NCBI GenBank assembly: GCA_017882265.1 | Contig: JADGPW010000180.1 | Span: forward strand, 1-64,000 | Reading direction: 5' to 3' | Length of the DNA: 64,000 nucleotides | Source of the DNA: Chitinophagaceae bacterium | GTDB lineage: Bacteria > Bacteroidota > Bacteroidia > Chitinophagales > Chitinophagaceae | Shown: one piece after another, positions 1 to 64,000 of the stretch | Layout: every line of letters starts with the position of its first letter | Position numbering within the stretch: the first letter of the stretch is position 1 | The notes under the pieces: generated by a model | Databases searched by the model: none | What the model was told of the DNA's origin: nothing | What the model saw: the letters and a program-made list of their open reading frames with translations, nothing else | Translations under genes and position numbers: made by a program

Positions 1-69
1 TCCCCGCCTTTTCATCCCATCAAGTTACAAACAACCTCACTAACTTAGCGGCTCTTTAATAATAACCAT

Positions 70-1086
70 ATGAAACTTGTTACCTATCTCAAAGAGGAAC
101 GTGAACAACTCGGCGTACTGATCAATGAAATGATCTACGATATGGAAGTGTTGCATCCCGATCTTCCCAACAGCATGAACCTTTTTCTGAATTACTGGGA
201 TGACAGCTACCCGGTTGCCCAGGCCGGTAACCTGATGCTGACGGAAGGAACAAGGACAAGCAATAAAGGGATCCCGCTACGCGATGTTCAGTTGCTGGCT
301 CCGGTTCCTTTTCCCAGCAGTTGCCGGGATGGGTATGCCTTTAGGCAACATGTGGCTGCCGCCCGACGGAACCGGAAAGTGGATATGATCCCGGAGTTTG
401 ACCAGTTTCCCATTTTTTATTTCACTAATCATCATAGTATCCAGGGCCCGGGAGAAATTCGCTGCATGCCCGATCACCTGGAGAAACTGGATTTTGAACT
501 GGAAGCGGCTATTGTGATCGCCCGACCGGGAAGGAATATCAAAGCCAAAGAAGCGGATGATCATATCGGCGGACTGATGATCATGAATGATCTAAGTGCC
601 CGGCGCTTACAGATGGAAGAAATGCTGCTGAATCTTGGGCCGGCCAAGGGAAAAGATTTTTCAACGGTGATCGGACCCTGGCTCGTGACCCTTGATGAAC
701 TACAATCATTCGAGATACCAGCCAAAGAAAACCATACTGGTAAAAGCTGGAACCTTAATATGAAATGCAGGGTCAACGGGAAACAGGTAAGTGAAGGAAA
801 CATGGGTGATATGGACTGGACCTTTGCGGAGATCATTGAAAGGGCATCGTATGGAGTTGATCTTTATCCCGGCGATGTGATCGGCAGTGGCACCGTAGGC
901 AGCGGTTGTTTTTTAGAATTGAACGGAACAGGGAAACTCAACGACCCAAATTTTACCGAGCAATGGCTGCAGGTGAACGATGTGGTGGAAATGGAGATCG
1001 ATGGTTTGGGTAAGCTGAGTAATACGATTGTAGCAGAGGAGACGGATTGGAGTATCCTCAATAGAAAAAAGACAGTAAGTCAGTGA
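70..1086 (+). CDS. Fumarylacetoacetate hydrolase (FAH) family protein
   Basis: 338 aa. FAH-fold enzymes hydrolyse or isomerise small 2-oxo acids using a divalent metal in the cytosol; the substrate cannot be told from sequence. The metal-binding acidic pattern is visible (FELEAAIVI around residue 141, then MNDLSAR), followed by KGKDFSTVIGPW and the C-terminal SGTVGSGC segment, in the order usual for the family. The ATG at 70 is the first plausible start and length is normal. The last codons (KKTVSQ and the TGA) lie inside the left arm of an intergenic repeat at 1071-1202, so the C-terminus was probably altered by that repeat. Family assignment is firm, substrate unknown. Confidence 0.9.
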   Translation: MKLVTYLKEEREQLGVLINEMIYDMEVLHPDLPNSMNLFLNYWDDSYPVAQAGNLMLTEGTRTSNKGIPLRDVQLLAPVPFPSSCRDGYAFRQHVAAARRNRKVDMIPEFDQFPIFYFTNHHSIQGPGEIRCMPDHLEKLDFELEAAIVIARPGRNIKAKEADDHIGGLMIMNDLSARRLQMEEMLLNLGPAKGKDFSTVIGPWLVTLDELQSFEIPAKENHTGKSWNLNMKCRVNGKQVSEGNMGDMDWTFAEIIERASYGVDLYPGDVIGSGTVGSGCFLELNGTGKLNDPNFTEQWLQVNDVVEMEIDGLGKLSNTIVAEETDWSILNRKKTVSQ

Positions 1087-1202
1087 GACAGTAAGTCAGT
1101 GGGAAATAATAAAATTTCAAACTGTCTCACTGTCTTACTACCTCACTGTCTTACTGTCTCACTATCTCACTGCCTTATTGACTTACTGACTTACTGACTT
1201 GT
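1071..1202. repeat. Word-repeat hairpin, GTAAGTCAGTGAG family, copy 1
   Basis: The left arm (1071-1102) is made of about 8-nt units GTAAGTCA and GTGAGACA. The right arm (about 1121-1202) is a longer series of the complementary units CTCACTGT and CTTACTGT. The AT-rich loop is about 16 nt. Because the units repeat, the arms can pair in several registers. The stop of the upstream FAH gene (1084-1086) is part of the left arm, and the element fills the gap between two convergent genes. A second copy is at 48287-48371. Confidence 0.85.
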
Positions 1203-1208
1203 GACTTG

Positions 1209-1934
1209 CTATATAACAACTTTATTCTCCCGTTTCGTTGGGGCGTTTCCTTTGTTCGTTACCTTACCCAGAAAATTGTCTTTCACCTTGAGTTCTTTTT
1301 CCACATTTACTTCCGCCGAACCGATACCACTGTTGTTGATATCCATTTTCTGAACAGCAAATTCAAAGGCTTTCAGGCTGCCCACCCCGTTATTATTTAT
1401 GGTGGCCTCATCAGCATTCCCTGAAAGCATAATGGATCCCACGCTTTTATTTTTGATATTTACAGAATGAGCCGAAAGGATCATATTGATAGAGCCAACA
1501 CCATTGTTCTTTATGGAGAGATCTTCAAAGGTTAATTTCTTATCAGACGATACATTTCCCACGGTGCTGATATCCATGTCCTTTATATTCCGGAAAGTGA
1601 TATAAACTTTCATCCCCTTTGATCCTTTTTGGGGCTTAAAATTCACATGATCCTGCATTTTAATGATCAGTTTGGAGCCTTCGTTCTTCACTTCAAAAAG
1701 GGGTTGGAAATTATCATCGGCTTCAATTTTTACTGATTCCGTATTACCCTGTGTGAGGTAAAGGTTGAACACGCCGGACGCTTTCAGTTCACTAAAGGAT
1801 TGCACCGGAATGTCTTTGGTGATGATATTTCCGCTTCCTTCCACCTGTTTTGTTTCGTTGTCCTGGCTGAAGGAGATCAGCGGCATAACAGCGATCATCA
1901 GAAGTATCGCCGCTGATAATAATGTCTTTTTCAT
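1209..1934 (-). CDS. Head GIN domain-containing protein (DUF2807)
   Basis: 241 aa, exported. Residues 1-23 form a signal peptide ending in ISFSQ. The rest is the DUF2807 'head GIN' domain, a right-handed beta-helix-like fold recognisable from repeated short segments such as NNGVGSI, NKSVGSI, NNGVGSL and NSGIGSA at about 20-residue spacing. Members are periplasmic or surface proteins of unknown function in Bacteroidota. The C-terminus is short and basic (TKRENKVVI). It is convergent with the FAH gene and appears monocistronic. Family assignment is confident; no function is assigned. Confidence 0.85.
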   Translation of the reverse strand: MKKTLLSAAILLMIAVMPLISFSQDNETKQVEGSGNIITKDIPVQSFSELKASGVFNLYLTQGNTESVKIEADDNFQPLFEVKNEGSKLIIKMQDHVNFKPQKGSKGMKVYITFRNIKDMDISTVGNVSSDKKLTFEDLSIKNNGVGSINMILSAHSVNIKNKSVGSIMLSGNADEATINNNGVGSLKAFEFAVQKMDINNSGIGSAEVNVEKELKVKDNFLGKVTNKGNAPTKRENKVVI

Positions 1935-2062
1935 AACCTGGTTTTAGTTTAAAAGATTAACGAAATCCTTCGTAGGACGAAAGGACGTCCAATTTTGTTA
2001 CATATAAGGCTAAAAATTTATGAAAGGCTGTAAATCAGCGTGAATGGTAAAAAAGAGGTAAT

Positions 2063-2193
2063 AGATAAAAGATAATAGTGAATAGATAATAGTATCCTCA
2101 GCAGAAAAGACCTTCCAGCATTTGATAGCCTACCAAAGCTGAAGGTTTCTTCAAATTAATGAACTATTATCTATTCACTATTAGTTTTTATCT
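2063..2193. repeat. Word-repeat hairpin, GATAATAGTGAATAG family, copy 1
   Basis: Outer arms are 2063-2093 and 2163-2193, 31 nt each with only two or three mismatches. Between them is a second stem, ACCTTC..AGC pairing with GCTGAAGGT. The same two-part architecture recurs at 39686-39814 and 55584-55716. Here the element sits in the divergent region between the GIN gene and the flavin-reductase gene, so it is not a terminator for either one. Confidence 0.85.
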
Positions 2194-2256
2194 CAATCCT
2201 CTTACTCTCACAAAAAAGGGGTGATTTTACTGATATTTTTCTCTATAATACAAAAT

Positions 2257-3159
2257 ATGATCTTCGATTTAAATAAACTATCGGCGGCAGAAAAACAATA
2301 CTACCTCCTGCACCTGATCGCCCCCCGGCCCATTTGCTTTGCGTCTACTATTGATAAAGAAGGGAAGGTGAATCTCAGTCCATTTAGTTTTTTCAATATA
2401 TTTTCTTCCAATCCCCCGATTGTAATATTTTCCCCTTCAAGGAGAGTAAGGGATAATACCACGAAACATACCCTGCAAAACGTGATGGAAGTCCCCGAGG
2501 TGGTTATCAATATCGTTACTTATGATATGGTTCAACAAACCTCCCTGACGAGTTGTGAATTTCCAAAAGGGGAGAATGAATTTAATAAAGCTGGTTTAAC
2601 CGAAGTGCCTTCTGTGCGGGTAAGACCACCCAGGGTAAAAGAGAGCAAGGTGCAACTGGAATGTAAAGTGAATGAAGTGAAGCCCCTGGGAACACAAGCG
2701 GGCGCCGGTAACCTTGTTATCTGTGAAGTGCTGATGATGCATATTGATGATTCGTTGCTTGACGATCCATTAACTTCTGCTCAGGGCTTACCAAAAATAG
2801 ACCAGCGGAAGATTCACCAGGTAGCCAGGTTGGGAGCCGACTGGTATTGCGTAGTAAATGAGCATAATTTGTTCCGCGTAGAAAAACCCAATACACAACT
2901 CGGTATCGGTGTGGATGCACTGCCCATCGCTATTCGTCAAAGTAATATCTTATCCGGTAACGACCTGGGTCAATTGGCGAATGTTAGGGAACTGCCGTTG
3001 GTAGATCCTTCTTTTGATGATGCCCATCTTAAGCAGATCATCCTGTATTATAGCATCAACCCGGAAGACATGGAAAAAGAATTGCATCGTTATGCAAAGA
3101 AATTGATGGAAGAAGGAAAAGTAAAGGAGGCATGGCAGGTTCTTTTGGCAATGACATAA
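2257..3159 (+). CDS. Flavin reductase family protein (FMN-binding split barrel)
   Basis: 300 aa from the ATG at 2257; the upstream in-frame GTG at 2221 would add a hydrophobic stretch not typical of the family. The split-barrel motif is clear: HLIAPRPICFASTID near the start, then NLSPFSFFNIFSSNPP and the phosphate-binding-like SPSRRVRDNTTKHT. Such proteins bind FMN and either reduce flavin for monooxygenases or act as flavin-dependent oxidoreductases in the cytosol. The extra C-terminal ~100 residues (after about residue 200) are usual in the longer Bacteroidota branch. The partner enzyme is not evident. The stop abuts a CCCCTTTAGGGG hairpin at 3163. Confidence 0.85.
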   Translation: MIFDLNKLSAAEKQYYLLHLIAPRPICFASTIDKEGKVNLSPFSFFNIFSSNPPIVIFSPSRRVRDNTTKHTLQNVMEVPEVVINIVTYDMVQQTSLTSCEFPKGENEFNKAGLTEVPSVRVRPPRVKESKVQLECKVNEVKPLGTQAGAGNLVICEVLMMHIDDSLLDDPLTSAQGLPKIDQRKIHQVARLGADWYCVVNEHNLFRVEKPNTQLGIGVDALPIAIRQSNILSGNDLGQLANVRELPLVDPSFDDAHLKQIILYYSINPEDMEKELHRYAKKLMEEGKVKEAWQVLLAMT

Positions 3160-3162
3160 CTC

Positions 3163-3174
3163 CCCCTTTAGGGG
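3163..3174. repeat. CCCCTTTAGGGG short palindrome
   Basis: A short GC-rich palindrome placed three bases after the flavin-reductase stop. Related sequences occur at 26245-26254, 26311-26322 and 38556-38567, in each case close to the end or start of a gene. Confidence 0.6.
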
Positions 3175-3228
3175 ATGGGAGTATCAAAATACTTTTTATC
3201 TTTAGAACAACATCTTAAATCCTGTTTC

Positions 3229-4122
3229 ATGCACAAAAAAGGAACATACTATTTATTAGTTTTCCTTACCATTACTGCAAGCTTTTTTTCCTGTGTGACT
3301 CAAAAAAAAGTTATTTCAGTAAAAAAGGAAATAACAACGGTTGACAGCCAGCTTCAGAAATACTCTACCGCTTTAAAACAACTGGATACAAAGCGTGAAA
3401 TGAAACAGGAGCAAAACCAGATCGACGATAAGGCCAGTGCCCGCATACAAAAATTTATCGCCAAAACCAGGACAGAAATCGACACGCTGCATGCCCAGAA
3501 CACTATCCTTATCGTCAACACGATCGTGGACCGGGCTGATTGGCAGAAACTACTGAAGACACTTTCTCTTTCCCGAAAATCATCTAAAACCATTGGAGAT
3601 AAAATTCAGTTCCTGTCAGACCTGATCAACCGAAATATGGTAGTAAAAATTGACCAGGATGTTCTTTTTGCTCCCGGCCAGTATATAGTGACGCCCGCTA
3701 TAGCCGCCAGCATTGGCAATCTCTTTGAGCCGGCGGCTAAAGAAATTGACACGTTCATAAAAAAATACCCTGCTTTCCCATTGTCCATCGTAATTACGGT
3801 CAAAGGTTATGCAGACGCCACAGCCATTTCAGAAGGCACCCCGCTGTATAAGGATCTTAAGGCAAGATTGAGTATGAGTAACGCTGACCCGGATAACAAA
3901 GAATTGAACAAACAATTGTCACGGGTCAGAGCAGAACAGGTGAAAGCGCTATTTGAAAAATATACTACGGATAAATCAGGCACCGGACACTATATTCCGA
4001 ATATCTTATACCTCTCCGAGGGAAAAGGGGAGGCATTACCTAATCCAACGATCACGGATTACAAAATTGATGATGCCCGGAGAAGAGTAGTATTACTTTT
4101 CTGGAGTATTTTCCCGGAATAA
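3229..4122 (+). CDS. OmpA-like lipoprotein
   Basis: 297 aa from the ATG at 3229, chosen because it begins a lipoprotein signal (hydrophobic stretch then SFFSC; lipidated Cys near residue 22). Residues about 40-120 look coiled-coil or helical (ISVKKEITTVDSQLQKYSTALKQLD). The C-terminal half resembles an OmpA-type peptidoglycan-binding domain: a beta segment (VVKIDQDVLFAPGQYIV), a helix, ITVKGYADATA in place of the usual GHTD segment, LSRVRAEQVKALF, and a final DDARRRVVLLFW. It is probably an outer-membrane-anchored envelope protein. The OmpA assignment is by pattern; moderate certainty. Confidence 0.7.
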   Translation: MHKKGTYYLLVFLTITASFFSCVTQKKVISVKKEITTVDSQLQKYSTALKQLDTKREMKQEQNQIDDKASARIQKFIAKTRTEIDTLHAQNTILIVNTIVDRADWQKLLKTLSLSRKSSKTIGDKIQFLSDLINRNMVVKIDQDVLFAPGQYIVTPAIAASIGNLFEPAAKEIDTFIKKYPAFPLSIVITVKGYADATAISEGTPLYKDLKARLSMSNADPDNKELNKQLSRVRAEQVKALFEKYTTDKSGTGHYIPNILYLSEGKGEALPNPTITDYKIDDARRRVVLLFWSIFPE

Positions 4123-4262
4123 ACTGTTGGTCGTTAGTAACCATTCTAATGATCACAATGGATATCACTTTCAGTTACATTGTGAATCGTATTATTTTCT
4201 TATCCCTGTATCAATGTAAAGATAGTTTCCTGAGAAATCAGCTCTGGCCAACAAATATGGTC

Positions 4263-4312
4263 TATATAATAGAAAATGAGCGGTATTGATACCGCTCATT
4301 TTCTATTATATA
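4263..4312. terminator. Perfect 24-bp palindrome, bidirectional terminator
   Basis: Positions 4263-4286 are the exact reverse complement of 4289-4312, with only TG between them. The GC core ATGAGCGGTAT is flanked by AT-rich outer stem, giving U-rich tails in both directions. It lies between two convergent genes (OmpA-like lipoprotein and DUF4197), as expected for a shared terminator. Confidence 0.8.
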
Positions 4313-4323
4313 ACAATCAACAA

Positions 4324-5052
4324 TTATTTTACACCACCCCCAAATACCTTTTTCAATATATCTGTCGTCCTCGCCACCGGATTCGCCCTGATGTTAGCTT
4401 CTTCTTTTGCAACCTGGTCAAACAAAGCATCTACTGCTTTGCCCACCACGTAGGAAGTCAGATCCGGGTTGACCTTATTAAAGGTAGTGGGTATTCTATT
4501 ATAGGTAGTTACAATATCGGAATAATATTTCGTCGCGTTTGTTTTGTCAAGCGAACTTTTTACCGAAGGAGTAAAGGCCGCGATCAGTTTTTCCTTTGTC
4601 TTCTCCCTGAAATAATTTGTTGCAGCATTGTTAGGGCCTCTGACGATATTGAGTGCATCTGTTAGTGTCATTTCTTTGATGGCATCCACGAAAATAGGTT
4701 TGGCATAACCCACCGCATCTTCGGCGCCCCGGTTGATAGCCAGTATTGCTTTATCACACTGTGCGCCCATACCCATGTTCCGCAGTGTATTTTCCACTTT
4801 TTTGGCATCAGGGGGCAGGAGCAATTTGTAGAATTCACTGCCGAAAAATCCATCCGTTTTGTTCAGGTTCAGTACCGCGTTGGTAACACCCTGCGATAGC
4901 GCTTCTTTAATCGCCTGCCCGGCTTCATTTTCAGTAAAGCCCGAACTTGTAGCCAATTTCTTGGGAAAGATATTAGGGATTTTAAGCTGGGAAAAAGATC
5001 GCCCCGGAATCAGGGCCAGGCCGAATAACATGGCGCTAAAATATGTTTTCAT
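4324..5052 (-). CDS. DUF4197 domain-containing protein
   Basis: 242 aa from the ATG at 5052. That start begins a signal peptide (MKTYFSAMLFGLALIPGRSFSQ); an upstream in-frame ATG would add 13 residues before it. The body matches the DUF4197 family: NEAGQAIKEALSQGV near residue 45, FYKLLLPPDAKKVE, and AKPIFVDAIKEMTLTDAL, mostly alpha-helical. These are periplasmic proteins of unknown function. It ends in FGGGVK. Monocistronic, convergent with the lipoprotein gene. Confidence 0.85.
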   Translation of the reverse strand: MKTYFSAMLFGLALIPGRSFSQLKIPNIFPKKLATSSGFTENEAGQAIKEALSQGVTNAVLNLNKTDGFFGSEFYKLLLPPDAKKVENTLRNMGMGAQCDKAILAINRGAEDAVGYAKPIFVDAIKEMTLTDALNIVRGPNNAATNYFREKTKEKLIAAFTPSVKSSLDKTNATKYYSDIVTTYNRIPTTFNKVNPDLTSYVVGKAVDALFDQVAKEEANIRANPVARTTDILKKVFGGGVK

Positions 5053-5268
5053 TATACGTATTGGTTTAACCAGGTTAAAGATAAGTTTCATTGTGTTCTA
5101 TAGGTGGAGGAAACCGGTAGTTTGACGTAATTTTAAGGTTTTAGTTGCGTCCCTTATAAGCTTGTCTCATAATTCGTTATAAAATCTTTAAAGATTGTTA
5201 AGTTTTGCGTTGCTGACGGGTCATACCTGCTAAAATAAAAGAGAGGACTTGTTGGGTTCCGGCCTGTC

Positions 5269-6276
5269 TCAGGCATTAAGGCTTTCCTTTCGATGATTGA
5301 TCTTGTCCCTGAAAATCCGGAAGAACCGGGCTCTTTCTTTTTCACTTACCTCGCTGATCAGGGTGGATCGCTTCATCAGGTTTTGCAAATACTCATAAAA
5401 CTTATCACAAAAAGTCAGATCCCGTGTCATCATGTAATTCGCCACCGAATATGGAATATAGGCAATTTTGGAGCCATCCATAACGCTCAGCATGTGGTTG
5501 TCGCCCAGCACTACTTCATTAAAATACATGCGGTATCTACCCAATGGTTTTTTCTCACGATCGCCATATTTAAATTTATATCCCAGTTCTGCCTGCATTT
5601 CCAGGTGGTCCATGATTTTTTCAATCGCTTCATAGACTCTTAAAGTATGATCATTGGATTTAAACATTCCCCCGGCCTGGTAATAATCAATTTGCCGCAG
5701 GGTTCCATTCATGCTTTCAATATTCCAGATCTCCACGCTGTCGATCTGGTTATATATGTCCAGGATCTTTTCCCCAATCCCAAAAAGCTCATCGGGATAA
5801 TCGTCTAAACTTATTTTTTTATTCCTGAATTCCGGGAAGAACCATAAAGTGCTCATCCAGAAGTAATATTTGAAAGCGGCGAAGTCCCGAAAATAGAAAT
5901 GATGAAAAAAGGGAGAATCTTTGCAGAGGTAATAATATTCTTTTTCATGAAAACTGTTGATATAGGCCAGGGTGTTCATCACACCTTTGAGAAAGGCATC
6001 AAAACGGAAATTCTTATTATCTAAAAAATTCCCTTCAAATATGAATGAACCGGTTTGAATGTTCATCAATTGGTCAATGGAAATGTGGTAATGATTACAA
6101 AGCAGGTGCAATTCTTCAAACGTCAGGGATACTTCACCACGCATTCTCCGGTAGACACTGTCAGGGCTGATATTCAGCAAAAAGGCTATTTCATCCGCAG
6201 CCTGCAATGGCTGACCCATTTTCATTTTTACCGCCTTGAATAATTGCTGTTGTAATTCGGCCGTTGTCATGTTCAT
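5269..6276 (-). CDS. HTH transcriptional regulator, paralogue A
   Basis: 335 aa. The N-terminal ~75 residues form an XRE-like helix-turn-helix (DEIAFLLNISPDSVYRRMRGE, then LTFEELHLLCNHYHIS). The remaining ~260 residues form a helical, aromatic-rich domain with no recognised ligand or catalytic motif (for example FRDFAAFKYYFWMS). It is a paralogue of the next gene upstream, and its ATG overlaps that gene's TGA by four bases, so the two are translationally coupled. The pair is divergent from the TonB receptor at 7604, which suggests it regulates that locus (inference). The HTH is clear; the effector domain is unknown. Confidence 0.75.
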   Translation of the reverse strand: MNMTTAELQQQLFKAVKMKMGQPLQAADEIAFLLNISPDSVYRRMRGEVSLTFEELHLLCNHYHISIDQLMNIQTGSFIFEGNFLDNKNFRFDAFLKGVMNTLAYINSFHEKEYYYLCKDSPFFHHFYFRDFAAFKYYFWMSTLWFFPEFRNKKISLDDYPDELFGIGEKILDIYNQIDSVEIWNIESMNGTLRQIDYYQAGGMFKSNDHTLRVYEAIEKIMDHLEMQAELGYKFKYGDREKKPLGRYRMYFNEVVLGDNHMLSVMDGSKIAYIPYSVANYMMTRDLTFCDKFYEYLQNLMKRSTLISEVSEKERARFFRIFRDKINHRKESLNA

Positions 6277-7268
6277 AAGTTGAGTTTACGGTCCTGTATT
6301 TTAGTCAACAATATATTAAAGAAAATATTTCGCTGCTTTTCACTGGTGTTACTGATCTGGGTGCTGCGCCGGATCAGGGCCCGCAAATTATCATAGGTAT
6401 CATTACAAAATTTTTCATCCCTGGTTTGCATATAGTTCATAACATCATAATTCAGGAAAACTGTTTTTACATGATCGGTCACAGCTAATATGGTGTTATC
6501 TCCCAGGGTAACCCTGTTATAAAAGAATTTTAAATTATTCTTTTTCAGCTCGGGGTTTTCTCCCGGTAAATATTTACACCCGTTTTCAGCCTGGTTCTTT
6601 AAATGGCTGATAACTTGTTCTACCGCCTCATAGATCGTTTTAATATCCCCGGTTGAATGAAACAGGCCCGCTTCTTTATAATACTCTACCTGGAATATGA
6701 TACTGTTGATGCATTCCGTATTCCATATCTCGGTGGACGGGATCTGGTTATAGGTATGGAGAATTTCCGTTCCGGTTTTTCTTATCTCCGGCCCCAGGCA
6801 ATCCATCGTAAAATGCCTTTTTTCAAAATCAGGATGACGCAATATAGACTTCATCCAGAAGAAATAGTGAAAAGCGAATAACGCATCGGTTGAAAAATTA
6901 TAAAAAAAGGGCAGGTCTTTTGAAAGATAAATGATCTCTTTCTTCAAATATCCATTGACCTGTTGTAGCTGCTTCAATATATTGCCCATGTAATTTTCAA
7001 AAGTGAAATACTGGGGATGGATCCTTTCGGTTTGAAAAAGAATGAACCCGCTTTTAATATCCAACAGACGATCCAGTGATACACGAAAATGGTCACATAG
7101 CACTTTGACTTCTTCCAGCACTAAGGGTGTATCGCCCCGGATACGGCGATAGGCGCTGTCACTACTTACATGCAATATCTCCGACACCCTATCTACCATA
7201 GAAATATCAGGTGATAGCATTTCTTTGATCCGCTGGAACAAAAATTCCTGTGACTGATCGGTGGTCAT
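6273..7268 (-). CDS. HTH transcriptional regulator, paralogue B
   Basis: 331 aa, first gene of the two-gene regulator operon. The N-terminal HTH (VSEILHVSSDSAYRRIRGD, LEEVKVLCDHFRVSLDRLL) aligns with paralogue A. The rest of the protein also aligns: SKDLPFFYNF with CKDSPFFHHF, STEIWNTECIN with SVEIWNIESMN, YMQTRDEKFCND with YMMTRDLTFCDK. This indicates tandem duplication and divergence; the two could work as a heteromer or see different signals. No receiver, GAF or sugar-binding motif is visible. Function beyond DNA binding is unknown. Confidence 0.75.
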   Translation of the reverse strand: MTTDQSQEFLFQRIKEMLSPDISMVDRVSEILHVSSDSAYRRIRGDTPLVLEEVKVLCDHFRVSLDRLLDIKSGFILFQTERIHPQYFTFENYMGNILKQLQQVNGYLKKEIIYLSKDLPFFYNFSTDALFAFHYFFWMKSILRHPDFEKRHFTMDCLGPEIRKTGTEILHTYNQIPSTEIWNTECINSIIFQVEYYKEAGLFHSTGDIKTIYEAVEQVISHLKNQAENGCKYLPGENPELKKNNLKFFYNRVTLGDNTILAVTDHVKTVFLNYDVMNYMQTRDEKFCNDTYDNLRALIRRSTQISNTSEKQRNIFFNILLTKIQDRKLNL

Positions 7269-7603
7269 GATTAGCGTTGCTGGGTGAGTTTCTGGTTCGC
7301 ATCAGGATCAGGCGCTGGTTAAGTTAACCCATTTAGACAGAAGATACAACATCCATGGGTATTTTCTAATGCGAAATTTTTAACAACCTCTGTATTCCGG
7401 CTCATAAATCCCCTGTTTTGCGGATAGAAAAGACAGGTTATCAATCCAGTTGCTATAACTGCAAACCGGGAAAATGTTAATGCAAAATTCAATAATTAAT
7501 AGGCGATAGCTGATGGTAGTTTGGTATGGTGAAATGGATACCGGGTGAATGTATTAAAGCTATCAAAAGACCTAAACTGATTCATTAACCAACACTTCTT
7601 AAA
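7269..7603. other. Divergent regulatory region, HTH pair / TonB receptor
   Basis: 335 nt without a gene, between the regulator operon and the TonB receptor. It must hold promoters for both directions. I do not find an exact TTG-N19-TAnnTTTG promoter, and no strong hairpin or inverted operator stands out. Nothing else is seen. Confidence 0.5.
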
Positions 7604-10384
7604 ATGAAAAAAAATCTCGTCCTGCTTGTCCTGGCCTGCAATTGCTGCCTGCTTACTTTATCTCAGGGTAAACCCTCCATGGTTATCCATGGAAAAGTAA
7701 ACAACGACAAGAACGAACTTCTTGCCGATGCCACGGTGAGCCTAAAGGGGGGCACGATCAAAACCCTGACGGATAAGAATGGGGAATTCCGGTTGAACAT
7801 TATCTCTCTTCCGGTTACGCTCGAAATTTCATTTGCGGAATTTGAAACACAGGAACTTGTTGTAACAAACGAAGAAGCTGTTAGTGTAACAATGGAGCCG
7901 GTCATAATGGTTTTAAACCCGGTAACAGTAGGCGCTACCCGGTCCGAGATCCGGTACATAAAAACCCCTGTATCTGATGAACATATTGGAAGGTTATATT
8001 TGATCAATACTCCTTCGGAATCCTATTGGGGAAGTATACTGATGAAAAAAGGAATGATCGAAACGACTTCCAGCCTTACCTATAAATCTTTTAGCACACG
8101 AGGTTTTAATGGAAGCGGCAATTCCAGGACGAACCAATTCATGGATGGGATGGACAACCAGGCCCCCGGACTTAATTTCTCTATCGGAAATTTTATCGGG
8201 CTGACTGAACTGGACGTGGATAATATTGAAATTCTTCCAGGCGCTTCCTCCGCTTTGTATGGGGCCGGCGGTATGAATGGCACGATACTCGTCAATAGTA
8301 AGAATCCTTTTAAATACCCCGGGCTTTCTATCCTTGTCAAACAAGGTATAACTGATATCGGAAAGGACCAACGGCATAAACCGGGGGGGTATATTGATTA
8401 CTCTCTTCGATGGGCACGAAAACTGAGCGACCGGTTTGCTTTTAAGGTCGGCGTTCAATATGTCCAGGCCAAAGACTGGCTGGCTAATGACAGTACTGAT
8501 TATTTAAGAACGGGTAGTTCAGGCAATCCCATCACCGGGAATCGCAAGACAGATCCGAATTATGATGGCGTGAATGTATATGGTGATGAGACCACGGTAG
8601 ATCTCAATCAATTTTTATGGGGAGCCATACTACAAAACCCGGGGCTGGCTCCCGTTTTGCAACCCTTACTGGGAAGCCCTCAAAAAGTATCCAGAACAGG
8701 CTATAATGAAAAAGATATAATAGATCCAAAGACCTGGAACCTGAAATTGTCAGGTGCACTCCATTACAAACTCACTAATACTCTTGAAGCTCAATTGATG
8801 GGCTATTGGGGGACTGGCAATACCGTGTATACCGGTAGTAACCGCTATGCATTCAATGGGATAAAAATGGGGCAATATAAACTGGAACTAAAGGATAAGA
8901 ACTGGTTCCTGCGCGGTTATACTACACAGGAAAATGCCGGGAAGGCTTATAGTGCAACAGTAACATCCCAGATTTTTAATGAAGGATGGAAAAGAAGTTA
9001 TGACCCCGCTAATATAAATAATAGCTGGTACCCTCAATATGCAGGAGCTTTTGTTCAGGGTGCTGCCAATGTTTTTACACAAGCCTATACCCAGGCTTTA
9101 ATGAGCGGACAAACCCAACAACAGGCTACAATAACCGCGCAAGCTGCCGTAGTAGCCGCTGCCCCGCAATTGCATATTGCCGGGCGGGATTTTGCCGATC
9201 AGGGTCGCCCGGTACCGGGTTCTGCCCAATTCAAACAGATCTTTGACCAGGTCCGGAATATTCCAATACCAAATGGCGGTCTTTTTACAGATCAATCACA
9301 GTTATGGATGGCTGAAGGGCAATATAATTTGTCGGATAAGATAAAATTCGCGGAGATCATTGTTGGCGCGGACCTCAAAAAATATGTCCTCAATTCACAA
9401 GGCACCATTTTTATTGATACAGCCGGTACATTGAAAGTAGCCGAATGGGGAAGCTATGCGCAGATCACTAAAAAATTATTTGATGATAAACTGACCCTGT
9501 CGGCTTCCGAGCGCTATGATAAGAATGAGAATTTTACGGGAAAATTCACACCCCGTATCACAGCACTTATTGCTGCGGGCAAGGATAAAAATATCCGCAT
9601 GTCCTACCAAACAGCTTACCGGTTTCCTACCAACACACAGCAATGGATTAAGTTAGATGTGGGCAGCGCTCTTCTTTTGGGAGGATTGCCCTGGATAAAG
9701 AATTACCTGAATACAAAATCAACCCCCACCTATATTCTCAATCCGAATACCGGTCAAACGTCTCCTTATACATACAAGGATTTTAAACCCGAATCGTTAC
9801 GGTCTTTTGAGATAGGGTATAAAGGCCTGATCGGTAAAAAGCTGCTGATCGATGCCTATACTTATTTCGGTCGTTATTCGGATTTCCTCGGTCGCATTCT
9901 GTTGGTACAACCCAATGTAGCCAAGCCTTTCTCGATCGTAACGAATAGCGATACCAAAATAAAGACCTGGGGTATGGGCATAGGTGTTGATTATAGGATG
10001 GCGAAGAATTATGCTTTGTTCTTTAATGCTTATACGGATAAGCTGACGAATGTGCCTGTCGGCTTCGAAGCAGGTTTCAATACACCGCCATACATGATCA
10101 ATGCGGGATTTGGAAATACAGGCCTGGGTAAAAAAGAAAGAGTTGGATTTAACATCAACTTACGCTGGCAGGATGCTTTCTTCTGTGATGGTGGAGGGTT
10201 CGCTAATGGCACAGTAAAAGCATTCTCTACCCTGGATGCACAGGTAAATTACAAGCTGCCAAAAATTAAGTCAATGGTCAAACTGGGCGGGACCAATATC
10301 ACTAATAAATTTTACCAGACCTCCTTTGGCAATCCCTATATAGGCGGCTTGTACTATGTAAGTTTTGCTTATAATATTTTATAA
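7604..10384 (+). CDS. TonB-dependent receptor with CarboxypepD-regulatory-like domain
   Basis: 926 aa. A signal peptide (cleavage near LSQG, about residue 22) is followed by a CarboxypepD-reg-like beta-sandwich (residues ~27-105: IHGKVNNDKNELLADATVSLKGG). A plug domain follows at ~135-235, including FSTRGFNGSGNS and IEILPGASSALYGAGGMNG. The rest is an outer-membrane beta-barrel ending in YYVSFAYNIL. It imports a large or scarce ligand across the outer membrane with TonB energy. No SusD partner follows, so it is not a standard polysaccharide locus. The three downstream genes act on lipids or sterols, so a lipid-like or terpenoid ligand is possible (inference). Confidence 0.9.
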   Translation: MKKNLVLLVLACNCCLLTLSQGKPSMVIHGKVNNDKNELLADATVSLKGGTIKTLTDKNGEFRLNIISLPVTLEISFAEFETQELVVTNEEAVSVTMEPVIMVLNPVTVGATRSEIRYIKTPVSDEHIGRLYLINTPSESYWGSILMKKGMIETTSSLTYKSFSTRGFNGSGNSRTNQFMDGMDNQAPGLNFSIGNFIGLTELDVDNIEILPGASSALYGAGGMNGTILVNSKNPFKYPGLSILVKQGITDIGKDQRHKPGGYIDYSLRWARKLSDRFAFKVGVQYVQAKDWLANDSTDYLRTGSSGNPITGNRKTDPNYDGVNVYGDETTVDLNQFLWGAILQNPGLAPVLQPLLGSPQKVSRTGYNEKDIIDPKTWNLKLSGALHYKLTNTLEAQLMGYWGTGNTVYTGSNRYAFNGIKMGQYKLELKDKNWFLRGYTTQENAGKAYSATVTSQIFNEGWKRSYDPANINNSWYPQYAGAFVQGAANVFTQAYTQALMSGQTQQQATITAQAAVVAAAPQLHIAGRDFADQGRPVPGSAQFKQIFDQVRNIPIPNGGLFTDQSQLWMAEGQYNLSDKIKFAEIIVGADLKKYVLNSQGTIFIDTAGTLKVAEWGSYAQITKKLFDDKLTLSASERYDKNENFTGKFTPRITALIAAGKDKNIRMSYQTAYRFPTNTQQWIKLDVGSALLLGGLPWIKNYLNTKSTPTYILNPNTGQTSPYTYKDFKPESLRSFEIGYKGLIGKKLLIDAYTYFGRYSDFLGRILLVQPNVAKPFSIVTNSDTKIKTWGMGIGVDYRMAKNYALFFNAYTDKLTNVPVGFEAGFNTPPYMINAGFGNTGLGKKERVGFNINLRWQDAFFCDGGGFANGTVKAFSTLDAQVNYKLPKIKSMVKLGGTNITNKFYQTSFGNPYIGGLYYVSFAYNIL

Positions 10385-10409
10385 CAATAGCGTTTAAAAC
10401 TTCCATTAT

Positions 10410-11450
10410 ATGAGAATACTAATAACAGGAGCAACCGGCTATATAGGCAACCGGCTCGCCAATAAACTTTTAATGCAGGGAGAAGAAATAAACATCCTGG
10501 TCCGTGATATTCGGTCTTTCTATCTGCCGGTAGGCAAAAACATCAGGGTGTTTAATGGGGATATTACCCATCCGGAAAGTATTGCAGCCGCAATAAAAGG
10601 TTGTGAACAGGTATATCATTGTGCGGCCATTGCTAAACTGGCATTATCAGACAGAAAGCCTTTTATGGACATAAATGTAACCGGCACAAAGAATATTTTA
10701 CTCGCTTCTTTACATGCTAATGTGCAAAAACTTGTATTCACCAGTAGCGCCGGCGTTTGGGGGCCTTCCTTAACGATCCCGTTTACAGAAAAGGATTCCC
10801 GGATTGAACCTTTTGAGAGCGATTATGATCTTTCAAAGTTTCTCGCCGAAAACATGGTCAAAGAATTTGTAAATAAGGGATTGAATGCCGTGATTGTAAA
10901 TCCAGGCAGGGTCTATGGTCCCGGGCCGGCCACCTATAGCAATGCCGTAAACAGGATGATCAGGTATATCCTGAATAAAAAGATCGTATGCCTCCCCAAA
11001 ATTGATGATTACGTCTCCAGTTACAGTTATATCGGGGACGTGGTGAATGGTCATATCATGGCCATGCAAAAAGGCCAGGCAGGAGAAAATTATATTCTCG
11101 GCGGTGAAAATATTTCCTATGGCAAACTACTGCAAACGATTAGGGACTATGCCCTAACCAATAATCATGTCCTGAAAATTCCCGTGACGCTCCTAAAAGG
11201 TATTGCCTTCTTGTCCCGGATGATAAACAAAAACACTGAATTAACGCCCTCATTAATAACAAGGTTTGCCAAACACAGGATGTTAAACAGTGAAAAAGCG
11301 ATAAAGGAGCTAGGGTACCATATCACGCCCTTCGCAGAAGGCATAAAGACCACTATTGATTATTTAAAAAGCAACGGATATACAACCCCAAACATTCAAA
11401 CTAAATTTTATTATTATGGAAAAGATCAGGTTTCAACCGGAACCCCTTAA
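10410..11450 (+). CDS. NAD(P)-dependent epimerase/dehydratase family (extended SDR)
   Basis: 346 aa, cytosolic. The Rossmann motif GATGYIGNRLA is at residues 7-17, FTSSAG gives the catalytic Ser, and YDLSK is the active-site YxxxK. The sequence is closest in style to dihydroflavonol-4-reductase or 3-beta-hydroxysteroid dehydrogenase type extended SDRs (VNVTGTKNILLA, VNPGRVYGPG). Position between a TonB receptor and two desaturase-type membrane enzymes suggests it reduces or oxidises a lipid or sterol-like intermediate. Its last 35 nt overlap the next gene, indicating an operon. Substrate unknown. Confidence 0.85.
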   Translation: MRILITGATGYIGNRLANKLLMQGEEINILVRDIRSFYLPVGKNIRVFNGDITHPESIAAAIKGCEQVYHCAAIAKLALSDRKPFMDINVTGTKNILLASLHANVQKLVFTSSAGVWGPSLTIPFTEKDSRIEPFESDYDLSKFLAENMVKEFVNKGLNAVIVNPGRVYGPGPATYSNAVNRMIRYILNKKIVCLPKIDDYVSSYSYIGDVVNGHIMAMQKGQAGENYILGGENISYGKLLQTIRDYALTNNHVLKIPVTLLKGIAFLSRMINKNTELTPSLITRFAKHRMLNSEKAIKELGYHITPFAEGIKTTIDYLKSNGYTTPNIQTKFYYYGKDQVSTGTP

Positions 11451-12495
11451 TGGGTTTTACATCACCCTGAAGCAACGGGTTCTTGCTTACTTCCGGGAGA
11501 ATAAGCTTAACCGTTATGCCAACACCCAGGCTATAATAAAAGCATTACTGTTTTTTGGCCTTTTTATTTCCGCTTATATCATAATACTTCGGGGGCAGCT
11601 GCCGCTATGGGCGTTTTTGATTTCCTGGTTTTTTATGGGGGTATCCATCATGTTTGCGGCCATGAGTATAGTGCATGATGCGGCACACGGGGCATTTTCA
11701 TCAAAGAAATGGGTGAACGGGTTCTTGTTACATTTTGCCAATCTGGTAGGTGGCGATGGATACATGTATAAATACAAACATACGATCTCTCACCACCCTT
11801 ATACCAATATTCCCGGTATTGATATCGACCTTGAACAAAGTAATATAGTAAGGGTAACCCCATTTACAAAGTCCAGGGCTAAACACAGGCATCAATCGGG
11901 GTATATGAAATTATTGTATCCGTTTTATATTTTCTATTGGGTATTGCTTCGTGATTTCAAATACTACCGGTTGGAGAAAATCGGTCCTGTAAAAGCTCAC
12001 CATGCGACCATCCACTGGCTGATCCTGTTTACAAGCAAAGTGTTTTATCTTTTTTATATGCTGGTCCTCCCTTACTGGGTTTTATCCAATCCTTTCTGGC
12101 AAATATTGCTTGGATTTACCTTGATGCAGGTAGGATCGGGCGTTATTGCCATGTTTGCTTTATTATCTAATCATGTGGTAGAGGATTCGCTGTTTGTTGT
12201 TCCCGATGACAACGGCTTAATAAATTGTAGCTGGGGTGAGCACCAGTTGCGTACCACCGATGACTTTAGTCCTGATTCTCCTGTGATCAGTTTCCTGTTC
12301 AGCGGGTTAAATCATCATGTGGCACATCATCTTTTCCCCAACTATTGCCATATCCATTATCCGGCTATTACGAAGTTGGTTCGAAAGACCGCCCGGGAAT
12401 TTGGATTGCGTTACAGGTATAATTCTATCACGGGCGGCTTACGGTCGCATTTTAGGCTATTAAGAAAATTAAGTAAACCCGTTGTGGCATACTAG
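11416..12495 (+). CDS. Membrane fatty acid desaturase family protein
   Basis: 359 aa integral membrane di-iron enzyme. The three histidine boxes are present: HDAAHG (87-92), HTISHH (122-127) and HHVAHH (300-305). Hydrophobic segments lie around residues 40-85 and 195-255. The family inserts double bonds into acyl chains at the inner membrane, using O2 and an electron donor not encoded nearby. The start ATG at 11416 lies inside the preceding gene. The layout is usual for the acyl-CoA/acyl-lipid desaturase clade; regiospecificity cannot be inferred. Confidence 0.9.
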   Translation: MEKIRFQPEPLNGFYITLKQRVLAYFRENKLNRYANTQAIIKALLFFGLFISAYIIILRGQLPLWAFLISWFFMGVSIMFAAMSIVHDAAHGAFSSKKWVNGFLLHFANLVGGDGYMYKYKHTISHHPYTNIPGIDIDLEQSNIVRVTPFTKSRAKHRHQSGYMKLLYPFYIFYWVLLRDFKYYRLEKIGPVKAHHATIHWLILFTSKVFYLFYMLVLPYWVLSNPFWQILLGFTLMQVGSGVIAMFALLSNHVVEDSLFVVPDDNGLINCSWGEHQLRTTDDFSPDSPVISFLFSGLNHHVAHHLFPNYCHIHYPAITKLVRKTAREFGLRYRYNSITGGLRSHFRLLRKLSKPVVAY

Positions 12496-12511
12496 GTAAA
12501 AAAGATACTTT

Positions 12512-13285
12512 ATGGATAAAATACATCTTCCTCCCATAATGAATAATGGTTGGTTAATACTATTGCTGGTAATAGCATTTACCACAGTACGGTATGTTTT
12601 ACTGGTCGGGATAGCCTGGTTAGTGTGCTACTATCCGGGTGTGAAATCAGTGAGAAAATTTAAAATACAACCAGTCAAACCCCGGCAAAAACAAATGAAG
12701 CATGAATTATTATTTTCATTCTCTACTATTTTTATTTTCTCCGTCATTGGTATAAGTGTCTACCTGCTTTACATTAATGGTTACACTACCATTTATACAG
12801 ACATCGGGCAGCATGGGTGGGGTTATTTCTTCGGCAGCCTGGGGATAATGGTCATCATTCATGATACTTATTTTTACTGGACGCACCGGCTGCTTCATAC
12901 TAAATGGTTCTTTAAAAAAATTCATACCGTACACCACCGTTCATCAAACCCCACACCCCTGGCGGCTTACTCTTTCCATCCCCTCGAAGCGCTGATCCAG
13001 GGCTTGATTGTTTTTCCTTTCATCAGTATCTTGCCGGTACATATCATAGCTTTTCTATTATTCACTTCCCTGGTTTTGGTGACGAATGTGATCGGGCACC
13101 TGGGTTATGAGTTTTTCCCACGAAAGTTTCGCAATAGTTTGCCGGGTAAATACCTAACCTCCTCTACCAACCATAATCTTCATCATCAAAAGAGCAATAA
13201 GAATTTCGGGTATTATTTTACTTTCTGGGATAAATTGATGAAAACGCTTCAGAATGGAATTCCCCGACCGGGGCTAATTAAGTAA
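12512..13285 (+). CDS. Sterol desaturase / fatty acid hydroxylase superfamily protein
   Basis: 257 aa integral membrane di-iron oxygenase. The histidine clusters are in family order: HDTYFYWTH (117-125) with HRLLH, HTVHH (138-142), FHPLEA, and NHNLHH (219-225). About four hydrophobic segments anchor it in the inner membrane. Relatives hydroxylate or desaturate fatty acids, sterols or carotenoids. It begins 16 nt after the desaturase stop, so the two are co-transcribed. A pair of O2-dependent lipid enzymes plus an SDR behind a TonB receptor suggests a dedicated lipid-modifying pathway (inference). Confidence 0.88.
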   Translation: MDKIHLPPIMNNGWLILLLVIAFTTVRYVLLVGIAWLVCYYPGVKSVRKFKIQPVKPRQKQMKHELLFSFSTIFIFSVIGISVYLLYINGYTTIYTDIGQHGWGYFFGSLGIMVIIHDTYFYWTHRLLHTKWFFKKIHTVHHRSSNPTPLAAYSFHPLEALIQGLIVFPFISILPVHIIAFLLFTSLVLVTNVIGHLGYEFFPRKFRNSLPGKYLTSSTNHNLHHQKSNKNFGYYFTFWDKLMKTLQNGIPRPGLIK

Positions 13286-13411
13286 AATTGCCTTAATAGG
13301 TCATCCTGACAAAAACTAAAATATAGAAAGCATCAATCCGTCCAAACAATTACCACTGGTTGACGATACGACAAGTCACTGGCATTCAGTGTAAAACAGG
13401 AGTTTTTTTAT

Positions 13412-13441
13412 TTGCCCTTCATTTCACATCTATTATCTTTG
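13412..13441 (+). promoter_or_regulatory. Bacteroidota-type promoter with long leader
   Basis: TTG at 13412-13414, a 19-nt spacer, then TATCTTTG at 13434-13441: an exact match to the Bacteroidota -33/-7 consensus. Transcription would start near 13448, leaving a leader of about 220 nt before the gene at 13671. The leader starts with an imperfect hairpin (GCCCGG pairing with CCGGGC, 13446-13487). The rest of the 13286-13670 gap shows nothing else. Confidence 0.6.
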
Positions 13442-13670
13442 CCTGCCCGGTTCAGGCTTGATTACTACGTTTTTATTCAATCCGGGCTAATAATAAAAAA
13501 GACGGCCAAAATTTAGAAAAGTGACTATTTTTAAACCAGTTTTCAGGTAAATTTATTTACGGCATATCTTGTATGTCAACAAGGGACACTCCCGAAAATC
13601 CCGGTAAGAGAAAAGAGTAGGGCGCCTTAACCGAAAAGCGATACGAGTAGGTAAACCAAAAACTACTGTT

Positions 13671-14366
13671 ATGAAAAAGATTTTTCCTGTTTTAGTTGTG
13701 TTTGTTTTCTGCCTGCCGGTCATCGGGCTTTCACAAAAAGCAAAAGTGGGCTTTTCCGGTGGCCTTACCGTGGCGAATATGACCGGCACTGTTGGTGGCG
13801 TGAAAGAAAGCGGGAAAACAAAAAGCGGCTATTCTGCAGGTTTATTTATGGATGCCACGATAAAGAAACATTTCAGTTTTCAGGGAGCTGTAGAATATGT
13901 ACAAAAAGGAGAAGTGCTGAGTAAGACCCAAAAACAAAAGGTATACCGTGCACTTCATTATGTTGAAATGCCGCTGAATTTTTTGTATAATTCATGGGGA
14001 AACGGAGGCAATTTCTTTGTTGGATTAGGTCCCACCCTGAGTGTGGGCGTTCCTTCCTCGAAAGTTACTAAACCCATACCTGGCGAAAAGGTCTTTACTG
14101 ATATTGTATTTGGCAACACCGGTGTTGAAGATTTTAAAGGGGTTGACTTCGGTGTTAATTTCCTTGGAGGGTACCGGTTGAAGAGTGGAATTGGATTCAA
14201 TGTTAACTATACACAGGGAATAAGAAATCTTATACCAAAAGGCAAAGCGACAGGCAGCTTGCGGAATAACTTCTTTGGAATAGGTCTAAGCGCTTTAATC
14301 CCCGATAATAATAATGCCAGTAACAAACATAACAAAGGCAAGGGCAAGGGGAAAGGCAAAAAATAA
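13671..14366 (+). CDS. Outer-membrane beta-barrel protein (PorT/OMP_b-brl type)
   Basis: 231 aa. A signal peptide (residues 1-21, ending IGLSQ) is followed by alternating amphipathic beta strands typical of the small Bacteroidota barrel family (KVGFSGGLTVANM, GYSAGLFMDATI, FSFQGAVEYVQKG, LHYVEMPLNFLYN). The C-terminus is odd: after the last strand (FFGIGLSALIP) comes a polar tail rich in Asn, then Lys-Gly repeats (GKGKGKGKK). That tail would not be part of the barrel. It has its own promoter about 220 nt upstream. Function unknown. Confidence 0.8.
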   Translation: MKKIFPVLVVFVFCLPVIGLSQKAKVGFSGGLTVANMTGTVGGVKESGKTKSGYSAGLFMDATIKKHFSFQGAVEYVQKGEVLSKTQKQKVYRALHYVEMPLNFLYNSWGNGGNFFVGLGPTLSVGVPSSKVTKPIPGEKVFTDIVFGNTGVEDFKGVDFGVNFLGGYRLKSGIGFNVNYTQGIRNLIPKGKATGSLRNNFFGIGLSALIPDNNNASNKHNKGKGKGKGKK

Positions 14367-14415
14367 TGAACTTTTTTACGGGGTAAGTACAAGAAGATCT
14401 TAAATATAATTTATT

Positions 14416-14490
14416 GGCCGGTAAGGCGGTAAGGCGGTAAGAAATCATTAGCTATATATCTATTCTTATCCTCTTCCCGCCTTACCGGCA
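14416..14490. repeat. Hairpin of GGTAAGGCG words
   Basis: The left arm carries three tandem GGTAAGGCG-type words (from 14417) and the right arm carries CTTCCCGCCTTACCGGC (14473-14489), giving a 17-bp stem with one mismatch and a loop of about 40 nt. It lies between the barrel gene and lysS, same strand. I see this word at no other place in the window. Confidence 0.75.
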
Positions 14491-14611
14491 ATTTTCATTA
14501 AGTCCTGACCAGGACATGCTTTGTATCTATATGCCTTTGTCCGCTTACCCCGAACCAGTACCTTTGCATGCCCGTCTAGTCCAGGGAGACAGCAATTTTG
14601 AAATTGATCGC

Positions 14612-16150
14612 ATGAATATCATACCGCATTTATCCGAACAGGAAGAATTACGCCGCGAAAAACTTGCAGAACTGATCATGCTGGGTATTGATCCCTACCC
14701 GGCGCCTCTTTATCCTGTCAACACCCATTCGGCAGATATAAAAAAGAATTATAAAGAAGAATCAAAAGAACAGTTTGCCGATACATGTATTGCCGGGCGT
14801 ATTATGAGTGTGCGCGATATGGGAAAGGCTAATTTTTGCGTTCTGCAGGATGCAAAGGGAAGAATACAATTGTACATCCGCCGGGAGGATATTTGTCCCG
14901 GTGAGGATAAGTCCCTTTATGATATTGTATGGAAAAAATTAATTGACCTGGGAGATATAATTGGAGTTAAAGGTTATGTTTTTATCACTAAAACCGGGGA
15001 GATCTCGGTGCATGTTAAAGAATTGACGCTGCTGGCAAAATCGTTAAAACCTCTTCCCGTGGTCAGGGAAGCAGATGGAGAAACCTTTGATGCAGTGACA
15101 GACCCGGAATTCCGTTACCGGCAACGCTATGCAGATCTTATTATTAACCCGTCCCTGAAAGAGGTCTTTGTAAAACGAACCCGGTTGATCAATTCCATGC
15201 GGGAGTTCTTAAATGATAAGGGGGCGCTGGAAGTAGACACACCTGTATTGCAAAATATCCCCGGTGGCGCTGCGGCCAGGCCTTTTGTTACACATCATAA
15301 TGCGCTGGATATTCCCTTTTATTTACGGATCGCCAATGAACTTTATTTAAAACGGCTGATCGTGGGTGGATTTGACTGGGTATATGAATTCAGCCGTAAT
15401 TTCCGCAACGAGGGTATGGACCGTACCCACAATCCCGAGTTCACTATTCTTGAATTCTATACGGCTTACAAAGATTACTTCTGGATGATGGAAACAACTG
15501 AGCAGCTACTGGAAAAAGCGGCGCTGGATGTTTGCGAAACCACAGATATACCTGTTGGAAATAAAATGATCTCCTTTAAGGCCCCATTCAAACGTACCAG
15601 CATTTATGAAGCCATACAGGAATATACCGGTTTTGATGTAAGCCGTATGAACGAGGAACAGCTTCGTTCCGTTTGCAAACAATTGCATATTCATGTTGAT
15701 AATACAATGGGCAAGGGTAAATTGATCGACGAAATTTTCAGCGGCAAATGCGAACATCATTATGTGCAGCCCACCTTTATCATTGATTACCCGGTAGAAA
15801 TGAGTCCCCTGACCAAGAAACACCGGAGCAAACAGGGCCTGGTAGAAAGATTTGAACTGATGATCAATGGAAAAGAGATCGCCAATGCATATAGTGAACT
15901 GAATGATGCTATTGAACAGCGGGAACGTTTTGAAGAACAGGCGAAGCTTTCAGAACGGGGCGATGATGAGGCTATGCTGATCGATTATGATTTCTTGCGG
16001 GCATTGGAATATGGCATGCCCCCTACATCAGGTATTGGTTTTGGAATAGACAGGATCTGCATGCTGCTAACCAACCAGCCTTCTATACAGGATGTTTTGT
16101 TATTTCCACAAATGCGACCGGAAAACAGACCCGGGATAACAACTGAATAA
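14612..16150 (+). CDS. lysS: Lysine--tRNA ligase (class II)
   Basis: 512 aa from the ATG at 14612; an in-frame ATG 96 nt upstream would add a non-homologous N-terminus. It charges tRNA-Lys with lysine using ATP. An N-terminal OB-fold anticodon-binding domain (residues ~60-150) is followed by the class II catalytic core: motif 2 (FRNEGMDRTHNPEFTILEFY) and motif 3 (GIGFGIDRICMLLT). Length is normal for bacterial LysS. Essential housekeeping gene, apparently monocistronic. Confidence 0.96.
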   Translation: MNIIPHLSEQEELRREKLAELIMLGIDPYPAPLYPVNTHSADIKKNYKEESKEQFADTCIAGRIMSVRDMGKANFCVLQDAKGRIQLYIRREDICPGEDKSLYDIVWKKLIDLGDIIGVKGYVFITKTGEISVHVKELTLLAKSLKPLPVVREADGETFDAVTDPEFRYRQRYADLIINPSLKEVFVKRTRLINSMREFLNDKGALEVDTPVLQNIPGGAAARPFVTHHNALDIPFYLRIANELYLKRLIVGGFDWVYEFSRNFRNEGMDRTHNPEFTILEFYTAYKDYFWMMETTEQLLEKAALDVCETTDIPVGNKMISFKAPFKRTSIYEAIQEYTGFDVSRMNEEQLRSVCKQLHIHVDNTMGKGKLIDEIFSGKCEHHYVQPTFIIDYPVEMSPLTKKHRSKQGLVERFELMINGKEIANAYSELNDAIEQRERFEEQAKLSERGDDEAMLIDYDFLRALEYGMPPTSGIGFGIDRICMLLTNQPSIQDVLLFPQMRPENRPGITTE

Positions 16151-16346
16151 TGAGTGAGATTTCATTGAGTATTGTCCAAAGGACTCCTTCGGAGAACATT
16201 TATTCTTAGACCACCCCATTTTCTAACCCTATCTCTATAATTTTTACTCAGCCTTGATGGGATTTCTTTCGCGGCTTACACCCCGGTATGATTTTCTTAT
16301 TGCCCCCATATAGAAATGATGTAGATTCAGTACTAAACAGACTATT

Positions 16347-16727
16347 ATGAAACCGCTTTTTCGCTCCAGGATGAAACCAATCATTCCTTCCAGGTTCGCT
16401 GAGATCATTTTTGCCCTGGTCTTTATCGTATTTGGAATCATCCATTTTAAAAATGCCGGAATGATGGGCCACGGAGTGCCCTCCTATTTTCCGGGTGATG
16501 GCAAAATATATATTTACCTTACCGGCGCCCTGATGATCATGGCCGGGATCGGGATCATAGCAGCTTTTCACAGAACATTACTATGTTATTTATTAGCTGC
16601 CGTATTAATCATTTTCATACTCACCATACATTTGAAACCCGCTATGGATGGAGATCTTACTAACTTATTAAAAGATACTGGTTTGGCCATGGCGGCGATC
16701 ATTATCGGCAACAGGAGTTCTAAATAA
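16347..16727 (+). CDS. DoxX-like small membrane protein
   Basis: 126 aa with four predicted transmembrane helices (around residues 17-35, 50-66, 70-90 and 105-121). Spacing and motifs (FAEIIFALVFIVFGIIHF, YLTGALMIMAGIGI) resemble the DoxX/DoxD-like four-helix membrane family. Role unknown. An internal ATG at residue 9 is an alternative start. It ends just before a strong terminator hairpin at 16738. Confidence 0.6.
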   Translation: MKPLFRSRMKPIIPSRFAEIIFALVFIVFGIIHFKNAGMMGHGVPSYFPGDGKIYIYLTGALMIMAGIGIIAAFHRTLLCYLLAAVLIIFILTIHLKPAMDGDLTNLLKDTGLAMAAIIIGNRSSK

Positions 16728-16737
16728 AGGGAAGGTG

Positions 16738-16770
16738 AATGGTGTCACGGTTCAAAACCGTGACACCATT
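16738..16770. terminator. Perfect 15-bp hairpin terminator between convergent genes
   Basis: Positions 16738-16752 and 16756-16770 are exact reverse complements with a 3-nt loop (AATGGTGTCACGGTT and its complement). It sits between the DoxX-like gene and the convergent SDR gene. The U-tract is poor, so termination strength is uncertain. Confidence 0.7.
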
Positions 16771-16773
16771 AGC

Positions 16774-17595
16774 CTAATCGACAAAAAGATCCCTGTATAA
16801 TTGTGCGCCAGGTACAGCTGAATAATCATCCAGGTTAGTAATGCCTTCCGCGGCCAAAACATTTTCATCAATAAAGCAGTTACCCGTGCATTGCGCTGAG
16901 AATTTTTTGAATATATAATAAACGGCATCGGCCAGCACTTCGGGTTTTCGGCTCATTTTTGCCAGGACCTCACCGCCTAATAAATTCCGTACTGCGGCAG
17001 TATCGATGGTAGTCCTGGGCCAGAGGGCGTTGGATGCGATCTTAAATTTCTCGTATTCGCTGGCCCAACCCATAGCCATCATACTCATATTATATTTTGT
17101 CAGTGTATACGCTAAATGCGGCGCAAACCATTTCGGGTTCATATTTACCGGCGGTGAAAGGGTAAGAATATGAGCATTCGCTGATTTTTTAAGATGGGGA
17201 ATACAGGCTTTCGTTACAAAAAAGGTACCGCGAACATTGATATCATACATCAGGTCAAACCTCTTCGGTTCTGTTTGTTCGGTGGGTGTTAATGAAATGG
17301 CGGACGCATTATTCACCAGCATATCAATTCCCCCGAAAAGGTCAATCGCCTTGCTGACTACCTCCTGGATCTGTTCTTCAAAACGTATATCGCATTGCAC
17401 AGGTAACGCTCTGCCACCAGCCGCTTCCACTTCCGCGGCTGCCGAATAAATAGTACCTCCCAATTTCGTATTTTCTTCCACACTTTTTGCGGCAATGACA
17501 ATATTGGCCCCTTCCCTGGCCAGGCGCAGGGCAATAGCTTTCCCTATCCCACGGGTGGCGCCTGTAATGAGCACGGTTTTATCACTAAATAACAT
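16774..17595 (-). CDS. SDR family oxidoreductase, HSDL2-like
   Basis: 273 aa classical short-chain dehydrogenase. The cofactor motif TGATRGIGKAIA is at residues 11-22, NNAS near residue 94, and the active site is YTLTK (YxxxK). The region after TGATRGIG (AAKSVEENTKLGGTIYSAAAEV) and the MNPKWFAPHLAYTLTKYNMS segment are characteristic of the HSDL2-type branch (hydroxysteroid dehydrogenase-like 2), whose physiological substrate is unclear. Cytosolic. Stop lies four bases from the terminator hairpin. Confidence 0.85.
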   Translation of the reverse strand: MLFSDKTVLITGATRGIGKAIALRLAREGANIVIAAKSVEENTKLGGTIYSAAAEVEAAGGRALPVQCDIRFEEQIQEVVSKAIDLFGGIDMLVNNASAISLTPTEQTEPKRFDLMYDINVRGTFFVTKACIPHLKKSANAHILTLSPPVNMNPKWFAPHLAYTLTKYNMSMMAMGWASEYEKFKIASNALWPRTTIDTAAVRNLLGGEVLAKMSRKPEVLADAVYYIFKKFSAQCTGNCFIDENVLAAEGITNLDDYSAVPGAQLYRDLFVD

Positions 17596-17915
17596 ACAAC
17601 AGGTTTAGAAGTGAAGATAGGAAAAGACCGGTGGTGAATACAACTTTATCACGGGTAAATCTACCTCTGCAGCAGTAATTTTATCAGCAGTATAATTCGT
17701 CAAATATGCGCTGGCATTTCATCCATACACATACTAGTTTTGATGCAGGACATGAGCTGTCCCGTTTTAAATCCTGATATCCCAGTCTGACTGGATCATC
17801 CAGGCAGGCATTTGAAAAAAACAAGGTTGAGACGAACAGACCGTACTATGAAAGACAGCCGGTTTCACCCTCGCACTCAACGTAACTAAAGCCTCTTGTT
17901 TCCACGGGAGGTTTT
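17596..17915. other. Intergenic gap without features
   Basis: 320 nt between two leftward genes. No coding sequence, tRNA-like fold or strong hairpin was recognised. A weak CCTC/GAGG stem followed by six T occurs at 17892-17917, but it has no gene feeding it on the plus strand. Confidence 0.4.
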
Positions 17916-18905
17916 TTAATACTCGGGAAGTACCGGTTTAGTTTGTACAATATCCTCGATCTGTTGCATAACTCCTGCATCCAGTTTTTCTTTTGCATCA
18001 AGCGATTTTAAATTTTCTGCTAATTGTTCTTTGCGGGAAGCCCCGAGGATAGCGGTCGTTACATCCGGATTTTTGAGACACCAGGCAATACTCAATTGTG
18101 CTATAGTGATGCCCAGGTTATTTGCCAGTTCATTCAACATTTTGACTTTTTCTAAAAAATTCTCTTTCATCCAACGGTCCTTCAACCAATCAAAGCCTTT
18201 GATCGCAAAACGGCTTCCTTCCGGAATCCCTTCGTTGTATTTACCACTTAATAAACCTGAAGCCAGCGGGCTCCAGACCGTTGTGCCCATGCCCACCGTT
18301 TTAAAGATCATGAGAAACTCATTCTCCATTTTATTTCTTTCCAGCAAATTATATTGCGGCTGTTCCATGGCAGGGCCGATCAATCCATACTGCTGGGCTA
18401 CCCGGTGAGCTTCCATGATCTCAACTCCGCTCCACTCACTGGTACCCCAATATAAAATTTTTCCCTGCTGTACCAGGTTGTGCATGGTCCAAACTACTTC
18501 GGTTATCGGCGTGCCTTTATCCGGACGATGACAAAAATATAAATCAAGATAATTCAGTTGTAAGCGCTGCAGGGCTTCATGGCAGGCTTCAGTTAGATGC
18601 TTCCGGCTCAATCCTGTCTGGTTAGGTTTGTTTGATTTTCCCCTCCATCCCCAGAAAGCTTTTGACGAAACAATATAAGAGGTACGATCCCAGTTTTTCT
18701 TTTTTAATACACGCCCCATCATGTTTTCACTTTCTCCTAATGCATATACTTCCGCGTTATCGAAAAAATTGACGCCATTTTCGTAAGCCATTCCCATCAA
18801 TTCATCTGCAACGCTGTCATTGATCTGTTTATGAAAACTTACCCAGCTCCCGAATGATAATACGCTGAGTTGCAAACCGGTTTTACCCATATAGCGATAT
18901 TCCAT
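17916..18905 (-). CDS. Aldo/keto reductase, potassium-channel beta-subunit-like
   Basis: 329 aa (beta/alpha)8 NADPH-dependent reductase. The catalytic tetrad is recognisable: Asp in FFDNAEVYALG, Tyr in the same segment, Lys in SSKAFWG, and His in YFCHRPDK. The N-terminus MEYRYMGKTGLQLSVLSFG and the segment GTSEWSGVEIMEA place it with the Kv-beta-like AKR branch common in bacteria. It reduces aldehydes or ketones; the physiological substrate is unknown. Cytosolic. It is separated from lptC by a repeat. Confidence 0.9.
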   Translation of the reverse strand: MEYRYMGKTGLQLSVLSFGSWVSFHKQINDSVADELMGMAYENGVNFFDNAEVYALGESENMMGRVLKKKNWDRTSYIVSSKAFWGWRGKSNKPNQTGLSRKHLTEACHEALQRLQLNYLDLYFCHRPDKGTPITEVVWTMHNLVQQGKILYWGTSEWSGVEIMEAHRVAQQYGLIGPAMEQPQYNLLERNKMENEFLMIFKTVGMGTTVWSPLASGLLSGKYNEGIPEGSRFAIKGFDWLKDRWMKENFLEKVKMLNELANNLGITIAQLSIAWCLKNPDVTTAILGASRKEQLAENLKSLDAKEKLDAGVMQQIEDIVQTKPVLPEY

Positions 18906-18929
18906 CTGTATAGTTTAAGATTTGAAGAT

Positions 18930-19002
18930 AATAGACAATTGACAATAGACAATGGACAATCGGGCAGACCTAACGCATATTGCTAATTGTCTATTGCCTA
19001 TT
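18930..19002. repeat. Hairpin of GACAATAGACAAT words
   Basis: The left arm (18930-18960) repeats AATAGACAATTG and GACAATGGACAAT. The right arm (18979-19002) is its imperfect reverse complement. The lptC stop codon (TAG, read on the minus strand from 18998-19000) is inside the right arm. It is the only copy of this word in the window. Confidence 0.75.
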
Positions 19003-19621
19003 TGTTCGTCGGAAACCCATTCTCAGAAACCTGAACGGTTCCGGTAGGATCATTAAAAGTAACGCTGTTCAGATCCTGGGTGGCCACCAATCCTTTGCCA
19101 CCATGAATGATTTTGCCGATACCATGATAAATGGCATATTTATCGGTATAAAATAATTTGGTATTCTGATCCCACCACAGGTCAGGGCTTCTCAGGGTAT
19201 CCCCTTTCACGGTAATAACTACTACGCTGTCCCGCAGGTAGACTTTATTCAGACTTTCAAAATACTTTCCATAGCGGCAGTCCAACCGGGTTTCTATTTT
19301 GGCGCTGTCATTATAAAAATCAACATGCAGGGATTTTGGAAATTCGACATAAATCGTATCAGCAGCTACCCTAAGCATTAACGGAGCAATTAATTTTGCC
19401 TTCATTTTGCCGTCCTGGCTAAAATAACTTTCGATCTTTGTTGCTTCCTCTTTCATCACTACCCTTTTCGTAAAATCATCGATCGTTTTTACGTCGTTCT
19501 CACAACTGCTAAAGAACAAAGTGGCAAGCCATAAACAATAAGCAATTAACCCGGTTAGTTTAAAGGAGTAACTTCTTTGTTTAAAATCGCCTGCGGGTAT
19601 ATTTGTAGACTTTATATTCAT
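18998..19621 (-). CDS. lptC: LPS export ABC transporter periplasmic protein LptC
   Basis: 207 aa from the ATG at 19621. The reading frame stays open another 90 nt upstream through a GC-rich structured element, which I exclude because the lipoprotein-like signal (LWLATLFFSSCEN) starts downstream. The body is the LptC/LptA-type beta-jellyroll: YFSQDGKMKAKLIAPLMLR, VYLRDSVVVITVKGDTL, DLWWDQNTKLFYTDKYA. It bridges LPS from the inner-membrane transporter to the periplasmic LptA bridge. Its place after coaX and an outer-membrane protein gene is conserved in Bacteroidota. The stop is inside a repeat. Confidence 0.85.
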   Translation of the reverse strand: MNIKSTNIPAGDFKQRSYSFKLTGLIAYCLWLATLFFSSCENDVKTIDDFTKRVVMKEEATKIESYFSQDGKMKAKLIAPLMLRVAADTIYVEFPKSLHVDFYNDSAKIETRLDCRYGKYFESLNKVYLRDSVVVITVKGDTLRSPDLWWDQNTKLFYTDKYAIYHGIGKIIHGGKGLVATQDLNSVTFNDPTGTVQVSENGFPTNK

Positions 19622-19634
19622 GCAGCCTCTTCGT

Positions 19635-19727
19635 AAGCCCCCTTTCACCGATGCCGACCGCTTGCACCCAAGCTTCAGTGTCGGAGCCCGGTGGCGCAAG
19701 CTTAGGCGCATGCGTCATCAGGGGCTT
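19635..19727. other. GC-rich nested hairpin element
   Basis: Plus-strand reading: the outer stem AAGCCCCCT (19635-19643) pairs with AGGGGCTT (19720-19727). An inner stem CACCG-3nt-CCGAC (19646-19658) pairs exactly with GTCGG-3nt-CGGTG (19680-19684, 19689-19693), and its tip GCTT/AAGC encloses six bases. The element is far richer in GC than the flanking genes. It could be a structured RNA, a terminator or a repeat. Confidence 0.6.
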
Positions 19728-19732
19728 GGGTT

Positions 19733-21151
19733 TTAATCATACTTTTTTTTGATGAACCAGGCATCGCTGAGAGAGAAACCGACTGAAAACCTGAACATAC
19801 TTTCTTTCAGGATATTGTTATTATTCCCTCTTTTGCTGTATTCTATAGCCACATTAACGATTGTTACCTGGTAAGGCGCCTGCCGGCTTAATGCTACGGG
19901 CAATCCCATCCCAAAGGAAGCCCCCATTACTGACATTTTTTGTCCCACTTTTATATAATCCGGCCCGGTAAAGAACCCGGCTCTATAAGCAACCTGGCTA
20001 AAATAATTTCTTTTCGGAATGGGATTTAACTGTCCGCCAACACGAAGTTGCCATGTATTCTGTACAGAATCTGACTGGCCATAAATACGATACTGGCTCC
20101 AGTTTTGCTGCATAAAGTCTACCCCCAGTAACCATCCGCCTTCTTTATTTATTACCTGCAGTTTTTGAAGTATAAAACCCACCGTATAGGTGGCCGGTAG
20201 TATGATTTTTCCCTTTACATTACGCAGGTCGGCAATACTATCCAATCTTACATCACCCAGGTTAGTATCAAAAACAAAAGTTTCGCGTAATTTATCCTGT
20301 GTGGCATTCAATTTTTGACTCAGGCTGCCATCCGCACCTATCGTTAGTAACATTTTTTTATTCAGAGGGACCTTGAATTGCAAGCCCCCATTAAAATAAA
20401 GGCTGCCAAAAGTAGTTTTGGTTTCATAATTAGACTGGTAATAATTAACCGTATCATTAATAATACTTCTCTTCGTACTATAATCTTTTCCTCCAAACAG
20501 GTATCCCGCATTTACACCAATACTCAGTTTTTCTTCTCCATTCTTTGTGGTACGATGGAAGAGGCTTAACCCGGTACCCACAGAGGCTAAATAAGCTCCG
20601 CCACTGCCCACGTAACGCGTCGTGGCACTATCGATCGGTAACCCGGTAGAAGGATCAGTTAATATTTGAGTATTAAACAAATTATAGCTGATCCTTGAAA
20701 GGGGTCGCAAACCAAAGCTTAAACCCCAATTATCCTTTATCGGAAGCCCCACCTGTACATAAGAGAATAAAGCATTACTGGCGACAAAACTTTTTTTGGT
20801 AGCCGGCTCTCTCAGGGTTCGGCTATCCAGATCCACCCCGATATCCAATATCGCCCTTCCGAAAGCCATCTTCTTGGATTTTGGTTCAATTCCTGCCATA
20901 AATGAGGAATAAGAGGCAGGATTGACAAAATTGATGGAAAATGGATCTGCATATCCTGCCGAAATACCACCCATGGCACGCTCGGTAATATGTGATTGGG
21001 GAACCAGGTCACCTATGCCATAGCGGGAATAAGGTGAATTATCCTGTGAAAAAACAGGGGAAAAGCCGGCAAAAAACAAAATCATTAACGCCAGGTGAAA
21101 GCCATGTAACGTGTTGATTTTCTTAGGGATTATTAACTTCACTAATTGCAT
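19733..21151 (-). CDS. Outer-membrane barrel protein between coaX and lptC
   Basis: 472 aa. The N-terminal signal sequence is hydrophobic (HLALMILFFAGFSPVFSQ); the mature protein starts QDNSPYSRYGIGDLVPQ, a signature of a conserved Bacteroidota outer-membrane protein that sits between coaX and lptC. The rest is a FadL/PorV-like barrel (GGISAGYADPFSINFVNPAS, GLSFGLRPLSRISYNLF) ending WFIKKKYD. Its start overlaps coaX by 29 nt, so it is in the coaX operon. Role not known; possibly outer-membrane biogenesis or transport, by neighbourhood. Confidence 0.8.
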   Translation of the reverse strand: MQLVKLIIPKKINTLHGFHLALMILFFAGFSPVFSQDNSPYSRYGIGDLVPQSHITERAMGGISAGYADPFSINFVNPASYSSFMAGIEPKSKKMAFGRAILDIGVDLDSRTLREPATKKSFVASNALFSYVQVGLPIKDNWGLSFGLRPLSRISYNLFNTQILTDPSTGLPIDSATTRYVGSGGAYLASVGTGLSLFHRTTKNGEEKLSIGVNAGYLFGGKDYSTKRSIINDTVNYYQSNYETKTTFGSLYFNGGLQFKVPLNKKMLLTIGADGSLSQKLNATQDKLRETFVFDTNLGDVRLDSIADLRNVKGKIILPATYTVGFILQKLQVINKEGGWLLGVDFMQQNWSQYRIYGQSDSVQNTWQLRVGGQLNPIPKRNYFSQVAYRAGFFTGPDYIKVGQKMSVMGASFGMGLPVALSRQAPYQVTIVNVAIEYSKRGNNNNILKESMFRFSVGFSLSDAWFIKKKYD

Positions 21152-21851
21152 ACAGACCTTTAAATATTAATTCAGGGTCTGCAAATATCTTGTTTTTAAG
21201 GTGCGAACCCAAATAGACTATATCACCCCCGGTTAAGAGGACGTTAAAGTTTCTGAACTTCTCCCTATATGCGTCGATAAAGCCATCAATTTCTTTAGCC
21301 ATACCTATAACAACTCCCGTCAGGATATTGGTGGTTGTATCATACCCGATCAAAGACGTATCACTATCTGCTTTGATAAGGGGAAGTTTAGCTGTGTAAT
21401 AATTCAAGGCTTTCAAACGCATTTCCAGACCCGGGGAAATAGCCCCTCCCACAAACTCATGGTATTTGTTGATAAAATTGTAAGTGACACAGGACCCCAG
21501 GCCAATCACAAAATTATTTTTTGTTGGATAAAAATAAACGGCGGCAGCTGCCAGCGCCAGCCTATCGGCTCCAATGCTTTCAGGTTTACCCACGGGAGTA
21601 GTAAAGGAGACTTTAGTCAGGTGACTGAGTTTATGAAATTGTGTATTGATCGACAGCAATTCTTCAATGGCCGGATGATGATCCACGACAGAAGAAAGAA
21701 TGGATTTCACCGGTTGCCATTTCCTGATCAGTGATTGAATGGCCTCCACATCATTATCCGGCAATACAATGATCTCCTTTAGTTTTTCGTCCCGGAAAAC
21801 GGCTACTTTTTTCCTCGTATTACCAAAATCAAAACAAAGTGTTACTGGCAT
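21123..21851 (-). CDS. coaX: Type III pantothenate kinase
   Basis: 242 aa from the ATG at 21851; two ATGs further upstream are in frame, but the family begins just before the phosphate-binding DFGNTRKK. It phosphorylates pantothenate, the first step of CoA synthesis, in the cytosol. Other family motifs: SSVVDHHPAIEE, PESIGADRLALAAAA and GLGSCVTYNFI, GGAISPGLEMR, LLTGGD. Operon with the LON-domain gene upstream (22-nt gap) and the outer-membrane protein downstream (overlap). Confidence 0.92.
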   Translation of the reverse strand: MPVTLCFDFGNTRKKVAVFRDEKLKEIIVLPDNDVEAIQSLIRKWQPVKSILSSVVDHHPAIEELLSINTQFHKLSHLTKVSFTTPVGKPESIGADRLALAAAAVYFYPTKNNFVIGLGSCVTYNFINKYHEFVGGAISPGLEMRLKALNYYTAKLPLIKADSDTSLIGYDTTTNILTGVVIGMAKEIDGFIDAYREKFRNFNVLLTGGDIVYLGSHLKNKIFADPELIFKGLYAISEVNNP

Positions 21852-21873
21852 GATCATTCTTTTTGTAGGGGGT

Positions 21874-22515
21874 TTATCGCCCCGGGTCAAGCCCCCTCAA
21901 ATTTTTGAAATGGCCGTTTAATTTTATTTTCTCTTTTAGTTGTTCCATACTGGCCAGCATAGGAATTACTTTGGTCAAATGCCGCTTCAGGTATTCGAGA
22001 CGTTGTCGTTCATCCAGGAGAACCAGCAATCCGTATTCCTCTTCCAATGACAGACCAATGTGGTGAGCCACATCATAACTATTGATCTCGCCCTTTTCTT
22101 TTTTAAACTCTTTTGTTACTTTCAACAATTGATGGAGGTCATGGATGCTGTTCATCAGCTTCTGCATCATCAGGGTGTTGCCGGTTAAATAATTATCCGG
22201 GTAATTAACAATAGCCCCGCTGTACATTTTATCAGGTATTTCTTTGATCAGCTCCAGGATACGAAACACTTTCAGGCCTTTCGTTTTAATATCCATCTCC
22301 CCGTTACCGTGGGTCTTCGAAAGTTCCGTGATCTCAGCCAGAGAACCAAAGTCCTGTACTTTGTTTTCAATGACCGTGGGAATACCAAATGGTTTTTTCG
22401 CTGCCAGGCATTCGGAAATAAGCTGTTTATACCTGGGCTCAAAAATATGGAGGTTCAGCAATTCGCCCGGATACAGCACCACGCCAAGGGGAAATATGGG
22501 AATGAAATTGGTCAT
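21874..22515 (-). CDS. LON N-terminal substrate-binding domain protein
   Basis: 213 aa. A stand-alone Lon N-terminal (PUA-like) domain without ATPase or protease: FIPIFPLGVVLYPGELLNLHIFEPRYKQLI is the hallmark start, followed by FGIPTVIE and a C-terminal helical part with LDERQRLEYLKRHL. Such proteins are widespread and of unknown function. The last codons (LRGLDPGR and the stop) are encoded within an AGGGGGCTT..ACCCCCT inverted repeat, so the C-terminus is likely repeat-derived. Co-transcribed with the GT2 gene upstream (12-nt gap). Confidence 0.85.
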   Translation of the reverse strand: MTNFIPIFPLGVVLYPGELLNLHIFEPRYKQLISECLAAKKPFGIPTVIENKVQDFGSLAEITELSKTHGNGEMDIKTKGLKVFRILELIKEIPDKMYSGAIVNYPDNYLTGNTLMMQKLMNSIHDLHQLLKVTKEFKKEKGEINSYDVAHHIGLSLEEEYGLLVLLDERQRLEYLKRHLTKVIPMLASMEQLKEKIKLNGHFKNLRGLDPGR

Positions 22516-22527
22516 AAATGATGATAG

Positions 22528-23280
22528 TTACTTAGCTGTCAGCTCTTTTAATCTGGTATATTTCAAAAAGGTATAATACGCGGTCATTTTTGCACACACA
22601 TACCCGGCATGGCCGTCCAGGAATCCCGCATGCAAAATATAATAGTTAAAGAAGGTGAACCCCGGCGCCATACGGATCTTAAACCAGGTCGCTTGTTTGC
22701 CCTGCTGGTGATATTTCTCTGCATTGAGCATGGCATAGTTCATCATTTTCAACGCATATTCTTTACTGTCCTTCGCGGTTTGATGCAGCACATAGCCTGC
22801 CAGTTTTTTAATGGCCGTTCCTTCGGGTAACGGCAGCTTTTCATGAACCGGAGCATCATCCCAGTTCACCAGGGTACGGTTGAATAAACGAATATGTTTA
22901 TCCCCGCCCCATTCACCATGTTTTAAATATTTATCCCCCAAAAAATTTTTAAACTTTATTTCAAATACTTCCTTTTCTTTTTGAAGAGGCAACTGCAACA
23001 AGGATTGCTTTAGAGTCTCGTCAATCACTTCATCAGCATCCAGGCTCAACACCCAATCATATTTGGCCAGTGCAGTTGCTGTTCTTTTTGTTTTTCCAAA
23101 TCCTTCCCAAGGGCCTGTGTACAGGTGTATATTAAATTGTTTTGCCCTCTCCCTGGTGGCATCGGTACTTCCATTATCATACACGATGATATCATCCGTC
23201 AGGCCGAGCAGGCTTTTCAGCGTTTCGCCTATAATATCCGCTTCATTTTTACAAACGATGACTACCGATAGTGATTGCAT
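22528..23280 (-). CDS. Glycosyltransferase family 2, WaaE/KdtX-like
   Basis: 250 aa. GT-A fold: LSVVIVCKNEADIIGETLKSL at the N-terminus, DDIIVYDNGSTDATRERA, and the metal-binding LSLDADEV (residues ~80-87). The C-terminal part (HGEWGGDKHIRLFNR, DDAPVHEKL) matches the LPS-core beta-1,4-glucosyltransferase WaaE/KdtX group, so a role in LPS core assembly on the inner face of the inner membrane is likely. It is upstream of the LON-domain gene, coaX and lptC, and downstream of the O-antigen-ligase-like gene, forming an envelope-biogenesis run. Confidence 0.85.
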   Translation of the reverse strand: MQSLSVVIVCKNEADIIGETLKSLLGLTDDIIVYDNGSTDATRERAKQFNIHLYTGPWEGFGKTKRTATALAKYDWVLSLDADEVIDETLKQSLLQLPLQKEKEVFEIKFKNFLGDKYLKHGEWGGDKHIRLFNRTLVNWDDAPVHEKLPLPEGTAIKKLAGYVLHQTAKDSKEYALKMMNYAMLNAEKYHQQGKQATWFKIRMAPGFTFFNYYILHAGFLDGHAGYVCAKMTAYYTFLKYTRLKELTAK

Positions 23281-23506
23281 AACAATTGTATCGCTTCCAT
23301 TTCTAAATTACCTTTTTGGCAGTGGCTCTTTTAATTCCTAAATAGCGTTCACCGTGTTCAAGGAAATCAATTGATGGACACGGTGTAATCTGTCTCTTGA
23401 AACCTGCCCCTATTCAAATTATACTATTTAAACTGTATTATTCATTTTGCATTTTCAAAACCCCATCCTCCGGGGTCTGCATCCACTTTTGATAATTTGA
23501 CAAAGA

Positions 23507-24757
23507 TTACACCTTTTCTGCATTGAACCATTTCCACCACCATAAAACAAGAAAGGAGTAAGCAAATACGCCAAACTGAACTTCCAGGCCCATATCAAAG
23601 AGAAAACTGAAAGCTGCTGTTCCATTCATGATACACCAAACCAACCTGTTTTTCACAGGTACTAAAAAAGGGATAAACATGATACCGGTAAATAATAACA
23701 AGCCGGGCCAGCCGCAACCCATCCCGTAAATCAGCCATTCACTGCTGGGATAAATTTTATCCGTTTCCTCCATTTGCGGATAATTCAATTTGTACCATCT
23801 ATTGGTTACGGCGAACACATCCCCAAAACCCACCCCGGTTGCGGGGATTTGCCACATCAATTCTTTCCCCGCTTTTAAAGAAATAACCCTTACCGCATCA
23901 ATGGATCCTTTCAGGTAATGCGCTTCTTTGAAATACCCCCTGTCATGCATAATATATTTGACCCGGTTATGAAAAGTAGGTAAAGTAAAATAAGCCGTTA
24001 CGGGAAGCGCCAGGAGAATAACCAGTAAAATGGCACCATATTTTGCTTTTGTTTTTTTGACAATCAGCCATAGGGATAAAACAAACATAATTATATAAAA
24101 AGAAAATAATCCTGTTCTCGCGGCCAGGATATGCAGGAAAATAATTAACCATATGGTGACCAGTAATAAGACAGTTGAAACAGGCTTTTCCAATTCCATT
24201 TTTTTTATGCATAGCCATCCTGCCAGTAATACCGTAATGCTGACTAACCAACTAAAGCGTACATGATCATTTTCCAATGGGGTGATAATACTTTTCGCTC
24301 GAAGGTATCCTTCCTGTACCGCGTCGGCGTTTGCTGCATAATGAAACATGCTCCACATGGTACCGGCCACAATGAGTAAAATAAAAAAATAGGCCAGGAG
24401 ATCCCATTGTTTTTTTGAAAATTGATTAAAATACCTTTCGGGAGGGCCGGCAAAAGCAAGGGGCAAAAAAAACAGGGGCAGCTTGATGCGGACAATGTCC
24501 AGCCATTCCTTTTTATCCGTGCTCCATAACCCTGAAAGGAGGGGTAAAAAGAAAAGTAAACTCATCCCCCACAAAACAGGAGAGGAAAAAAAGACCTGAA
24601 CCTGTTTTTTAAACCCGGCATGAAAAAGGGATACAACAAAAAAGCTGGTCATGCTTGCCGACAATAGTACCCGGGATACAAACAAAGCCATCATCATACC
24701 GATGAACAACATAAAAAGCAGGCCGCTTCTCCATTCAATGGTCGACTTGTTCAGCAT
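23507..24757 (-). CDS. O-antigen ligase family protein (Wzy_C)
   Basis: 416 aa polytopic membrane protein, roughly 10-11 hydrophobic segments. A large periplasmic loop between residues ~260 and 350 contains PATGVGFGDVFAVTNRWYKL and SSEWLIYGMGCGWPGL, matching the Wzy_C/WaaL-type loop. Such proteins join glycans to lipid A-core or polymerise O-antigen. It lies 226 nt upstream of the WaaE-like gene; the gap holds a weak inverted repeat (CACCGTGT/ACACGGTG, 23350-23385). WaaL and Wzy cannot be separated by sequence. Confidence 0.82.
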   Translation of the reverse strand: MLNKSTIEWRSGLLFMLFIGMMMALFVSRVLLSASMTSFFVVSLFHAGFKKQVQVFFSSPVLWGMSLLFFLPLLSGLWSTDKKEWLDIVRIKLPLFFLPLAFAGPPERYFNQFSKKQWDLLAYFFILLIVAGTMWSMFHYAANADAVQEGYLRAKSIITPLENDHVRFSWLVSITVLLAGWLCIKKMELEKPVSTVLLLVTIWLIIFLHILAARTGLFSFYIIMFVLSLWLIVKKTKAKYGAILLVILLALPVTAYFTLPTFHNRVKYIMHDRGYFKEAHYLKGSIDAVRVISLKAGKELMWQIPATGVGFGDVFAVTNRWYKLNYPQMEETDKIYPSSEWLIYGMGCGWPGLLLFTGIMFIPFLVPVKNRLVWCIMNGTAAFSFLFDMGLEVQFGVFAYSFLVLWWWKWFNAEKV

Positions 24758-25027
24758 AGTATTTTTATCACCCTGATCATTTGCATAAAGGTGTAAATTA
24801 ATTCAATTCACAGGTTGTAATCATTAATGCAGGCTATTACCCCTGGGCGCCGGGCAAAAGGTGAATACAATTATCAATCATTGCATCCTGGCAGTTCGCA
24901 GGTAATAATCAGGTTAGCTTACTGATATGGCCCAAAGACATAAAGTAATTTGATATTATTTTGAATTTTCTTTGTGACCTTAGTACCCTGAACCCGGTTC
25001 GTAAACATACAACTTCATTTGAACTAC

Positions 25028-25927
25028 ATGTGGCAGGAATTATTACAACAAATGCAGGATGGCGATCTGAAAGCTTTGGCCCGCAGCATTTCGCTGATCG
25101 AAAATGAGATTCCCGGTTATGAAAAGTTACTGGAGTCCCTTCCATCCGCCCCTGCAAGGATCATCGGTATTACGGGTCCTCCGGGCGCAGGCAAAAGCAC
25201 GCTGGTTGATTCCCTGATCGGGTTGTTGGTAAACGCAGGTAAAAAAGTTGCTGTTCTTTGTATAGATCCATCATCCCCCTTTAACCTGGGAGCCGTACTC
25301 GGAGACAGGATCCGTATGAGTAACTGGTTCACCCATCCCAATGTATTTATCCGTTCATTGGCCACAAGAGGCTCAGTGGGCGGTCTGCATCCAAAGATCA
25401 TCGAGATAACCGACCTGTTAAAAGCTTTTCGTTTCGATCATATTATTGTAGAGACCGTTGGGGTCGGACAAACCGAGATCGAGATCGCGGGCCTGGCTGA
25501 TGTTACTGTCGTAGTAATGGTGCCTGAATCCGGAGACGAAGTGCAAACCATGAAAGCCGGGCTCATGGAAATTGCCGATGTTTTTGTTGTCAATAAAAGC
25601 GACCGGCCGGATGCCGACCTTTTTGTAAAGAATCTTCAATTGATGCTGGCACCCACCTTTAGCAAACATTACAATGAAGTGCCCATTGTAAAAACGGTGG
25701 CCTCAAAACAGGAAGGAAGTAAAGAATTGCTTGATATTATTCTTCACCAGCTACAAAAAGCGCACCTGAGCGATAAAACATTCTGGCTGCTTGCTGAAAG
25801 AGCTTTTTACCTGATTCAGCAAAAACGCATGAAAGAGATTGATAAAGCATTATTGAAGAAAGAAATTGAATTGGCGTATCAAAAAGGTAATTTTAATTTA
25901 TATAGATTTATAGCGGGGTTGAGTTGA
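25028..25927 (+). CDS. meaB: Methylmalonyl-CoA mutase-associated GTPase MeaB
   Basis: 299 aa from the ATG at 25028; a TTG three codons upstream is less likely. G3E/SIMIBI GTPase: P-loop GPPGAGKST (residues ~49-57), DPSSPFNLGAVLGDRIRM, ETVGVGQTEIEIA and VVNKSD. It chaperones cobalamin loading and protects methylmalonyl-CoA mutase. The mutase is not in this window. The stop falls inside a short repeat that precedes the CDGSH gene. Confidence 0.92.
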   Translation: MWQELLQQMQDGDLKALARSISLIENEIPGYEKLLESLPSAPARIIGITGPPGAGKSTLVDSLIGLLVNAGKKVAVLCIDPSSPFNLGAVLGDRIRMSNWFTHPNVFIRSLATRGSVGGLHPKIIEITDLLKAFRFDHIIVETVGVGQTEIEIAGLADVTVVVMVPESGDEVQTMKAGLMEIADVFVVNKSDRPDADLFVKNLQLMLAPTFSKHYNEVPIVKTVASKQEGSKELLDIILHQLQKAHLSDKTFWLLAERAFYLIQQKRMKEIDKALLKKEIELAYQKGNFNLYRFIAGLS

Positions 25928-25977
25928 CGGATCAGCTTATTAACCTGTCAACTTAACAACCATTCAACTTACCAACC
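25917..25977. repeat. GTTGAGTTGAC hairpin plus TCAACTTAxCAACC direct repeat
   Basis: The left arm GGTTGAGTTGACGG (from 25918) contains the meaB stop. The right part CCTGTCAACTTAACAACC pairs with it imperfectly and is followed by a near-copy, TTCAACTTACCAACC, that runs into the ATG of the next gene. Only this locus uses the word. Confidence 0.6.
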
Positions 25978-26250
25978 ATGGACTCGATACCTAATGAAGG
26001 CCTCCCCAAAATGGCAGCCTGTGAACCAGTCGGTATCATTGTTGAACCCGGAAAAGTTTACTCCTGGTGCAGTTGTGGGCTAACTGAAAAAGGGCCTTTT
26101 TGCGATAATAATCACAGAAAAGTAGAAGGCACCCCATTCAGAAGCGTTAAAGTGATGTTTGATAAAACAGCAGAGATATGGTTTTGCCAATGCAGGCAAA
26201 CAAAGACACCGCCGTTTTGTGATGAAACGCATAAGACCCTAAATCCCTAA
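25978..26250 (+). CDS. CDGSH iron-sulfur domain protein (tandem motif)
   Basis: 90 aa with two CDGSH-type 2Fe-2S motifs: CSCGLTEKGPFCDNNH (residues ~23-38) and CQCRQTKTPPFCDETH (~66-81). Each offers the three Cys and one His needed to bind a cluster. In both, the usual G-[SAT] before the His is replaced (DNNH, DETH), so redox potential may differ. Bacterial relatives are small soluble electron- or cluster-transfer proteins. The stop is inside the CCCTAAAGGG palindrome (26245-26254). Confidence 0.88.
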   Translation: MDSIPNEGLPKMAACEPVGIIVEPGKVYSWCSCGLTEKGPFCDNNHRKVEGTPFRSVKVMFDKTAEIWFCQCRQTKTPPFCDETHKTLNP

Positions 26251-26340
26251 AGGGACTTACGAACTTTTCATTTAAATGAAATATCGTCCACTCTCAGAAT
26301 TTCCGTTAAGCCCCTTTAGGGGGTTTGGGGGGTTGGGGGT
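26245..26340. repeat. CCCTAAAGGG / CCCCTTTAGGGG palindromes at two gene ends
   Basis: CCCTAAAGGG at 26245-26254 contains the CDGSH stop. CCCCTTTAGGGG at 26311-26322 contains the stop of the convergent metalloprotease (26316-26318). A G-rich tail (GGGTTTGGGGGGTTGGGGG, 26321-26339) extends into the protease and encodes its terminal PPTPQTP. Both convergent genes end inside related palindromes. Confidence 0.7.
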
Positions 26341-28751
26341 TCCCAATCACACCCGATCGGCGAACCCGGTGGAATTTCTTTATGCAGGGTAGGCTTTGCT
26401 TTCCCTGGTTCCTTCATTCTTTCCAGGGCGAGCAATAAATGGCCTTTATAGGTATCATCCTTTACGATATTAGTTTGTGATTCAATAAAAGTTTTTAATT
26501 CTTCCAATGCTTTTTGCAGGCAGGATTTTACCAGGAAAGAATTATCGTCATTGATACTCGCTGCCAAAAGGTAGGTGAGCAATACCTGTTCTGTTTGTAA
26601 TTGAATCAGCTTTTCCATTCCCTCCCGACGGGGTGCTTTCCAGGTAGAAGCAACAAGCATCCTTACCATTTCAGCTACCCCCAATCCGTTATTTTCCACT
26701 TCATACTGTATCATCCTGTTCAATCGGTCTGAATTAAACAAAAATGACAAGGGCAGATCAGCGGCTGTTTCTGCCGGTGATAATACGTCAAATGCAAGAC
26801 CGGTTCGCTTTCTGAATAATTCACGGGAAAAATTATAGCCGGCTGGCCGGGGAGGAATGAGTTTGGCGATCCGATCCGGGATCAATAAAATGGTTGGGTC
26901 CATGCAATCGATCACGGCATTTAAGGCACGTAATTGTTCCGCTTTGCTTACTGGTTCAGTGGCCGTTCTCCCATCACCTCTCAATGTATAAGTATATGAC
27001 ATCCCTCCTATTACTTTTGTTACCGCTTCCAATTGGTAGCGATGATAAAAATAAACAGGTACCAGTACATCTTCCAGCATGGCCATCGGCATACCCGGGC
27101 GGATATTTTTTTCACCAAACTGGCTCAGGGCTTTTTCTCTTACTTTCATTACTTCCTTTAGCCCGTCAACTGCATTGGCTCCATTATCCCACAAATGAGT
27201 ACGGGGATGTAGGGCCCCGGCTGGTCTGGCATCCTGGTCAGTCAGAAATTCAAGCCCTTTTTTCTGGGCATCATTCAGGATCCTGTCCAATGCCCCGGTT
27301 TCATTACTATTTTTTGCAAACTCCCGGTACCCCCAGTTGATCGCTACTTTGTCCCATTCCCCGATCTTATTATCATAAGCATTGCTTAGATCAATTTCCC
27401 CGGCACTGTTCAATTGAATAAGCGGATGAGGATAGTCCATCACGCTTGCGCGGTTATCGGAACTGGCAATATAATTATGCATGAGTCCCAGGGTATGACC
27501 CACTTCATGTGCTGCCAGTTGTTTTAATCTTTCCAATGCCATGGTTAGCATTTTATTGTCAACCGGAATTCCATTTTCATATGGAGCCAATAACCCGGTC
27601 GCAATTAAATAATCCTGCCGCACACGTAGTGATCCCAATGTGACGTTGCCTTTTATTATTTCCCCCGTTCGCGGATCGGTAACGGAAGCGCCATAACTCC
27701 ATCCGCGGGTGGATCGATGCACCCAGTTGATCATATTGTAGCGAATGTCCATAGGGTCCGCGTCTTCAGGTAAGAGCTTTACCTGGAAAGCATTTTTATA
27801 CCCCGCCGCCTCAAAAGCCTGGTTCCACCAGCTGGCCCCTTCCAGCAATGCACTTCTGATAGGTTCCGGTGTCCCGTTATCGAGATAATAAATAATAGGC
27901 TTTACCGGTTCACTTATCGCAGCCGTTGGGTTTTTTTTCTTTAAGCGATGCCGGGTGATAAAATATTTCTGGATGGATTCTGATACCGGCGTGCTGAAAT
28001 CATAAAAAGAAATAGCAGCATAACTGCTGCGTGGGTCAAATAGCCTGGGCTGGAAATCATTATCGGGTAATTGAACAAAGGACTGGTGTAACCTGAGTGT
28101 AATAGCTTCAGCGGAGGGTGTCACTGATTGCACATTGTTACCCGTATTCCCATCGTTGTTGACAAACGTAACGGTTGTTTCGAATTCTGTATTGAATGGA
28201 AAATTCCTGGTATAGGGCAGGTACATCGCGGACCTGCTTTTATCTAATGAATAATTACCCTGTTGATTACTGCGCAGGCGATTCGATACCTGCATGGCAT
28301 CACGCAATAAAAAATCGGTGGCATCCACCAGGTAATGATCCCCGGTCTCTGCTTCCACGGTGAATCCCCATAAAATGGATTGGGCAAAAGATTCCTCCAC
28401 CGCTCTCTTTTCTGCTGCGTCATTAGTAACAGCACGATAATTATAGTTGGGCTGGATCAACAGGATCTTCCTTCCTGTTTTTGAAAATTTAACGATCTTT
28501 TCATTTCCTATAAGACCCCTGTCCAAACCAATATCATTAGATCCCAGTCCCGCCGGCAGGGAACTGAGGTACAAAATTTCAGAATCCAGCCTGGTAATTT
28601 CCAGCCAAATCTTACCGGCATTCTCATCCCAGTAAAAATTCAGGAAGCCCTCGTATTTCTTAAGGTCTTTTGTTTTTTCTTCAATAGAAGGCAGTTTTTG
28701 CGCAGCGAGGCAAACGGGGAATAGTAACAGAAGAAGAGACAGGCTTTTCAT
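26316..28751 (-). CDS. Zinc-dependent metalloprotease (DUF5117/DUF5118 type)
   Basis: 811 aa, exported (signal peptide MKSLSLLLLLFPVCLAAQ). N-terminal DUF5118/5117-like regions (YEGFLNFYWDENAGKIWLEI, ITRHRLKKKNP) precede a metzincin-like active site HEVGHTLGLMH: His415, Glu416, His419, His425. A following conserved region (VMDYPHP) may supply the Met-turn. The C-terminal ~250 residues are helical. It is probably a periplasmic or surface peptidase; substrates unknown. The extreme C-terminus (PPTPQTP) is encoded by an intergenic G-rich repeat. Confidence 0.88.
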   Translation of the reverse strand: MKSLSLLLLLFPVCLAAQKLPSIEEKTKDLKKYEGFLNFYWDENAGKIWLEITRLDSEILYLSSLPAGLGSNDIGLDRGLIGNEKIVKFSKTGRKILLIQPNYNYRAVTNDAAEKRAVEESFAQSILWGFTVEAETGDHYLVDATDFLLRDAMQVSNRLRSNQQGNYSLDKSRSAMYLPYTRNFPFNTEFETTVTFVNNDGNTGNNVQSVTPSAEAITLRLHQSFVQLPDNDFQPRLFDPRSSYAAISFYDFSTPVSESIQKYFITRHRLKKKNPTAAISEPVKPIIYYLDNGTPEPIRSALLEGASWWNQAFEAAGYKNAFQVKLLPEDADPMDIRYNMINWVHRSTRGWSYGASVTDPRTGEIIKGNVTLGSLRVRQDYLIATGLLAPYENGIPVDNKMLTMALERLKQLAAHEVGHTLGLMHNYIASSDNRASVMDYPHPLIQLNSAGEIDLSNAYDNKIGEWDKVAINWGYREFAKNSNETGALDRILNDAQKKGLEFLTDQDARPAGALHPRTHLWDNGANAVDGLKEVMKVREKALSQFGEKNIRPGMPMAMLEDVLVPVYFYHRYQLEAVTKVIGGMSYTYTLRGDGRTATEPVSKAEQLRALNAVIDCMDPTILLIPDRIAKLIPPRPAGYNFSRELFRKRTGLAFDVLSPAETAADLPLSFLFNSDRLNRMIQYEVENNGLGVAEMVRMLVASTWKAPRREGMEKLIQLQTEQVLLTYLLAASINDDNSFLVKSCLQKALEELKTFIESQTNIVKDDTYKGHLLLALERMKEPGKAKPTLHKEIPPGSPIGCDWEPPTPQTP

Positions 28752-28913
28752 AGCATACAGTTTTATTTGGTCAGGTTAAGCAATGTATAAAAGTATCAGA
28801 GGTAAATTTTTACAACCGGAAATTAAAAAATATTTTAACGCTGGAGCAAATATTTAACGACATTGCCAGCAATTCTTTTTCAATCTTTTTAAGGTACAAA
28901 TATTTGTGCTACT

Positions 28914-29783
28914 ATGAAAGTAATTGATTGTTTTATGTTTTTTAATGAGCTGGATTTACTCGAGTTCAGGCTTACGCTACTTAATGAACATGTAACACAT
29001 TTTGTCATTGCTGAGTCAAACATTACACACTCCGGCCAATCAAAGCCTTATCATTTTGAAGAAAACAAAAAGCGCTTTGATCACTGGTTGCATAAAATTA
29101 CATACCTGAAAGTAAAACAAACAACCAATGGGCTTGATTTTAGCACAAAAGGAACCAGTTACAATCCGAAAAGTGCCGCCTTTAATATAGAGAATGAGCA
29201 TCGCAATACTTTATCAGTAGCTTCTTCTATTGCAAACGATGAAGATTTGATCCTGATAAGTGACCTGGACGAGATCCCAAACCCATTTTCACTGAAAAAT
29301 AAATCGCTTGAAACCGGGCCTGTAGCGTTTTCAATGCTCTTTCATTATTATTTTTTTAACTGCCAGAATGTGGGGGCCGAAAGATGGTGGAATGGCAGTA
29401 TCCTTTGTACAGGTAAACAATTTAAACATACGACGCCTCAACTACTAAGGGATAACAGGAATATATTCAAAAGGGTCCGGAACGCCGGCTGGCATTTTTC
29501 TTACCTGGGCGGAGTAGAAAAAATAAAACAAAAAATTCAATCTTTTGCACATACTGAATTGAACAGGGAAGAATATTTAAGCGATACACGTATTCGAAAG
29601 GCCCTGGAAGAGGGAAACGATATATTTAACCGCCCTGATGCTATTTATAAATTTGTTTCTGTTTATTATTACCCTGATTTCCTGCGAACTGTTATGGAGC
29701 AATATCCTGCCTTTATTTATGTAAAAAAGAAAGATGGTTTTTATACCCGACTGTTCTATTCATTAAAAAGAATATTTTCATAA
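28914..29783 (+). CDS. Glycosyltransferase family 17 protein
   Basis: 289 aa. The start MKVIDCFMFFNELDLLEFRLTLL and FVIAESNITHSGQSKPYHF are the hallmark of the GT17 family (GnT-III-like, beta-1,4-N-acetylglucosaminyltransferase fold), with the acidic motif LISDLDEIPNP (residues ~118-128). Bacterial members are usually in capsule or LPS clusters. First gene of a five-transferase cluster; 4 nt separate it from the next gene, so they are co-transcribed. Donor and acceptor unknown. Confidence 0.88.
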   Translation: MKVIDCFMFFNELDLLEFRLTLLNEHVTHFVIAESNITHSGQSKPYHFEENKKRFDHWLHKITYLKVKQTTNGLDFSTKGTSYNPKSAAFNIENEHRNTLSVASSIANDEDLILISDLDEIPNPFSLKNKSLETGPVAFSMLFHYYFFNCQNVGAERWWNGSILCTGKQFKHTTPQLLRDNRNIFKRVRNAGWHFSYLGGVEKIKQKIQSFAHTELNREEYLSDTRIRKALEEGNDIFNRPDAIYKFVSVYYYPDFLRTVMEQYPAFIYVKKKDGFYTRLFYSLKRIFS

Positions 29784-29787
29784 TCAT

Positions 29788-30738
29788 ATGAAAACCCCGG
29801 TAGTCAATACAGTTAAAGAACGTCCGCTGGTATCTATTGCCCTCCCTACCTGTAATGGTGAAAAATTTTTAAACCAACAAATTGACTCCTTACTGGCCCA
29901 AACTTATACAAACATTGAAATCATAGCTGTAGATGATGCATCGATAGACCAAACCAAGGCTTTACTGGAAGAATACGCACTAAAAGATAACAGGTTTCGG
30001 TTTTTTATTAATGAAAATAATATGGGTTACAATAAAAATTTCGAAAAAGCTATTCGTCTTTGTTCTGCCCAATTTATTGCCATAAGCGACCAGGATGATA
30101 TCTGGGAGCCGGTAAAGATCGAATCCATGATGAAGGGTTGGTCAACAGGTTCATTATTCATTTATTCACTCTCCGGGACGTTTAACGACAATGATTTTAC
30201 AACAAAGCAACCCGCTCAAAAGGTGCATTATGCGAATATTGATAATACGCATTCCCTGGTATTCAACAGTCCCGTACATGGGCATGCCTCTATGTTAAAA
30301 AAAGAATTGGTCCCCTATTGCCTGCCTTTCCCAACTGATATATTTTACGACTGGTGGATAAGTATGCATGCAGCAAGTATCGGTGTGATAGGCGTTGTAC
30401 CCCGAACACTGACCTGGCACCGTGTACACGAAAAAAATAGTTCAAGGACACTGACCTCTATTATTGACAAAGAAGAGCGTGACAGCCAGCTCAGGCAACA
30501 GATCATATATTTCCTTGAAACCTTTTGCAAAAAGGATATAGGAAAAGAAAAAGAAAAGAAATCCCTGCTGGAGTATGCTGCGCTATTAAAAGACATGGAT
30601 GGTAAAAAATTCTCCCCGGGTATGTTCAGGTATGTCATAAAAAACCGCAGGCTTATATTCCATTATAAGAAAAAGCCTTTTGTTTTTTTCTCACATATAA
30701 AACATGCTTTCCGGATGGCGCGTAAAGGGTTATTGTAA
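29788..30738 (+). CDS. Glycosyltransferase family 2 (rhamnosyltransferase-like)
   Basis: 316 aa GT-A enzyme. VSIALPTCNGEKFLNQQIDSLL and IIAVDDASIDQT mark the N-terminal nucleotide-sugar site; ISDQDDIWEP (residues ~94-103) is the DxD-type metal motif seen in rhamnosyl- and related transferases. The C-terminal part is helical and basic (FFSHIKHAFRMARKGLL) and may touch the membrane. Co-transcribed with the GT17 gene. Confidence 0.88.
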   Translation: MKTPVVNTVKERPLVSIALPTCNGEKFLNQQIDSLLAQTYTNIEIIAVDDASIDQTKALLEEYALKDNRFRFFINENNMGYNKNFEKAIRLCSAQFIAISDQDDIWEPVKIESMMKGWSTGSLFIYSLSGTFNDNDFTTKQPAQKVHYANIDNTHSLVFNSPVHGHASMLKKELVPYCLPFPTDIFYDWWISMHAASIGVIGVVPRTLTWHRVHEKNSSRTLTSIIDKEERDSQLRQQIIYFLETFCKKDIGKEKEKKSLLEYAALLKDMDGKKFSPGMFRYVIKNRRLIFHYKKKPFVFFSHIKHAFRMARKGLL

Positions 30739-30750
30739 AAAAAAGGAAAT

Positions 30751-30969
30751 CTATCCAGGCTGTTTATTATTCTTCCACCACCGGTACGCTATAAAACCTA
30801 CAATACCAAAAGGAGCAAAAGCAAGGTAAAGAATGCCTGAATTCATGCCTTTGGCGGGCTTTTCACCAAGCTGCTGGGTTGTTTTGGTGCAGATAGAACA
30901 CTGGGCAGATGAATAATGAAAAGATAACAGCGATAAAGTAAGAGATAATATCAATGCCCACATTTTCAT
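30751..30969 (-). CDS. Small exported protein with CxxC and one membrane helix
   Basis: 72 aa. Signal peptide (residues 1-22, ending SSAQ) directly followed by CSICTKTTQQLGEKPAKGMNS (given here in part as CSICTKT) and then one transmembrane helix (GILYLAFAPFGIVGFIAYRWW) with a short charged end. The two cysteines right after the cleavage site could bind metal or haem or form a disulfide; I do not know a function. It interrupts the glycosyltransferase cluster on the opposite strand. Confidence 0.65.
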   Translation of the reverse strand: MKMWALILSLTLSLLSFHYSSAQCSICTKTTQQLGEKPAKGMNSGILYLAFAPFGIVGFIAYRWWKNNKQPG

Positions 30970-31064
30970 ATCCGGTAAATTTTTACAAAGTTACAGCCTG
31001 AAAACAACGTGAAAACAAAAAAATCTGTCCCCGGATTACCTCACAGTGTATGGGCTTCATCTCT

Positions 31065-32207
31065 TCATTTTAGTTTTACAAGTATTTCTGAAATTTCCTG
31101 AAAACGTTTGCCCCACAATGCCCAGTTGAGCTTGCTGTCATAATATTGGCGACTGGATGCTTTTAGATCATTCAATAGTAATTGATCAGCAATAAGTTTT
31201 AAAATTATTTCAGCATAAGCACCTGGACCTGCAGTAAAAGAAAGAGCATATCCATTTATTCCCTCTTTTATATAACTGGTTACCCCACCGGTATCAGATG
31301 TTACAGAAGGAATGCCATAAGCCGAAGCCTCGCTAAAAGCGATTCCGGCACATTCGGCTCTTGTGGGCAACAGGAGAAAATCTGTTTGTTGGAAAATCTT
31401 TTGAAACTGAAGACAGTCTTCTGCTTTGTTCTTGTCCAGGAAAGGAATGATTGTTATATTTTCCTCTTCTGACAAATCATGTGGCGGTACACAACCAATT
31501 ATATGAAGGTGGGGATCAATCCCTTTTTGTTTTAGCAGACTGAATATTTCCAGTACTATATTTCCACCCTTTCTTTCCCATTCTGTGCCAAGAAATAATA
31601 ACCGGCATCGCCCGGGCGCATAAGTCATTAGCTCTTCATGCCTGGGAATAAAATCCATGTTGGCTCCACAAAGAACTACCGAGATTTTATTTTCATCAAT
31701 TCCATAATCATTAACAGCTGAGTTTTTACTCCATTCAGATGCCAGCATGCAATGCGTGGCGTTTTTAAACGCCATTTTATCCAATTCAATCCCTTGCCTG
31801 ATATTATAGCCGGCAAGGTTACTGAAATAAGGATAATATCCCTGTATCTGCTGAAAAGTCGCATCTATCATAAAGATGATAGGAATAGTCGTTTTAAGAT
31901 ACGCGATTAATTGCGGTGAAGCAGAAACGAATAATAAATCTACATGGGTTTTTTCCAGGTCTTTCTGTAATTGTCTGCTAAAATACCTGGCGTATTTTTT
32001 TAAAAATTCTACTGATGTGTTTTTTTTTAAAAGCCTTCTGTTTAGGCTTTTTTGCATCGTGAGCCATTCCCTAAGGTGCCAGGGCCATTTATAATGAAAG
32101 ATGACAACTTCGTTTTTTTTACGGATTTCCTGAAAAGAATAATAGCAGGTTCCTGACCATGATTTTTTATCCAAAGGGCTCCATCTTGCAGCAAATCCAA
32201 CTTTCAT
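31065..32207 (-). CDS. Glycosyltransferase family 4 protein
   Basis: 380 aa GT-B enzyme. The C-terminal domain holds the donor-binding signature: LLFLGTEWERKGGNIVLEIF, then RAECAGIAFSEASAYGIP (E-x7-E pattern) and SDTGGV. The N-terminal domain shows FAARWSPLDKKSWSGTCYYS. It is the last gene of a three-gene leftward operon with the DXD and GT25 transferases (12-nt gap). A retaining transfer in LPS or capsule assembly is likely; substrate unknown. Confidence 0.88.
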   Translation of the reverse strand: MKVGFAARWSPLDKKSWSGTCYYSFQEIRKKNEVVIFHYKWPWHLREWLTMQKSLNRRLLKKNTSVEFLKKYARYFSRQLQKDLEKTHVDLLFVSASPQLIAYLKTTIPIIFMIDATFQQIQGYYPYFSNLAGYNIRQGIELDKMAFKNATHCMLASEWSKNSAVNDYGIDENKISVVLCGANMDFIPRHEELMTYAPGRCRLLFLGTEWERKGGNIVLEIFSLLKQKGIDPHLHIIGCVPPHDLSEEENITIIPFLDKNKAEDCLQFQKIFQQTDFLLLPTRAECAGIAFSEASAYGIPSVTSDTGGVTSYIKEGINGYALSFTAGPGAYAEIILKLIADQLLLNDLKASSRQYYDSKLNWALWGKRFQEISEILVKLK

Positions 32208-32219
32208 ATTTAATCAACT

Positions 32220-33059
32220 TTATAAAAACTTCCTTGCAATAAGGTTGTACGTCGTATTTTGATCCATTATTTCTTTAACAGTCAGCCGTGACAAATATTT
32301 ATCCCATGAAAACGATTCCCATAAATGGTGAAGATAGGCTCCGGGAAATTCAGTTTCTACCTCAAACATTGATTTTAACCCTTCTGTATCGTATAAAGGA
32401 TAATGAAATGCATACGGACTAAGTATTGCTATGCTTTCCGGATGTAAAATCGCCAGTTGCTCCGGCACAAGAACAGAATGTTCATTCCAGTAATTATCTC
32501 TTCCTTTGGAGCGAAATGTTCTGTACTCCTTTAGCCACCCGGCTACAAATTCACTGCCCTTTTCAGCTAACAGTACAGCATTACACAAACCAGCTGAAGT
32601 AACAGCACTTTCTTTTATTAATCCCAGACTTTTGCGAATTGAATATTTTATTTTTTGCCGGTAATTTTTTGGAATATAGGCCGTTTTTAATTCCTGCCCG
32701 ATAACAAATGAATGAGACAATAGGGCCGTCAGGGGTTTAACGCTTATCGTATCCATGTCAAGGTAGATTCCGCCAGTTTTTTCCAGCGCCTGCAACCTCA
32801 CTACATCTGCTTTATGTGCCATATGGTATAAAGGTCTCCCCATAAAAGAATCAGGAGCTACAATTTTATTCAGGCTCATTAACTGTTTTGCTCTTTGCCA
32901 CCACTCCCCTTCTGGTTCATATTGATAATGAAGATATACTGCATCGGGTTTATTAAGTACGACAGCAGATTTTACAGAAAGATAATGTACCAGTGAAAAA
33001 GGTTTGCCGCCAAAATCCCGAGCCATCCCGAAAACAAAATGAAAAATATTGGGAATCAT
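32220..33059 (-). CDS. DXD-motif glycosyltransferase (GT32-like)
   Basis: 279 aa. IPNIFHFVFG at the N-terminus and HKADVVRLQALEKTGGIYLD followed by MDT is the sugar-binding region containing the DXD motif (residues ~80-105) typical of GT32/capsular polysaccharide synthesis proteins. The end of the protein has HHLWESFSW, also usual for the family. Its ATG overlaps the stop of the upstream GT25 gene by 4 bases, so they are translationally coupled. Confidence 0.85.
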   Translation of the reverse strand: MIPNIFHFVFGMARDFGGKPFSLVHYLSVKSAVVLNKPDAVYLHYQYEPEGEWWQRAKQLMSLNKIVAPDSFMGRPLYHMAHKADVVRLQALEKTGGIYLDMDTISVKPLTALLSHSFVIGQELKTAYIPKNYRQKIKYSIRKSLGLIKESAVTSAGLCNAVLLAEKGSEFVAGWLKEYRTFRSKGRDNYWNEHSVLVPEQLAILHPESIAILSPYAFHYPLYDTEGLKSMFEVETEFPGAYLHHLWESFSWDKYLSRLTVKEIMDQNTTYNLIARKFL

Positions 33060-33853
33060 TTCAGCTGTGGTTTTGTTTCGTCCTTTACATAGGATTTTTC
33101 TGTCTTGTCGTTGAAAATTTCCTGTGTAAAAAAAACCGATCTGCTTGTAAATGCATTCAATTCTCCTTTCAGAATTAAAGCTGTTAATACATTATCAGCC
33201 CGGTATTTTACTGGCGTCTGCATCTTTAATAATTTCTTAGCTGCTTCCAGTTTCAAAGCATAGGCATGGGTGCAATCATGAAAGCCTGCTTTAAGTAATG
33301 TCTTGCTGAATTCCTGTGGCAGAAGCCTGTTTACCATTTTATAAGACAAATGACTCAAACCTAACCGGGCAAGTATTTTATACCAGCCTTGTTTCAGCTT
33401 TCTTTTAAATGTTCTTTTCTCATTTTTAAGATAGCCCAGGTAGAACAATTCCCAGTTTTCCGGTAACTCTTTAAAAGCGTCCGCTAACAAAGTAAGATTG
33501 GTATACTCCGGAACCACATCATCTTCAAGAATCAGTACCCTGTTCCAGTTATTATCTATGATGGCCTGGTAAATACTTCTATGGGAGAGGGCACAGGCAA
33601 TTTCACCAATTGTCATTTCTTTAAACACCTGCCATACTGCCAGGGAAGTTTTTTTGTCGTATAGATAATTACAACTGATAAAATTGGCGTTAAGATCATT
33701 TTTATCAACCCCATAAAAAAAATCAAAACAAATCCCCTTCAACCTGCAGGTTACTTTTTTGTGTCTCTCAATAGACCGGGGCAGTGTCAGCACAAGTACT
33801 TTGTCAAAATGTTGCTGAAAAAGGTGGTTTATATGGGGTGTTAAAGCTGGCAT
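33056..33853 (-). CDS. Glycosyltransferase family 25 (LPS biosynthesis)
   Basis: 265 aa from the ATG at 33853; the frame continues 9 codons upstream to another possible start. VLTLPRSIERHKKV at the N-terminus and RVLILEDDVVPE (metal-binding EDD) identify GT25, the LgtB/Lex-1-type family that adds hexoses to LPS. CTHAYALKLEAAKKLL is the usual later motif. First gene of the leftward three-gene glycosyltransferase operon. Confidence 0.87.
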   Translation of the reverse strand: MPALTPHINHLFQQHFDKVLVLTLPRSIERHKKVTCRLKGICFDFFYGVDKNDLNANFISCNYLYDKKTSLAVWQVFKEMTIGEIACALSHRSIYQAIIDNNWNRVLILEDDVVPEYTNLTLLADAFKELPENWELFYLGYLKNEKRTFKRKLKQGWYKILARLGLSHLSYKMVNRLLPQEFSKTLLKAGFHDCTHAYALKLEAAKKLLKMQTPVKYRADNVLTALILKGELNAFTSRSVFFTQEIFNDKTEKSYVKDETKPQLK

Positions 33854-34041
33854 GCTAACAAATGTAAAAACAAACAGCAATAAGACGAGAGGTAATTTAC
33901 TGCGGGTTTACACCATTTCCCCTTCCCACTTCTTTTGTATTCCTCAGTTCATATTCATTTATTCCCTCCTTTCTGGAAGGATATTTTAAAATAAGACATT
34001 GCCAAACAATGAAGATGTAATATTTTCAGAAATCCGTAGGA

Positions 34042-34070
34042 TTGGGTATCGTCGTAGTAGTTAAATTTTG
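34042..34070 (+). promoter_or_regulatory. Possible promoter of the TPR gene
   Basis: TTG at 34042, 17 nt, then TAAATTTTG at 34062-34070; it resembles the Bacteroidota TTG/TAnnTTTG promoter with one extra T. It lies 26 nt upstream of the ATG at 34096. Tentative. Confidence 0.35.
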
Positions 34071-34095
34071 TATCTTAAATCAGAAATTACATTTT

Positions 34096-35232
34096 ATGCT
34101 TAAATACCTGGTCACCTTCACCCTTGCAACAGTTTCCTTTTTTAGCAGCTTTGCACAAACCACGGCAAAGGATTGGTATGATAAGGGTATATCACTGAAA
34201 ACCAGTAAAAAATATAAAGAGGCCATTATCGCTTTTAAAAAAGCAGCTATCCTAAAAACCAACTATGCAGAAGCTTTACACCAACTGGGATGGTGTTACA
34301 ACGAAGAAGGCTCTTACAATGACGCTATTGATGCCCTGAAGAAAGAAGGAAAAGCCGGTATGACCGCCAGGGCACCCAACAATTTTGAAATGGGTTATGC
34401 TTACAAAGGACTGAGGAAATATGAGGAGGCACTCCCCTATTTCAATAAAGCGATTGAATTGGATGCCAATTATTCCCTGGCATATAAAGAAAGAGGCAGC
34501 ACTTATAATAAATTAAAAATGTATGATAAAGTGCTGGATGATTTTAATAAATATGAATCGTTGGTTACTTCAGATATAACAGATGCCGGCTATTATTATA
34601 CCAGGGGCTGGACAGAAAATGACCTGGGCAAATATGAGGAGGCTGTAAAATCATTAAAAAAATGTGTAGCGCTTGATCAAAGCTATACAAATGGATTTTC
34701 TGAATTAGGGTTTTCCTATTACAAACTTAATTTGAATGATAATGCCCTGGACAATTACCGGATCGCTATGGTCCTGGATGACACCGATTTTCATCCCCTG
34801 CTTGGCACCGCAGATGTTTATTTTTACAACCTTAAAAACTATGATTCAGCCATCCTGTATTATGAAAAAGGGACACAGATCCAGAAAACCAATAAAGTCG
34901 CTTATTACCGGCTGGGCTGGTGTTATAATGATAAAGAAAAATATGCCAATGCAGTTGATGCATTAAAAGCTGCCGTTTTGCTGGACCCGGAATATGATGA
35001 GGCCAGGACCGAACTGGGTTATGCGTATTATAAACTGGAAAGATATGATGAAGCGCTTGCTCAATTCAGACCGGTGATGAAACATGATCCTAAAAGTGAA
35101 TTGAGCCGATACTATGCCGGTTTTTGTTTCTACCTGAAGGGTGACCAGGATAGCCTTAAAAAAATGATCGATGAACTCAAGGCATTGAATTCAACTAAAT
35201 ATGTGGAGACGCTGACGAAGTATGTGAAATAG
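34096..35232 (+). CDS. Exported tetratricopeptide repeat protein
   Basis: 378 aa from the ATG at 34096, which starts a signal peptide (MLKYLVTFTLATVSFFSSFAQ). The mature part is an almost continuous array of about nine TPR units, seen as repeated A-x-x-x-L-G-x-x-Y and Y-x-x-A-I/L patterns (for example YKEAIIAFKKAAIL, YEEALPYFNKAIELD, YDEALAQFRPVMKHD). TPR arrays are protein-binding scaffolds; this one is periplasmic or membrane-associated. Partners are not evident. A long non-coding tract follows. Confidence 0.88.
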   Translation: MLKYLVTFTLATVSFFSSFAQTTAKDWYDKGISLKTSKKYKEAIIAFKKAAILKTNYAEALHQLGWCYNEEGSYNDAIDALKKEGKAGMTARAPNNFEMGYAYKGLRKYEEALPYFNKAIELDANYSLAYKERGSTYNKLKMYDKVLDDFNKYESLVTSDITDAGYYYTRGWTENDLGKYEEAVKSLKKCVALDQSYTNGFSELGFSYYKLNLNDNALDNYRIAMVLDDTDFHPLLGTADVYFYNLKNYDSAILYYEKGTQIQKTNKVAYYRLGWCYNDKEKYANAVDALKAAVLLDPEYDEARTELGYAYYKLERYDEALAQFRPVMKHDPKSELSRYYAGFCFYLKGDQDSLKKMIDELKALNSTKYVETLTKYVK

Positions 35233-35272
35233 ATAAATTAAGGACTGTTTATTTGCCGCGGTGCGAATACAT

Positions 35273-35352
35273 GGAATTGGGGATTAGGAATTAGGTCCTC
35301 AGTTGAACTTTCCTGTTTTAAGCCAAATCCCAAATTCCTAATCCCCAATTCC
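35273..35352. repeat. Word-repeat hairpin, GGAATTAGG family, copy 1
   Basis: GGAATTGGGGATTAGGAATT (35273-35292) is the exact reverse complement of 35333-35352: a 20-bp perfect stem. Extra ATTCC and ATCCC words on the right arm continue inward to about 35323. It lies 40 nt after the TPR gene stop. Other copies at 49498, 50512 and 61539. Confidence 0.85.
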
Positions 35353-35499
35353 TTCCCGCCCCAACCATTTTTTATTAGCATTTGGGCTTTCTCTTCTCAA
35401 TCCAAATTTGTTCCACCTTATTTTCCTTCCAACTATCTGTCTTTCAACATAATGAGAGTAAAAAGTTCTTATTCAATAAAAAAATAGCGATCTATCAGC

Positions 35500-35540
35500 T
35501 AGGGGTCAAGTAGGGGTCTGGTAGGGGTCAAATAGGGGTT
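35500..35540. repeat. Four TAGGGGTC boxes, exact 11-bp period
   Basis: TAGGGGTC begins at 35500, 35511 and 35522, and TAGGGGTT at 35533. The three spacer bases vary (AAG, TGG, AAA). Period is 11 bp, one helical turn, so all boxes face one side of the DNA. It lies in non-coding DNA with no gene starting within 1 kb downstream on the plus strand. Confidence 0.75.
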
Positions 35541-35777
35541 TTTCCCCTTGTTAACCTCTTTTTATTCCTTAGTTAGTCCCTAGTTGATTATGCCAAGTTT
35601 GGTCTCATTTATCTCCATTTTTCAGTTTTATGTCAATTCCTGCTTTTTTAAAAATAGAAGGTTTCTGACCTGGGAAGTGATTTAATGGTTGTGGGAATAA
35701 TAATGGTATCGAGCTTGCCCATCTATCCAAACACTACCTAAGCTGAACCCAAAAAGAGGCTATTTCAGGGAGAATTT

Positions 35778-35902
35778 GGTAGCGTCTGGTTTTGAACCAT
35801 ATAGGAGGCAGATAGGTAGATAGAAATGCCCACATAGCTTCTATGTGGCACCTATGTTTTCTATGTCCTATGTAGTTCCAAAATCTAAAACCAGACACTA
35901 CC
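35778..35902. repeat. Wide inverted repeat enclosing CTATGT words
   Basis: GGTAGCGTCTGGTTTT (35778-35793) pairs with AAAACCAGACACTACC (35887-35902), 15 of 16 positions. The ~93-nt interior holds CACATAG/CTATGTG as a perfect small hairpin and further CTATGT words. The layout (arms plus interior) resembles a MITE-like unit; no transposase is seen. Confidence 0.7.
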
Positions 35903-36522
35903 TAGAATTTGGGTAGAGGGGTAGTAGAGGAGACAAAGCGTTTTCTGCAAGGAAAGCTTTTAATAGCCTGGTTAGCATATTATGAATGGAAGCCGGGTCG
36001 GGTCAGTAATTTCATTTCAGCAGAATAGTCCTTTAGCCAAAACCTTAGAAACCTTAAATACGAAAACTCTTGTGAAAACTAATTTTACGTTAAGCTAATA
36101 TTATTCAGGTTCCTTGATTGGATTAGTAAAATAAATTGATTTCATTTTTTTTGTGCCAAAATTTCTTCCGGTTCTCCCGGTATAATAGTTTTTTAATCTA
36201 TTATGCCTTTTAGCATTTAATGTAAAATTTTTATGAGATGAATCAATATGCATTTTTTTATCAGGCTTGTTGGATTTATCTTGGGGTAAATGCAGAAACT
36301 GTAATGAAAATAAATACTAGTAATAGATAAATCTGTTTCATATATATTTTTTTTTAGTTGGCAAGTCCAATAGTAGAAAGAGTACCGTTATGCACAGGAA
36401 AGAGGGTAATGAACGCCTATATAATAACATTACCAAGTTAACGTTGGTATGTTTCTGTTAAAATAACTTCGGGTACTTATACTCTTCTTTTATAAGATTA
36501 GTAACTAAGGGGGTTAATATAT

Positions 36523-36552
36523 AAAAAGCGAAGCAATAACTGCTTCGCTTTT
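36523..36552 (-). terminator. Terminator hairpin of typA
   Basis: AAAAGCGAAGCA (36524-36535) pairs with TGCTTCGCTTTT (36541-36552) across a 5-nt loop. On the minus strand it ends in a U-run, 80 nt after the typA stop. Confidence 0.8.
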
Positions 36553-36612
36553 CAATTTATTTAATTAAAAGGTTGGATTGTTTATCCTGATGCGGCTCAC
36601 AGCTCACAGCTC

Positions 36613-36633
36613 ACCCTTCGACAAGCTCAGGGT
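36613..36633. repeat. CCCTTCGACAAGCTCAGGG palindromic repeat
   Basis: ACCCT and AGGGT flank TTCGACAAGCTC, directly next to the typA stop (36634-36636). This CTGAGCTTGTCGAAGG-type sequence is a well-known dispersed repeat in several bacterial groups (from general knowledge). It is followed by three GAGCTGT words. Confidence 0.65.
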
Positions 36634-38445
36634 TTATGCCGTCGCCGTCTCCATCTTCTTATTCACCTTCTTCCGCTCGTCTTCATTCAACAGCACTTTC
36701 CGCATACGGATGGCTTTAGGGGTGACTTCGATACATTCGTCCTGCTGGATATATTCCATACATTCTTCCAGGTTCATTTGTGTTTTGGGTGCAATGCGGG
36801 ATGCATCATCACTTCCGCTGGCGCGGTGATTGGTCAGCTTCTTGGGTTCGGTAGCATTGACCACGAGGTCACCTGGTTTGATATTCTCTGCTATGATCTG
36901 CCCGGCATATACTTCTTCTCCCGGGTCCACAAAGAATGTACCCCGGTCCTGTAATTTATCAATGGAATATCCGGTTGTTCTTTCCTGGTTCTTCGAAAGC
37001 AAAACGCCGTTATTCCTCCCCGGAATATTCCCCTTCCAGGGTTTGTATTCAGTGAACCGATGGGCCATGACAGCTTCCCCGGCGGTATTCGTCAGCATAT
37101 TACTCCTTAAGCCGATCAGTCCCCTTGAGGGAATTTCGAATTCAAGGTGCTGCATATCCCCTTTTGTTTCCATGACCAGCATTTCCCCTTTACGCTGTGT
37201 GACCAAATCAATGACTCTACCACTATGCTCCTGTGGCACATCCACAACGAGGTTTTCATATGGCTCGCATTTCTTGCCATGTATCTCTTTTACAATAACG
37301 GTCGGCTGACCCACAGTTAATTCATATCCTTCGCGACGCATGGTCTCGATCAGGATACCCAAATGCAGGATACCGCGACCATATACTAAAAAACTATCGG
37401 CGCCATCTGTATCCTCCACCTTTAACGCAAGGTTCTTTTCTGTTTCTTTCATCAGCCTGTCACGCAAGTGACGGCTGGTGACAAATTTTCCATCGCGGCC
37501 AAAGAAAGGCGAGTTGTTAATACTGAACAGCATACTCATCGTGGGTTCGTCTACGCTGATCACCGGCAACGCTTCAGGATTCTCAATGTCAGCGATCGTG
37601 TCCCCGATATTAAAATCATCGATACCCACTACAGCGCATAGATCACCGGCAATGACCTCGGCCACTTTTTTCTTCCCCATTCCTTCAAACACATATAGTT
37701 CTTTTACCTTGGTCTTTTTAATAGATCCATCTGCCTGCATCAGTGCAATGGCCTGGTTCTCTTTAATGGAACCACGATTCACCTTTCCAATGGCGATCCT
37801 TCCGAGAAAGGATGAATAATCCAATGAAGTGATCTGCATCTGGGTGTACCCTTTATTTACTTTGGGTGCCGGTACGTATTTGATAATACCATCCAGTAGC
37901 GGCGTGATATTATCAATGGGTGTATTTGTTTCGTTGAACCAGCCATGTTTGCCTGATCCGTAAAATGTAGGAAAATTCAATTGTTCTTCCGTAGCATCAA
38001 GATTAAAGAACAACTCAAATACCGCATCATGCACTTCGTCGGGCCGGCAATTGGGTTTATCAACTTTATTAATGACCACGATCGGTTTCAGGTTCAGGTG
38101 CAAGGCTTTTTGCAAAACAAACCGGGTCTGGGGCATGGGTCCTTCAAAAGCATCAACTAACAACAATACGCCGTCCGCCATCTTTAACACCCTTTCCACT
38201 TCACCACCAAAATCGGCGTGACCCGGAGTATCAATTACATTGATCTTAACCCCGTTGTACACGACGGCCGCGTTCTTACTGAAAATGGTAATACCCCGTT
38301 CCCTTTCGAGATCATTGCTATCCATGATCAGTTCCCCGGTTTGCTGGTTATCGCGGAAAGTTTTTGTAGCATGTAAGATCTTATCTACCAGGGTTGTTTT
38401 ACCATGGTCAACGTGAGCGATTATTGCGATGTTTCTAATTTCCAT
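36634..38445 (-). CDS. typA: Translational GTPase TypA/BipA
   Basis: 603 aa ribosome-associated GTPase of the EF-G family, needed for ribosome assembly and growth under stress or cold. G1 HVDHGKTTL (residues ~11-19), switch I RERGITI, G3 DTPGHADFGGEV, G4 NKVDKP. EF-G-like domains III and V follow, then the BipA-specific C-terminal domain (TGYSIDKLQDRGTFFVDPGE). Length is normal. Monocistronic; its upstream gap contains CCCCTTCAGGGG (38556-38567). The stop touches a palindromic repeat. Confidence 0.95.
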   Translation of the reverse strand: MEIRNIAIIAHVDHGKTTLVDKILHATKTFRDNQQTGELIMDSNDLERERGITIFSKNAAVVYNGVKINVIDTPGHADFGGEVERVLKMADGVLLLVDAFEGPMPQTRFVLQKALHLNLKPIVVINKVDKPNCRPDEVHDAVFELFFNLDATEEQLNFPTFYGSGKHGWFNETNTPIDNITPLLDGIIKYVPAPKVNKGYTQMQITSLDYSSFLGRIAIGKVNRGSIKENQAIALMQADGSIKKTKVKELYVFEGMGKKKVAEVIAGDLCAVVGIDDFNIGDTIADIENPEALPVISVDEPTMSMLFSINNSPFFGRDGKFVTSRHLRDRLMKETEKNLALKVEDTDGADSFLVYGRGILHLGILIETMRREGYELTVGQPTVIVKEIHGKKCEPYENLVVDVPQEHSGRVIDLVTQRKGEMLVMETKGDMQHLEFEIPSRGLIGLRSNMLTNTAGEAVMAHRFTEYKPWKGNIPGRNNGVLLSKNQERTTGYSIDKLQDRGTFFVDPGEEVYAGQIIAENIKPGDLVVNATEPKKLTNHRASGSDDASRIAPKTQMNLEECMEYIQQDECIEVTPKAIRMRKVLLNEDERKKVNKKMETATA

Positions 38446-38689
38446 ATCCCAAATCCGCCAAGGCGAAACTATTAAAGTCTTTAATCACAAAATGATTTCC
38501 CCCTGCACTCTCATAATTGACAAAGAAGATGCTAATTAATTGAATTGTTCTTGCTCCCCTTCAGGGGCTGGGGGCAAACGAGCGGCGAAGGTACGTTAAA
38601 ACGGCCACGGGAGCAAACAGAACAGGTAATTAAAGGCTGTTTAACAGGGTTTAAACGGGAGATTTATGTAGTTTTATAAAAACCACAAC

Positions 38690-39691
38690 ATGAAAATCCT
38701 GAAATGGGTTGGGATCGTACTCCTGATGCTGATTGTGGTGTATTTTTTAGGTCCGCAACCTTCGGAACCAATATATAGCAAAGACCTGCCGGTTATTCCT
38801 TCCCAGGCCGCGGCGCTGGAACAATATATCCGGGATCACGAAGCCCGGCATAAACTAAAACCGGACAACGAAGCCAGGATTATATGGCTACATGATTCAT
38901 TGAAAGAAAAAACCGAATACGCAGTCGTATATCTTCATGGTTTTTCCGCCAGCCAGGAAGAAGGCGATCCCATACATTATGAATTTGCTCAAAAGTTTGG
39001 ATGTAACCTGTTTTTAAGCCGGCTGGAAGATCATGGCGTAGATACCACAGAACCTCTGTTGAACCTGACCGCCGATCGTTTATGGAATTCAGCTAAAGAA
39101 GCTTACGAAATCGGCAAAAAATTAGGGAAGAAAATCATACTGATGTCCACTTCCACCGGGGGTACTCTTGCCTTAAAGTTAGCCTCCGAATATCCGGATA
39201 TTGCAGGGCTGATTCTTCTTTCTCCCAATATTGCTATTAACGATCCAAATGCCTGGGTGTTAAATAACCATTGGGGATTGCAGATCGCTGAAATGATAAA
39301 AGGAAAATATAACCATTCCAAAGACACTACGGCTTTGTATGCTCAATACTGGAACGACAAATACCGGATCGAATCCACTATACAACTGGAAGAGCTGATC
39401 GAAACAACCATGAAAGAATCTGTTTTTAGAAAAGTAACACAGCCGGCACTACTCCTGTATTATTATAAAGATGAGAAACACCAGGACCTGGTGGTAAAAG
39501 TTTCAGCCATGAAAAGAATGTTTCGCCAGCTGGGCACACCCGATAGTTTAAAAAGACAAGCCGCTATCCCTAATGCAGGGGATCATGTGATCGGTTCTTA
39601 TGTTAAATCAAAAGATGTGCAAACGGTGGAAAACGAATGTGAGAAGTTTGGGGTGGAAATTCTTCATTTAAAAGAAAGTGGCTTTAGATAA
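38690..39691 (+). CDS. Alpha/beta hydrolase (lysophospholipase-like)
   Basis: 333 aa with an N-terminal membrane anchor or signal (ILKWVGIVLLMLIVVYFLG). The fold is shown by VVYLHGFSASQEE (oxyanion segment), the nucleophile elbow MSTSTGG (Ser-x-Ser-x-Gly in place of the usual GxSxG), and a late NAGDHVIG with the catalytic His. The first position of the elbow is Ser instead of Gly, which is tolerated in some members. Likely an esterase or lipase acting at the inner-membrane periplasmic side. Its last bases, including the TAA, lie in the repeat at 39686-39814. Confidence 0.8.
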   Translation: MKILKWVGIVLLMLIVVYFLGPQPSEPIYSKDLPVIPSQAAALEQYIRDHEARHKLKPDNEARIIWLHDSLKEKTEYAVVYLHGFSASQEEGDPIHYEFAQKFGCNLFLSRLEDHGVDTTEPLLNLTADRLWNSAKEAYEIGKKLGKKIILMSTSTGGTLALKLASEYPDIAGLILLSPNIAINDPNAWVLNNHWGLQIAEMIKGKYNHSKDTTALYAQYWNDKYRIESTIQLEELIETTMKESVFRKVTQPALLLYYYKDEKHQDLVVKVSAMKRMFRQLGTPDSLKRQAAIPNAGDHVIGSYVKSKDVQTVENECEKFGVEILHLKESGFR

Positions 39692-39814
39692 AAACTAAAA
39701 GTGAATAGATAATAGTCCTCAACTGAAAAGAACTTACAGCTTTGAGAATATATCAAAGCTGTGAGGTCTTTTCGAAGTTGAGGACTATTATCTATTCCCT
39801 TTTAGTTATTATCT
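39686..39814. repeat. Word-repeat hairpin, GATAATAGTGAATAG family, copy 2
   Basis: Outer arms 39686-39724 and 39776-39814 match at 37 of 39 positions. Inside is a second stem, CTTACAGCTTTGA pairing with TCAAAGCTGTGAG, flanked by GAAAAG and CTTTTC. Nearly the whole 129 nt folds into one rod. The hydrolase stop (39689-39691) is inside the left arm. It separates convergent genes and would also stop transcription. Confidence 0.88.
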
Positions 39815-39841
39815 CCTGAGCGCCGGTATGTCCTCATTTCA

Positions 39842-40351
39842 TTAATGTGATTGATGGAGTTTTTGGAGCACCGACCTTTCGGAATGATGGTTCGATAAAT
39901 GTTTTAGCATCCATTTGTATGTTTTCTCAACTACCAGGTCCAGTATTGTTTTATTCTTTTTTGCATGTGGCTCTAAATATTCAACATTATTCATCGTCAT
40001 TTTAATGAGTAAGGGTCTTTTGTTTCTGATCCCTCCTTTTTCAAAAGTGGAAGAAGGAGAAGAAACGTAGTAATTATTTTTCATAATCGTTGCTTTGCCA
40101 CTTACCTCCACATAGAAATCATATCCTTTCCTAAAGAACCGGAGTCGGGTGGGGAAAGATTGTTCACACTCATTCAGCGATTGAGCGGGGAGATGGGATA
40201 AAAACCACAAATTTCCCTCTTCATCGATCTTAACCGCCGTCACAATATCATTAGGTAGTTTAATCAGGCTGTTGCTCATGCTGTACATGACTGCACTACG
40301 AAGCTGGTCTATTTTTTCCCGGATGAACTGAAGGTTAGGATCAGAATGCAT
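39842..40351 (-). CDS. PNPOx-like / general stress protein 26 family
   Basis: 169 aa. Pattern of a small FMN-binding split barrel of the pyridoxamine-phosphate-oxidase-like group: IREKIDQLRSAVMYSMSNS, IDEEGNLWFLSHLPAQSLN, FYVEVSGKATIM. The C-terminal ~50 residues are basic and helical. Bacteroidota relatives occur beside general-stress genes and this one is next to NHEJ and DUF1328 genes, so a stress role is plausible. Cofactor binding is inferred. Confidence 0.65.
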   Translation of the reverse strand: MHSDPNLQFIREKIDQLRSAVMYSMSNSLIKLPNDIVTAVKIDEEGNLWFLSHLPAQSLNECEQSFPTRLRFFRKGYDFYVEVSGKATIMKNNYYVSSPSSTFEKGGIRNKRPLLIKMTMNNVEYLEPHAKKNKTILDLVVEKTYKWMLKHLSNHHSERSVLQKLHQSH

Positions 40352-40662
40352 AAATTATTTTTTCAGTAAAAATCAAATGCAGTACCAAGCTTTTTGCTCT
40401 CTATATACCTATATTAAGCGGGAAAGGCGTGTAAGAATTTCCTCATTTGAAAAGATTTTCCCGGATTGACGGGCCTGTATTAATGACGGCTGGTTTCATA
40501 TCTTGAATGATCAATATTGGTATGATTTTTTGCTCATTATAAACAGAAAAGGTGGTCTAAACCTATTTTCGCTGACCCCCTTATTAAAAATAGAGTAGAC
40601 GGGGATTATTTTTCTCAAAAAAGGTAAGTAAACACAGGAAGTAAATACGTAAAAATGGAATC

Positions 40663-41001
40663 ATGAAAAAGATTACCCCAACGGCTGAAATGCAAACAAT
40701 GACAGCCTGCCTGAACAAGCTGGTCATGGATGGCTACACTGAAGACTTTAAAGTAACTGAAAAAGGTCTTTTATCTATTCAAAAAGAAAAACACTACAAA
40801 GCTGACCAGGTAGAGATCACTGACTTTTACCGGTTTGAAGGAGCCAGCGATCCCTCCGACAATTCTATTGTATATGCGATTGAAACCAATGACGGCACAA
40901 AGGGAACACTGACAGATGCTTACGGCCCTTATGCAGACCCAGTCATCGGAAAATTCATCAAACAGGTAGAAGAAATCACTAAAAAACCCACAACTAAATG
41001 A
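40663..41001 (+). CDS. Conserved small protein of unknown function
   Basis: 112 aa, soluble, no signal. MKKITPTAEMQTMTACLNKLVMDGYTEDF and ITDFYRFEGASDPSDNSIVYAIE resemble a small Bacteroidota family that databases sometimes label phosphoribosylpyrophosphate synthetase although it is far too short and lacks the PRPP motif. I therefore give no function. The stop overlaps the ATG of the next gene by four bases (ATGA). Confidence 0.65.
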   Translation: MKKITPTAEMQTMTACLNKLVMDGYTEDFKVTEKGLLSIQKEKHYKADQVEITDFYRFEGASDPSDNSIVYAIETNDGTKGTLTDAYGPYADPVIGKFIKQVEEITKKPTTK

Positions 41002-41333
41002 TTGTTCAGCAATCTGATAATTACATCAGGGTTTGCATGAAAGCCTGGTTACTTTGCGAAGCCTGTATTTATACAGAAAAAGACAAATCGTCTCCAAAAG
41101 AAAAGCTGCTCATGGCTTGTCATGCCTGCGCTGAATCCTGTTTTTCTATTGTATCTATACTTGTCAGCAATTCCCGGGCCTTGCAGCAACCTGTATTTGA
41201 TTGTTTTCTTAGATGCCGGGAATGTTATTATGAATGTGCCAAACACATAGATGATGATATTGAATATTGCGGCAATGTTTGTGACAGATGTGCTGAGGCC
41301 CTGAAAGAATTAATGTTTTTTTATCTCAATTAA
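40998..41333 (+). CDS. Cysteine-rich four-helix-bundle copper-binding-like protein (DUF326/Csp)
   Basis: 111 aa with about 13 cysteines on predicted helices: LLCEAC, MACHACAESC, DCFLRCRECYYEC, YCGNVCDRC. The CxxxC and CxxC spacing and all-helical profile match the DUF326 four-helix-bundle copper storage (Csp-like) proteins, in which the Cys line the core and bind Cu(I). No export signal, so cytosolic. Translationally coupled to the preceding gene. Copper binding is inferred from the family. Confidence 0.8.
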   Translation: MIVQQSDNYIRVCMKAWLLCEACIYTEKDKSSPKEKLLMACHACAESCFSIVSILVSNSRALQQPVFDCFLRCRECYYECAKHIDDDIEYCGNVCDRCAEALKELMFFYLN

Positions 41334-41429
41334 TGAACAGGATATTGATACAAGTCCGGAACCCGGAAAGTCTGGAAGACCAATCGATGACCGGTGATAT
41401 TCTTTCGAACTGTTAGTCTGTTTTCCGGA

Positions 41430-42329
41430 TTAGCCGGTCATTTTTCCCATTGCTTTTAAAGCCGCCTTCATATTTATTGCCGAGCCTAATACTCCCCTGA
41501 AAAGGTCTCCTTTTTTTTGTACCCTCTTATAAATATTTTTCATGGTGAACAAAGAGGGATGCAACCCGGGTTTGACTTCTTTCCAATCCAGGGGGGCTGA
41601 AACCGTTGCGCCGGGTTTAGGCCGCACACTATAGGCGGCGGCCAGGGTCTGGCCCCTGCTGTTCTGCAGGTAATCAACATAAATTTGCCTCTTGCTGCGT
41701 TTTGCCAATGACCGTTCTAATGTAGTTGTTAGAGGTAATAATTCCTGTACCCGTCCTGCAAGCAGGTAAGCAAATTGCCTCACTTGTTCATAAGGATATT
41801 TTTTATGACAGGGAATATATATATGCAGACCACTGGCGCCCGATGTTTTGCAGAATCCTGTTATATTTAATGTAGCCATAATCTCTTTCAATACCCGTGC
41901 AACTTCAATCACCTGGTCAAAACTATTTTTTTCTGATGGATCAATATCTATGACCAGGTAATCCGGGTTATCGGGCCTGGTGAAGGTCGAATTCCAGGGG
42001 TTCATTTCTATACAGCCGAGATTGGCTATAAATAAAAGGCTTTTGGTGTCATTACAAATAAGATAGTGAATGATCTTTCCGGTCGAGTAGGAATGAATAT
42101 TAGCTGTTTTCATCCAGGCCGGGGCAATATCACCGGCATCTTTCTGGTAAAACCCGTCATCCAGTATGCCATTCGGGTTTCTTTTCAGTGATAAGGGCCG
42201 GTCCTTCAGGTAAGGTAATATAAAAGGTGCCATTGTTTCGTAATAATTGATCAGATCTCCTTTGCTGATCTTTTCCTTAGGCCAGTACCATTTTTCCAGG
42301 TGAGATAATTCAAGTTGATTGTTTTTCAT
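41430..42329 (-). CDS. ligD-pol: NHEJ LigD polymerase/primase domain protein
   Basis: 299 aa archaeo-eukaryotic primase-like domain that fills and adds nucleotides at double-strand breaks. Motifs: KGDLINYYETMAPFILPYLK, catalytic VIDIDPSE (residues ~126-133), TSGASGLHIYIP, and SLAKRSKRQIYVDYLQN. It is a stand-alone protein where many relatives carry it as the third domain of LigD. Its ATG overlaps the ligase stop by four bases. Fourth and last gene of the Ku operon. Confidence 0.9.
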   Translation of the reverse strand: MKNNQLELSHLEKWYWPKEKISKGDLINYYETMAPFILPYLKDRPLSLKRNPNGILDDGFYQKDAGDIAPAWMKTANIHSYSTGKIIHYLICNDTKSLLFIANLGCIEMNPWNSTFTRPDNPDYLVIDIDPSEKNSFDQVIEVARVLKEIMATLNITGFCKTSGASGLHIYIPCHKKYPYEQVRQFAYLLAGRVQELLPLTTTLERSLAKRSKRQIYVDYLQNSRGQTLAAAYSVRPKPGATVSAPLDWKEVKPGLHPSLFTMKNIYKRVQKKGDLFRGVLGSAINMKAALKAMGKMTG

Positions 42330-43309
42330 TTGTTGAGTTTTGAAATGATGTGACTGACCGGTAACGGCATTTCTGTTTTCTTTTTTATGGTATGGCTTGA
42401 TTTCTCAGGTCGTAATCCTTTGAACACCGGGTGACGTAATATCCCATCCCTCGTGATCTCGGTATATGCCACTTCGCATACAAGACGGGGGATAAGCCAT
42501 GTTACCGGGTTATTAGCTTTCACTAATGTATCAAAGGGCGAATGGCTCGTAATAAGAGGTTTCATTTGATTCATAAGGCCAACCAGTGTTTCATCAGTAA
42601 AACCAGTGCCCGCATGACCGATATATTGAAGCCTCCCCTTCTCATATTCGCCTAATAAAAGAGACCCGAACTTAATGCGACTCCCTTTGGGTGCCGTAAA
42701 CCCGCAAATCACAGCTTCCTGCGATTTATGATATTTTATTTTTAGCCATTCCCGGCTGCGGATGCCCGGGTGATATAGACTATCCTTTTTCTTGGCGACC
42801 ATTCCTTCCAGATCACTTGCCCTGATCTTTTTAAAAAATTCCTTCCCGAATTGCAGGGAATGATCACAATACCTGACTATGCCGGTCTTTTTCAAAAGGG
42901 TTTTTAGTAATTTTTTTCTTTCCATCAGCGGTATCTTCTCCAGGTTGTGTCCTTCAAAGGATAATATATCAAATACATAATAGATCAATGGATTTTGTAC
43001 GTTCTCCGCGTAGTTTTGCAGTTTTTGAAAATCAGGCTTATGCTTTTTATTCAATAACACGATCTCACCGTCAAGAATAACGTGGTGGCTGATCTTTTCA
43101 AGCGCGGTAACAATAGTTGGATATTTTTCTTTCAGGGATAGCCCATTACGGGAATATAGCAACAATTTTCTTTTTCCGGTTTCCGCTATGGCGCGATATC
43201 CATCCAGTTTCATTTCAAATAACCAATTACGGTCGTCAAAAGGTGTATCAACAGCGGTGGCCAGCATGGGTTTGATATAATCTTTTATCTTTTTACTTAC
43301 TGCCGTCAT
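42326..43309 (-). CDS. ligD-lig: NHEJ ATP-dependent DNA ligase (LigD ligase domain)
   Basis: 327 aa from the ATG at 43309, which has AAAGG about 8 nt upstream; another ATG at 43330 is possible. Nucleotidyltransferase motif KLDGYR (adenylated Lys), then LDGEIVLL, FDILSFEGH, EGMVAKKKDSLYHPG and WLKIKYHK, followed by an OB-fold (GFTAPKGSRIKFGSLLLG). It seals breaks bridged by Ku. It is encoded separately from the polymerase and phosphoesterase domains. Confidence 0.9.
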   Translation of the reverse strand: MTAVSKKIKDYIKPMLATAVDTPFDDRNWLFEMKLDGYRAIAETGKRKLLLYSRNGLSLKEKYPTIVTALEKISHHVILDGEIVLLNKKHKPDFQKLQNYAENVQNPLIYYVFDILSFEGHNLEKIPLMERKKLLKTLLKKTGIVRYCDHSLQFGKEFFKKIRASDLEGMVAKKKDSLYHPGIRSREWLKIKYHKSQEAVICGFTAPKGSRIKFGSLLLGEYEKGRLQYIGHAGTGFTDETLVGLMNQMKPLITSHSPFDTLVKANNPVTWLIPRLVCEVAYTEITRDGILRHPVFKGLRPEKSSHTIKKKTEMPLPVSHIISKLNK

Positions 43310-43360
43310 TGGATACCTTTTTGAGGTCATGCATCACCCCATGGTTTTCAGGTTTGCGTT

Positions 43361-43939
43361 TTATTCCGATTTGGGCTTACCATGTTCTTTTTTTGCTGAT
43401 TGGGTTGTATTTCGAAATTGCTCACTGTCATATTTTTTCTTCACAGCATATTCATCTTTATGTTTTATCAGGAGCCAGTTCTTTTCATCCGGTTTCATCT
43501 TGACCAGTACAAATTCACCTTCGAGTTTATCCCCTTTGAGAAATATTTTTAATTCCCCTTTTTTTAATAAGGCCAGCGCCTGTCGTTCTGAGATCCTTTG
43601 CTGTTCCTTATCAATGGGAAAGTAAAAACCTTTATCCCAGATCTCCACAGTGCCTGCTCCGTAATTTCCTTCGGGTATAGTGCCTTTAAAGCCTATATAA
43701 CTTACCGGGTGATCCTCCACCATTACCGCCAGCCTCTTGTCCGCAGGGTTCATGGAAGGTCCTTTGGGAACAGCCCAGCTTTTCAATACACCACCCAGAT
43801 CCAGGCGAAAATCATAATGTAAGTGAGAAGCTTCATGACGCTGTACCACGAAACGAAAGAGATTGCGGTTAACCACCTTTCCTTCCGGCTCTGTGGTCTC
43901 ATCGAATTTTCTTTTTTTATTATATACCCGTATTGACAT
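43361..43939 (-). CDS. ligD-pe: NHEJ LigD 3'-phosphoesterase domain protein
   Basis: 192 aa. Phosphoesterase signature: RHEASHLHYDFRLDLGGVLK, KGPSMNPADKRLAVMVEDHP and GTIPEGNYGAGTVEIWDKG, with the metal-binding His/Asp and Arg residues present. It trims 3'-phosphate and ribonucleotide ends before ligation. The C-terminal tail is basic and low-complexity, as a former inter-domain linker might be. Start and Ku stop share one base (TGATG). 51 nt separate it from the ligase ATG at 43309. Confidence 0.9.
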   Translation of the reverse strand: MSIRVYNKKRKFDETTEPEGKVVNRNLFRFVVQRHEASHLHYDFRLDLGGVLKSWAVPKGPSMNPADKRLAVMVEDHPVSYIGFKGTIPEGNYGAGTVEIWDKGFYFPIDKEQQRISERQALALLKKGELKIFLKGDKLEGEFVLVKMKPDEKNWLLIKHKDEYAVKKKYDSEQFRNTTQSAKKEHGKPKSE

Positions 43940-44712
43940 CAGGATACTTTTCGTTTAGTGGATCCAATACTTGCTTTTAATTGTGCCATCAGGTCACGGG
44001 TGCGTGAATGCACAATATGCAAGGTGGGCCGGGTCATTTCTTTTCCCTTTGCCTTAGCCTTTATAAGCTTCATCAGTTTTGCAGAATAGGTGTCCTTGTA
44101 CCTGTGAATATCAAATTTATGTGTTAAGTGTCCAATCAGTTTCACCGCCATTTGCATTTCTCCGGGTTTGGCCTTTTCAGTAACTATTCTTATCTCTCCC
44201 GTGTCCCTGATTTCTTCCGCAAAACGAATCTTATTTAACAAAAGCACATTATTTACCGGTTTTATTATCACAAGGCTTTCCCTGTTTCTTAATACAAAAC
44301 TTCCCAGGCCTGCCTTACCCGTTTTTTTCAATGCATCCCTTAAAAGCGAATAAGCTTTGGTTCCCGACTTTTCAGGTTGCAGGTAATAGGGTGTTTCATA
44401 ATAGATACTGTCTACCTCCTGCTCATTGACAAACTCCGCTATTTCGATCATCTGTGTTTTCTCAGGACTTGCCTTCTCAAAATCTTCTTCTGTCAACACG
44501 ACATACCGGTTATTGATCTTAAATCCCCTGACAATATTTTGCCAGGCCACCTCTTTTCCTGTCCGGGAATTTACTCTTTTGAATTGGATATTAGCATGAT
44601 CTTTATTATCCAGCATATCCAGGTCCAGTTCACTTCCTTGTGTGGCGCTGAATAATTTGACCGGGATATTGACCAGTCCAAATCCAATGGCGCCTGTCCA
44701 GATTGCTCTCAT
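43939..44712 (-). CDS. ku: Ku protein (non-homologous end joining)
   Basis: 257 aa bacterial Ku: MRAIWTGAIGFGLVNIPVKLFSA, CxxC-free core with EEDFEKASPEKTQMIEIAEFV and YLQPEKSGTKAYSLLRDAL. It binds DNA ends as a homodimer and recruits LigD activities. First gene of the four-gene NHEJ operon. The C-terminal segment is basic (MAQLKASIGSTKRKVS). Confidence 0.93.
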   Translation of the reverse strand: MRAIWTGAIGFGLVNIPVKLFSATQGSELDLDMLDNKDHANIQFKRVNSRTGKEVAWQNIVRGFKINNRYVVLTEEDFEKASPEKTQMIEIAEFVNEQEVDSIYYETPYYLQPEKSGTKAYSLLRDALKKTGKAGLGSFVLRNRESLVIIKPVNNVLLLNKIRFAEEIRDTGEIRIVTEKAKPGEMQMAVKLIGHLTHKFDIHRYKDTYSAKLMKLIKAKAKGKEMTRPTLHIVHSRTRDLMAQLKASIGSTKRKVS

Positions 44713-44746
44713 AATTTTTTTTTCAAATGTAATTTGTATGCTATAA

Positions 44747-44779
44747 ATAAAAAAACCATCCCGCCATTAGGCGGGATGG
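44747..44779 (-). terminator. Terminator of the DUF1328 gene
   Basis: CCATCCCGCC (44756-44765) pairs perfectly with GGCGGGATGG (44770-44779) over a 4-nt loop; on the minus strand a run of seven U follows. It lies between the DUF1328 gene and ku, both leftward, so ku is likely transcribed from its own promoter. Confidence 0.88.
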
Positions 44780-44811
44780 CAGGATTCACCCCTCTTCTTG
44801 CTGAAAAGATA

Positions 44812-44985
44812 TTATATACCCGATTTATTGGGCGACCGTCCGAATATCCATGACAGAACAAACAGCACCAGGAATATGAAGAACAATATCCTGGCTATAC
44901 TGGCAGCTCCTGCTGCAACACCTCCAAATCCAAGTACCGCGGCAATAATGGCAATAATAAGAAATACAACTGTCCAGCGTAGCAT
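44812..44985 (-). CDS. DUF1328 domain small membrane protein
   Basis: 57 aa, too short for many gene finders. It begins [20 protein letters not shown], continues [20 protein letters not shown], and ends RSPNKSGI: two hydrophobic helices joined by a Gly/Ala-rich turn, the exact pattern of DUF1328 (YtjA-like) proteins. These are inner-membrane proteins often induced by stress. A strong terminator follows. Function unknown. Confidence 0.88.
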
Positions 44986-45167
44986 AAATTAAATTTTAAA
45001 TGGTTATCATTAAAAACTCCATACAATTCTCCTGAATGGTATGGAAAAATCTATGCCGCAAATAATTGGGCTTAAAAAAATCATTTTATTATGCTGATGG
45101 GGAATTTTTTCTTCATTTTTTACACAAATTGTGGTAATGGGCTTTATTTAAGATGGATAGAAAATTG

Positions 45168-45350
45168 TCAGGAATGATCCTTAATACTTTCCGTAACCTC
45201 CGAGGACAACAACAATATCGATTTTTCGATTGCTTTTAGTCGGGTAGCCTTCTCCTGCTGCAGGACGGGTTTGGTAATGGCTGGTTTTACCTGGCGGGAT
45301 TGATAAATGATCAATGAATAGATTGCCAATAATAATAGAATTGCCTTCAT
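45168..45350 (-). CDS. Hypothetical single-span membrane protein
   Basis: 60 aa from the ATG at 45350: a hydrophobic N-terminal anchor (MKAILLLLAIYSLIIYQS), then a charged helical tail (KATRLKAIEKSILLLSSEV). No clear ribosome binding site and no homologous family recognised. It could be spurious. Neighbours are DUF1328 and a histidine kinase. Confidence 0.4.
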   Translation of the reverse strand: MKAILLLLAIYSLIIYQSRQVKPAITKPVLQQEKATRLKAIEKSILLLSSEVTESIKDHS

Positions 45351-45616
45351 CAGTGATTTATAATTCAATAAAAAACAGAAAACATTGTGCCAGTATGGGC
45401 TAAAACAGGTGGACAGCGCCAGTACGAGTATCCATGAGATGGCTAATCCTACTGATGCGTGCCTGAAGATGGCTTGTCTTTCTGGTTTCGTAGACTATAA
45501 TTCACCCTCATAGTATTCAACCTGTAAGAGTATCCCCGGCATACCAGCCATGATGTATTAACCTGAAAGATCGGTGCGATAATAAACAATGGAAATAATT
45601 ATTATTTAATTCTGTC

Positions 45617-47413
45617 TTATTGGAGGATTTGCAAAGGGATCTTTAATGATACCGTTGTTCCATTACCGGGACTGCTGGAAATTTCAAATTGTCCGCCCAT
45701 CATCACCGTTCTTTCTTTCATACCCAGTAAGCCGAAGGTTTTTTTAGCTGCGATTTCTTTATGGTCAAACCCTACTCCGTCATCCTGTATTGTCATGATG
45801 ATCTCCTTGTTTTTATGCTGCAGGCTTACGGTTACATTTTTTGCTTCTGAATACCTGGCTACATTGGTCAATGATTCCTGAACAATTCTGAACATCCCCG
45901 TTTTTACATCATCGGGCAGGGGAAGTGCTTTTCCTGTTTTCTTTACAGCGGATTTGATACCTGATCGTTTTTCAAATTCACCCAGGTTCCATTCTATAGC
46001 TGCATCGAGACCCATATCATCCAGCAGGCTGGGTCGCAGATCAGCAGCAATTTTTCTGACCAATTTTATAGTATCGTCAAGAACATTTTTCATGTCCCTG
46101 ATCTTATCTTTGACCTGGCTCTCGCCTGATTCCAGCTTCTTATTTAACCAGGAAATATCCATTTTCATCACCGTTAATTGCTGGCCCAGCTGATCATGTA
46201 TTTCGCGGGCCATATGGGTTCGTTCTTCTTCCCGGATATGCTGCAGGTGTTTCGAAAGTTTGCGGAGCTGTTCATTCATCTCCAGGATTTCATTTTCCGC
46301 ATTTTTTTTGTCCGTAATATCCTGTACCAGTGACAGGATCGTAATTACATTTCCATCCATATCCCGAACTACGGAATTGAACCAGTCACACCATATGACC
46401 CGGTTATCTTTGGTATAATTCCTGTGCTGCACTTGTTTTTTTTCCAGTTTCCCGCTTGCCAGCTGTTGTAAAATTTTGCTTACCCAGGGCAGATCTTTCT
46501 CGTACACTTTACTAAACCAGTCTAATTGATCAGATAACGCCTCCTGTTCTGTCCATCCAAATATTTTTTGGGCCCGGCTTGACCATGTTTTGGGCCTTAT
46601 CTGGTTATCCCATTCTATAAAGGCAAGAGGTGAATTTTCCACATGAAAGAAGATCCGGTCTCTTGCTGTTTGTAAGGCCTGTTCCATATGTTTGCGTTGG
46701 GTAATATCAACCCGGATCGCCAAATACTGATAGGGTTTCCCCCGTTTGTTGCAAAATGGAACGATAGTAGCCTCCACCCAATACAGGCTTCCATCTTTGG
46801 CCCGGTTACAAAATTCCCCTCTCCATATATTACCCTTCGCAATGGTTGTCCATAAATTCTTTATATAGGGTTTGGGATGAAACCCTGAATTGATAATCCG
46901 GTGATCTTGACCAATTAGTTCCCCGGCAGAATATTTTGATATTTTACAAAAATTTTCGTTTGCATATTTTATGATCCCTTTCTGATCCGTAATGGAAATA
47001 ATGGAAGATTGGTCCAATGCATACTTGTAATCAATTATTTCTTTATTAGATTTTCGTTGCTTTACCGCAGCCCCAATAGCAGCAGGTAATCCTGATAGTC
47101 TGGTTTTTAATATATAATCATCAGCGCCTGACTTAATAATGGAGGCGGCGTATTCGTCCGATACGGCGTCCGTGACCAGGATAAATGGAATGTTCAATAA
47201 CAGGTCCTGCATCATTTTTAAGGCCTCTCCTGCTTTTAACCCTGCTATAGAATGATTGGAAAGAATAACATCGGGCTGAAACCGTTCCAATTCCTTCCCA
47301 TAACCTTCCTTGTTATTCACCATTTTGAATTCACAATCAGGGATTTCCTTTTTCAACACCTGTTGAATAATGACGGCGTCCGTAACATTGTCTTCCAGCA
47401 TTAATATTTTCAT
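45617..47413 (-). CDS. Hybrid sensor histidine kinase: receiver-PAS-PAS-HisKA_3-HATPase
   Basis: 598 aa from the ATG at 47413 (MKILMLEDN); further in-frame starts up to 47434 exist. Order: an N-terminal receiver-like domain (~1-120), PAS with PAC (~128-250, SIISITDQKGIIKYANENF), a second PAS (~255-375), then a HisKA_3 dimerisation domain with the phosphorylated His in AREIHDQLGQQ and an HATPase (VQESLTNVARYSEA, DDGVGFD, GLLGMKERTVMMGG). This is the NarX/NreB-type architecture. The usual receiver phospho-Asp position reads Asn (DVILSNHS), so the receiver is probably not phosphorylated. The cognate response regulator is not adjacent. Cytosolic; no transmembrane helix. Confidence 0.9.
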   Translation of the reverse strand: MKILMLEDNVTDAVIIQQVLKKEIPDCEFKMVNNKEGYGKELERFQPDVILSNHSIAGLKAGEALKMMQDLLLNIPFILVTDAVSDEYAASIIKSGADDYILKTRLSGLPAAIGAAVKQRKSNKEIIDYKYALDQSSIISITDQKGIIKYANENFCKISKYSAGELIGQDHRIINSGFHPKPYIKNLWTTIAKGNIWRGEFCNRAKDGSLYWVEATIVPFCNKRGKPYQYLAIRVDITQRKHMEQALQTARDRIFFHVENSPLAFIEWDNQIRPKTWSSRAQKIFGWTEQEALSDQLDWFSKVYEKDLPWVSKILQQLASGKLEKKQVQHRNYTKDNRVIWCDWFNSVVRDMDGNVITILSLVQDITDKKNAENEILEMNEQLRKLSKHLQHIREEERTHMAREIHDQLGQQLTVMKMDISWLNKKLESGESQVKDKIRDMKNVLDDTIKLVRKIAADLRPSLLDDMGLDAAIEWNLGEFEKRSGIKSAVKKTGKALPLPDDVKTGMFRIVQESLTNVARYSEAKNVTVSLQHKNKEIIMTIQDDGVGFDHKEIAAKKTFGLLGMKERTVMMGGQFEISSSPGNGTTVSLKIPLQILQ

Positions 47414-47988
47414 TGGTCCGGTCATATGAATCATATCGGGGGATGTATTATCTAATAAAAATCATTAAAAGCCGGTGGCTCCTGAATTTTTCGATCCCTC
47501 TTCAAATTTTATTTTTTGCTCATTCTTGTTGTTCCCGGGCCAATTACATTTCGGGCAAAATTACCCTCTTTAACAGAATCCTGTATAATACGTGAGGATC
47601 GGACATCTTGAAAATCTATAGTCAACCTGGTGTCGGGCTAAACAGGGACCTATGATCATATTAAAAAATCTGGAATTTTTACCCGCTGAAGCATCTGCGA
47701 TAGTATATAATACCCAAAAATACAAAAAATAGTAAAGGGAAAATAATAAAGTCTTCTCTCCATATAAATCATTAGGCGGTAATTTTAATAAAAGCCTTTC
47801 CCAATATCAATTATCATCTGACCTTCTATCGTCATTAATACTGATTTCGTGGCCAGATGGACCATTTTCTTTTAACCATTTCTCCTTGCCGTATTCTCCC
47901 GAATCGGGATTTTAAGCATCAGAGATGTCTGTCAGGCAAGAATTTTAAAATATGAACCTAAATAAAAATTATAATTAGTGCGGGGTAT

Positions 47989-48018
47989 AAAAAACCCGTC
48001 CCAAATAATACGGGACGG
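47989..48018 (-). terminator. Terminator-like hairpin with no gene upstream
   Basis: CCGTCCC (47996-48002) pairs with GGGACGG (48012-48018); on the minus strand it is followed by six U. No minus-strand gene lies between it and the KASIII gene, so it may end a small RNA or be a relic. Confidence 0.55.
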
Positions 48019-48286
48019 CTGGACATTTGTGGCCTGTTTCAAACAAATGATAAATTTAAAGGGGTTAAGCTTTCATAAAATAGAAGGATCTCCGGTTTTC
48101 AAAGGATTCGGAATCGGTTTTCATGGGATTTGGAATCGGATAGTTATTCATTAATATGCTAACACTCGTCTCGTTGTTTCTTGTTTGTGTGTACAAAGAA
48201 ACGCCGCATCGGGCCTGCAGAAAATAGAGTTATCCCCTATTTTATGTAGTGTTTCACTTTCAAAAGCGCTATCGTTTGCATACATG

Positions 48287-48371
48287 AAAAGTCAGTAAGT
48301 CAGTGAGACACTGAATCAGTGAGAGCCCCCATTACAAACTGTCTCACTGTCTCACTGACTTACTGACTTTT
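48287..48371. repeat. Word-repeat hairpin, GTAAGTCAGTGAG family, copy 2
   Basis: The left arm starts AAAAGTCAGTAAGTCAGTGA (from 48287) and the right arm ends with its exact complement; 24 bp pair perfectly before the words go out of register. Same words as at 1071-1202. It lies 31 nt upstream of the KASIII start codon. Confidence 0.85.
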
Positions 48372-48402
48372 CTTACTTACCTTTCTTCCTTAATTGTTTG
48401 CC

Positions 48403-49491
48403 GTGAAAAGAACAAAGATTGCAGGGATCGGTATGTATGTACCGCAAAACGTGGTCACCAATAACGACCTCCTGAAATATATGGAGACCAGTGATGAATG
48501 GATACAGGAACGTACGGGTATCAAAGAACGCCGATACGCACAGCGAACCGGGGAAACGACCACGACGATGGGTGTGGAAGCTGCCAGGATCGCGATTGAG
48601 CGGGCCGGCATTAGCCCGGCCGATATCGACTTTATCATCTTTGCTACCTTAAGTCCTGATTATTATTTCCCCGGCTGCGGTGTGCTTCTGCAAAGGGCTA
48701 TGCAAATGAAAGAGATCGGCGCACTGGACGTTCGCAACCAGTGCAGTGGGTTTATCTATGCATTGAGTGTCGGCGACCAGTTCATTAAAACCGGCATGTA
48801 CAAAAATATTTTAGTCGTGGGGGCAGAAAAACATTCGTTTGGACTCGATTTTAGCACAAGAGGAAGAAATATCTCCGTGATCTTTGGGGATGGCGCAGGA
48901 GCCATAGTGCTACAACCCGTTAATGCAAATACAGGACAAGCAGCTCAGGGAGATCCTTTGGCAGGTTCGGGACAAGGAATTCTTTCTACTCACCTGCATA
49001 GTGATGGGGCAGCGGCTGAGATCCTGGCTATGTATAACCCGGGCACACATGCCAATCATTGGGTGGACCAGCCATTAGCCGATTTTAACGACAACGAGAT
49101 CGGGGATATGTTCATGAGCCATGAAATGATTGATAATGCCCAAAATTTTCCCTTCATGGACGGTCAATCTGTTTTTAAAAAAGCGATCATAAAATTTCCC
49201 GAAGTGATCTTGGAAGCTTTGAATAAGAATGGCCTCCAGACCTCCGACCTGAACCTTCTGATTCCTCACCAGGCGAATCTTCGCATTTCTCAATTTGTCC
49301 AGCACAAATTAAAACTTCGCGACGACCAGGTGTACAATAATATCCAGCAATATGGAAATACCACTGCGGCATCGGTACCCATCGCACTTTGCGAAGCCTG
49401 GGAAAAAGGAATGATCAAAGAAGGTGATCTGGTATGTTTGGCTGCTTTTGGCAGTGGCTTTACCTGGGGAAGTGTGCTGCTCAGGTGGTAA
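48403..49491 (+). CDS. 3-oxoacyl-ACP synthase III family protein (KASIII paralogue)
   Basis: 362 aa from the GTG at 48403; a TTG three codons upstream is an alternative. The thiolase fold with catalytic Cys (NQCSGF), His (PHQANLR) and Asn (YGNTTAAS) is intact, so it should condense an acyl-CoA starter with malonyl-ACP. Two insertions are unusual relative to standard FabH (~330 aa): a Gly/Gln-rich loop after VLQPVNA and a loop around GTHANHWVDQP. It may serve a special starter or secondary-metabolite route rather than bulk fatty acid synthesis. Confidence 0.85.
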   Translation: MKRTKIAGIGMYVPQNVVTNNDLLKYMETSDEWIQERTGIKERRYAQRTGETTTTMGVEAARIAIERAGISPADIDFIIFATLSPDYYFPGCGVLLQRAMQMKEIGALDVRNQCSGFIYALSVGDQFIKTGMYKNILVVGAEKHSFGLDFSTRGRNISVIFGDGAGAIVLQPVNANTGQAAQGDPLAGSGQGILSTHLHSDGAAAEILAMYNPGTHANHWVDQPLADFNDNEIGDMFMSHEMIDNAQNFPFMDGQSVFKKAIIKFPEVILEALNKNGLQTSDLNLLIPHQANLRISQFVQHKLKLRDDQVYNNIQQYGNTTAASVPIALCEAWEKGMIKEGDLVCLAAFGSGFTWGSVLLRW

Positions 49492-49497
49492 TAGGAT

Positions 49498-49579
49498 GGA
49501 ATTGGGAATTAGGTACACACTCAAACGGCGAGTCTCTGCCCAATTCCTGATCACTAATTCCAAATTCCATATACATTTG
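49498..49579. repeat. Word-repeat hairpin, GGAATTAGG family, copy 2, with adjoining promoter box
   Basis: GGAATTGGGAATTAG (49498-49512) pairs with CTAATTCCAAATTCC (49554-49568), one mismatch. It follows the KASIII stop by seven bases. Directly after the right arm is TACATTTG (49572-49579), a match to the Bacteroidota -7 box, 25 nt before the lipid-kinase ATG; no TTG at the right spacing was found. Confidence 0.7.
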
Positions 49580-49603
49580 TTCTCCCTTGTATTAAACAAG
49601 CTA

Positions 49604-50503
49604 ATGTCCCGCCACATTATCTATATCATCAACCCCGTTTCAGGTACCACGACCAAAAAAAAGCTGCAGCAACTTATTGAGGAGAAAACAGGGGCAAAGA
49701 AAATTCCTTTCCAGGTATTTCCCTCTGTAGCCAGTGGCGACTATACGTTCCTCCAAACGCTTATTACAGAACAGAAAATAACCGATATAGTGATCGCCGG
49801 AGGGGATGGCACCGTGAGTCAGGTAGTGGGCAGTTTGCTACACCTTAATGTAAATTTTGGTATTATTCCCTGTGGCTCGGGAAATGGGCTGGCGTATACG
49901 GCCAAAATTCCCGGGCAGACAACGAAAGCATTGGATATTATTTTTAGGAACAAATCTTCGGCTATTGATGGATTTTATATTAACGACCGGTTCTCCTGTA
50001 TGCTCTGCGGGTTGGGTTTTGATGCCAATGTGGCTTATGATTTTGCGCAGCAATCCAAACGGGGATTAACTACCTATATAAAACAAGTCATTAAAAACTT
50101 TTTTTCAGCCAGGACCTATTCTTTTGAATTGCGCCTGAAAGAAAAAACATTCACCACCGATGCTTATTTTATTTCCATTGCCAACAGCAACCAGTTTGGC
50201 AATAATTTTACTATCGCCCCGCAAGCCAGCCTGAGTGATGGACTCCTAGATATTGTCGTTGTTACACGGCAGAATAAATTGAGATTATTGATTGAAACAT
50301 TCAATCATATACGCGGGAAAAATAAACTCCAGCCTGTTATTGCCGCCATCAGTAAAAAAGCGGTGATCTATTTTCAAACAGATGCACTCCGTATCATTAA
50401 TCATTCCGGGGCGCCTTTACACATAGATGGCGACCCGGCTGAATCCCACCGGGAATTGAAGATAGAAATACAAAAAAAATGTTTCCGGCTTATTCAGCCG
50501 TAA
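49604..50503 (+). CDS. Diacylglycerol/lipid kinase family protein (YegS/DagK type)
   Basis: 299 aa from the ATG at 49604; the frame is open 180 nt further but that part overlaps the KASIII gene and the repeat. Catalytic-domain motifs: IINPVSGTTTKKK, IVIAGGDGTVSQVV (GGDGT nucleotide site), IIPCGSGNGLAYT, and a later LDIVVVTRQNKLRL. It phosphorylates diacylglycerol, undecaprenol or another lipid; the true substrate is not evident. Cytosolic, membrane-associated. Confidence 0.88.
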   Translation: MSRHIIYIINPVSGTTTKKKLQQLIEEKTGAKKIPFQVFPSVASGDYTFLQTLITEQKITDIVIAGGDGTVSQVVGSLLHLNVNFGIIPCGSGNGLAYTAKIPGQTTKALDIIFRNKSSAIDGFYINDRFSCMLCGLGFDANVAYDFAQQSKRGLTTYIKQVIKNFFSARTYSFELRLKEKTFTTDAYFISIANSNQFGNNFTIAPQASLSDGLLDIVVVTRQNKLRLLIETFNHIRGKNKLQPVIAAISKKAVIYFQTDALRIINHSGAPLHIDGDPAESHRELKIEIQKKCFRLIQP

Positions 50504-50511
50504 GAGATCAG

Positions 50512-50663
50512 GGGATTAGGAATTAGGAATTGGGAATTTGGAATTGGGCCCCCTTGTAATTGAATAATTCATTTTCTTGTAATGCCATCATATGATAAGC
50601 AATAGTTATTTAACCCAATTCGGGAATCTCCCCCTAATTCCAAATTCCAAATTCCCACCCCCC
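50512..50663. repeat. Word-repeat hairpin, GGAATTAGG family, copy 3
   Basis: The left arm (50512-50547) is a series of GGATTAGG, AATTAGG, AATTGGG and AATTTGG words; the right arm (about 50614-50656) is the complement. The last codons of the convergent patatin gene (LFGIGK and the stop, to 50664) continue the same word. The loop is about 65 nt. Confidence 0.8.
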
Positions 50664-52895
50664 TTATTTCCCAATCCCAAATAACTCAATCACATGCCGG
50701 AAACTGGCCTGGTTTGCCGTAGAATAAATAGATTCCATGATATCTTTTTCCTCTCTTTTGGTAAGGTGGAAATTCAATGCTGCTTTGTTTTCTTCTTTAT
50801 CAGCAGCATATTGAAAAGCAATTTTATAAACTGGGAAGCTGCTGTGAGCAATATAGTAGGTCAGCATATCATTCTGAAAATACTCCATCATCTTAAACCA
50901 GTTATGCTGCAACAACAGGAAAGGTTTGGTAGCATGGTCGCTGATATTATCAGAAACATAAGGCACTTCCCAGCCTCCGGCTTTTCGGTCCCTGATCTGG
51001 AGAATGAGTACCCCACTCGTATTTTCTTTGATCCAATCATCAAATGAAGCCAAAAACCGGAGTGATGATTCTTCCCCGAAATTATCACGAAGGCCGGCAT
51101 CCATTACATCGATTACCGGATTCGAGGGAAGCCATACATTCGGCAATACGATCGGGAAAGTGGCATTCATCCGAAGCGCGGTCAATATGCGTATATTGTA
51201 AGGATCCTGTTTTGCAAAAAAAGATACAAAATCCACGCCATCCGGATCCGTATAAGGAACATGGGCGGTATCCTGTGGAGCCTGCATCATAAAACGAACA
51301 GGCTGGGTGCTGATGATCATCTTCCGGCTGTCTCTTGTTACAACCGAATTAAAAAATATCAGGGGAATATGGGCCGCTTTTTCATCTGCCACATAATCTT
51401 TCAGTTGTTTATCTAAAAAACCACGGGTATTACTTCCTAACTTCTCTTCAAAGGCATAACCGCGGTCTTTTACATAACTATAGGAACCCATGCTGAACTT
51501 CTGGGCCGGGGAAATAAGATCCCTCGCAAAAAAAGAAGAGAATAATGGGTTCAACAGGTCACCGGCTATATCATCTACATATTGTTTATCCTGCAGGTGA
51601 ATATTTTTCCCCTGTTGCTGGCGTAAGTATAGCTCCCTGAAATAAGTGGCCCCGATCATACCACCTGAAGCCCCGCTGATCAAAAATGTTTTTTTCATGA
51701 TATCACCATGGCTAAGGCTGTCTAAACATTGCAACACGCTCATCGTAAACGTAGCGCTGCGATGACCACCCCCGCTGGTATTCATAAGAACCAGCAAAGG
51801 CTTATCGCTCCCCTGCTTTTTTTTCCAGTTATCTAATATGGTGATCATATTTTTCCTGTCGGCTTCCACATTTTCTTTAGTGCAAAGTGCCAGCAACCCC
51901 TCCCTTGTATAAGAAGGTCGTTCGTTCTGGTTCCAGTAGTTCAGGCCATAGGCTTTATTTCGGGGATCGATCCACCCCATCTTGTAAAAAACATTCAGCA
52001 GCAATACGAGGCCAATCAAATAAGGGATACTCCAGCTTTCCAAAAAATAAGTGATAGCTCCGGCCACGCCGATCAGGATGGAAAAAAAAATAGTAATGCT
52101 GGCTCCGGCCGGTACCTGGAAAAAAGGGTTGTCGAGAAAAAACCCGGTAATAACAAGAAATAAAAAAGCGACAAATACGGAAAGGATAGCAGCAAAATGA
52201 TGCCGTTTAAATATCGAATTCACATACTCACTGGTATAATGCGATACATCTCTCACCGGTCTTAACCGGAAGGGTCTTTCAAAATAAGATTTTGCTTTGA
52301 TCAGCGGGGGGCCATGGTATATTTCCTTTATCGGGCCAAGATGAGTAATATAAGAATCGGGGTTACTGATAACCGGCATCATCCGCCGAAGAATAGACCG
52401 GTCGGCCCGGAAAAAATAAATAAAAGAAATGGCCAGGACCATGATCAACCCGCTGACAAAACCCCCAAAAAGGAACAATATCTCAGTGGTACGGATCAGT
52501 TCTTTATAGTGATCGAACTGGTAGGCTTTAAAGAAATAGAACAACACGAAAACTCCTGGAATAATAGCATTATTAATGCAGTACTTTAAAAACGGGTTGG
52601 TGGTAGCGGCCAGGAAGCGGAAATGCCGGCTGAATAAAATAAAGGTGGAGATGTTCCAGCTCATGATGAACATACCAATGGAAGCCCCTACCATTGCCGA
52701 ACTGAGCGAATTCACATTCCCAAGATACTCCGGTCCCAGGAATAAACAATCAGCGCCAAAGGTTTTCATAAAGGTTCCGTTCACCGTGGCGAACATAATA
52801 AACCAAAAAAGAAGAAGTACCTGGTACCTCCTCAAATGCAGGAATACTAATTGTATGGGGAAGGAATACCAGAAACCTTTCAGCCAGGCTTTCAT
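50664..52895 (-). CDS. Patatin-like phospholipase with N-terminal multi-span membrane domain
   Basis: 743 aa. Residues ~1-325 contain about seven transmembrane helices (for example VLLLFWFIMFATVNG, MFIMSWNISTFILF, TTEILFLFGGFVSGLIM). Residues ~365-740 are a patatin-type hydrolase: oxyanion GGGHRSATF, nucleophile elbow SGASGG (Ser of the GxSxG) and the catalytic Asp in DAGLRDNFG. A membrane-tethered lipase in this form is unusual; substrate unknown. The C-terminal LFGIGK is repeat-derived. Confidence 0.85.
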   Translation of the reverse strand: MKAWLKGFWYSFPIQLVFLHLRRYQVLLLFWFIMFATVNGTFMKTFGADCLFLGPEYLGNVNSLSSAMVGASIGMFIMSWNISTFILFSRHFRFLAATTNPFLKYCINNAIIPGVFVLFYFFKAYQFDHYKELIRTTEILFLFGGFVSGLIMVLAISFIYFFRADRSILRRMMPVISNPDSYITHLGPIKEIYHGPPLIKAKSYFERPFRLRPVRDVSHYTSEYVNSIFKRHHFAAILSVFVAFLFLVITGFFLDNPFFQVPAGASITIFFSILIGVAGAITYFLESWSIPYLIGLVLLLNVFYKMGWIDPRNKAYGLNYWNQNERPSYTREGLLALCTKENVEADRKNMITILDNWKKKQGSDKPLLVLMNTSGGGHRSATFTMSVLQCLDSLSHGDIMKKTFLISGASGGMIGATYFRELYLRQQQGKNIHLQDKQYVDDIAGDLLNPLFSSFFARDLISPAQKFSMGSYSYVKDRGYAFEEKLGSNTRGFLDKQLKDYVADEKAAHIPLIFFNSVVTRDSRKMIISTQPVRFMMQAPQDTAHVPYTDPDGVDFVSFFAKQDPYNIRILTALRMNATFPIVLPNVWLPSNPVIDVMDAGLRDNFGEESSLRFLASFDDWIKENTSGVLILQIRDRKAGGWEVPYVSDNISDHATKPFLLLQHNWFKMMEYFQNDMLTYYIAHSSFPVYKIAFQYAADKEENKAALNFHLTKREEKDIMESIYSTANQASFRHVIELFGIGK

Positions 52896-53081
52896 CAGTA
52901 ATAAAATGGGTTCTATTAAAAATAGTGATAAATGATTGCCCGGTCAAATGAAGATATTCCTCTCCTAACGGGTTTTCGGCTGATCGTTTCGTCCCAGGTA
53001 CTTCCAATACCGGCCCTGATAACCATCGGGAGAATGGGTGGGATGTATCGGCGTCTTTACACCCGCCTGTGAATGAAAAAT

Positions 53082-53560
53082 TCAATATTCAGAATGTCTA
53101 TTTGCGGATCTGTGTTTTGGGGGAATGATCCGTGGCAGGGTGTAATAGTTTTTGTGATCTGCTGCATCTGGTAGCCAGGGTTGCCGGACTACAAATCCAC
53201 GCTGGTAATTATCGCCAAGTGCTATTGCAGAAGTGCCATTAATATTTTTCCATTCTTTCCTATCATAATTATTTGATTTTTTGAAGAGGTGTTATAAACC
53301 ATTAAACCTTCTACCGGTGTTATTGCATTTCTTTCCGTTGTTGTAATGCGCAGGGGTAAAATCCTTTGGTAGTGCTGCTTATATCTAATTGGGCGAGGCA
53401 TCGGGTTATCCCGTTCCAATGCCCACATTACCACCATTCTTTTGCATTGCGATGCTTACCCATCTGCCAGAAAATATTCCGTTGTCTGAAGCTGGACACT
53501 CCTAACACCGAAGGTTGCGCCACCCTGTATAGCGAGCCTTAAGCCAAAGGGGTTAGAAGC
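53082..53560 (-). pseudogene. Decayed tail-fibre / surface-repeat protein fragment
   Basis: Reading leftward in shifting frames gives a chain typical of Bacteroidota surface or tail-fibre-like proteins: NPFGLRLAIQGGATFG, then GGNVGIGT, then DISSTTKGF, then LPLRITTTERNAITPVEG and LMVYNTSS, then YDRKEWKNINGTSAIALG and DNYQRGFVV. Each joins the next only after a frameshift, and in-frame stops fall between GGNVGIGT and DISST. The intact relatives carry NVGIGTTTP..DISSTTKG..MTTTERNAI..GLMVYNT..W. No start or intact frame remains. Confidence 0.75.
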
Positions 53561-53616
53561 AAGCGGTTCATTTGATGTAAAGAAAGCTCAAAATTATAAT
53601 CCCGGAAGGAACTGTG

Positions 53617-54693
53617 CTAAGAAATGGCTACAGCCCTGCTGCGTACAATATATAACATCCAAACCAGTGATAACAGCAATAACATCGCTACCAACTGGTG
53701 TGCTTCGGCCAGCCAGAGGAACATTTTTGCATTAAGCGGATTCAGCACCGTTAGTACTCCCAACAATACCTGAAGCAATACAATTAATAAAGACAGGGCC
53801 TTGGTTTTTTGAAACAGGTTTGTTCCCTCCACCTTCCTGGCCCGCAACCACAATAAAAAGACCAGGAGCGTAATGATATAAGCAAGATTGCGGTGAATAA
53901 AATGAATGACCAGCGGGTTATCGGTTAAAAAAGAAATACCTGGAAATGACCGGCCACCCAGTGAATGAACATTTGACGGCCACCATTCCCCGTTAATGGA
54001 TGGCCAGGTAGGAGCTGCCGGCGCCGCTTTTAACCCGGACATAAAGGCGCCGTAAATAAGCTGGATGACCAACAAGGCGATCAGAAAGCCCGTAAATTTT
54101 CTCAGCGGTTTGCTGACAGTGATCTGTTCTTTCGGTATCAACAGGTCAAGCGCAAACCACAAGGTATAACACAGTAATCCCAAAGCCAGTACAAAATGAA
54201 TAGCCAGTTTGTAATGGCTAACATATAATAGTTCGGAATCCTCCAGCCCACTTTGTACCATGATCCAGCCTACCAATCCTTGTAAGGCACCCAGCAAAAA
54301 AAGAATGAGCATGGGCTTTATCATCTCTTTTTTAAATCGATTCTGCAAGAGGAATATGACAAAAGGAATCAAAAACACCACTCCTATCAGTCTTGCCCAA
54401 AGCCGGTGGATCCATTCCCAGAAGAAAATGAACTTAAAATCATGTAGTGTAAAACCAGCATTGAGGTATTTGAATTGGGCTATCTGCTGATATTTCTCAA
54501 ATGCCAGGGTCCAGTCCTTTTCGTTCATCGGCGGTAAGGCACCCATAATGGGCTTCCATTCAGTAATAGAAAGCCCGGAACCGGTCAGCCGGGTGATACC
54601 CCCCAGCAATACCTGTATGATTATCATGCCTGTCCCCAGCAGCAACCAGGTTGCTATGGGTCGGGAAGAACGCTGCGAAAGGGTTTTTTCCAT
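53617..54693 (-). CDS. ctaA: Heme A synthase (COX15/CtaA)
   Basis: 358 aa, eight hydrophobic helices. It oxidises the C8 methyl of heme O to make heme A for the cytochrome oxidase. Conserved histidines are in HRLWARLIG, HYKLAIHFVLA, HFIHRNLAYI and HQLVAMLLLL, on the expected helices; the N-terminus has GGITRLTGSGLSITEWKPI. The ATG at 54693 (MEKTLS) is preferred over the TTG at 54702. Oxidase genes are not in the window, but this implies an aa3-type oxidase. Confidence 0.93.
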   Translation of the reverse strand: MEKTLSQRSSRPIATWLLLGTGMIIIQVLLGGITRLTGSGLSITEWKPIMGALPPMNEKDWTLAFEKYQQIAQFKYLNAGFTLHDFKFIFFWEWIHRLWARLIGVVFLIPFVIFLLQNRFKKEMIKPMLILFLLGALQGLVGWIMVQSGLEDSELLYVSHYKLAIHFVLALGLLCYTLWFALDLLIPKEQITVSKPLRKFTGFLIALLVIQLIYGAFMSGLKAAPAAPTWPSINGEWWPSNVHSLGGRSFPGISFLTDNPLVIHFIHRNLAYIITLLVFLLWLRARKVEGTNLFQKTKALSLLIVLLQVLLGVLTVLNPLNAKMFLWLAEAHQLVAMLLLLSLVWMLYIVRSRAVAIS

Positions 54694-54871
54694 TGGGTGC
54701 AAAGTTAAAACAAGCCCTCTTTTTAAATTTTAATTATTGAAACCCAAGCCTGGTTTGTATGTGAAAAACTTTTTATGGCACAAAGCGTTTACCCGTGTAC
54801 GAAAACAAATAATAATTCGTAGCTTAAATGTCTCTTTTACCAACCTCATCTATTTACCAAAAATAATTGTT

Positions 54872-55570
54872 ATGGCAAACAAAGATGCTACTATCACCAC
54901 CAACCGCCGTCGCTTCCTTGGATCATTGGCCAGCGGTGCCGCCGCAGTAAGCCTTGCTACATTACCGTCCTTACATCTGCAGGCAGCGCAAAATAATTTT
55001 ATTGACAACGCTGACGATGCTGATGCCTGGTTCAACAAAGTAAAAGGTAAACACCGGATGATCTTCGATGCACCCAAACCACATGATGTATTGCCATTCG
55101 CCTGGCCCAAGGTTTTCCTGTTAACCAATGGCGCTACCGGCACCCCCGAAAAAGATTGCGGCGTGGTGGTGGTGTTGCGACATAGTGCTATTTGTTATGC
55201 ATTTGGATCCGATACCTGGGAGAAGTATAAACTCGGTGAATTAATGGAAGCTGAAGACCCAAAAACAAAAAAACCTTCCACCCGGAACCCATTCTGGAAA
55301 CCCCAAAAAGGTGATTTTACCGTCCCGGGTTTAGGTGAAGTACAGATAGGCATCAATGAATTACAGGCAAGCGGTGTTATGTTCTGTGTATGCAATGTAG
55401 CCATGACGGTATTCAGCACGGTTGCTGGCGGTATGATGAATATGGATCCCGCTGATGTTATGAAAGATTGGAAGGCCAACTTATTACCCGGCATCCAGGT
55501 AGTTCCTTCCGGAGTATGGGCTGTTGGCCGCGCACAGGAACACGGATGTAAGTATTGCTTTGCAGGTTAA
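54872..55570 (+). CDS. Tat-exported DsrE-superfamily-like protein
   Basis: 232 aa from the ATG at 54872; the frame is open 135 nt upstream without a signal. Tat signal peptide: TNRRRFLGSLASGAAAVSLA (residues ~11-30). The body has GVVVVLRHSAICYAFGSDTWEKY and VQIGINELQASGVMFCVCNVAM, in the style of DsrE/DsrF-like sulfur proteins, ending in GCKYCFAG. Cysteines at CVC and CKYC could bind metal or sulfur. Its gene is convergent with a dihaem cytochrome, a pairing that suggests periplasmic sulfur chemistry. DsrE assignment is moderate. Confidence 0.65.
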   Translation: MANKDATITTNRRRFLGSLASGAAAVSLATLPSLHLQAAQNNFIDNADDADAWFNKVKGKHRMIFDAPKPHDVLPFAWPKVFLLTNGATGTPEKDCGVVVVLRHSAICYAFGSDTWEKYKLGELMEAEDPKTKKPSTRNPFWKPQKGDFTVPGLGEVQIGINELQASGVMFCVCNVAMTVFSTVAGGMMNMDPADVMKDWKANLLPGIQVVPSGVWAVGRAQEHGCKYCFAG

Positions 55571-55583
55571 AAAAGTATGGATA

Positions 55584-55716
55584 AGATAAAAGATAATAGT
55601 GAATAGAGAATAGTCTTTACAGCAGAAAAAGACCCTACAGCTTTGATAAGGTATCAAATCTGTAGGGTCTTTCCGTATTTAATGAACTATTAAATATTCA
55701 CTATTATCTTTTTACT
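55584..55716. repeat. Word-repeat hairpin, GATAATAGTGAATAG family, copy 3
   Basis: Outer arms begin at 55584 (AGATAAAAGATAATAGTGAA) and end at 55716. The inner stem AAAGACCCTACAGCTTTGAT pairs with ATCAAATCTGTAGGGTCTTT (19 of 20, 5-nt loop). The stop of the leftward cytochrome gene (55715-55717) overlaps the right arm. Confidence 0.88.
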
Positions 55717-56719
55717 ATTTCCCTTTCTGCTTTTTTTCAATGGCTTCTTTTATGGGGCCATAGGGTCCGTATTTATGCTGTTGTTCTGAAAAACCATCTA
55801 TATAGGGTCCGAGGGGACAGTCGAATACTTTCTTACTGATATCAGGCCAGTCTTCCGGAAATGTTTTTACAGGCCGGGGTTGTGAATTGACAAATGCGGC
55901 CACATCCCAGGCTTCTTCATCCGTAAGTTGGGGGTTTTTATAAGAAGCCAGGCCAAAAGGCATCGCGTTTTTTATATAACCCGCAAACCTGGATAAACGA
56001 TAAAGACCCGCGCCGGTATTAAAACTTTTATCTCCCCAAAGAGGCGGGTATATATAGCCTGAATGATCCGGCTTTAGAACCCCTTCTCCATTGATAGTAT
56101 GACAGCTCTGGCATTTGCTCCTATAGACAATTCTTCCTTTTGCTGTATCGGCTGCCCTGGGAAGTGGCAATAGTTCCTGGATACCGGCACCATTGGGTCT
56201 TGTTTTTTTAGGGACGTCCTTTCCAAGCCACAGCATATACGCGATCATGGCTTTCATCTCTTTACTCGATGTGTCGATCGCCTGCCCGTTAAGGCTTCGT
56301 TTCATGCAGTCATTTACACGAAACCCGATCGATTCAATAATACCGCTTCTTGGTTTGAAAACAGGATAAATAGAAGCTACTGCTGAATAGCAATTAGCAT
56401 AATATCTGGTGCCCCCATCCAGGTGACAATTCTGGCAATTCAAACCATTCGTAATGGACGCCACTTTTCCTCCCGGACCAAAATATAGGGCCGTATATAC
56501 AATAAGATCCCGGCCATACCGGATAAGATCTCCATTATTATCAAAGGGGAGTTTATCAATATCGGGCGCCTGCCATTCATTGGTCTTTGCATTATAGGTG
56601 CTTTCAATGGCAGTATCTTCCGGTTCCTTTCTATCAGCGGATAAGGCTTCATTTAGTATGACCCCCAGGCATACTATACCCAACAGGATAGGGAACCAAT
56701 CTGTTTTAAAGAGTTTCAT
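55715..56719 (-). CDS. Dihaem c-type cytochrome, TsdA-like
   Basis: 334 aa with an N-terminal membrane anchor or signal (ILLGIVCLGVILNEALS). Two haem c sites: CQNCH (residues ~95-99) and CQSCH (~203-207). The first lies in NGLNCQNCHLDGGTRYYANC, the second in RSKCQSCHTINGEG, with the RVNDCMKRSLNG segment between them, a layout like thiosulfate dehydrogenase TsdA or SoxA-type cytochromes. A Cys (YYANC) follows the first site at +11. Periplasmic electron transfer or sulfur oxidation is likely; the substrate is inferred. Its TAG lies in the repeat. Confidence 0.8.
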   Translation of the reverse strand: MKLFKTDWFPILLGIVCLGVILNEALSADRKEPEDTAIESTYNAKTNEWQAPDIDKLPFDNNGDLIRYGRDLIVYTALYFGPGGKVASITNGLNCQNCHLDGGTRYYANCYSAVASIYPVFKPRSGIIESIGFRVNDCMKRSLNGQAIDTSSKEMKAMIAYMLWLGKDVPKKTRPNGAGIQELLPLPRAADTAKGRIVYRSKCQSCHTINGEGVLKPDHSGYIYPPLWGDKSFNTGAGLYRLSRFAGYIKNAMPFGLASYKNPQLTDEEAWDVAAFVNSQPRPVKTFPEDWPDISKKVFDCPLGPYIDGFSEQQHKYGPYGPIKEAIEKKQKGK

Positions 56720-56855
56720 ATCCTATAAATAATACTGGCTTTTTGCGGCGGTATATATCCCGCCCTGTAAACAATCAGGGAAGTTACAAAATTCGATGAG
56801 TGGATATTAAAACGGATCCAAAAGAAGATAAGAGCTTATTTTTGAAAAAAAGGTC

Positions 56856-57482
56856 TTGCTAAAACCCTTTTACCAGGAGAAATTATTGGAAGCTGGCTGT
56901 GATGAAGCCGGCCGCGGGAGCTTTGCGGGCCCGGTCTTTGCCGCTGCCGTCATTTTGCCCATGGATTTTTATCATCCCCTATTGAATGATAGTAAATTGC
57001 TTACCGCGGAAGAAAGGAACGAATTAAAGCCTATTATTAAAAGGACAGCCCTTGCTTACGCCGTGGCCATGGTCGATCATAATGAAATTGACCAGATAAA
57101 CATTTTACAAGCTTCTTTTAAAGCGATGCATCTTGCTGTTGACAAGCTCAGAAAAAAACCTTCCCTTTTATTGATCGATGGTAACAGGTTTGTTCCTTAT
57201 AAGAACCTGAGACATGAATGCATCATTAAAGGGGATGGATTATTTGCCAGTATTGCTGCAGCGAGCGTGCTGGCAAAGACCCACAGGGACGCTTACATGA
57301 AACAACTGCACAATGAGTTCCCTCAGTACAACTGGAAAAGCAATAAAGGGTATGGTACCCCTGAGCATCGAGATGCTATCCAGGTTCATGGTCTTTGCAA
57401 GTACCACCGTAAAAGTTTTGCCATTGATCCTGCCCAATATGCGCTTTTCGGCGAAGAGGGTGAAGTTGGATCAGACGATTAA
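56856..57482 (+). CDS. rnhB: Ribonuclease HII
   Basis: 208 aa from a TTG start; no ATG is available before the catalytic CDEAGRGSFAGP (residues ~15-26), so the TTG is likely real. It cleaves the RNA strand of RNA-DNA hybrids and single ribonucleotides. The catalytic acids follow in LLNDSKLL, LLIDGNRF and the KAHRD-like AKTHRD helix. Length is normal. Terminator at 57667. Confidence 0.93.
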   Translation: MLKPFYQEKLLEAGCDEAGRGSFAGPVFAAAVILPMDFYHPLLNDSKLLTAEERNELKPIIKRTALAYAVAMVDHNEIDQINILQASFKAMHLAVDKLRKKPSLLLIDGNRFVPYKNLRHECIIKGDGLFASIAAASVLAKTHRDAYMKQLHNEFPQYNWKSNKGYGTPEHRDAIQVHGLCKYHRKSFAIDPAQYALFGEEGEVGSDD

Positions 57483-57666
57483 CCGGCCGGTCTTCAATTT
57501 CAAATATTTGTAATAATCCAGGGGGCTCATTAAACCCTGTTGCGGTTATAATGTCATAGTCGCAATCCTGGAACCGCCGTTAGGCCTCATTAAACATTTT
57601 GCCGTCCCAGGTCTTATGTTCATACCAGCAAACCATCATATAAAAAGGATCTTGTGAGTGAGCGTT

Positions 57667-57697
57667 AAAAAGCATCGTCCGGTTGGACGGTGCTTTT
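57667..57697. terminator. Shared terminator of rnhB and korB
   Basis: AAAAAGCATCGTCC pairs with GGACGGTGCTTTTG over a GGTT loop (one mismatch), with A and T runs outside, so it works in both directions between convergent genes. Confidence 0.85.
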
Positions 57698-57726
57698 GTA
57701 TTACATGACCTGTTTTTCGCGATTTC

Positions 57727-58755
57727 TTAATTTATCACCCACACCTCGTTTCCCTTTAACAGCTTATTTAAATCTGCCGGCTTTCTGGATTTAGCTTCTT
57801 CCAGTTGTTGCAACATCACATCTTCATAGCAGGGTCTGTTGGTTTGGTAGAATACGCCAAAGGGTCTTGGCAAATGACCTTCCCCTTTCGGGTCATCGAA
57901 TATGCGGGTCAATATCTGGGCCTTATAAATATCTTCCTCATCGTGTATCCAAAGTTCATCGGCGCTATGCCCTTCATCGAGGTGTACGATCACGGGCTTA
58001 AACCCGTCTAATTTTATTCCTTTGTTATTGCCGGCGCCAAATAATAAAGGTTTGCCTTGTTCCAGGAAAAGTGTTTCCTGGGGCTTGCTTCCTTTTTCCG
58101 TGAAAATCTCAAAAGCACCGTCATTGAAGATATTGCAGTTCTGATATATTTCTAAAAAAGAAGCCCCTTTATGATGATGCGTTCGCTGCAACATCGCCTG
58201 TAAATGTTTGGGGTCGCGGTCCATGCTCCGGGCTACAAATGTGGCATCGGCTCCCAGGGCCAGCGCCAGGGGATTGAACGGGTGGTCAATGCTTCCCATG
58301 GGTGTCGACTTAGTAATTTTATGTTCCTCCGATGTAGGGGAATATTGACCTTTTGTCAATCCATATATCTGGTTATTAAAAAGTAATATATTGACATCAA
58401 AATTTCTGCGTAGCAAATGGATAGTATGATTCCCCCCGATACTTAAACCATCCCCATCGCCGGTGACGATCCAGACACTTAATTCAGGACGGGATGCTTT
58501 TAATCCGGATGCCACCGCGGTGGCCCGGCCATGGATAGAATGCATGCCATAAGTATTCATATAATAAGGAAACCGGCTGCTGCAGCCAATCCCCGATATG
58601 ATCACTATATTTTCCCGGGCAATGCCTAAAGTGGCCATCACTTTCTGTACCTGGGCCAGGATGGAGTAGTCTCCGCAACCGGGACACCAGCGGACTTCCT
58701 GGTCGGTGACAAAGTCCTTCGCTGTTAAAGCAGGAGCTGTTATTGTTTCACTCAT
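57727..58755 (-). CDS. korB: 2-oxoacid:ferredoxin oxidoreductase, beta subunit (KorB-like)
   Basis: 342 aa TPP-binding subunit. VRWCPGCGDYSILAQVQ gives cluster-binding Cys, HSIHGRATAVASGLKASRPE and TGDGDGLSIGGNHTIHLLRRN hold the thiamine-diphosphate/Mg site (GDGDG). It oxidatively decarboxylates 2-oxoglutarate or similar acids with ferredoxin. Normally korA lies directly upstream; here the upstream neighbour is an inverted-repeat element, so the alpha subunit must be elsewhere or lost. Confidence 0.9.
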   Translation of the reverse strand: MSETITAPALTAKDFVTDQEVRWCPGCGDYSILAQVQKVMATLGIARENIVIISGIGCSSRFPYYMNTYGMHSIHGRATAVASGLKASRPELSVWIVTGDGDGLSIGGNHTIHLLRRNFDVNILLFNNQIYGLTKGQYSPTSEEHKITKSTPMGSIDHPFNPLALALGADATFVARSMDRDPKHLQAMLQRTHHHKGASFLEIYQNCNIFNDGAFEIFTEKGSKPQETLFLEQGKPLLFGAGNNKGIKLDGFKPVIVHLDEGHSADELWIHDEEDIYKAQILTRIFDDPKGEGHLPRPFGVFYQTNRPCYEDVMLQQLEEAKSRKPADLNKLLKGNEVWVIN

Positions 58756-58792
58756 GGTAAATATTTCTGTGCAAATTTACTGAATATTGAAT

Positions 58793-59350
58793 GAATGTCG
58801 AACAGATGAACAAGGAATGTAGAATGCAGAAATAAAAGAGTCATTATTTCCCTTGATTAACAGGGACAAAAACCCTGAATATTGGGGAAAATCATCCTGT
58901 TTATTGTGAGACTTCTGGTTTCTTTTGTTTAAACAAAAATGTATGCAAAAAAAGTATGATATGGAGGAATGGCTGATCAATTTTGCAAGCGAATGCATAA
59001 ATGTGGCTGAGCATTTACCCAAAATGATTACCCGGTATCACATTGCTTCATATTGATTCGCTCATCAACCTCACCAGAGCTTCATTATGGTGAGGCACAG
59101 GCAGCAGAAAGCAGTAGTGATTTCATTCCTAAAATGAAGATCTGTTTGAAGGAATTAAGAGAGACATTCAATTGCCTGAAGTTGATTCAAAAGAAAGAAT
59201 GGTATGATGAAACAAAACTGACAGAGCTTATTTTGGAAAATACTGAACTTATTGCAATTTTTGTTTCAAGTTTGAAAACAGCCCATAATAACAGGAAATG
59301 ACCGGCCTTACTTCTACATTCTGCATTCCTTGCTCATCTGTTCGACATTC
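58793..59350. mobile_element. Inverted-repeat unit enclosing a four-helix-bundle gene
   Basis: GAATGTCGAACAGATGAACA (start of the 58793-58831 arm, 39 nt) and the arm 59312-59350 are reverse complements at 36 of 39 positions. Between them (about 480 nt) lies the broken four-helix-bundle gene, whose stop ends 11 nt before the right arm. The unit lies between korB and the S9 peptidase, whose start is 31 nt beyond the right arm. A related but empty copy is at 63062-63174. Mobility is inferred from this layout; no transposase is visible. Confidence 0.7.
58943..59301 (+). pseudogene. Four-helix-bundle protein (S23/IVP, Avd-like), frameshifted
   Basis: The 5' part (58943-59056) encodes MQKKYDMEEWLINFASECIN and then LPKMITRYHIAS before a TGA; the 3' part, in another frame from 59053, encodes LIRSSTSPELHYGEAQAAES and then FIPKMKICLKELRETFNCLK. 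Joined at HIAS-LIRSS with one missing base, they make a ~119-aa protein of the four-helix-bundle family, encoded by 23S rRNA intervening sequences and related to DGR accessory Avd. Single-base deletion or a sequencing error. Confidence 0.85.
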
Positions 59351-59381
59351 CTTCCTATTTTCAACATCCAAATTTCCCATC

Positions 59382-61538
59382 ATGAGAAGAATTTTATCTG
59401 CATTGCTTATCCTGTTGCTTTCGCATTACGCATATGCACAAAACGGAAAAGAGCCTGTTAAAGTAACTGATATGCTTAGGATAAGATCTATCAATGGGGT
59501 AACGCTTAGTAAAGACGCCTCCAAGGCAGTTTTTACTGTCACCGCCATTGAACCGGATGGCGATAGCAAGCTGGAATATAAATATGAAAACCAGGTATGG
59601 ATGGTGCCAACCGATGGCAATTCAATGCCAAAACAACTGACCACCAAAGAAGGCTCATCGCAGGCCAGTTTTAGTCCGGATGGAAAACAAATTGCTTTTG
59701 TCCGCCTGGTCGATACGAAACCGCAGATCTTTTTATTATCGCTGGATGGAGGTGAAGCCGTTCAGCTTACCAATTATAAATACGGTGCGGGCACACCCAA
59801 ATGGAGTCCTGATGGAAAACAGATCCTCTTCTCCTCTAATATTACCCTGAAGGACCTGTTAAAAGATTCCCTGCTCAATCCCGGCAAAGAAGTCCCGAAA
59901 TGGTCTATGGAAAAACCCAGCTTTGATAAAAACCAGCAACTAAAGACATCCGCTGCCAAAGCGGATCCCGATGGAAGCCTGGAAGAGATCAGGGCCTACC
60001 TGGAAAATAATGCAACAGATAAAAAAGCGAAAGTGGTGAATAAGCTGAATTTCCAGGATGAATCAGATGTGAATGCCGAGTTGAGTTTTAATTATTTCTT
60101 TATCACAGATGCCCGGCCTGATGCCAAACCTGTTGCGGTGACCAGTGGTTTCTATCGTTATAATTTTGCCGATTTTACGCCGGATGGAAAACAGATCATT
60201 CTGGCAGCGGATATTGATTCATTACAAAATCCCGACCGTTCCCTGGAAATGGAGATTTTTATAGAGAATGCAGATGGTACCGGGATACGAAAATTATTGG
60301 GAGAAGAAGGTAAAACTTATAACTCTCCCACGATCTCCCCTTCGGGAAAATGGCTGGCCTTCCAATATGGTAATACTTCATTTGTCAGTATACCTACCCT
60401 GGCCATCATGCCATTAAATGGTTCAGCGAAAGATATCGTGGATATCCCATTTGATCGAAGTAAAGGAAACCTTGTCTGGAGCCCTGATGAAAAATATATT
60501 TACTTCCTGGCCCAAAGCAATGGCGGCGCCCCTATTTACCGGGCCGAGATAGCCACAAAAAAAACAGAACAGCTGACTGATTACAATAGCGGCGTTGGTA
60601 GTTTTGACCTTGTCAATAATAAAATTGTTTTTGCAAAAACAGAAGTGCCTGATCCGTTTGAAGTCTATCTTTCGGATGAAAAAGGAAAAGGCCAAAAACG
60701 GATCAGTACTTTCAACTACGATTGGATCTCATCAAAAAAAATCAGCCTGCCTGAAAAACACAATTTTACCAATACGAAGGGGATGAGTGTTGAATACTGG
60801 GTGATGAAACCTGCTAATTATGAACCCGGAAAAAAATATCCCCTGTTATTGGAGATACATGGCGGACCCTCTGCTATGTGGGGTCCCGGAGAAAACACGA
60901 TGTGGCATGAATTCCAGTATTTCTGTAGTAAAGGATATGGTATAGTATACTGCAATCCCCGTGGTAGTGGAGGCTATGGACTTGATTTTTTGCGGGATAA
61001 TATAAATGATTGGGGCACTGGTCCTACCAGTGATGTATTGACCGCATTGGATAAAACCATTGCTGCTGAAAGCTGGGCGGATACTTCCCGGTTATTGATA
61101 ACAGGTGGTTCTTATGCAGGCTATTTGGTAGCCTGGATCATTGGTCATGATCATCGTTTCAAAGCCGCTTGCTCACAACGCGGTGTTTATGACTTGTCAA
61201 CTTTTTTTGGGGAAGGTAATGCCTGGCGTTTAGTCCCTAATTATTTTGGCGGCTATCCATGGGAGGCGGCCACCAAAGCAATACTGGAGCGGGAATCCCC
61301 TATCAATTATGTCAGGAATATTATTACACCCTATATCATTTTTCATGGTGAAAATGATCGCCGCACGGGTTTTGTGGAAAGTGAAATGATGTACCGGAGT
61401 CTCAAGGTACTGGGCAGACCTGTCGAATATGTCCGTCACCCCGGGGGCACCCATGAATTGACACGAAGTGGTAATAACCGGCAACGGATCGACCAGATGC
61501 TGAGAACCTATGAGTTTTTTGAACGGTGGGTCAAATAA
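59382..61538 (+). CDS. S9 family peptidase (prolyl oligopeptidase/DPP-like)
   Basis: 718 aa from the ATG at 59382; the frame is open upstream but that part overlaps the inverted-repeat arm. Signal peptide ILSALLILLLSHYAYAQ. N-terminal beta-propeller with WD40/TolB-like repeats (SFSPDGKQIAFVR, KWSPDGKQILFSS, VWSPDEKYIYFLA), then the alpha/beta-hydrolase domain: nucleophile GGSYAGY (Ser577), HGENDRRTGFVESE (Asp), GGTHELTRSGNN (His). It removes dipeptides or acts on oligopeptides in the periplasm. Confidence 0.9.
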   Translation: MRRILSALLILLLSHYAYAQNGKEPVKVTDMLRIRSINGVTLSKDASKAVFTVTAIEPDGDSKLEYKYENQVWMVPTDGNSMPKQLTTKEGSSQASFSPDGKQIAFVRLVDTKPQIFLLSLDGGEAVQLTNYKYGAGTPKWSPDGKQILFSSNITLKDLLKDSLLNPGKEVPKWSMEKPSFDKNQQLKTSAAKADPDGSLEEIRAYLENNATDKKAKVVNKLNFQDESDVNAELSFNYFFITDARPDAKPVAVTSGFYRYNFADFTPDGKQIILAADIDSLQNPDRSLEMEIFIENADGTGIRKLLGEEGKTYNSPTISPSGKWLAFQYGNTSFVSIPTLAIMPLNGSAKDIVDIPFDRSKGNLVWSPDEKYIYFLAQSNGGAPIYRAEIATKKTEQLTDYNSGVGSFDLVNNKIVFAKTEVPDPFEVYLSDEKGKGQKRISTFNYDWISSKKISLPEKHNFTNTKGMSVEYWVMKPANYEPGKKYPLLLEIHGGPSAMWGPGENTMWHEFQYFCSKGYGIVYCNPRGSGGYGLDFLRDNINDWGTGPTSDVLTALDKTIAAESWADTSRLLITGGSYAGYLVAWIIGHDHRFKAACSQRGVYDLSTFFGEGNAWRLVPNYFGGYPWEAATKAILERESPINYVRNIITPYIIFHGENDRRTGFVESEMMYRSLKVLGRPVEYVRHPGGTHELTRSGNNRQRIDQMLRTYEFFERWVK

Positions 61539-61628
61539 GGAATTGGTAATTAGGAATTGGGATTAGGTTTTACAATTGAAATTTCCTTTTGTTTTCTTCC
61601 AAATTCCAAATTCCTAATTCCCAATTCC
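61539..61628. repeat. Word-repeat hairpin, GGAATTAGG family, copy 4
   Basis: Left arm 61539-61567 (GGAATTGGTAATTAGGAATT) begins right after the S9 peptidase TAA. Right arm 61599-61628 is its near-complement. Loop about 31 nt. It lies between two co-directional genes. Confidence 0.85.
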
Positions 61629-61654
61629 TCTAACTTACAGCATAATCAACTATA

Positions 61655-63067
61655 ATGAATACTCCTTCATTTGACTTTGGCATGATCGGTCTCGGCGTAA
61701 TGGGCCGCAATCTTTTACTCAATATGGCCGATCATGGTTATGCCGTGATTGGTTTTGATAAAGACCTGGCAAAAGGAACCGCATTGGAATCGGCTGCCTC
61801 TCCGGGAACCGCCGTAAAAGCTGTCAGCACCCTGGCGGAAATGGTACAGCAGTTGAAAACACCGCGTAAACTGATGATGCTGGTCCCGGCTGGTCCGATA
61901 GTAGACAGTGTGATCAGCGACCTTCTCCCCCTGTTAGAAAAAGGGGATATTGTTATTGACGGCGGCAATTCACACTATAAGGACACATTACTACGTATCA
62001 ATTTTCTGGAAGATAAGAATATTCATTTCATGAGTATGGGAATTAGCGGGGGAGAGCATGGCGCAAGGACGGGCCCCAGCATTATGCCCGGTGGAGATCA
62101 GCTTGCCTGGCAGCAGCTAAAACCCATACTGGAAGCTGTATCTGCAAAAGTAAATGATACGCCTTGTGTAGCTTATATGGGAAAAGCCGCTGCCGGTCAT
62201 TATGTAAAAATGGTGCATAACGGGATCGAATATGCTATCATGCAACTGATCAGTGAGGTGTATGACATTTTAAAAAGACAGGTAGGCCTAACCAATGATG
62301 AATTGCATTCACTTTTTAAAAAATGGAATGAGGGGGAGATGCAATCCTATTTAATAGAGATCACCCGTGATATTTTTTTGAAAGAAGATGAACTGAGTAA
62401 GAACCGGCTGGTTGATATGATACTGGACAAGGCGGGTTCCAAGGGTACCGGTAAATGGACGTCACAGGATGCCATGGACCTGCCTGTTCCGATCCCCACC
62501 ATTGATATTGCTGTTGCCATGAGGGATCTTTCTGTTTTTAAAGATGAACGGGTAGCCGCAGCTGCTTTGTACAAACCGAGGATCAAAACAGTGGGCCCCC
62601 ATAAAGAAAAATTCATTCACCAACTTCATGATGGGTTATATTTCGCTACGATCATTTGTTATGCACAGGGTCTCGCTTTACTGCATAATGCATCACCTGC
62701 ATTACAAATGGATATTCCGCTACCCGACGTGGTACGCATCTGGAGAGGGGGATGTATCATCCGTTCTTCCTTACTCGAATTATTTATGACCGCTTTTAAG
62801 AAGGATAAGCAATTAGCTAATATTTTACTGAACAAAAAACTGTCTTCCCGGATAAAAAAGAAACAGGCTGCCATACGCAAAGTTGTTCAACAGGGCAGTT
62901 CGGCCAGGATACCAGTGGCCGGCCTGATGAGTGCGCTGGCTTATTTTGATGCCTATTGTACTGAGCGGATGCCGGTCAACCTGGTACAGGCCCAGCGGGA
63001 TTGTTTCGGGGCGCATACTTACCAGCGGGTTGATAGGGAGGGGAGCTTTCATACGGAGTGGGAATGA
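61655..63067 (+). CDS. gnd: 6-phosphogluconate dehydrogenase, decarboxylating
   Basis: 470 aa. NADP-binding GLGVMGRNLLLNMADHGY at the N-terminus; active-site region SGGEHGARTGPSIMPGGD and the conserved AAAGHYVKMVHNGIEYAIMQ. It converts 6-phosphogluconate to ribulose 5-phosphate, CO2 and NADPH. zwf follows, so the oxidative pentose phosphate pathway is encoded together. The stop TGA is inside the repeat that follows, and the last residues (HTEWE) precede it. Confidence 0.95.
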   Translation: MNTPSFDFGMIGLGVMGRNLLLNMADHGYAVIGFDKDLAKGTALESAASPGTAVKAVSTLAEMVQQLKTPRKLMMLVPAGPIVDSVISDLLPLLEKGDIVIDGGNSHYKDTLLRINFLEDKNIHFMSMGISGGEHGARTGPSIMPGGDQLAWQQLKPILEAVSAKVNDTPCVAYMGKAAAGHYVKMVHNGIEYAIMQLISEVYDILKRQVGLTNDELHSLFKKWNEGEMQSYLIEITRDIFLKEDELSKNRLVDMILDKAGSKGTGKWTSQDAMDLPVPIPTIDIAVAMRDLSVFKDERVAAAALYKPRIKTVGPHKEKFIHQLHDGLYFATIICYAQGLALLHNASPALQMDIPLPDVVRIWRGGCIIRSSLLELFMTAFKKDKQLANILLNKKLSSRIKKKQAAIRKVVQQGSSARIPVAGLMSALAYFDAYCTERMPVNLVQAQRDCFGAHTYQRVDREGSFHTEWE

Positions 63068-63174
63068 ATGTCGAACCGAAGAACAAGGATTTCAGAACAG
63101 ATGACATACGTACATTCATAACGAATGCACCTTCCTTCGTAATTTGATATTCCTTGTTCATCTGTTCGATATTC
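63062..63174. repeat. GAATGTCGAACAGATG-type inverted repeat, empty copy
   Basis: The left arm GAATGAATGTCGAACCGAAG (63062-63090) pairs with the right arm at 63149-63174, which ends with the complement of GAATATCGAACAGATGAACA. The interior is only about 58 nt and has no gene. The gnd stop (63065-63067) is in the left arm. Same word family as the unit at 58793-59350. Confidence 0.75.
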
Positions 63175-63205
63175 AAAACAAAATATATAACTGAATACGT
63201 ATTTA

Positions 63206-64000
63206 ATGGAAAATAAAAAAATGAAAGCCTCCACCATTCTTTTCATCTTCGGTGGTAGTGGCGATCTGACCAATCGTAAGCTGATACCGGCTTTATACAA
63301 TTTGTTTTTAGACAACTACCTGCCCGAAAAATTTATCGTGGTGGGCGTAGGGCGTACTTCCTTTGCTTCCGATGAAGAATACCGCAACAAGTTATGGGAA
63401 GGCGTGAATGAATTCTCGCGCCGGAAAGATGAACTGAGCCTGCAGTGGCAAAATTTTGCAAACTATGTGTCGTATCACGAGCTGGACCTGTTAGCCGATG
63501 ACACGTATCAAAAAATAAATGACTGGATCAATTCCAAGGCTGAAGAATGGAAGGTGCAACCTACCGTGATATTTTATATGGCGGTGGCGCCCCAGTTGGT
63601 CCCCCCCATTGCCAAAAAATTATCCGAACATAAATTATGTACCGATTGCGCGAAAACCAGGATGGTTTTTGAGAAACCCTTTGGGAATGATTGGCAAAGC
63701 GCACATGAATTGAACCAGGTGCTCAGCAGTATGTTTGATGAGGAGCAGATATTCCGTATTGATCATTACCTGGGCAAAGAAACCGTTCAGAATATCCTTG
63801 CTTTTCGTTTTGCTAATGCTTTGTTTGAACCCATCTGGAGCAATAACTATATCGATCATGTTCAGATCACCGTGGCCGAAACGGTGGGCGTTGAAGACAG
63901 GGGAGGATATTATGAACAGGCAGGAGCTTTACGGGATATGGTGCAAAACCATATCCTCCAATTATTGTGCATGATCGCCATGGAGCCCCCGGTTTCATTT
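63206..64000 (+). CDS. zwf: Glucose-6-phosphate 1-dehydrogenase, 5' part
   Basis: 265 codons visible, running open off the end of the window. The NADP-binding FIFGGSGDLTNRKL is near residue 14, then EKPFG and the substrate-binding RIDHYLGKETVQN. It starts at ATG 63206 (MENKKMKAS); an internal ATG at residue 6 is an alternative. First step of the oxidative pentose phosphate pathway, directly after gnd. The 3' end is not in the window. Confidence 0.93.
   Translation, partial: MENKKMKASTILFIFGGSGDLTNRKLIPALYNLFLDNYLPEKFIVVGVGRTSFASDEEYRNKLWEGVNEFSRRKDELSLQWQNFANYVSYHELDLLADDTYQKINDWINSKAEEWKVQPTVIFYMAVAPQLVPPIAKKLSEHKLCTDCAKTRMVFEKPFGNDWQSAHELNQVLSSMFDEEQIFRIDHYLGKETVQNILAFRFANALFEPIWSNNYIDHVQITVAETVGVEDRGGYYEQAGALRDMVQNHILQLLCMIAMEPPVSF

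Follow-up and report, generated by a model that had tools for sequence, protein, structure and literature searches.

What kind of element is a four-helix-bundle (4HB) gene that lies between two inverted arms, and does it move? The question is raised by a locus in a stretch of Chitinophagaceae DNA of 64,000 nucleotides, referred to here as the window. A precedent comes from the 23S rRNA intervening sequences of Leptospira and Coxiella, in which terminal inverted repeats surround an S23/IVP ORF of the 4HB family. These intervening sequences are sporadically distributed, their horizontal acquisition and mobility have been proposed, and it has been described as unclear where they and their ORF come from and what they do (PMC4990558).

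A decayed 4HB gene between inverted arms

The features at the locus are as follows.

57727..58755, minus strand: neighboring gene of the 2-oxoacid:ferredoxin oxidoreductase beta subunit type (named from sequence)
58789..58835, plus strand: left arm of the inverted repeat (42 of 47 positions complementary to the right arm, core repeated in the own genome, predicted RNA pairing)
58943..59301, plus strand: 4HB (PF05635/TIGR02436) pseudogene (frames and profile scores)
59308..59354, minus strand: right arm of the inverted repeat (complementarity to the left arm)
59382..61538, plus strand: neighboring gene of the S9 peptidase type (named from sequence)

The arms first proposed, at 58793-58831 and 59312-59350, were borne out as reverse complements at 36 of 39 positions. 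They lengthen to 47 nt each (58789-58835 and 59308-59354) with 42 of 47 positions complementary (89%). The left arm is made up of degenerate 7-8-nt repeats, GAATGTC GAACAGAT GAACAAG GAATGTA GAATGCA GAA. A 26-nt core of the arm has four matches in the window versus none in shuffled sequences, and the entire unit has a predicted RNA fold of -171.9 kcal/mol (z -7.5). No Rfam match was found in window positions 57000-64000 or around 15 other loci.

The initial annotation placed a 4HB gene between the arms. Its family and position stand, but the gene is a frameshifted pseudogene: the N-terminal part runs from an ATG at 58943 to a stop at 59054-59056, and the remainder is in a different frame (59053-59301). 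The end of that frame, at 59301, is close to the right arm as described, at 10 nt rather than 11. With PF05635 (cut-off 33.8 bits), the read-through with an X at the break scored 37.4 bits and the C-terminal open frame alone 30.9, under the cut-off; with TIGR02436 (cut-off 24), the C-terminal frame alone scored 51.3 bits. The genome has 13 PF05635 matches, the window copy and 12 further copies scoring above cut-off for PF05635/TIGR02436. The window copy is best read as a decayed member of a widespread class of hairpin cassettes.

The cassette sits between divergent genes. The S9-type peptidase probably starts at 59382 (signal peptide), and a longer frame from 59298 crosses the right arm. In two relatives, comparable at genus distance only, the same neighbors enclose another gene and the arms are absent; the place of the window cassette, upstream of the S9 peptidase, is taken there by a carboxymuconolactone-decarboxylase-like gene (L045, L046).

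4HB genes lie between inverted repeat arrays across phyla

We examined how common the arrangement is. Whether the arm sequence flanks 4HB genes at many sites had been posed as a check. The exact window arm occurs at one of the 13 own-genome genes, the window copy itself; the others have 7-8-nt arms of other motifs, including GAGCTAC, GTTGAGG, CAGTCGG, GTTTAAGG, CAATGGG, GTTAATTA and GTGTTAA. Altogether 12 of the 13 lie between inverted 7-8-nt arrays. Inverted arms scored above every shuffle at the window copy and at 10 of 11 testable other loci of the genome. At the eleventh (L012), arms of the GTTACGGG type are visible and the score falls within the shuffles. L006 is truncated at a contig end and was outside this test. 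L010 is unusual in that the 4HB gene lies between two hairpins.

The arrangement is visible by eye in essentially all of 30 loci from other Bacteroidota. Arms of the same locus form more stable predicted duplexes than arms of different loci, both in these 30 (-39.7 versus -28.6 kcal/mol; permutation p 2e-4) and in 10 own-genome loci (-104 versus -74; permutation p 2e-4). In a rank test against mismatched flanks, 7 of the 30 loci were individually significant (p<=0.05), a small number explained in part by loci that occupy the same genomic site; over all loci, which are not independent, the p values combine to 2e-9. A wider scan of named genomes covered 38 loci from the Selenomonadaceae and other Bacillota, the Planctomycetota, Verrucomicrobiota, candidate phyla, Chloroflexota and Alphaproteobacteria. 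Arrays can be seen in about 36, and the arm match scored 18.8 within loci versus 8.3 across loci, with 15 of the 38 above the 99th percentile of the cross comparisons. The annotation "four helix bundle protein" is present in 232 of 296 sampled Bacteroidota genomes.

Arm motifs vary from unit to unit, and the polarity is shared. Reading inward, the arms are G-rich and C-poor in 48 of 50 units with a clear alignment. The best repeat period in these 50 was 7 in 34 and 8 in 12.

As a control, we scored inverted repeats in the 180-nt flanks of 352 genes from 442 kb of the own genome. Eight genes reached the threshold of 16, two of them intact 4HB genes, in stretches partly chosen for 4HB genes or arms, which biases the rates and has little effect on the contrast with other genes. 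The repeats at the other six (6/350) come from entire hairpins, neighboring hairpins or a RAYT repeat. All inverted-repeat pairs with a 300-600-nt spacer in the 442 kb enclose 4HB genes.

Cassettes are present, absent or replaced at operon junctions

Presence/absence polymorphism, named at the outset as a test of mobility, was found at cassettes other than that of the window, where the site is comparable only at genus distance. Eight genomes of a single genus were compared at the junction between paaI-like and paaJ-like genes (paaI, paaJ and paaY are names taken from sequences): one is empty there, two carry cassette B and five carry cassette A. At the paaJ|paaY junction of the same operon in these eight genomes, two are empty, five have cassette C, one of them with an internal stop, and one has cassette D. 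The genome that is empty at paaI|paaJ is filled at paaJ|paaY, and two that are filled at paaI|paaJ are empty at paaJ|paaY. In related species, arms and gene behave as one unit: a given operon junction may hold it, lack it or hold a different cassette.

Two own-genome cassettes at different sites (L003 and L004) are homologous from arm to arm, and their local alignment stops at the outer arm ends. Both general marks of a mobile element, presence or absence at orthologous sites and homology that ends at the ends of the unit, are thus found at cassettes other than the window's. The empty sites are too diverged for a target-site duplication to be read.

Cassettes tend to follow the direction of their surroundings. 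Where both neighbors could be called, they are co-directional at 36 of 41 loci, and the 4HB gene is in the sense direction at 33 of these 36, which include orthologues and are hence not 36 independent events. The arms overlap or abut the stop and start codons of neighboring genes, and the host operons are unrelated to each other. We regard the 4HB units as probably mobile, intervening-sequence-like hairpin cassettes, a judgment in which the mode of movement is inferred. The earlier proposal of a stand-alone intervening-sequence-like element with a 4HB gene gains support from the polymorphism and from the duplicated arm-gene-arm unit; in the window itself the gene is broken.

The 4HB protein of a vertically inherited cassette is under strong purifying selection

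At a vertically inherited site, the moxR|DUF58 junction of 26 Chryseobacterium-type genomes, dN/dS for the 4HB gene was 0.095. This value indicates that the protein is important to either the element or the host, and it is as compatible with a host function as with a selfish one. A cassette between moxR-type and DUF58-type genes is common to Chryseobacterium-type genomes (L074, L075, L083, L128-L155) and the own genome (L012); its presence in both groups would be explained by ancient inheritance or by more than one insertion at the same junction.

Upkeep of arm pairing after insertion was not supported in the 26 orthologues at moxR|DUF58. Pairing of arms from the same species scored 15.3 versus 15.55 across species (p 0.71), so the two arms give no sign of co-evolution there, and pairing may matter more at insertion than afterwards. 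Two smaller orthologue sets also gave no signal; in a third, which combined two cassette types, p was 0.013.

The six intact own-genome 4HB proteins tested are basic (pI 8.5-9.8). The Chryseobacterium set averages pI 7.5, so basic charge is not general among 4HB proteins. Structures of relatives are available (2rld, 2gsc).

The strong purifying selection and the genus-wide retention at moxR|DUF58 could also point to a domesticated regulatory cassette, in which hairpin and 4HB protein tune the expression of the operon and which is not an active mobile element. Sense, intercistronic placement and arms that overlap or abut neighboring stop and start codons would fit such a role. We nevertheless find it unlikely, as the host operons are unrelated, sister species have different cassettes or none at one junction, and broken copies are tolerated.

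How a unit without a recombinase might move

Under the preferred reading of a mobile hairpin cassette, the layout would be an arm of 7-8-nt tandem repeats, G-rich inward, followed by the 4HB gene and the inverted arm. The unit would be transcribed together with the host operon, and within the mRNA its arms would pair to form a stem comparable to the terminal one of a 23S intervening sequence, possibly a substrate of RNase III. Such pairing may be what makes an insertion between cistrons tolerable. The 4HB protein, translated from the loop, may bind the stem or the nucleic acid of the arms. No recombinase was found inside the units read, which leaves movement in trans or through host repair. 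A Y1/RAYT-type transposase is a candidate enzyme by correlation.

That correlation suggests an element akin to REPs, mobilized in trans by Y1/RAYT transposases that work on single-stranded hairpin arms. REPs are, like the cassettes, short intergenic palindromes of high copy number with no transposase inside the repeat. Among 296 Bacteroidota genomes, 4HB and Y1 copy numbers correlate with rho 0.59 (0.56 and 0.57 within two families; 0.49 and 0.55 with genome size removed), unlike reverse transcriptase and 4HB copy numbers (rho 0.04), in counts that are not independent of phylogeny. The correlation offers a lead and falls short of a mechanism. Y1 matches are absent from four genomes that have 8-15 4HB matches, including one that is a single contig. 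Ordinary short palindromes rather than inverted heptamer arrays flank most RAYT genes, and none of 24 Y1 loci in comparable genomes has such arrays around it. At the RAYT genes examined, each REP is a single short palindrome (e.g. GTCCCGTAGGGAC with a GGTAG tag), unlike heptamer arrays around a gene. RAYT genes were also rejected as part of the unit, the flanks of two own-genome and 22 other-genome RAYTs carrying other repeats. We therefore give a RAYT-mobilized REP a low probability. The two own-genome Y1/RAYT genes (L049 and L050, on C123 and C55) have palindromes of their own, of the GCCCTTTCAGGGC type and a GGTAG-tagged type, which are unrelated to the cassette arms.

Could the arms instead be secondary, built as inverted arrays around a resident small gene by replication slippage and template switching? 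Tandem 7-8-nt units differ in number and some hairpins have extra outer repeats, consistent with such a history. It is rendered very improbable by the near-exclusive association with one gene family (6/350 for other genes), by the stop of L003/L004 homology at the outer arm ends and by the uniform G-rich-inward polarity. The gene-flank control already comes near to showing that other small genes of these genomes do not gain arms of this kind.

The initial annotation had likened the family to Avd, the accessory protein of diversity-generating retroelements. The kinship holds at superfamily level and below threshold, one of three intact 4HB proteins matching the Avd model NF033474 at 40.3 bits (E 3e-10; cut-off 80), which does not make these proteins Avd. 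That match, and G-rich short repeats that might resemble templated additions, are what would favor a retroelement-like system with the 4HB protein as Avd partner of a reverse transcriptase copying hairpin RNA, which we judge extremely unlikely since an RVT_1 match is absent from the own genome (assembly about 90% complete) and from 18 of 30 genomes that have 12 or more 4HB matches, with the rho of 0.04 given above. A reverse transcriptase partner is rejected as a requirement, and where the enzyme would be of the RVT_1 type and come from the same genome, the idea is already largely refuted.

Relation to 23S intervening sequences

The cassettes resemble 23S intervening sequences in having terminal inverted repeats, with predicted RNA pairing, around one ORF of the same 4HB family, and in their sporadic distribution. 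Unlike 23S intervening sequences, they are found between protein genes in many copies per genome, and their arms are 7-8-nt tandem repeats whose motif differs between copies. The window unit is not classed as a 23S intervening sequence because it lies outside the 23S rRNA gene, the location that defines them. Our search of the open-licence literature brought up no previous description of stand-alone 4HB cassettes or of the combination of arms and gene.

Hairpins without a gene

Hairpins that lack a gene but have arm motifs like those of the cassettes are common, and several hairpins without a gene are present in the window.

1070-1159, 2063-2193, 14417-14489, 35273-35352, 39686-39814, 48286-48372, 50526-50655 and 55588-55712: gene-less hairpins
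61538..61629, no strand assigned: gene-less hairpin with a different 7-nt motif, AGGAATTGGTAATTAGGAATTGGGA (inverted-repeat search)
63062..63175, no strand assigned (minus in the family listing): gene-less hairpin with arms as in the window cassette, a 109-nt short family member (repeat search)

The last of these had been described as an empty, MITE-like copy of the cassette. It exists, with the same arms and no gene, but nothing beyond the arms proved to be shared: the interiors of 12 other members of its hairpin family, a set that leaves aside the 63-kb copy itself, match the cassette interior only at the level of shuffled sequences, and the emptied cassette is rejected as a recognizable derivative. 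The repeat at 63062-63175 appears to be an arm-sharing relative, not a visibly emptied cassette. Members of the family are about 109-128 nt long (31 units, nested or overlapping in some cases); their interior is conserved in part and occurs in both orientations.

The arm core pattern has 136 copies in the 4.02-Mb own genome versus none for a reversed-pattern control. At up to two mismatches, the window arm is found in 7 of 149 genomes of the bacterial family, 122 times in the own genome, 16 times in one other and one to three times in the rest. It is strongly amplified in the own genome.

Gene-less hairpins in the 442 kb of the own genome have the G-rich-inward polarity in 27 of 28 periodic cases. 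The motifs CAGTC, AGTGTTAAG, GATAAAAG and CAATAG are common to several gene-less hairpins and to gene-bearing units of the own genome.

Heptamer repeats of Xanthomonas and Nostoc (GGGAATC, GGGGATT) are likewise G-rich 7-nt units; they occupy intergenic regions between aligned ORFs and in Xanthomonas frequently form inverted pairs, and no general association with mobile elements was reported for them (Rehm et al., PMC4692102). The text of that paper makes no mention of four-helix or S23 proteins. The cassettes too have 7-nt G-rich units and are intergenic. One could tentatively propose a broad class of mobile elements without a recombinase of their own, inverted 7-8-nt G-rich arrays with or without a 4HB gene that move between the cistrons of operons, with 23S intervening sequences as members landed in rRNA and the Xanthomonas and Nostoc heptamer repeats as related gene-less forms; we hold this class to be possible, though doubtful. 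If the association holds, 23S intervening sequences may share one class with the heptamer repeats, for which no carrier had been described (PMC4692102), and "four helix bundle protein" would gain a testable meaning as the gene of a hairpin-bounded, operon-entering cassette. It also raises the question of what moves a unit that encodes no recombinase.

The gene-less hairpins of the window other than the one at 63062-63175 number about nine; their arms, of several motif families, mostly repeat with a period of 7-8 nt, and almost all are G-rich inward. Elsewhere, a 328-nt hairpin with 84-nt arms (L125, 1868-2195) is apparently a larger or inverted-duplicated form of the 127-nt family. Two adjacent hairpins at L119 (12216-12593) have arms that are 11-nt periodic and C-rich, with a polarity opposite to that of the others.
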